From Anaerolineae bacterium (GTDB lineage: Bacteria > Chloroflexota > Anaerolineae > JAAYZQ01), in NCBI GenBank assembly GCA_016929795.1, contig JAFGIA010000041.1:1-21214 (forward strand): 21,214 nt of DNA, given 5' to 3'. The notes beneath the pieces were generated by a model that did no database searches, was not told the DNA's origin, and worked only from the letters and a program-made list of their open reading frames with translations. This document shows positions 1 through 21,214 of the stretch, piece by piece. A program made the position numbers and the translations under genes. Positions within the stretch are counted from its first letter, which is position 1. The number at the start of each line of letters is the position of its first letter.

Positions 1-2
1 AC

Positions 3-695
3 TTCCTGGTGATCACCACGTTTGGCTACCTGGGCGAGGCGGTCGTCACTGAAAAGGAGAACCGCACGATGGAGGTCGTCGTGACCTCTGTGTCTGTCGA
101 GCGCCTGATGGCGGGCAAGATCCTCGGCGGCCTCGGCATCGCGCTCCTCCAGTTGGTCGTGTGGATCGTCTGCCTGGTGTTGATCGTGGTCGTGGGTGGG
201 ACGGTGCTCGGCGTCGAGTGGCTGCAGAACATCGACCCCAATTGGCGCGACATCGGGGTGGTCGTGGTCGTCGCCCTACCGGCGTACCTCTTCCTGGCAG
301 CGTTGACAACAGCCCTGGGGGCGACCCTCGTCGAAGACCAGGAGATACAGCAGTTGGGCGGCCTGGCCTTCTTTCTGCTCTTTCTGCCCCTCTACCTGCT
401 GGTGCCCCTTTCGCAGGAGCCGAACGGCACGCTGGCGCTCGTTTTCAGCTTTTTCCCCCTCACCTCGGTGACGACGATCGCCCTGCGTTGCCTGTTGATG
501 GAGGTGCCGGCCTGGCAGGTTGCCGTGGCCGCGGGCATTGCACTCGCCAGCGGCGTCGCGATGACCTGGCTGGCGGGCAAGGCGTTTCGCGCGAGCATGC
601 TGCGCTACGGCCAGAGGGTGCGACTGCGGGAGCTGCTCGGGCGGCGTGGGACGCGCGTGCCCGACGGGGAAGGAAGGATCGTACAGGTATCATGA
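3..695 (+). CDS. ABC-2 type exporter permease, C-terminal part (5' end outside window)
   Basis: The frame is open to the left edge, so the N-terminus lies upstream. The visible part has the cytoplasmic-loop signature of the ABC-2 permease family (EKENRTMEVVVTS followed by LMAGKILGG), then about five hydrophobic helices and a basic C-terminal tail. Family members form the membrane channel of export ABC transporters of the NatB or multidrug type, working with a separate ATPase that would be expected just upstream of the window. The stop overlaps the next permease's start by four bases (ATGA at 692-695), so the two are translationally coupled and probably form a heterodimeric channel. The substrate cannot be deduced. 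Confidence 0.88.
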   Translation, partial: FLVITTFGYLGEAVVTEKENRTMEVVVTSVSVERLMAGKILGGLGIALLQLVVWIVCLVLIVVVGGTVLGVEWLQNIDPNWRDIGVVVVVALPAYLFLAALTTALGATLVEDQEIQQLGGLAFFLLFLPLYLLVPLSQEPNGTLALVFSFFPLTSVTTIALRCLLMEVPAWQVAVAAGIALASGVAMTWLAGKAFRASMLRYGQRVRLRELLGRRGTRVPDGEGRIVQVS

Positions 696-1936
696 AAAAG
701 ACATTGGCGGTTGTGAGTTACGAAATTCGGAGCACCCTGGCCCGCAAGGCCTTTCTGATCGTCGGTCTCGGCTTGCCGCTGCTCGCCGGCGTGATCGTGC
801 TGGCGGTGATCTGGATCAACCGGGACACGGCATCCACACCGGCGGTGGCGACGGAGACGGGAACGGACGTGCAACAGGTGGTAGGCTATGTCGATCCGGG
901 TGGATTGATCCAGGTCATCCCGGGCGACATCCCGGATGCCCGGTTGCTGCCTTACCCCGATGTTGCGGAAGCGCAGGCCGCGCTGGAGGCGGGCAACATC
1001 GACGGCTACTACCTGATTCCGGCCGACTACCTGGAGAGCGGGGACCTGACCTACGTCCAGATCGAGTACCAGCCGCTCTCGTTCTCGACGCCGGACCACC
1101 GCCCCATCGAATGGACGCTGCTGGTGAACCTGTTTGGCGGCGACATCGCGACGGTCGATGCCGCGGCGAACCCGATCGAGGTGGCGTGGCAACAGGCCAC
1201 ACCACCGGGGGCGACGGAGCCGGTGAGTGCCGACGAGAGCTGGATCGCCGAGCTCCTGCCCAACCTGATGGCTTTCCTGCTCTACATGGTGATCATCCTG
1301 CCCGCGGGCACGCTGGTGGCGACGGTCACCGACGAGAAGAAGAACCGCATCATCGAGATCCTCCTGTCGTCGGTGTCACCGGTGCAGCTCATCGGCGGCA
1401 AGATCGTGGCCCTCGGCCTGCTTGGGCTGCTGCAGACGGCGCTGTGGGCAGGCGTGGTGTGGGCCGTCGTCTACCTGGGGGGCGAGAGCCTCAGTATCCC
1501 GCCCGGCTTTGAGATCCCGTCGGGGCTGCTCATCTGGTGTTTTGTGTTTGCCTTGCTCGGCTATGCCATGTACGGCTCGCAGATGGCGGGGCTGGGAGCG
1601 CTGGCCCCTGACATCAAGGACAGCCGCGGGGCGACGATGGTCGTCCTGTCGCCTCTGATCGCCGTCTATATGTTCCTGATCATCATTGTCGCGCGGCCCG
1701 ACAGCGCCATCTCGATCGCCTTGAGCCTCTTTCCCCTCACGTCACCCGTGGCCATGATCGCGCGCATGACGGCGACGAGCGTGCCCACGTGGCAAGCGGT
1801 TCTGGCCGCCGCGCTGCAACTGCTGACTGCGGTCCTGATCGTACGCACAGTGGCGCGCCTGTTCCGCGCCCAGATCCTGCTCTCGGGACAGCCGTTCAGC
1901 CTCAAAGCGTACGGCAGCGCTTTGTTGAATCGATAA
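692..1936 (+). CDS. ABC-2 type exporter permease (second subunit)
   Basis: A 414-residue membrane protein. The ATG overlaps the upstream stop (ATGA) and begins MKKTLAVVSYEIR. One N-terminal helix (about residues 20-43) is followed by a large extracytoplasmic segment (about 45-190), then a block of five or six helices. The family loop is visible again as TDEKKNRIIEILLSSVSP and LIGGKIVALGLLG, matching the equivalent region of the upstream protein, so the two are paralogous subunits. This layout is typical of the ABC2_membrane_3/NatB family. It probably exports a small molecule, lipid or ion; the direction is known from the family and the substrate is unknown. It is co-transcribed with the next gene, 10 bases downstream. 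Confidence 0.88.
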   Translation: MKKTLAVVSYEIRSTLARKAFLIVGLGLPLLAGVIVLAVIWINRDTASTPAVATETGTDVQQVVGYVDPGGLIQVIPGDIPDARLLPYPDVAEAQAALEAGNIDGYYLIPADYLESGDLTYVQIEYQPLSFSTPDHRPIEWTLLVNLFGGDIATVDAAANPIEVAWQQATPPGATEPVSADESWIAELLPNLMAFLLYMVIILPAGTLVATVTDEKKNRIIEILLSSVSPVQLIGGKIVALGLLGLLQTALWAGVVWAVVYLGGESLSIPPGFEIPSGLLIWCFVFALLGYAMYGSQMAGLGALAPDIKDSRGATMVVLSPLIAVYMFLIIIVARPDSAISIALSLFPLTSPVAMIARMTATSVPTWQAVLAAALQLLTAVLIVRTVARLFRAQILLSGQPFSLKAYGSALLNR

Positions 1937-1946
1937 GGAGGACACG

Positions 1947-2765
1947 TTGGGAACCAGATCGATCGGCAAGGTGGTTCTCTACTTTGATGCTGGCGACGAG
2001 GCGGTGGCAGACCTTGTCGAGAATGCCTGCGCGCGCAGCCTGGAGCTGATCCGCAGCCTGTGGGGCCTGAAGGCACCGGACGAGCTCCGCGTATACGTGA
2101 TGACCTCGTGGCGGCACTTCCTGTTCGACTCGGCCCCGTGGCTGTGGCGCCTCTACCTGCGGGCTACCATGCTGCTGCGTCGCGCCCGCTTCCAGAAAGT
2201 GTGGGACATGGCCGGCGGGTGGGCACTGCGCTATGGGCAGCGGCGCGTGATCGGCATCAAGCCACCACGGCTGCTGGAGCAAGTGGATGCCGATCTGCGC
2301 GAGCGCGTGTTTGTGCCGCGCGAGTTAGACGAAGCGGTGCAGCACAACACCTGCCACGAGCTGGTGCACGCCTGCAGCGACGCCCTGTGCCTGCCCACCT
2401 GGCTGCACGAGGGGTTGGCCATGGTCACCGTCGACCGTTACGCCCGACGGCCGACGGTGAACCCCGAGACGCTAGATGCCCTGCGCACAGGCTCCAGAGA
2501 GAGCAAGCCACGGCAGGGTGGGTATGGCCAGGCCGGCCTGGACAGCCTGCTCTACCTGGCCGTGCGCGGCTACTGGATCACGCGTTACCTGGCCGAAGCA
2601 CACCCGGCGCTGCTGGCGCGGCAGCTCGCCCGGCGCCAGTCACACGCGGAGCTGGAAGACGCGGTGGCAGCCGGGCTGGCGATGAGCCGCGAAGAATTCT
2701 GGCACCGGATCGACGGCATTGTGTTGTCGCACTTTGAAAAGAGCGCCGTCAGGCGGGGGGATTGA
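1947..2765 (+). CDS. HELVH gluzincin-like zinc metallopeptidase domain protein
   Basis: A 272-residue protein starting at TTG 1947, chosen because AAGGAGG at 1935-1941 sits at good spacing and no better ATG exists. The centre holds HELVH (H137-E138-L139-V140-H141) followed 13 residues later by LHEGLA, whose E155 is the expected third zinc ligand. This HExxH...E arrangement is that of gluzincin (peptidase MA-like) folds. No signal peptide or convincing membrane helix is seen, so it looks cytoplasmic. It lies in the ABC-2 permease operon and ends four bases before the CPBP protease start. It could process a peptide linked to the exporter, but that is inference. Similar domains are often annotated only as hypothetical or DUF proteins. 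Confidence 0.7.
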   Translation: MGTRSIGKVVLYFDAGDEAVADLVENACARSLELIRSLWGLKAPDELRVYVMTSWRHFLFDSAPWLWRLYLRATMLLRRARFQKVWDMAGGWALRYGQRRVIGIKPPRLLEQVDADLRERVFVPRELDEAVQHNTCHELVHACSDALCLPTWLHEGLAMVTVDRYARRPTVNPETLDALRTGSRESKPRQGGYGQAGLDSLLYLAVRGYWITRYLAEAHPALLARQLARRQSHAELEDAVAAGLAMSREEFWHRIDGIVLSHFEKSAVRRGD

Positions 2766-2769
2766 CACG

Positions 2770-3639
2770 ATGACAGAGTCTCGAGGAACACGCCCAAGGT
2801 GGGCAAATGTGTGGGGATTCTTTGCAGCGACGTATGCCGTTTCCTGGCTGATCTGGCTGCCGTCGATCGTGTGGCGCAGCGAGCAGCCGAACCTCCCCGT
2901 CATCGCGTTGGGCGCGTTTGTGCCCTCAACCATGGGCATCGTCTTTACCTATCTGGCGAAAGATCGGAGCGGGCGGCGCGACTTCTGGCGGCGAGTGGTG
3001 GACGTGCGGCGCATCGGCGGACGCTGGGGAGCCGTGATCGTGGGCATCTTTCCGCTCCTCTACATGGTGTCGGGCGTGGCCTTTGCGCTGCTGGGCGGAG
3101 AGCTGCCGCCGCTCAAGAAGATCCTGGGACAACTCGCGAACCCGGTTCTCGTCGCCGAGCTGGTCGTGGCCAACCTGGCGATCTCGGGATTCTCGGAGGA
3201 ACTGGGATGGCGCGGGTTTGCACTCGACCCCCTGCAGGCACGCTGGGGCGCCGCGAGAGGCAGCCTCGTGCTTGGGCTGCTGCACGCGCTGTGGCACACG
3301 CCCCTCTTTCTGATCCCCGGCATCACCCAGGGGGAAATGGGGCTGTTCTCGCTCGACTATTTCCTGTTCATGGCCATGGTGCCGCTGGGCGCGGTGGTGA
3401 TGACGTGGGTGTACAACAACACGCAGCGCAGTATCCTGTCAGCGGTCCTGCTCCACTTTTTCCAGAACTTTTCCCTCAACCTGGTATCGGGGCTGCATGG
3501 GGCGCTGCCCACAGGCTACTGGGCACTCTTTGCCGTCACGCTCGGACTCGCGGCGGCTGTCGTCGTCGCCGGCTGGGGAGGCAGCACCCTGACCGGCAAG
3601 CAGAGGATTTCTATCTCGCACAAGATCTCTACAACCTAG
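2770..3639 (+). CDS. CPBP family intramembrane glutamic protease
   Basis: A 289-residue multi-helix membrane protein. The chosen ATG lies four bases after the previous stop, with a G-rich Shine-Dalgarno at 2755-2760; the frame extends 17 codons further upstream inside the previous gene. The three CPBP (Abi/Rce1-type) motifs are present: EELGWR (E143, E144, R148), LHALWH (H172, H176) and HFFQN (H229, N233). These residues form the active site of Rce1-like intramembrane proteases. About eight hydrophobic helices are visible. In bacteria such proteins are linked to prenylated or leader-peptide processing, bacteriocin self-immunity and signalling. Its place after an exporter pair and a soluble zinc peptidase fits a peptide-export or immunity role, which is only inference. 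Confidence 0.88.
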   Translation: MTESRGTRPRWANVWGFFAATYAVSWLIWLPSIVWRSEQPNLPVIALGAFVPSTMGIVFTYLAKDRSGRRDFWRRVVDVRRIGGRWGAVIVGIFPLLYMVSGVAFALLGGELPPLKKILGQLANPVLVAELVVANLAISGFSEELGWRGFALDPLQARWGAARGSLVLGLLHALWHTPLFLIPGITQGEMGLFSLDYFLFMAMVPLGAVVMTWVYNNTQRSILSAVLLHFFQNFSLNLVSGLHGALPTGYWALFAVTLGLAAAVVVAGWGGSTLTGKQRISISHKISTT

Positions 3640-3775
3640 GCACGCATGGCGTCACGCTCACGCTCATGGCGGTGGTGCTGCAGAGGATGTTCGGCACGCA
3701 CTGATCGAAGCACCAGAGGGCGCGGCCAGTCAGCGCGGCCCAGCCCTCACTGCGCTACTGAAGAGCCCGCGGCCG

Positions 3776-4237
3776 CTATGCCCATCCAGCGAGCGTGGCG
3801 ACTATGATCCCAAGGGAGTAGACGGCGTACAGCCCCAGAAACGAGCGCGGCAGCCAGATCTCCAGGTCGGAAAAGCAGTAGCGCGGCCGGCCTTTTTCAG
3901 GCTGGTAGAACCGCTCCCACTCCCGGGTAAAGGTCCGGCTGCTGCTCTCTATGGTGGTTTCCATCTCGCGTAGTTGCTCATAGTGCCAGCCGATGATCTG
4001 CTTATAGTCCGTGATGATCCTGTGCCACACCAGGGAGGCCAGCATACCCGCCGCAAAGAGCGGCAGGCTGGTCAGAACGAATCCCCAGCCACGAAAACCG
4101 GCATCCTTGACCAGAAACGCGAAAACAGTAAAGATGCCCGTGTTGACTGACAGGTAGATCGTAGAGATCGCGCGACGGCGTTCTGACAGAGATTCGATCC
4201 ACCCGCCAAAGAACTTGTATTCCTCAGACCTGTCCAT
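3776..4237 (-). CDS. Small two-part membrane protein, resembles RipA-family octameric membrane proteins
   Basis: 153 residues. The start MDRSEEYKFFGGW at 4237 is chosen because GAGGAGG lies just upstream on this strand; a longer reading from 4273 has no comparable site. The layout is an amphipathic N-terminus with YKFF and SERRRAISTIYLSVNTGIF, two adjacent helices (about 30-75), a cytoplasmic coiled stretch rich in R and E (about 80-120), and a last hydrophobic segment. The opening, with SxRR followed by a helix containing LSVNT, is like proteins annotated as RipA-family octameric membrane proteins, whose biochemical role is poorly known. It is convergent with the CPBP gene and divergent from the promoter at 4396. 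The family assignment is from memory of motif style only. Confidence 0.65.
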   Translation of the reverse strand: MDRSEEYKFFGGWIESLSERRRAISTIYLSVNTGIFTVFAFLVKDAGFRGWGFVLTSLPLFAAGMLASLVWHRIITDYKQIIGWHYEQLREMETTIESSSRTFTREWERFYQPEKGRPRYCFSDLEIWLPRSFLGLYAVYSLGIIVATLAGWA

Positions 4238-4395
4238 CCGTTCCCTCCTCCTCAAGATAATTCCCTTCCGCACGGTGTGTTCTCTTCCATGCTGCCACGG
4301 ATTATAACATCAAGCCCGGCTGAGGCCAACTCCCCTTTCTGGATACACAACCGCACCAGGTCCCCTCGGGCGCGCTGAACTGCAACTCCCGGCAT

Positions 4396-4424
4396 TTGAC
4401 CCCGTATAGAAATAGGTGTAGGAT
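4396..4424 (+). promoter_or_regulatory. Sigma70-type promoter for the small-membrane-protein operon
   Basis: TTGACC at 4396-4401 and TAGGAT at 4419-4424 are separated by exactly 17 bases, matching housekeeping promoter geometry. It lies about 80 bases upstream of the first TGA-containing gene and away from the divergent gene at 4237. The leader that follows contains two short hairpins, GCTAT/ATAGC (4440-4452) and GCCTGG/CCAGGC (4456-4472). Confidence 0.6.
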
Positions 4425-4506
4425 TGGATGGCGCGTCGCGCTATCACATAGCACAGCCTGGTCTGCCCAGGCACATCTCAGAGAGAGGAGAAAGGGGGGT
4501 AACAAT

Positions 4507-4692
4507 ATGTGGTGGTGGATCGGAGCATTCGTAGCGTGGCTCATCGGGGCGGCCTGAATCTTTTCCATCATGGCGGGCGTGGCCCGCGGCAAGATGAAAG
4601 GTCTGAGTCTCAGCATTCTCCCGGCCTATGCCTTTCACGGCGCATTCGCCGTGTTGGCCCTCTGGTTGGCGATGAAGGCGTTGGGCGCATGA
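4507..4692 (+). CDS. Putative small membrane selenoprotein A (in-frame TGA at codon 17)
   Basis: The reading from ATG 4507 gives 61 residues if TGA 4555-4557 is read as selenocysteine. A strong purine-rich ribosome site (AGGAGAAAGGGGGG) precedes the ATG. The first helix (about 3-25) begins MWWWIGAF and carries the TGA residue U17, followed by IFSIMAGV. A basic loop (RGKMKG) leads to a second helix (about 36-57) containing YAFHG (H44). The gene ends at TGA 4690-4692. Codons after the internal TGA keep the same G/C-ending, hydrophobic bias as those before it, which argues against a chance frame. The next gene encodes a paralog with its own in-frame TGA. I do not recognise the family. Alternatives are a 16-residue peptide, a TGG-to-TGA error, or readthrough as Trp. 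Confidence 0.72.
4566..4596 (+). promoter_or_regulatory. Candidate bacterial SECIS hairpin for gene A
   Basis: It lies just after the TGA at 4555-4557, within the coding sequence. Lower stem: 4566-4569 pairs with 4593-4596. There is an A-A mismatch (4570/4592), then U4571-A4591 and G4572-C4590, a two-base bulge (4588-4589), and a perfect 6-bp GCGGGC/GCCCGC stem (4573-4578 with 4582-4587) closed by loop GUG. The loop G is 21 nt after the TGA, within the spacing usual for bacterial SECIS elements. The apical loop is small unless the top pair opens. Confidence 0.55.
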
Positions 4693-4726
4693 GGCAGCGG
4701 CCAGCGACGACGAAAGGAGAAAAGAC

Positions 4727-4945
4727 ATGAAGACAATGGTGTACGTGGTCATCGGCGGCCTGCTGCTGGTGGCGGGCATGGGTTGAGCAGCCTACATCAT
4801 GGGGGCGGTCGTCTCCCAAGATTTCACCAGCCTGAGCGATCTGTGGGGCGCTCTGGCATTTCACGCCATCGCTACCGGCCTGGGCACCGGGCTGGTCGGG
4901 AAAGGCATGGCAGCGCGGCGAGAACCCGTGGCGCCGGCGGGGTAA
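4727..4945 (+). CDS. Putative small membrane selenoprotein B (in-frame TGA at codon 20), paralog of A
   Basis: The reading from ATG 4727 (ribosome site AAAGGAGA at 4713-4720) gives 72 residues ending at TAA 4943-4945, if TGA 4784-4786 is read as selenocysteine. The first helix (about 4-30) is MVYVVIGGLLLVAGMG then U20 then AAYIMGAVV. A short acidic loop (QDFTSLSD) leads to a second helix (about 38-58) with ALAFHA (H46) and a basic tail (KGMAARRE). Aligned on U it shares UxxxIM[AG][AG]V, LS in the loop and AFH in helix 2 with gene A, at nearly the same distances (U to H is 26 residues here, 27 in A). It lies 34 bases after A. Family unknown. Confidence 0.72.
4796..4822 (+). promoter_or_regulatory. 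Candidate bacterial SECIS hairpin for gene B
   Basis: It follows the TGA at 4784-4786. Lower stem AUC/GAU (4796-4798 with 4820-4822), an A-A mismatch (4799/4819), then a 6-bp upper stem (4800-4805 with 4813-4818, including one G-U pair) and a 7-base loop, CGGUCGU. The loop contains GGUC, the apical sequence of the Escherichia coli fdhF SECIS. The first loop G (4807) is 20 nt after the TGA. The same lower stem and A-A mismatch occur in the gene A hairpin, so the two elements look homologous. Confidence 0.6.
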
Positions 4946-4984
4946 ACAACCGGGCGCCGGAAAAGCGACGCGAGTTGAACAATT

Positions 4985-5011
4985 GGGTGCCTGCATTTTT
5001 TGCAGGCACCC
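4985..5011 (+). terminator. Perfect 11-bp hairpin with T5 loop between gene B and the YqaE gene
   Basis: GGGTGCCTGCA (4985-4995) and TGCAGGCACCC (5001-5011) are exact inverse complements around a TTTTT loop. No T-run follows, so on this strand it may be a weak terminator, an RNA-end stabiliser that sets the ratio of upstream to downstream genes, or a translational element, since the YqaE ribosome site starts about 10 bases later. Confidence 0.5.
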
Positions 5012-5030
5012 TCGACGCAAAGGAGCTCAA

Positions 5031-5192
5031 ATGGACGGATGTCGAATCATCGCCTCGGTCATCATTCCTCCGGTGGGGGTGTTTTTGAAGGTCGGTCTCG
5101 GCTGGCCTTTCTGGCTGAATATCTTGCTCACCCTGCTCGGATATATCCCCGGGCTGGTACACGCCATCTGGATCATTGCACGGGAAGACTAG
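5031..5192 (+). CDS. YqaE/Pmp3 family small membrane protein
   Basis: 53 residues from ATG 5031, preceded by AAAGGAG at good spacing. The whole protein matches the Pmp3/UPF0057 pattern: short N-terminus (MDGCRIIASV), first helix with IIPPVGVFLKVG, a GWPFWLN turn, and a second helix with LLTLLGYIPGLVHAIWII. Family members are two-helix membrane proteolipids induced by stress, and in yeast they affect membrane potential and cation sensitivity. The gene follows the two TGA-containing genes on the same strand and nearly touches the methyltransferase gene, so one operon is likely, though the hairpin at 4985 may tune expression. Its link to the putative selenoproteins is inferred from position and shared small-membrane-protein character. 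Confidence 0.92.
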   Translation: MDGCRIIASVIIPPVGVFLKVGLGWPFWLNILLTLLGYIPGLVHAIWIIARED

Positions 5193-5201
5193 GTGCCGTC
5201 A

Positions 5202-6050
5202 ATGGATGCACAGGCGTCAGACGAAACGGGAGCATCTTCCCCGCTGATGGCGACGGCGCATTGGACCGCCGCCGTACGCGCCATGGAAAGCGCCCGAGAC
5301 GACCGACTGATCGATGATCCGTGGGCAACGGCGCTGGCAGGAGAGGTAGGGCAGGCGTGGATCGCAGGCCGCACTGCCAGCAGCGTCGTGCCCATTGTGC
5401 TGCGCACCCGTTTTTTTGACGATTTTATGCAGCGCGTTGCGCGCGAGGAAGACATTCGCCAGATCGTGCTCGTAGCCGCGGGCCTCGACACGCGCGCCTT
5501 CCGCCTGGAATGGCCCGACGACACACACGTCTTTGAGGTGGATCAAGCGGAGGTTCTGCAACACAAAGCCCGGGTCCTCGAGCGAGCGGGCGCACAGCCT
5601 GGCTGCAAGCGCTCGATCGTCAAAGCAGATCTCGCCGGTCCGTGGACGGCGGACCTCGTCGCTGCCGGCTTGAATCCCCAGGCCCCTACCTTGTGGCTGA
5701 TCGAGGGCTTGCTCTTCTACGTCCCGAATGAGCACCTACGGGGCATTCTCGATGGCGTGACGCACCTGGCAGCCCCCGGAAGCTGGATCGGCTTTGACAT
5801 TGTCAACAGTGTGACGCTGACCCACCCGCTGGTGCACGACTGGATCGAGATGCAGGCCCAGTTGGGCGCGCCGTGGATCGGCACACTCGACGACCCGGTG
5901 GAGTACCTGGCCGGGCGTGGGTGGCGCGCGAGCCTGACCCAGGCCGGCCAGCCCGATGCAAGCTATGGCCGGTGGCCTTTCCCTGTTTTGCCCACCCTGA
6001 TGCCAGGTGTGCCGCATAACTGGTTCGTGACGGCGCGAAAAGAAGGCTGA
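5202..6050 (+). CDS. Class I SAM-dependent methyltransferase (leucine carboxyl methyltransferase / TIGR00027-like)
   Basis: 282 residues from ATG 5202, with AGGTG at 5191-5195 as a modest ribosome site; a GTG at 5193 in the same frame is the alternative. The SAM-binding motif I appears as VLVAAGLDTRAFRL (about 89-102), followed by FEVDQ with an acidic ribose-binding residue (D114) and the conserved WLIEGLLFYVP. The N-terminal part has the family's DRLIDDPWA and VVPIVLRTRFFDD blocks. Such enzymes are related to leucine carboxyl methyltransferases and to poorly characterised mycobacterial O-methyltransferases; the substrate is unknown. The gene starts within ten bases of the YqaE stop, so they are co-transcribed. 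Confidence 0.88.
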   Translation: MDAQASDETGASSPLMATAHWTAAVRAMESARDDRLIDDPWATALAGEVGQAWIAGRTASSVVPIVLRTRFFDDFMQRVAREEDIRQIVLVAAGLDTRAFRLEWPDDTHVFEVDQAEVLQHKARVLERAGAQPGCKRSIVKADLAGPWTADLVAAGLNPQAPTLWLIEGLLFYVPNEHLRGILDGVTHLAAPGSWIGFDIVNSVTLTHPLVHDWIEMQAQLGAPWIGTLDDPVEYLAGRGWRASLTQAGQPDASYGRWPFPVLPTLMPGVPHNWFVTARKEG

Positions 6051-6077
6051 CATATCGCCAGGCGGGCCAACCAGGGC

Positions 6078-6106
6078 TTGACAGTCGTCGTCCCCAGGGC
6101 TATAAT
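6078..6106 (+). promoter_or_regulatory. Perfect-consensus sigma70 promoter
   Basis: TTGACA at 6078-6083 and TATAAT at 6101-6106 are separated by 17 bases, an exact match to the housekeeping consensus. It drives the large secreted protein gene starting 36 bases after the -10 box. No operator-like repeat overlaps it, so strong constitutive expression is expected. Confidence 0.85.
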
Positions 6107-6141
6107 GTAGATAGCTGAGGGTCTCGAAAGGAGGGCCTGCT

Positions 6142-8871
6142 ATGCGACTGCGACCGTCTGTTCCCTTGCGAGTTTGCAGTTTGTGGATTGGTGCCCCTCT
6201 CGCCGGTATCTGGCTGGGTGTGGTGTTGTTCACCTTGCTCTCGGGCCACGTCTCTGCTGCCGGCTGGCCCGCACCAGACATTCCTCCCGTTCCCAAGGCA
6301 CCTGCTGGCACCATCGTCGATTCTGACATTGTCACCAATACGGTCTGGACACTAGCTGGAAGCCCCTATCATGTGCTCTTTGACTCCGATGGCATCCAGG
6401 TTGCAGAAGGCGCCACCTTGACCGTGGAACCCGGCGTCGAAGTGCAATTTGACGAGTATGCCAGCCTGATTGTGCTCGGCACGCTCAAGGCCATCGGCAC
6501 CGAGCCCCGGCCGATCCTCTTCACAGGAACGGTCAAGGAGCCTGGCTGGTGGCTCTTCCTCGTGATCGAGAGCACCAGCCTGGTCCGCAACCAGGGATCG
6601 GTGCTGCGCCACGTGACTGTCGAATATGCCCAATGGAACCTGATGGTTCAGAATGCGACGGTTCACCTGTCGGACTGCACCTTGCGCCATGCCAGCGAGG
6701 TCGGGCTGTGGGCGAGCCAGGCACGAGTGGTCGTGGAGGACTGCCAGATCGTGGACAATGGGGCGTATGGCGTCGAGAACTCGTTCGGCAGCCTGATCCT
6801 GGCGGCGAACAACTGGTGGGGTGACGCGAGTGGGCCCTACCACGAGCTGTGCAACCCTTCTGGAACGGGCGAAGCCATCGCAGACACCGATCCTCCTGGT
6901 GTGGTCTTTCGGCCCTTCTTGACCGGCCCCGGCGAGGAACCCGCGCCGGTTGCAGCCAGCGATGCCCTGCGACTGTCGCTGGCACCGCAGCGCTGGTTCG
7001 CGCCGGCCGATGGCGTGACGCTCATTCCCGTCAAGATCACACTGCGAGATGGCAGCGGGCAGCCGCTGCCGGGGCGCACCGTCAGGCTGCAGAGCGACCT
7101 GGGAACGGTGAGTGGTGCCGGGGTCACCGATTCGAAGGGAGAAACGCTGACCTATATCCACTCAGACACCGCCGGCGACGCCGTCCTGACCGCGCTGGTC
7201 GAAACCAGCGACGAGTGCGAGTCCGTTGCCGGCCCCGAAGCGCTGGTGACCTTTGGCGAGTACACCCCAGATCCTCTGTTGCCGGGCGCAGAAGCGCCCT
7301 ACATGAACGGCTTTATTCAAATAGACCCCAAGCCGATTATACAGGGCGTGCCCGGCACGGTGCACGCCCGACTCACGAACCCCAACTCCTATCCCATCGA
7401 GGTAAATGCGACCTTTTCCTACGCCGAATATGGCATTGGGGTCGCGTTTGCACCACTGGGCGGGGTTGAGGATGTCCGCATCGAAGCCAACAGCGACAGG
7501 GAGATCAGCGTACCCTGGACTCCCCCGGCGTCGGGTCACGTCTGCCTGCGGTTGGACTATTTGTTCCAGCCTGTTGGCCGTAGCGGGGCGGATGTGCAGG
7601 CTGGGGGCAGCGGCCAGACCAACTTTTCCATCGAGCCAGGTCCCCTGGGTCCCCCCGGCCCGGAAGAGGATGGCGACGGGGACGATGATCCAGGCGAGGG
7701 CGACCCGGAAAGCGAGAAGGACAACCTGAAAAAGACCAAAGCGGCCATCAACCGCATCAACGATGGGCAGATGGCGCTCGACGCCATTTCTTCACCCGAG
7801 AACTTGACCGGTATGGCCATCCCCAATGCCCTGTTCAGCTACGTCCTGGATTTTAACCTGGAGAGCTGGACCAAGGCAACCCAGGCATTGGGTCAAGATC
7901 CGCCGCGCCAGGACTATGACACCTATGCCACACTGGAGAGCTATACCTTTACTCCCCTGGTTCCCAACGAGGATCTGTCAGCAGCACGGGCGGCGGCGGG
8001 CAATGCGCTGATGGAGGCCATGCTCGATCTGACGTCCCGCTTGCGGGCTGCGGCGTTGTCGCTGGATCGCTACGCCGGTGCGGCCAACGCGGGTGACCTC
8101 TACTGGGCCTCAGAACAGGCGGCGTGGCTCCTCTATTACAAGGAAGAGTCGGGCGCCACGATGCTGGAAGTGGCCGACCGGCTGGACGCGCTGCTGGATG
8201 TGATGCGCAGCGAGAACGTGGAGGACCTGGTGGTGCCGGTGGCCGAGGTCGAGGAGTATCAAGCGAGGTTGGTCAGTGACGGGTTCAGCGAGCTCGAGAT
8301 CGAGGCCGCTCACTCGATCGGCTTGAGCGATGAGGAGATTGAGGCCATTCGCCAGGCGCGGGTTGCCGCCGATCCGGCCGAGTTGGCCGGCAGCATCATG
8401 ACCCGGCTGGCCGAGATCGCCGACGCGCTCCGCCCTCTGGGCCAGGTGCTGATGGATCCACCCAACTTTGCCCAGGGGACCATCACCGACCGTGGAAACA
8501 CTTTCCTGGGCAGCACGAACCTGGCACGCATCTTTGTCAGCCAATCTCCTTTCCGGATCGCCAACCCGCTGGAAGAGGCGGCGACGATCGATCTCCGGGT
8601 GCGCAGCCTGGACCTGCCGCCCGACTGGATGGTGAGCGTCAGCCCGGCCTCCGTAGACCTGGAACCAGGCGAAGAGGTAACCGGCCTGCTTACTATCCGG
8701 CCCGGGCTGGCGGCCGTGCAAGGCACCCAGCCGCGCGTGGCGGTGGAAGGGTATATCGACGACGAGCTCATCGGCGGAGTGGTGACAGAGATCATGGTCC
8801 CCAGGCACGTGGCCGGGGAACCCGGGCGGAAAGTCTATCTGCCGCTGGTTCTGCGCTCCTCTGTGCCCTAA
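6142..8871 (+). CDS. Large secreted beta-helix / Ig-like surface protein with C-terminal YLPLVLR tail
   Basis: 909 residues from ATG 6142 (AAGGAGG at 6128-6134). A signal peptide (basic start, hydrophobic core to about residue 38, ending SAAGW) predicts export. Residues about 50-265 have the short repeating strands of a right-handed parallel beta-helix (VEPGVEVQF, LIVLGTLKAIG, ILFTG, ANNWWGDASGP). About 270-370 resembles a bacterial Ig-like (Big-1) domain, followed by a CARDB-like beta region. An acidic D/E/G/P-rich linker (about 508-527), possibly calcium-binding, separates these from a helical region (about 530-760) and a last beta domain. The final residues are VYLPLVLRSSVP. Repeated VxxxDxxxxGSL-type turns suggest adhesion or a cell-surface role; no catalytic motif was seen. 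Confidence 0.85.
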   Translation: MRLRPSVPLRVCSLWIGAPLAGIWLGVVLFTLLSGHVSAAGWPAPDIPPVPKAPAGTIVDSDIVTNTVWTLAGSPYHVLFDSDGIQVAEGATLTVEPGVEVQFDEYASLIVLGTLKAIGTEPRPILFTGTVKEPGWWLFLVIESTSLVRNQGSVLRHVTVEYAQWNLMVQNATVHLSDCTLRHASEVGLWASQARVVVEDCQIVDNGAYGVENSFGSLILAANNWWGDASGPYHELCNPSGTGEAIADTDPPGVVFRPFLTGPGEEPAPVAASDALRLSLAPQRWFAPADGVTLIPVKITLRDGSGQPLPGRTVRLQSDLGTVSGAGVTDSKGETLTYIHSDTAGDAVLTALVETSDECESVAGPEALVTFGEYTPDPLLPGAEAPYMNGFIQIDPKPIIQGVPGTVHARLTNPNSYPIEVNATFSYAEYGIGVAFAPLGGVEDVRIEANSDREISVPWTPPASGHVCLRLDYLFQPVGRSGADVQAGGSGQTNFSIEPGPLGPPGPEEDGDGDDDPGEGDPESEKDNLKKTKAAINRINDGQMALDAISSPENLTGMAIPNALFSYVLDFNLESWTKATQALGQDPPRQDYDTYATLESYTFTPLVPNEDLSAARAAAGNALMEAMLDLTSRLRAAALSLDRYAGAANAGDLYWASEQAAWLLYYKEESGATMLEVADRLDALLDVMRSENVEDLVVPVAEVEEYQARLVSDGFSELEIEAAHSIGLSDEEIEAIRQARVAADPAELAGSIMTRLAEIADALRPLGQVLMDPPNFAQGTITDRGNTFLGSTNLARIFVSQSPFRIANPLEEAATIDLRVRSLDLPPDWMVSVSPASVDLEPGEEVTGLLTIRPGLAAVQGTQPRVAVEGYIDDELIGGVVTEIMVPRHVAGEPGRKVYLPLVLRSSVP

Positions 8872-8917
8872 CAGGGTCTTGGCTCATCGCGAGGCACAGC
8901 AGAAGGAGACGACGAGT

Positions 8918-9946
8918 ATGGAATGGCAATTATTATGCAGAGGGGATTCCCTGTCGTGGCTGCTGGAACTTGATACTCCAGGCGTCCGCTACCTGGCCCT
9001 GCGCGACCTGCTGGCCCTTCCTGAGGACGATCCGGAGCTGCAGAGCGCACGTCAGGCAGCGCACACCGACGGTCCGATCGCGACCATCCTGGACGCGATG
9101 GACGAACCAGGCTATTGGGCCGAGCCTGGCTCCGGCTACCTACCCAAGTACCGCAGCACGGTCTGGTCCATCCTCACCCTGGCCCAACTGGGCGCGTCGG
9201 CGGCGCTCGACGAACGGATCGGACGGGGCTGCGCCTACCTGCTCGACCATGCGCTGGCGCCCGGCGGGCAGTTCGCGAGCAGCACTGCGCCCTCCGGCAC
9301 GGTCGACTGCTTGCAGGGGAATATGTGCTGGGCGCTGCTCGAGCTGGGATATGACGATCCACGGCTCGACACTGCGTTCGAGTGGATGGCGCGCACCACG
9401 ACGGGCGAGGGGATGGCGCCGGCCTCCGACAGGAACGCTGTGCGCCGCTATTATGCCGGCAAGTGCGGTCCGTTGTTCGCGTGCGGGGCGAATAACAAGC
9501 TGGCGTGCGCCTGGGGCGCGACGAAGGTAATGCTCGCGTTTGGACGGCTGCCTGCCGAGCGGCGCACGCCATTGATCGAACGGGCGATCGAGCAGGGTGT
9601 GGAATGGCTGCTCAGCATCGACCCGGCGACGGGAGCGTACCCCACAGGCTACACGGACAAGCCGAGTGGCAACTGGTGGAAGTTCGGTTTTCCTGTCTTT
9701 TATGTCACCGACGTCTTGCAGATCGCAGAGGCCCTCGTCGCACTCGGCTATGGCAACGATCCTCAGCTTGCGAACACCCTTGACCTGATCCGGAGCAAGC
9801 AGGATGCGGACGGGCGTTGGACCCTCGAGTATGGCTATGCGGGCAAGATGTGGGCCGATTTCGGCGCCAAGCGGCAGCCGAACAAGTGGGTGACCCTGCG
9901 CGCCCTGCGGGTGTTAAGGGCAACTGCTCCCGGGGAGCACATCTGA
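8918..9946 (+). CDS. Alpha/alpha-toroid (terpenoid cyclase/prenyltransferase-like) protein of unknown function
   Basis: 342 residues. ATG 8918 is chosen because AAGGAG lies about ten bases before it; the frame extends 13 codons upstream without a ribosome site. Opening motifs include [19 protein letters not shown] and later helical repeats typical of alpha6/alpha6 barrels ([52 protein letters not shown]), as in terpene cyclases and prenyltransferase beta subunits. The catalytic DXDD of squalene-hopene cyclases is absent. Similar proteins are sometimes labelled nitrogen fixation protein NifH in databases, as far as I recall. This one lacks any P-loop or Fe-S cysteines, so that label would be wrong. 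No signal peptide. It follows the surface protein after 46 bases. Confidence 0.65.
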
Positions 9947-9979
9947 TTCACGAGGAATCGTCCATCCCTCTGCACACAC

Positions 9980-10008
9980 TTGTGCATTCACGCGATTTCA
10001 GGCATACT
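9980..10008 (+). promoter_or_regulatory. Weak candidate promoter with overlapping inverted repeat, upstream of chemoreceptor gene
   Basis: TTGTGC (9980-9985) and CATACT (10003-10008) are spaced by 17 bases, each departing from consensus at two positions. The inverted repeat TGCACA-CACT-TGTGCA (9971-9986) overlaps the -35 box and could be an operator. Confidence 0.35.
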
Positions 10009-10073
10009 GTGCCTGCTTTTCTGTTCCCTGGTCTCGCCAGGCAAGGCCAGGGCCATTACGAGGAGGACAGTCC

Positions 10074-11744
10074 ATGACAGACACATCCCCGACTGTGCAA
10101 AGCCAGATCAGGAGGCTTGCCGCTGCTCCCATCTTTCCAGGTGACCCTGAAAAGACCCGGATCGCCTCTCTGCTCAACACAATCCTGCTCGTGATTTTCG
10201 CCCTGGTGGCGCTGTTCGCTATTGTGGCCCTGACCACAGGTGGCGGTGCCCGTGGCGCAATGATCGAGGGCACCATCCTGGTACTGGTCGCAGCGTTGTT
10301 GTTCACCCTGCGCCGCGGCCACGTACGGGCTGCCGCGGCGATCCTGTCGATCGCATTGTGGACCACCATCATGACCAGCATGTGGATAGGCGGTGGACTG
10401 CGTGGGTCGGGCGCGAGCAGCCTCTTTGGCGTAATCCTGATCGCCGGCCTGCTGCTGGGTGGCAGAGCGGGCATCATCCTTGGCGCTTTGAGTATTGCCG
10501 CCACAGGCGCGATGCTGGTCGCCGAGGGACAGGGTGCCCTGCCGCCGGTGCCCTCGTACTTTACGTCAACTTATGCCTGGATCGAGTTTGCCACCGTCGT
10601 GATCGGCATGACAGGACTCCTCTATTTGGCGACGGGGAGCTTGAAGCGCGCAGTCGACCGGGCACAGCAGAACGAGCGGGAACTGAGCGACAGCAACCGG
10701 GCCTTGAATGAGACGCGACTGTCGCTGGAAAGACACAACCAGCAGTTAACCACAGCCGTGACCGCGTATGTGGCGTACATGGATCAGGTGACAGAGGGCG
10801 ACCTGTCGACGAGGCTGGACCTGACAAGCGATGAGGGAACAGACGAGTGCCTCGTCTTGCTTGGCAGCCGCCTCGACGAAACGGCTGCCAGCCTGCGCCA
10901 GATGATTGGCGAGATCCGGGCCGCTTCGGAGAACCTGAGCAGTGCCGCGGCCGAGATCCTGGCAGCCACGATGCAGCAGGTGATGAACGCAGGCGAGCAG
11001 TCGACGGCGGTAACAGAGACGGTGACCAGTGTCGAAGAGGTGCGAGCCATCGCGCAGCAATCGGTCGTGCGCGCGCAAGAGGTGGCCGATGCTGCCCGGC
11101 AGACCGTCGAAGTGTCGCTTTCAGGCCAGGACGCAGTCGAGAGTACCGTGCACGGGATGAACCGAATCAAGGATCAGGTAACAGGCATCAGCGAGACAAT
11201 CGCGGCCTTGACGCGGCAGATGCAGCAGATCGGGGCGATCGTGGCGACGGTGAACGACCTGGCATCCCAATCGAACATGCTCGCGCTGAACGCAGCCATC
11301 GAGGCGGCACGCGCCGGCGAACAGGGCAAGGGCTTTGCCGTAGTAGCCGCCGAGGTACGCAGCCTGGCCAACCAGTCCAGGCAGGCGACAGGCCAGATCC
11401 GGACGATCCTGCAAGAGATCGAAAAAGCAGCAAGTGCTGCAGCGAGCGCCACAGAGGAAGGCATCCGGCGCGCGGACGAAGGGGTAGCGCTGGCGGCGCA
11501 CACAGGGGCGGTGATCCGCCGCCTGGCGGATGTGATCGACGAGTCGGCGCAGGCGGCGAGCCAGATGGTCGCCGGGGGGCGACAGCAGGCCACCGGCATG
11601 GAGCAGGTCGCGTTCGTGATGCACACGATCAACCAGGCGACCACGCAGAGCCTGGCAAGCACGCACCAGGCAGAGGCATCGGCCCGCGACCTGAGCAATC
11701 TCGCAAGCCACCTGACGGAGATGGTGGCGCGCTACAAGCTGTGA
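10074..11744 (+). CDS. Methyl-accepting chemotaxis protein with multi-helix N-terminal sensor
   Basis: 556 residues from ATG 10074 (AGGAGG at 10061-10066). The first 190 residues hold about six hydrophobic helices with very short loops, so there is no large periplasmic ligand domain; sensing is probably in the membrane. A coiled linker (about 195-230) and a HAMP-like stretch ([16 protein letters not shown]) follow. The rest is a long methyl-accepting coiled coil whose hairpin tip is unmistakable ([21 protein letters not shown], then [15 protein letters not shown], about 390-430). The tip binds CheW and CheA. No CheR-binding pentapeptide ends the protein. It stands alone here, and no other chemotaxis gene is in the window. 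Confidence 0.93.
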
Positions 11745-11776
11745 GCTGGTCATCCTTCGCTGCTACTTGCCGTTTT

Positions 11777-12790
11777 CTACATCCACGCCTTCCGGCGCAT
11801 CCACAAATACATGGCGATGGGCATCAGCAACATCATGAGCATGGCGACAACTAGAAGGCCCGGGCTGGTCCACGCCGGCGTGGGCGCAGGCACCGCGAAA
11901 AAGTTCATACCAAAAAAACTCGCCAGGAAGGAAAGGGGCAGGAAAAGCGTGGTCACAACCGTCAGTGTCTTGACGATCTCGTTCATGCGATTGTTAATGA
12001 CCGACAGGTAGGTATCCACAATGCCAGCCGTGGCGTCACGCTGCGCATCAGCAATCTCGTACAAGCGCACAAGGTGATCGTAGACATCGCGGAAAAAGAC
12101 CCGATCGTCGACGGCAACGAGCTCGTAATCGCCACGCGCCAGCTTGTTGAGCATCTCGCGCTGGGGCGTAATCAGGCGGCGGACGTGGAGCTGCGCCCGC
12201 TTGAGTTCAAACACACGCCCCAGAAAGGCCGAAGTGGGATGCGCAAAGACTTCGCGCTGCACCTGGTCGAGTACTTCGTCGAACACTTCGACGACCGGCA
12301 TAAAGTCGTCAAAGATCTCGTCGGCGAGCTGGTAGAGCAGCGCCGACGTGCCACGTGCCAGAGAACGCCTGTCACGCCTGCAGTTGGCCCACATCCGTTC
12401 CATCGCGGCGATGCGGCGCACCCAGTGCGTGACCAGGTAGCGCTCGCCTAAAAAGACGTCAACCTCCAGGGTAAGCAGGCTGTATGGTGAGACGGGGATC
12501 TCCCCGTTCGGCCCCTGCCCGTCGGGCAGCAGTCCGTGAAGCACGAGGTAGAGATAATCTTGCCAGTCATCGACGCGGGGGACGTGCTGCGCTTCCTGCA
12601 GGGCGTCCTCGACGGCGAGGGGGTGGAAGCCAAAGAGGTCGAGCAGGATCGGGCTGGTGACCTCTGGCGGCTCCTCGCCCAGGTCGACCCACAAAAGCGT
12701 GCCGGGCGTCTCGAGCGCCGCCCACGCCGTCTCGATGTCGATATCCTCCCGTACCTCACCCCCAGAATCCCGGAAGAGCACGCGGATCAT
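11777..12790 (-). CDS. corA: CorA family magnesium/cobalt channel
   Basis: 337 residues, starting at 12790 with GAGGAGG just upstream on this strand. An alpha/beta cytoplasmic domain (about 1-220, including LWVDLGEEPPEV and FGFHPLAVEDAL) and a long stalk helix are followed by two C-terminal helices. The first ends in the family hallmark FFGMNFF (G294-M295-N296), and the protein ends in a basic tail (MRRKAWM). CorA channels import Mg2+ and can carry Co2+ or Ni2+ as a pentamer. The gene converges on the chemoreceptor gene with only 32 bases between, and no obvious terminator lies there. The outer loop after GMN is PAPTPAW, so it is a shorter-loop CorA variant. Confidence 0.95.
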   Translation of the reverse strand: MIRVLFRDSGGEVREDIDIETAWAALETPGTLLWVDLGEEPPEVTSPILLDLFGFHPLAVEDALQEAQHVPRVDDWQDYLYLVLHGLLPDGQGPNGEIPVSPYSLLTLEVDVFLGERYLVTHWVRRIAAMERMWANCRRDRRSLARGTSALLYQLADEIFDDFMPVVEVFDEVLDQVQREVFAHPTSAFLGRVFELKRAQLHVRRLITPQREMLNKLARGDYELVAVDDRVFFRDVYDHLVRLYEIADAQRDATAGIVDTYLSVINNRMNEIVKTLTVVTTLFLPLSFLASFFGMNFFAVPAPTPAWTSPGLLVVAMLMMLLMPIAMYLWMRRKAWM

Positions 12791-12804
12791 GAGACCTCCT
12801 CAAG

Positions 12805-12828
12805 GCACACCTCGCCGAGCAGGTGTGC
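12805..12828 (-). repeat. 8-bp inverted repeat in the corA leader
   Basis: GCACACCT (12805-12812) and AGGTGTGC (12821-12828) are exact inverse complements around an 8-base spacer, ending 14 bases before the corA start. It is within the transcribed leader if the proposed promoter is right, so it can be either an RNA hairpin or a repressor site. Confidence 0.45.
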
Positions 12829-12838
12829 GACTACATAT

Positions 12839-12867
12839 AGGGTAATGGGAACCCAGGTTTTTGTCAA
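12839..12867 (-). promoter_or_regulatory. Candidate corA promoter
   Basis: On the minus strand TTGACA (12867-12862) is a perfect -35 box, with TACCCT (12844-12839) 17 bases further on as a poor -10. The sequence TATATG lies five bases beyond. The distance to the corA start suits a leader of about 40 bases. Confidence 0.35.
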
Positions 12868-12991
12868 ACGACACCACCACCTCAGAATGCCGGGGCACGA
12901 TGGGTGGTAACGTAAGAGTCGCCACAACCTTCTGCAACGACACGCGGGCCTGAAAGTTTGCGATATTTTGCAATTTCGGTGCGATAGGGGC

Positions 12992-13020
12992 TTGACACGC
13001 GCGGTAATTTGTGATATACT
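12992..13020 (+). promoter_or_regulatory. Strong sigma70 promoter of the GntR regulator gene
   Basis: TTGACA (12992-12997) and TATACT (13015-13020) with a 17-base spacer, followed by an AT-rich stretch that is unusual for this GC-rich window. Confidence 0.8.
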
Positions 13021-13024
13021 GCAT

Positions 13025-13050
13025 GTATCCTTAATATATCCAAAGTATAC
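13025..13050 (+). promoter_or_regulatory. Possible autoregulatory operator for the GntR protein
   Basis: GTATCCTT (13025-13032) and AAGTATAC (13043-13050) form an inverted repeat with one mismatch around a 10-base AT-rich centre. It starts five bases after the -10 box, over the expected transcription start, a usual place for a repressor site. Confidence 0.4.
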
Positions 13051-13078
13051 GAAATGGTGCAACAGGAGACGGGTCGTT

Positions 13079-13753
13079 GTGACAGTACCAGGAGGTAGGC
13101 GGCTGTACCGGGATCATGAAAGAGTGGGCATGCGACTCAGCGACAAGGCCTATGAACTGATCAGGCATCAGATCATCACCCTGCAGTTACCTCCCCTGGC
13201 GCCGATCGACGAGCAGTCGCTCATGACGGAGCTCGATCTGGGTCGCACGCCGATCCGCGAGGCACTCCAGCGTCTGGCAGCAGAAGGCCTGGTTTTTCTG
13301 GCCCCTCGCCGGGGGATCTTTGTGGCAGACATCAGCATCACCGATCTGCAAAAGATCTTTGAAGCGCGCATGTGCCTGGAAGGGTTTTGCGCGCGCCTGG
13401 CAGCAGAACGCGCAAGTGCGAGCCAGTTGGAGCAGCTTTCAGAGGTCATCGAGCGGCTGGATCAGGTTGCACATGACGACAGCAGAGGGCTGATGGAAAT
13501 CGACGAGGAGTTTCACGAGCTGTTGTACAAGGCAGCGGATAACGAGTTTCTCGGCGATACGCTACGCCGGCTCCATGCCCTCAGCTTCCGCCTGTGGCAC
13601 CTGGTGCTCGACAGGCTGGGCGACGTTCGAGGCGCCATGGAACAGCACCGGGAGATTGCTGAGGCGCTCAAGGCAAGGGACGGAGAATCCGCAGAATCGC
13701 TGCTTCGCCAGCACATTGCCGAGTTTCAGAATAGCATCAAGGCCGTCCTATGA
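13079..13753 (+). CDS. GntR family transcriptional regulator, FadR/FCD subfamily
   Basis: 224 residues from GTG 13079, chosen because AGGAG (13064-13068) is well spaced; an internal ATG at 13130 is the alternative and has no clear ribosome site. The N-terminal winged helix-turn-helix is clear (SDKAYELIRHQIITLQLPP, SLMTELDLGRTPIREALQR, LAPRRGIFV). The C-terminal all-helical FCD ligand domain has the metal-coordinating pattern EIDEEFHELL (D and H), QHREIAEAL and RQHIAEF. Family members bind carboxylic or amino acids, usually through a metal ion, and repress neighbouring catabolic or uptake genes. Here the likely targets are its own promoter, where a palindrome is present, and perhaps the methyltransferase and transporter genes downstream. 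Confidence 0.9.
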   Translation: MTVPGGRRLYRDHERVGMRLSDKAYELIRHQIITLQLPPLAPIDEQSLMTELDLGRTPIREALQRLAAEGLVFLAPRRGIFVADISITDLQKIFEARMCLEGFCARLAAERASASQLEQLSEVIERLDQVAHDDSRGLMEIDEEFHELLYKAADNEFLGDTLRRLHALSFRLWHLVLDRLGDVRGAMEQHREIAEALKARDGESAESLLRQHIAEFQNSIKAVL

Positions 13754-13785
13754 CACGACCACCACGCGGGGGTCGTGTTGTTTTT
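13753..13785 (+). terminator. Intrinsic terminator after the GntR gene
   Basis: ACACGACC (13753-13760) pairs with GGTCGTGT (13771-13778), extended by CC/GG after one mismatch, with a 4-base loop, followed by TTGTTTTT. The stem begins inside the regulator's stop codon. It should separate the regulator from the methyltransferase gene or allow only partial readthrough. Confidence 0.75.
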
Positions 13786-13828
13786 CAGGGTGAAATCCGG
13801 TCAGGCCAGCAAGGAGGAGGGTAATAGA

Positions 13829-14698
13829 ATGCAGACAATACTTAAGGGCATGGGCAAGAAAGTTGTCATCGGCGACAACCGCCCGACAGTGATCCTGGGT
13901 GAGCGTATCAACCCGACAGGCAAGAAAAAACTGGCGGCAGCGTTGGTAGCAGGCGATCTCGAGGTCGTGCGCCAGGAAGCGCTGGCTCAGGTGGACGCGG
14001 GAGCAGACATCCTGGACGTCAACGTGGGCGCCGCCGGCGTGGACGAGGTAGCGCTGCTGCCAGCAGCCGTTCGGCTCGTGCTCGAGACGGTAGAGGTACC
14101 GGTGGCGATCGACACGGCCGACGGCAAGGCGATGGCTGCGGCGCTCGCCGCCCACAAAGAGGTCAATCCCGACGGCAAGCCGCTCATCAACTCGGTGAAT
14201 GGGGAAGAGGAGAGCATGGCGCGCGTGCTGCCGCTGGTGGCAGAGTATGGCACCGCCGTCATCGGCCTGTGTATGGATGACAATGGCATCCCCGAGACGC
14301 CGGAGCAGCGCCTCGAGGTGGCGAAAAAGATCGTGGCCCGGGCAGAGCAGCACGGCATCCCGCGTGAGAACATCCTGATCGACTGCCTGGCGCTTACCGT
14401 CGGGGCCGACTCGAACGCAGCCAAGATCACACTCGATGCGATCAAGATGGTGCGCGAGGAGTTGGGGGTGAACCTGGCGTTGGGCGCAAGCAACGTGTCG
14501 TTCGGCTTGCCTGATAGGGAGATCCTGAACGGCGTGTTCCTGGGCATGGCCATCGACCGCGGGCTGAACTGCCCGATCGTCGACGCGGCCAAGGTGCGCA
14601 AGTACATCCTGGCAGCCGATCTGGCGTTGGGCCGCGACGAGTATGCGATGAAATACCTCAAAGACTATCGCAAGCGGCAAAAGGAAGGTAGCAAGTAA
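13829..14698 (+). CDS. Methyltetrahydrofolate:corrinoid methyltransferase-like protein (AcsE/MtrH-like pterin-binding TIM barrel)
   Basis: 289 residues from ATG 13829 (AGGAGG about ten bases before). The pterin-binding barrel motifs are clear: VILGERINPTGKK near the N-terminus, DAGADILDVNVGA (about 53-65), PVAIDTADGKA, LINSVNGEEE, GLCMDDNGIPETPEQR, DCLALTVG and LGASNVSFGLPDR. These are shared by AcsE, which moves a methyl group from methyltetrahydrofolate to a corrinoid iron-sulfur protein, and by methyltransferases of anaerobic methyl-compound degradation. No corrinoid-binding protein gene is in the window, so the partner is elsewhere. The gene lies between the GntR terminator and a cobalamin riboswitch. 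I cannot tell a Wood-Ljungdahl role from a role in demethylating an imported compound. Confidence 0.87.
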   Translation: MQTILKGMGKKVVIGDNRPTVILGERINPTGKKKLAAALVAGDLEVVRQEALAQVDAGADILDVNVGAAGVDEVALLPAAVRLVLETVEVPVAIDTADGKAMAAALAAHKEVNPDGKPLINSVNGEEESMARVLPLVAEYGTAVIGLCMDDNGIPETPEQRLEVAKKIVARAEQHGIPRENILIDCLALTVGADSNAAKITLDAIKMVREELGVNLALGASNVSFGLPDREILNGVFLGMAIDRGLNCPIVDAAKVRKYILAADLALGRDEYAMKYLKDYRKRQKEGSK

Positions 14699-14784
14699 TG
14701 AGCCGCAGGTGCCAAGTCGCCAATAACGAGTTGAGCAGAGGCTTGAGAGGGAGAGCATAAGGTAGATCGCGCAGACGAGAAAAA

Positions 14785-14947
14785 GGCAAGGGTGAGCCCG
14801 ACCCGCGCCGAAGGCGCGCCGGGGCCAAGAGGGGAAGCCGGTGGAAATCCGGCGCTGTCCCGCAACTGTGTAGCCGTGGGCAGTGATGAGTGAGTCGTCC
14901 ATTCACTGATTGCCAGCCACGAATAAGCCAGAGCACCTGCCTTTGCC
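14785..14947 (+). promoter_or_regulatory. Cobalamin (B12) riboswitch
   Basis: The conserved cobalamin aptamer core is readable: GGGAAGCCGGTG (14832-14843), CCGG pairing, CCCGCAACTG (14859-14868), and the B12 box AAGCCAGAGCACCTGCC near the 3' end (14925-14941). The closing stem GGCAAGG (14785-14791) pairs with CCTTTGCC (14940-14947). A variable hairpin built on GGCAGTGA/TCACTGATTGCC lies between. It is followed directly by an intrinsic terminator, so binding of adenosylcobalamin or a related cobalamin probably stops transcription of the transporter genes downstream. Confidence 0.93.
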
Positions 14948-14968
14948 ACGATTATGCACCTCCGCGGA

Positions 14969-15007
14969 GAGGGGGCAGATCGCATATGCGGCCTGCCCCC
15001 TCTTTCT
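14969..15007 (+). terminator. Riboswitch expression platform: intrinsic terminator
   Basis: GAGGGGGCAG (14969-14978) and CTGCCCCCTC (14993-15002) make a perfect 10-bp stem with a 14-base loop, followed by TTTCT. The palindrome CTCCGCGGAG (14960-14969) just before it could compete with the 5' arm as an antiterminator. Its position 21 bases after the aptamer is typical of transcription-attenuating cobalamin switches. Confidence 0.85.
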
Positions 15008-15046
15008 ATGCGAAACATAAGAAATCGACGACAGAAGGGAGGTGGT

Positions 15047-15160
15047 ATGACCCACAAGCGTACTCAAAGCCCAGGAGACGGGCAGCGAGCGGCCAGTTCT
15101 GGCCCGAAGGACACAGCTGTTAGTGATATCAAAAATTCCGAAGGAGGAAAGAGACAATGA
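15047..15160 (+). CDS. Possible 37-residue leader peptide coupled to the binding-protein gene
   Basis: ATG 15047 is preceded by AGGGAGGTG, a strong but close ribosome site. The peptide begins MTHKRTQSPGDGQR and is hydrophilic and basic, with no helix or known motif. Its stop overlaps the start of the next gene (ATGA, 15157-15160), so translation could be coupled. It lies downstream of the riboswitch terminator, so it is made only when the switch is on. It may be a real small protein, a coupling device, or a chance frame; codon usage is less G/C-ending than in the neighbours, which lowers confidence. Confidence 0.35.
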   Translation: MTHKRTQSPGDGQRAASSGPKDTAVSDIKNSEGGKRQ

Positions 15161-17706
15161 GTCGTTGGATTCAGAAATTTCTCGCAGTGGCCATCATCCT
15201 GAGCCTGGTGATGGCGGTGGCAGGCTGTGGGACGACACCCGAGCCCGAGGCAGAGCCGACACAGGCCACAGGTGCCGAGACAGAAGCCACCAGCCCGCCC
15301 GCGGCGGAAGCCACCGAGACCTTCAAGCTCGGCGTGTTGGGCCCCTTCAGCGGCCCGAGCGCGCGCACGGGCGACGAGTTCAAGGCAGCCGCGACCATGG
15401 CATTTGACGCCATCGACTGGCAGATCTGCCAGTACAAGATCGAGCCAGTGTGGGTTGACTCGCAGTCCGACCCCGCCAAAGCCGCCCAGGCATACGAGCA
15501 GGCGATCATCCAGGACGGGATCGACGCGGGTGCACTGAACTGGCACAGCTCCGTCGCCGTTTCTGTCATGGAGATCGCGGCCAAGCACCAGGTGCCCCAC
15601 TTTGCCCCGTACGGCGCGACCGAAGTCGTGAATGAGACGTGGCTGAGCAACCCCGACCGCTACTACTACTGGGTGAACAAGTGGTGGCCTACCCCGAGAA
15701 AGCTGAGCATCAGCTACGTACAGGCGGTAGAAGACGCCATTGCCACCGGCACATGGACACCCGAGTCCAAGACGGTGGCCATCTATGGCGAGGACACCGA
15801 CTGGGGGCGCAGCTTTGGTGGCGCCATCAAGGAGCAGCTCGAGGCAGCCGGTTGGGAGACGGTGGCGGAAGAGTACTTTGGCATCGACCAGACCGAGTTC
15901 TATCCGCTCCTCAACAAGTTCGTCGACCTGAACCCGGCGCTGCTGGCAGGCACCAGCACGGCGCTGCCCTCATTCTCGGCCTTTATCAAGCAGGCCGACG
16001 AAGTGGGCCTGGAAAGCCTGATCGTCGCCGACGGCCTCGGCTGGTTCGGCGAGTGGTACGATTCGACCGGCTCATCGTCGAACTATATCCTCGACCAGAT
16101 CCCAGGATGGGCGACGGCAGAGGGCAAAGAGTTCGCCGAGCAGTTCGAGGCAGAGAACGGCTTTGCGCCGAGCCCGTCGGCAGCCGGCCTCGCGTTCGAC
16201 GGGACCAACTTCTTTATCCAGGTTGCCCAGCAAGTGTGTGAGAACACCGGCGCGCTGAGCCGCGAGTCACTGGCCGAGTTTGCCAAGAACGAGATCCAGA
16301 CGGGCAACTGGTCGTTCACCGACGGGATCGTCATGAGCGAGTACAAATACACACCCGAGACCGTGCCCGACCCGATCGTCGGCAAGGGCTACTATATCTT
16401 CCCAGTGCTCCAATACTTTGACGGCGAGGGCAAGGTGATCTATCCGCCCGAGTGGGCCGAGCAGCAGCTGGCCGCCCCTGGCGCGGAAGCCGTGATCATC
16501 GAGCAAGAGCCTGTCGACGAGCCGATGGAAGCCACGGAAACCTTCAACCTCGGATTCCTTGGGCCGTTCAGCGGACCGAGTGCGCGCACGGGCGCCGAGT
16601 TCAAGGCATCGGCCACCATGGCGCTCGAAGAGATCAACAGCCAGGTATGCAAGTACAAGATCGAGCCGGTGTGGATCGACTCACAGTCGGACCCGGCCAA
16701 GGCTGCCCAGGCGTACGAGCAGGCGATCGTCCAGAATGGAGTGCAGGCCGGTGTCCTCAACTGGCACAGCTCTGTGTCCGTCTCGGTCATGGAGATCACA
16801 GCCAAGCACAAAGTGCCCCACTTCTTTGGCTTTGGCGCCACAGAGGTGGTGAACGAGACCTTTGCGTCCGACCCCGACAAGTACGGCTACTGGATGTTCA
16901 AGGGATGGCCGACGCCGCGGAAGCTGAGCGTCAGCTATGTGCAGATGCTCGAAGATGCTATTGCCACTGGCACGTGGACGCCCGAGTCCAAGACGGTGGC
17001 GATCTATGGTGAGGACACGGACTGGGGGCGCAGCTTTGGCGGCGCCATCAAGGAGCAGCTGGAGGCAGCCGGTTGGGAGACGGTAGCAGAAGAGTACTTT
17101 GCCATCGACCAGACCGAGTTCTATCCACTCCTGAACAAGTTCGTGGAGCTGAACCCGGCCGTCATCGCCGGCACGAGCACGGCAGCACCTTCCTTCTCGG
17201 CCTTTATCAAGCAGGCTGACGAAGTGGGCCTCGAGAGCCTGATCATCGCCGACGGCCTCGGCTGGGTCGGCGAGTGGTACGACCTGACAGGCACTTCTTC
17301 GAACTATGTCCTCGACCAGATCCCGGGATGGGCAAGCGCCGAAGGCAAAGAGTTTTCCGAAACGTTCCGGGAGCAGTGGGACATGGAGCCAAGCCCGTCG
17401 TCGGCCGGCCTGTCGTACGACGGCACCCGGTTCTTCCTGGCAATCGCCAGGGATGCCTGTGCCGAGTATGGCGAGCTGAGCAGCGACATCATCTACAACT
17501 TTGTCAAGGACAACGTGTGGACCGGCGACTGGACCTTCACAGACGGCATCGTCATGAACGAGTATGCGACGAATCCGGAAGAGGTGCCCGACCCGATCGT
17601 GGGCAAGGGCTACTACATCTTCCCGGTGCTCCAGTACTTTGATGGCGAGGGCCAGGTGATCTATCCGCCCGAGTGGGCCACGCAGCAGATGCAGCCCAAG
17701 CCCTGA
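15157..17706 (+). CDS. Tandem-duplicated ABC substrate-binding lipoprotein (branched-chain amino acid / HAAT type)
   Basis: 849 residues from ATG 15157 (AAGGAGGAAAG upstream). A lipoprotein signal peptide ends in VAGC with C24 as the lipid-anchored cysteine, followed by an acidic linker rich in P, T and A. Two periplasmic-binding domains of Peripla_BP_6/LivK type follow (about 55-440 and 462-849), each opening LGPFSGPSARTG, separated by exactly 407 codons and joined by a short P/E-rich linker. Long blocks are nearly identical between copies (for example GEDTDWGRSFGGAIKEQL and IDQTEFYPLLNKFV), so duplication is recent or maintained by gene conversion. Both copies keep two cysteines at matching places. 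It feeds the permeases encoded downstream. The ligand is unknown; the riboswitch implies a link to cobalamin status. Confidence 0.93.
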   Translation: MSRWIQKFLAVAIILSLVMAVAGCGTTPEPEAEPTQATGAETEATSPPAAEATETFKLGVLGPFSGPSARTGDEFKAAATMAFDAIDWQICQYKIEPVWVDSQSDPAKAAQAYEQAIIQDGIDAGALNWHSSVAVSVMEIAAKHQVPHFAPYGATEVVNETWLSNPDRYYYWVNKWWPTPRKLSISYVQAVEDAIATGTWTPESKTVAIYGEDTDWGRSFGGAIKEQLEAAGWETVAEEYFGIDQTEFYPLLNKFVDLNPALLAGTSTALPSFSAFIKQADEVGLESLIVADGLGWFGEWYDSTGSSSNYILDQIPGWATAEGKEFAEQFEAENGFAPSPSAAGLAFDGTNFFIQVAQQVCENTGALSRESLAEFAKNEIQTGNWSFTDGIVMSEYKYTPETVPDPIVGKGYYIFPVLQYFDGEGKVIYPPEWAEQQLAAPGAEAVIIEQEPVDEPMEATETFNLGFLGPFSGPSARTGAEFKASATMALEEINSQVCKYKIEPVWIDSQSDPAKAAQAYEQAIVQNGVQAGVLNWHSSVSVSVMEITAKHKVPHFFGFGATEVVNETFASDPDKYGYWMFKGWPTPRKLSVSYVQMLEDAIATGTWTPESKTVAIYGEDTDWGRSFGGAIKEQLEAAGWETVAEEYFAIDQTEFYPLLNKFVELNPAVIAGTSTAAPSFSAFIKQADEVGLESLIIADGLGWVGEWYDLTGTSSNYVLDQIPGWASAEGKEFSETFREQWDMEPSPSSAGLSYDGTRFFLAIARDACAEYGELSSDIIYNFVKDNVWTGDWTFTDGIVMNEYATNPEEVPDPIVGKGYYIFPVLQYFDGEGQVIYPPEWATQQMQPKP

Positions 17707-17716
17707 GTCAAACTCT

Positions 17717-17750
17717 CCTGGGGGAGGGCTCGATCGAGCCCTCCCCCAGG
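17717..17750 (+). terminator. Perfect 34-base palindrome after the binding-protein gene
   Basis: Bases 17717-17733 are exactly complementary to 17734-17750 (outer arm CCTGGGGGAGGGCTCGA). No T-run follows, so full termination is unlikely. Such structures after binding-protein genes usually protect the upstream mRNA or cause partial termination, giving more binding protein than transporter. Confidence 0.65.
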
Positions 17751-17794
17751 AACGTACCGCTCGCAGGAACTCGGATAGCAGGAGGGAATGGCGA

Positions 17795-18529
17795 ATGCTA
17801 CTAAACGCAGAACGCGTGGTGAAAAACTTTGGAGGGCTGACCGCGGTAAACCGAGTGTCGCTCGAAGTGGAGGCCGGGCAGATCGTGGGCCTGATCGGCC
17901 CGAATGGAGCCGGCAAGACGACCTTTCTCAACTGCGTGGCAGGCGTCTACAAACCATCGGATGGGGTGGTCCATTTCAAGGGGGCGGAGATGACGGGCGA
18001 GCCGGCAGAGACGATGTGCCGCCACGGCCTGTCGCGCACATTCCAGATCCCACGCCCCTTTCCGAGATTGACCGCCATGGAGAACGTGATGGTGGGGGCA
18101 GTGTTTGGGGCCGAGCACGGCAGCAAGGTACCTGCGCGCAAGCGGGCGGTCGAGATGCTCGACTTTGTGCGCTTTCCAATGAGTGCCGACACCCCGGCCG
18201 ACCAGCTGAACGCGGTGCAGCTCAAGCGCCTCGACCTGGCACGCGCGCTGGCGTGCGGACCCGACCTTCTCTTCCTCGACGAGCTTGCTTCGGGCCTGAC
18301 GCCGGGCGAGCTGGACGACATGATGGCCCTCATCCTCAAGATCCGCGATGAGTTTGGCGTGGGCATGATCGTCGTCGAGCACATCATGAAGGTTATCACC
18401 GGCGTATGCGAGCGCGTGCTGGTCATCCAGTACGGGACGCCCATCGCCGAGGGGACACCTGCGGAAGTGATGGGAAATCCAAAGGTGATCGAAGCATACC
18501 TGGGCGAGGAAGTGACGGCCGACGAGTAG
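17795..18529 (+). CDS. livG: HAAT ABC transporter ATPase, LivG-like, with degenerate signature motif
   Basis: 244 residues from ATG 17795 (AGGAGG about 14 bases upstream; an ATG at 17788 is out of frame). Walker A GPNGAGKT (35-42), Q-loop RTFQIPR (Q84), Walker B LLFLDE (158-163) and H-loop VVEHIM (H196) are intact. The ABC signature, normally LSxGQ, reads LNAVQ (138-142), and the proline usual after Walker B is a leucine (DEL). ATP bound opposite this motif may be hydrolysed poorly, giving an asymmetric transporter. It pairs with the LivF-like ATPase next door to power the permeases. The C-terminus matches LivG length. Confidence 0.92.
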   Translation: MLLNAERVVKNFGGLTAVNRVSLEVEAGQIVGLIGPNGAGKTTFLNCVAGVYKPSDGVVHFKGAEMTGEPAETMCRHGLSRTFQIPRPFPRLTAMENVMVGAVFGAEHGSKVPARKRAVEMLDFVRFPMSADTPADQLNAVQLKRLDLARALACGPDLLFLDELASGLTPGELDDMMALILKIRDEFGVGMIVVEHIMKVITGVCERVLVIQYGTPIAEGTPAEVMGNPKVIEAYLGEEVTADE

Positions 18530-18538
18530 GAGGAAAAC

Positions 18539-19243
18539 GTGCTCGAGTTAAAGAACGTAAACACAGCCTACGACTTTCTTCAGATCCTGTGGGACGTATC
18601 ACTGCACGTCGACGAAGGGGAGTTCGTGGCATTGGTAGGGCCGAACGGGGCCGGCAAGACGACGACACTGCGCACGATTGCCGGGTTGCTCAAGCCCAAG
18701 AGCGGTGAGGTGTATTTCAAGGAAAAGGCGATCGGGCACGTCCCGGCGCACATGGTCAGCCGCATGGGCATCAGCTACATTTCAGAGGGGCTGAACCTGT
18801 TTACCGACATGTCGGTGCGTGAGAACATGCTGCTTGGGGCGTACGCCGTCAAAGACAAGAAGCAGCAGCTAGAGACCCTTGAGTTTGTGTACAGCCTGTT
18901 CCCGCGCCTACAGGAGCGCGAGAAGCAGCTTGCAGGCACGATGAGTGGTGGCGAGCGAAAAATGCTGGCCATCGCACGCGGCCTGATGTCGAGTCCCCAG
19001 CTCCTGCTCGTCGACGAGCCATCGCTCGGCCTGGCACCCCACCTGACACACGACGTGTTCCGCGCGCTCAAAACATTGCAAAAGCGAGGAGTGACCATCC
19101 TCCTGGTGGAGCAAAACGTGAACGCCACGCTCGACATCACAGACCGAGCCTACGTCCTGGAACACGGACGGATTGCGATGGAAGGCCCCAGCCGTGAGAT
19201 GAAGAGCAATCCGCACGTGCGGGCGGCATACCTGGGCATATAG
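18539..19243 (+). CDS. livF: HAAT ABC transporter ATPase, LivF-like
   Basis: 234 residues from GTG 18539; its ribosome site AGGAGG (18528-18533) overlaps the stop of the LivG-like gene, so the two are translated together. Walker A GPNGAGKT (34-41), signature MSGGE (135-139), Walker B LLLVDEP (155-161) and the LivF-type LLVEQN switch are all canonical, with SEGLNLFTDMSVRENM in the Q-loop region. It is the complete ATPase of the pair, in contrast to the LivG-like partner. It acts on the cytoplasmic face of the LivH/LivM channel. Confidence 0.95.
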   Translation: MLELKNVNTAYDFLQILWDVSLHVDEGEFVALVGPNGAGKTTTLRTIAGLLKPKSGEVYFKEKAIGHVPAHMVSRMGISYISEGLNLFTDMSVRENMLLGAYAVKDKKQQLETLEFVYSLFPRLQEREKQLAGTMSGGERKMLAIARGLMSSPQLLLVDEPSLGLAPHLTHDVFRALKTLQKRGVTILLVEQNVNATLDITDRAYVLEHGRIAMEGPSREMKSNPHVRAAYLGI

Positions 19244-19259
19244 AAAAAGGAGGAATCGG

Positions 19260-20306
19260 ATGGAGCGAGCCGTGAAGCGCACGACGTGGGAGGACCTGGT
19301 TATCCGAGCGCGGGGCAACCTGCCGGCGGTGATTGTCATCGGGCTCTCGATTGCCCTGGCGGTGTTCATCGCCGTTGACTCGGGTCCTTCGCAGATTGCC
19401 AATGTGATTGTCACGGGTGGGATGTGGGCGCTGCTGGCTGCGGGCCTGGCGCTGGTCTTTGGCGTGATGAACATCCCCCACTTTGCTCATGGCGAATCGT
19501 TCATGGTGGGCGCCTATGTCGGCTATTTCGTTTTTACGCCCATCAGTGACTATCTCAAAGAGAACCCAAACGGGTTCCTGGCAGCGGTCGGCCCAATGGC
19601 CGGCGTACTGGCAGCAGCGGTTGTGGGCGCCATCCTCGGCGCCATCGTCGAGCGCCTCATCTTTGCCCCACTGCGCAAGCGGAGCCGCGAAGGGTGGGTC
19701 ATGAACACCTTCCTGCTCACCGTGGGCCTGTCGTTCGTGCTCACCTATGGCACCGCCCTGGTGCTCGGCTCTGACTTTCGCGGCATCCCCCGCTACTACA
19801 ACGTCGACCCGATCGAGTTCCTGGGGATGCGCATCGCGGTAGACCGCGTGTTTGCGTTTGGCATCGCCATCGTCACCATCGCCCTGCTCACCTGGTTTAT
19901 GCAGCGCACGCGCACCGGACGGGCGATCCGGGCTGTGTCGCAGGATGAGACGGGAGCACAGCTGGTGGGGATCAACCTGGGATTCGTCCACACCCTCACC
20001 TTCTCGCTCGCCACTGCCATGGCAGCCATGTCGGGTGCCGCGCTCCTGTTCATGTTCCAGGCATACCCCACCGTGGGCCTCAAGCCACTCTACCTCGCCT
20101 GGTACGTGGTGATGCTGGTGGGCCTGGGCAACGTGTACGGTGCAATCATTGGCGGATTCATCGTAGCCCTGCTTCAGACTGCAACCCAGCAGTTTGCCGG
20201 TATCTCGTGGGAGCTGGTGTTTCCGACGGTGGTCATGATCCTGATCCTGATCCTGGTCCCATCGGGCATCTTTGGCTCGGAGGTGAAGGGTGTGCAGGAG
20301 CAATAG
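19260..20306 (+). CDS. livH: HAAT ABC transporter permease, LivH-like
   Basis: 348 residues from ATG 19260 (AAAGGAGG at 19246-19253). About eight to nine hydrophobic helices. The family signature is visible as LAAGLALVFGVMNIPHFAHGESFMVGAYVGYF with the INFAHG-like core, and the ATPase-docking loop as AIRAVSQDETGAQLVGINLGF. It is somewhat longer than a typical LivH (about 300), mainly because of a basic N-terminal stretch (MERAVKRTTWEDLVIRARG). It forms half of the transmembrane channel with the next gene's product. Confidence 0.94.
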   Translation: MERAVKRTTWEDLVIRARGNLPAVIVIGLSIALAVFIAVDSGPSQIANVIVTGGMWALLAAGLALVFGVMNIPHFAHGESFMVGAYVGYFVFTPISDYLKENPNGFLAAVGPMAGVLAAAVVGAILGAIVERLIFAPLRKRSREGWVMNTFLLTVGLSFVLTYGTALVLGSDFRGIPRYYNVDPIEFLGMRIAVDRVFAFGIAIVTIALLTWFMQRTRTGRAIRAVSQDETGAQLVGINLGFVHTLTFSLATAMAAMSGAALLFMFQAYPTVGLKPLYLAWYVVMLVGLGNVYGAIIGGFIVALLQTATQQFAGISWELVFPTVVMILILILVPSGIFGSEVKGVQEQ

Positions 20307-20310
20307 AACG

Positions 20311-20376
20311 CTCACGCAAAGGCGCCAAGACGCCAAGGTGCCAACAGATCCTTTTGCGGCTTGGCGGCTTTGCGAG
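20311..20376 (+). repeat. Palindromic REP/MITE-like repeat between the two permease genes
   Basis: The left arm, built on CGCAAAGGCGCCAAGACGCC (from 20315), is imperfectly complementary to the right arm, built on CCTTTTGCGGCTTGGCGGCT (to about 20369), with CTC...GAG at the outer ends. The left arm is itself a rough repeat of CGCAAAGG / GCCAAGAC / GCCAAGG units. This CGCAAAGGCGCCAAG style is common in dispersed short repeats of several bacterial phyla. It sits inside an operon without a coding role and would form a long hairpin in the mRNA. Confidence 0.6.
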
Positions 20377-20396
20377 AGACAAGGAGGACAGAACGG

Positions 20397-21214
20397 ATGA
20401 ACGACGAGAACGGTTTGTACGACCGGATCAAGGGGGCACTCGCCACCATCGGCTTTTCGCCGCTGGGCCTGGTGCTGATCATCCTCCTGGCGCTGCTGCC
20501 CTTTATCCCACCCTTTGACCAGGAGCATATCCTGCGCTGGATGATCATGGGTGCGTTCCTGGCTGCGCAGGCGGTGGCCTTTGACTTTACGGCAGGATAT
20601 ATCAACGTCGTAAACTTTGGTTTTGCCGCCATCCTCGGAGCCGGTGCCTACACTTCGGCGATCCTGGCAAACACGAACCCGGTGCTGGCGGTAACGCCAG
20701 GCATTTCACCTTGGATCGGGATCTGGGTGGGCGCCATCCTGGCCGGTCTCATCGGCCTAGGGCTGGGAATCATTACGCTCCGGCTGCGCGGTATCTTTGC
20801 TGCGGTCATGGCCTGGTTCATGGGCATTGCGCTGCTCGGGCTGGCGAACAATCTGGTGGACCTGACGCGTGGCCCACTGGGCATGGCACCGCGGCCGTTC
20901 CTTGACACACCGTCGAACCGGCCCTACTTTTACATCATCCTGGCGATGTTACTCGTGGTCTATATCACACTGCAGCTCGTCGTCAAGAGCAAGTTCGGGC
21001 TGGCATTCAAGGCCATCGGCCAGAACTTTGACGCCGCACGCGCCTCGGGCATCAACCCCACCTACTACCGCGTGTTCAACTTTGCGCTGTCGGCGTTTTT
21101 TGCCGGCTGGCTGGGCGGCTTCTATGCCCACTACTTTGGCTCACTCACGCCGGCGACCATGATGCACACCTCCAAGACGGTCGAGGTGCTGGCCATCGCC
21201 TACATCGGCGGGCG
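20397..21214 (+). CDS. livM: HAAT ABC transporter permease, LivM-like (3' end outside window)
   Basis: The frame opens at ATG 20397 (AAGGAGG at 20381-20387) and runs to the window end without a stop, giving 272 codons so far. It begins MNDENGLYDRIKGALATIG. The LivM hallmark region reads DFTAGYINVVNFGFAAILGAG, and the ATPase-docking loop is FKAIGQNFDAARASGINPTYYR, followed by FNFALSAFFAGWLGGFYAHY. Typical LivM proteins run about 300-360 residues, so only a short part is missing. With the LivH-like protein it forms the channel. Confidence 0.94.
   Translation, partial: MNDENGLYDRIKGALATIGFSPLGLVLIILLALLPFIPPFDQEHILRWMIMGAFLAAQAVAFDFTAGYINVVNFGFAAILGAGAYTSAILANTNPVLAVTPGISPWIGIWVGAILAGLIGLGLGIITLRLRGIFAAVMAWFMGIALLGLANNLVDLTRGPLGMAPRPFLDTPSNRPYFYIILAMLLVVYITLQLVVKSKFGLAFKAIGQNFDAARASGINPTYYRVFNFALSAFFAGWLGGFYAHYFGSLTPATMMHTSKTVEVLAIAYIGG

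What the first reader, a model, noticed from the sequence alone, without database searches (positions are those of the whole stretch)
4507..4945. Two adjacent paralogous small membrane proteins, each with one in-frame TGA: candidate new selenoprotein pair
Seen: A (61 codons) and B (72 codons) each stay open through one TGA (codons 17 and 20) located in the first membrane helix. Aligned on that codon they share UxxxIM[AG][AG]V, LS in the loop and AFH in the second helix, with U-to-His distances of 27 and 26. Both have good ribosome sites, and coding bias continues after the TGA. Two independent sequence errors at homologous positions are unlikely. Known: bacteria insert selenocysteine at UGA when a SECIS hairpin follows. 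Inference: a two-helix selenoprotein family in which a selenol and a histidine on neighbouring helices face each other in the membrane, perhaps in redox or metal binding. I know no described family like it.
Basis: partly seen in the sequence, partly recalled or inferred. Interest (0 to 1): 0.95.

Follow-up and report, generated by a model that had tools for sequence, protein, structure and literature searches.

The report
Paired selenoproteins inside the membrane
Two neighbouring genes for small, predicted membrane proteins, found side by side in bacteria of two phyla, each carry an internal stop codon that is likely read as the rare amino acid selenocysteine, which would make them a selenoprotein family missing from the current inventory, with its selenium predicted to sit inside the membrane.

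Summary
A (4507-4692) and B (4727-4945) are homologous (hhalign 96.6%, E 6e-10). Both occur side by side in 17 further genomes of Bacillota and Chloroflexota; all 18 A and 18 B copies, window included, have TGA at the same aligned codon. Of 120 listed A-family proteins, 43 are full length and 40 of these have Cys there; the other 77 start just after it. In all 36 copies a bSECIS-like hairpin with an invariant loop GU follows. In A, third codon positions differ 5.6% inside the hairpin against 59-64% outside. SelB and tRNA-Sec were each found in 15 of 17 genomes, but SelB is common (306 of 400 Chloroflexota); the window's own genome is not held. A 119-family inventory lists nothing like it; Pfam and NCBIfam give no credible match. 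Function is inferred: each protein is predicted to be a two-helix membrane hairpin with Sec and an invariant His at equal distance from the turn, likely an intramembrane selenol-histidine redox centre made by A and B together.

The parts
4489..4499 (+). purine-rich ribosome-site-like stretch before A
   Evidence: read; GGAGG-type stretches stand before A in several relatives
4507..4692 (+). gene A, 61 codons plus stop, predicted two-helix membrane selenoprotein
   Evidence: homologs; model mean pLDDT 97.1 with helices 2-26 and 35-60
4555..4557 (+). in-frame TGA, codon 17 of A, likely Sec
   Evidence: TGA in 18 of 18 A copies; Cys in 40 of 43 full-length homologs
4573..4587 (+). bSECIS-like hairpin of A (6-bp stem, GUG loop 21 nt after UGA)
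4636..4638 (+). codon for His44 of A
   Evidence: His in 120 of 120 listed A-family proteins
4713..4719 (+). AAAGGAG, ribosome-site-like, before B
   Evidence: read
4727..4945 (+). gene B, 72 codons plus stop, predicted two-helix membrane selenoprotein, paralog of A
   Evidence: model mean pLDDT 88.7 with helices 2-30 and 36-65
4784..4786 (+). in-frame TGA, codon 20 of B, likely Sec
   Evidence: TGA in 18 of 18 B copies
4800..4818 (+). bSECIS-like hairpin of B (GGUC loop 20 nt after UGA, bulged U)
4862..4864 (+). codon for His46 of B
   Evidence: invariant in the 15 rows of A9; an FH- or IH-type His at 26 or 28 residues from U in 18 of 18 B copies

Best explanation
A and B are adjacent, homologous genes, each interrupted at the same alignment position by one in-frame UGA that is likely decoded as selenocysteine through the hairpin that follows it, giving two predicted two-helix membrane proteins that would work together as a selenol-histidine redox centre inside the membrane. 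Shown here: the UGA is conserved at the same aligned codon, Cys replaces it in full-length A homologs, the hairpin is conserved as RNA, A and B stand together at all 18 loci, and Sec and His are the only polar residues invariant in both family alignments. Predicted: both proteins fold as helical hairpins, and Sec and His lie at equal distance from the turn (17 and 44 around 30.5 in A; 20 and 46 around 33 in B). Inferred: SelB with Sec-tRNA reads the UGA; A and B associate so that two selenols and two histidines meet at one depth of the bilayer; the His keeps the selenol ionised, and the pair cycles between selenol and a diselenide or mixed selenenyl-sulfide while reducing a membrane-soluble oxidant. 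Selenocysteine decoding: about 0.95. The redox centre of an A-B complex: about 0.4.
For: TGA at the same aligned codon in 18 of 18 A and 18 of 18 B copies from 17 genomes plus the window. In the last protein search 152 proteins matched and 120 were listed; 43 of these are full length, and at the TGA position they have Cys 40, Trp 1, Ala 1, Leu 1; the other 77 (one of them also the window's own) start at A-numbering 19-22, right after the TGA. Residues coded by the hairpin are fixed in the short forms and loose in the full-length group: A23 73 of 77 against 4 of 43, V25 77 of 77 against 14 of 43, R27 77 of 77 against 7 of 43. Third codon positions in A differ by 0.056 inside the hairpin, 0.587 upstream and 0.639 downstream (B: 0.328, 0.658, 0.632). 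Hairpins of at least 5 bp centred at the right place: A 17 of 18 against 2.82 expected with synonymous codons reshuffled, B 18 of 18 against 5.05. In B, with one N put in the loop of five rows to register them, 4 of 7 pairs change on both sides, 20 cells, 98.4% paired, covariation score reached by 0 of 500 shuffles. Loop, stem, loop G and spacing of the published bSECIS model are met by 36 of 36, and its energy limit by 30 of 36. The loop GU is invariant in 36 of 36. tRNA-Sec with UCA anticodon in 15 of 17 genomes; SelB over the cut-off in 15 of 17. A and B are homologous with U over U and FH over FH. His44 in 120 of 120. Two-helix models.
Against: No experiment. The window's genome is not held, so its own Sec machinery is untested; selA and selD were not searched anywhere. 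SelB is common in Chloroflexota (306 of 400), so its co-occurrence with the pair adds little. The hairpins of the window alone are not unusual against dinucleotide shuffles (six stretches, z from -1.42 to +0.93), and Rfam gives no SECIS match. Base-pair covariation in A is no better than shuffles; in B all double changes fall in one group of five genomes, and the count of double-change pairs is reached by 324 of 500 shuffles. The A hairpin misses the -7.5 kcal/mol limit in 5 of 18 and the B hairpin in 1 of 18. Three full-length homologs have Trp, Ala or Leu instead. No Cys form turned up in the genomes searched, and none at all for B, so the hosts and neighbours of the Cys forms are unknown. 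For the redox centre: no neighbour gene at a constant place, no fold match with E of 0.001 or less, B has a further Cys after the Sec in 10 of 18 copies and A in 2 of 18 at varied places, and nothing shows that A and B touch.
Confidence: 0.85

Rival explanations
1. The UGA is decoded as selenocysteine, but the Sec-His site binds a soft metal or a chalcogen species and moves or senses it across the membrane, rather than doing redox catalysis.
For: One conserved Sec or Cys and one conserved His per chain, both in predicted membrane helices. A membrane selenoprotein with a metal role (putative mercuric transport protein, PF02411) is in the inventory.
Against: No metal gene stands beside the pair at a constant place. 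The window chains have no second Cys ligand.
Confidence: 0.25
2. UGA is read as tryptophan in these organisms or at this site.
For: One full-length homolog, P0016, has Trp at this position.
Against: 40 of 43 full-length homologs have Cys. Gene A itself ends with TGA. The RNA hairpin would be pointless for Trp. A tRNA-Sec with UCA anticodon is present in 15 of 17 host genomes.
Confidence: 0.02
3. The UGA is a true stop and the gene product is the 40- or 48-residue ORF starting at the Met just after it, as annotation pipelines call it.
For: That is how 77 of 120 listed A-family proteins are annotated.
Against: The residues before the UGA are conserved (WW in 18 of 18 copies, with third positions drifting), and full-length Cys homologs cover them. 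Ribosome-site-like sequence lies before the upstream start. A stop would not freeze synonymous codons after it.
Confidence: 0.02
4. Assembly errors or pseudogenes.
For: Many sources are metagenome assemblies; one relative, G525 (L082), keeps only a remnant of B.
Against: The same TGA in 36 of 36 copies, two of them in the named strain Pelotomaculum terephthalicicum JT, with coding constraint on both sides.
Confidence: 0.01

Closest known systems
Bacterial selenoproteins in general (119 families or subfamilies in Table 1 of PMC13188914)
   Same: In-frame UGA, bSECIS-type hairpin right after it, Cys homologs, hosts with SelB and tRNA-Sec
   Different: By name and model no entry of Table 1 is a 60-75 residue two-helix protein with U in the first helix and an invariant His in the second; the majority of characterised ones have a thioredoxin-like fold (the review's statement)
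Membrane selenoproteins of the inventory: MerT-like mercuric transport protein (PF02411), YeeE/YedE (PF04143), SO_0444 Cu/Zn efflux transporter (NF033936), SaoP permease (NF040733)
   Same: Membrane proteins with Sec (that they are membrane proteins is recalled from their names)
Sec.1/Sec.2 thioredoxin-like selenoproteins of Brachyspira (PMC5330540, passages)
   Same: Two homologous selenoprotein genes of one family in one cluster
   Different: Thioredoxin domain (PF13192), not a membrane hairpin
Prokaryotic SECIS with U17, G23 and U24 (PMC8659212, passages; recalled as that of E. coli fdhF)
   Same: GU in the apical loop in 36 of 36 copies; U at nt 17 from the U of UGA in 35 of 36
   Different: The loop GU sits two nucleotides further down (25-26); U17 is not a bulge inside the main stem here

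Membership tests
Bacterial selenoprotein gene | In-frame UGA with coding sequence on both sides | tested here: met
   36 of 36 copies
Bacterial selenoprotein gene | bSECIS: 3-9 nt loop, 4-16 bp stem, G in first two loop positions, 16-37 nt spacing | tested here: met
   36 of 36 for these four constraints (model as given in PMC13188914)
Bacterial selenoprotein gene | bSECIS energy at or below -7.5 kcal/mol | tested here: inconclusive
   30 of 36 in a 33-nt stretch; both window hairpins pass
Bacterial selenoprotein gene | Cys-containing homologs at the UGA position | tested here: met
   A family: 40 of 43 full-length homologs. For B no Cys homolog was found; its only protein search gave 4 short forms, one of them the window's own
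Bacterial selenoprotein gene | UGA-containing homologs in other organisms | tested here: met
   17 genomes in two phyla
Bacterial selenoprotein gene | Host has SelB and tRNA-Sec | tested here: inconclusive
   Each in 15 of 17 relatives; the window's own genome is not held
Bacterial selenoprotein gene | Host has SelA and SelD | not tested
   No search was made for them
Bacterial selenoprotein gene | Sec shown in the protein | not testable with these tools
   Needs mass spectrometry or 75Se labelling
Listed selenoprotein families with a Pfam or NCBIfam model | Match to the family model | tested here: not met
   A: no match at E up to 1; B: only a sub-threshold Ntox22 line in Pfam (15.8 bits, cut-off 25). 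Families that the inventory keys to other databases were compared by name only
Genetic code with UGA as Trp | Trp in homologs, UGA not used as stop | tested here: not met
   Trp in 1 of 43; A itself stops at TGA

The most novel reading that the evidence does not exclude
A and B form a heteromeric membrane unit in which two selenocysteines, buried in facing helices and each opposed by a histidine, make a diselenide-type redox centre within the bilayer: a new selenoprotein architecture spread over two phyla and missed because annotation cuts both genes at the UGA.
Probability: 0.3. Interest if true: 0.92.

Novelty: new variant of a known kind. Interest (0 to 1): 0.85.

Why it matters
It adds a selenoprotein family with an unusual design: very small, predicted to be almost wholly in the membrane, and in a paralogous pair at all 18 loci seen. 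Of 120 listed A-family proteins 77 are short forms that start just after the UGA, so annotation pipelines seem to cut these genes there and hide the family. It also gives a natural case in which RNA structure dictates protein sequence: residues under the hairpin are fixed in the short (Sec) forms and free in the full-length, mostly Cys, forms. A named strain, Pelotomaculum terephthalicicum JT, makes a direct 75Se or mass-spectrometry test possible.

Tried and rejected
Rfam on the window and on 4400-5100 at E up to 10: a cobalamin riboswitch elsewhere and three chance snoRNA-type lines, no SECIS. Single-sequence folding of the window hairpins: not significant against dinucleotide shuffles. Viral contigs with three queries: no relative. 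Plasmids with two Cys homologs: nothing. Gene neighbourhood: no neighbour at a constant place; shared clusters were either within the five close genomes L049-L053 or broad families (such as ABC ATPases and kinases) in 3-4 loci at varied distances and strands. Twenty neighbours of 10 loci were put to Pfam: 13 matched varied families (signal peptidase, URO-D, amine oxidoreductase, abhydrolase, kinases, DUF2284, DUF4389 and others), 7 none. PDB by sequence: none for A; for B two weak hits, best E 0.15. PDB by fold: best E 4.8 for A and 0.54 for B, meaningless. Trp decoding, true stop, pseudogene: rejected, see rivals. SelB co-occurrence as proof: rejected because of the 306 of 400 base rate.

Rows dropped: A-profile hits G382 (22.1 bits) and G561 (22.5 bits), no TGA, in frames of 256 and 170 aa, taken as false. 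B-profile hits G792, G656, G513 and G741 (21-26 bits, no TGA) taken as false; G525 (40.3 bits) is a remnant without its first helix. Of 152 proteins only the 120 listed were counted; P0011 is not among them.

Full report
WHAT IS THERE. Gene A runs from ATG 4507 to the stop at 4690-4692 and gene B from ATG 4727 to the stop at 4943-4945. Each stays open through one TGA (4555-4557 and 4784-4786). Neighbours are an 8xMP membrane protein on the other strand (3776-4273), a Pmp3 protein (5031-5192) and a SAM-dependent methyltransferase (5193-6050). A has no Pfam or NCBIfam match at E up to 1; B has one Pfam line, Ntox22, far under its cut-off (15.8 against 25 bits).

FIRST SIGN. A protein search with each reading gave 6 A and 4 B proteins, of which P0006 and P0012 are also encoded by the window. 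All are short forms of 40-43 and 48-50 residues that begin just after the TGA. The other eight are 68-88% identical, so the upstream stop is conserved in them.

THE PAIR IN GENOMES. One scan of the GTDB collection with a joined A and B query (the two peptide patterns used both came from A) found six loci: Pelotomaculum terephthalicicum JT, two Chloroflexi MAGs, the Peptococcaceae draft SCADC1_2_3, a Thermincola MAG and a Desulfotomaculum MAG. Those patterns were taken from TGA-bearing forms, so this scan leans towards them. Profile searches that read through stops found A in 5 of 25 genomes of the Pelotomaculum family, in 9 of 400 Chloroflexota (8 with one TGA, one weak false hit), in 4 of 398 of the Pelotomaculum phylum (3 with one TGA, one weak false hit) and in 6 of 294 of one Chloroflexota class (all with one TGA). 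These sets overlap, and no Cys form turned up in them. Together with the window this makes 18 loci, and both A and B are found at every one, with TGA at the same aligned codon in 18 of 18 A and 18 of 18 B. A search for B in the 398 genomes of the Pelotomaculum phylum found it with TGA in the same three, plus one remnant in G525 that lacks the first helix, and four weak hits that I dropped.

SEC/CYS REPLACEMENT. The third protein search, with a profile of 15 A sequences, gave 152 proteins, 120 listed. Of the 120, 43 are full length: Cys at the TGA position in 40, Trp in P0016, Ala in P0020, Leu in P0061. The other 77 start at A-numbering 19 to 22, after the TGA. Some sources name their hosts: Symbiobacteriaceae, Thermodesulfobacteriota, Chloroflexota. 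His44, Gly45 and Ala48 are the same in 120 of 120. No Cys form of B was found; B had only one protein search, made with the window sequence alone.

THE HAIRPIN. In all 36 copies the minimum-energy fold has a hairpin with its loop starting 20-21 nt after the UGA and with GU at nucleotides 25-26 counted from the U of UGA. Loop size, stem length, loop G and spacing of the published bSECIS model are met by 36 of 36, and the energy limit by 13 of 18 A and 17 of 18 B. Keeping the protein and reshuffling synonymous codons by local usage gives the hairpin in 2.82 of 18 A and 5.05 of 18 B, against 17 and 18 observed; the copies are related, so these are not independent trials. In A the third codon positions differ by 0.056 inside the hairpin and 0.587-0.639 outside. 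The residues written by the hairpin are fixed in the short forms and loose in the full-length group: A23 73 of 77 against 4 of 43, V25 77 of 77 against 14 of 43, R27 77 of 77 against 7 of 43. M22 is left out because short ORFs are called from it. In B, once I put one N in the loop of five rows, four of seven stem pairs change on both sides between those five genomes and the rest, with 98.4% of cells paired. In A the stem hardly varies, so covariation says nothing. The window's hairpins taken alone do not stand out from shuffles (z -1.42 to +0.93), and Rfam has no SECIS match.

SEC MACHINERY. SelB over the curated cut-off is in 4 of 6 plus 11 of 11 host genomes. A tRNA-Sec with UCA anticodon is in 4 of 6 plus 11 of 11. 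The genomes that miss one or both are G002 (tRNA-Sec present, SelB only as a fragment), G004 (SelB present, no tRNA-Sec) and G006 (a partial SelB only, no tRNA-Sec); all three are in many contigs. SelB is over the cut-off in 306 of 400 Chloroflexota, so this is consistent but not telling. SelA and SelD were not searched. The window's genome is not held. In print, all analysed Dehalogenimonas genomes encode selCDAB and a Sec-containing FdnG (PMC13390414, passages).

PARALOGY AND FOLD. Profile comparison of A and B gives probability 96.6% and E 6e-10 over 62 columns, with U on U and FH on FH. Predicted structures are two-helix hairpins: A mean pLDDT 97.1, helices 2-26 and 35-60; B 88.7, helices 2-30 and 36-65. 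The U-to-His distance is 27 in 18 of 18 A, and 26 in 13 and 28 in 5 of 18 B. In the window proteins the two residues lie at equal distance from the middle of the turn. No fold match has E of 0.001 or less, and the PDB has no sequence relative of note.

HOW IT LIKELY WORKS. SelB would bind the hairpin and deliver Sec at the UGA. Each product would be a short membrane hairpin with one Sec and one invariant His. Window A and B have no other Cys, though B has a further Cys after the Sec in 10 of 18 copies and A in 2 of 18, at varied places. A single Sec needs a partner, and the constant company of A and B makes the other's Sec the natural one. I therefore commit to an A-B complex with a redox centre in the bilayer, at about 0.4, and keep soft-metal or chalcogen handling as the main rival at 0.25. 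Sec decoding itself I put at 0.95. The neighbourhood gives no help: no gene stands at a constant place beside the pair.

NOVELTY. The 2026 review (PMC13188914; section 7, parts 1 and 2 of 3, with the whole of Table 1, and passages) lists 119 families or subfamilies; by name and model none is this one. Deep-Sep (PMC12013277) and the 2022 review (PMC9312934) were seen as passages, which name none either. Literature searches, seen as listings, showed no paper on such a pair. The library holds no preprints and few subscription papers, so an unseen report is possible. Membrane selenoproteins as such are known. New here are the very small helical hairpin, the Sec in a predicted membrane helix opposite a His, and the paralogous pair.

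Noticed in passing
window 14773-14958 and 15157-17706: A cobalamin riboswitch (49.9 bits) stands before an 849-aa ORF that reads as two tandem copies of a substrate-binding-protein-like sequence; a pterin-binding methyltransferase (13775-14698) lies just upstream.
   Followed up: no
window 5031-5192: A Pmp3 proteolipid (PF01679), another tiny membrane protein, follows B directly; it was not looked for in the relatives.
   Followed up: no
L082 (G525), middle of the locus, minus strand: A remnant of B with only the second helix, between flanks like those of L005: a natural loss of the pair.
   Followed up: partly
P0016: A full-length A-family protein with Trp at the Sec position but with the Sec-type residues EVFRGK after it; it could be a UGA-to-UGG change or a translation with another code.
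   Followed up: no
L003:10227-10439: B of this Chloroflexi MAG has no ATG, GTG or TTG at the expected start; an ATC stands there.
   Followed up: no
L083 and L084: Weak B-profile hits (25.6 and 24.4 bits); L083 holds a small ORF with a Cys near the Sec position but no FH; left out as likely chance.
   Followed up: partly
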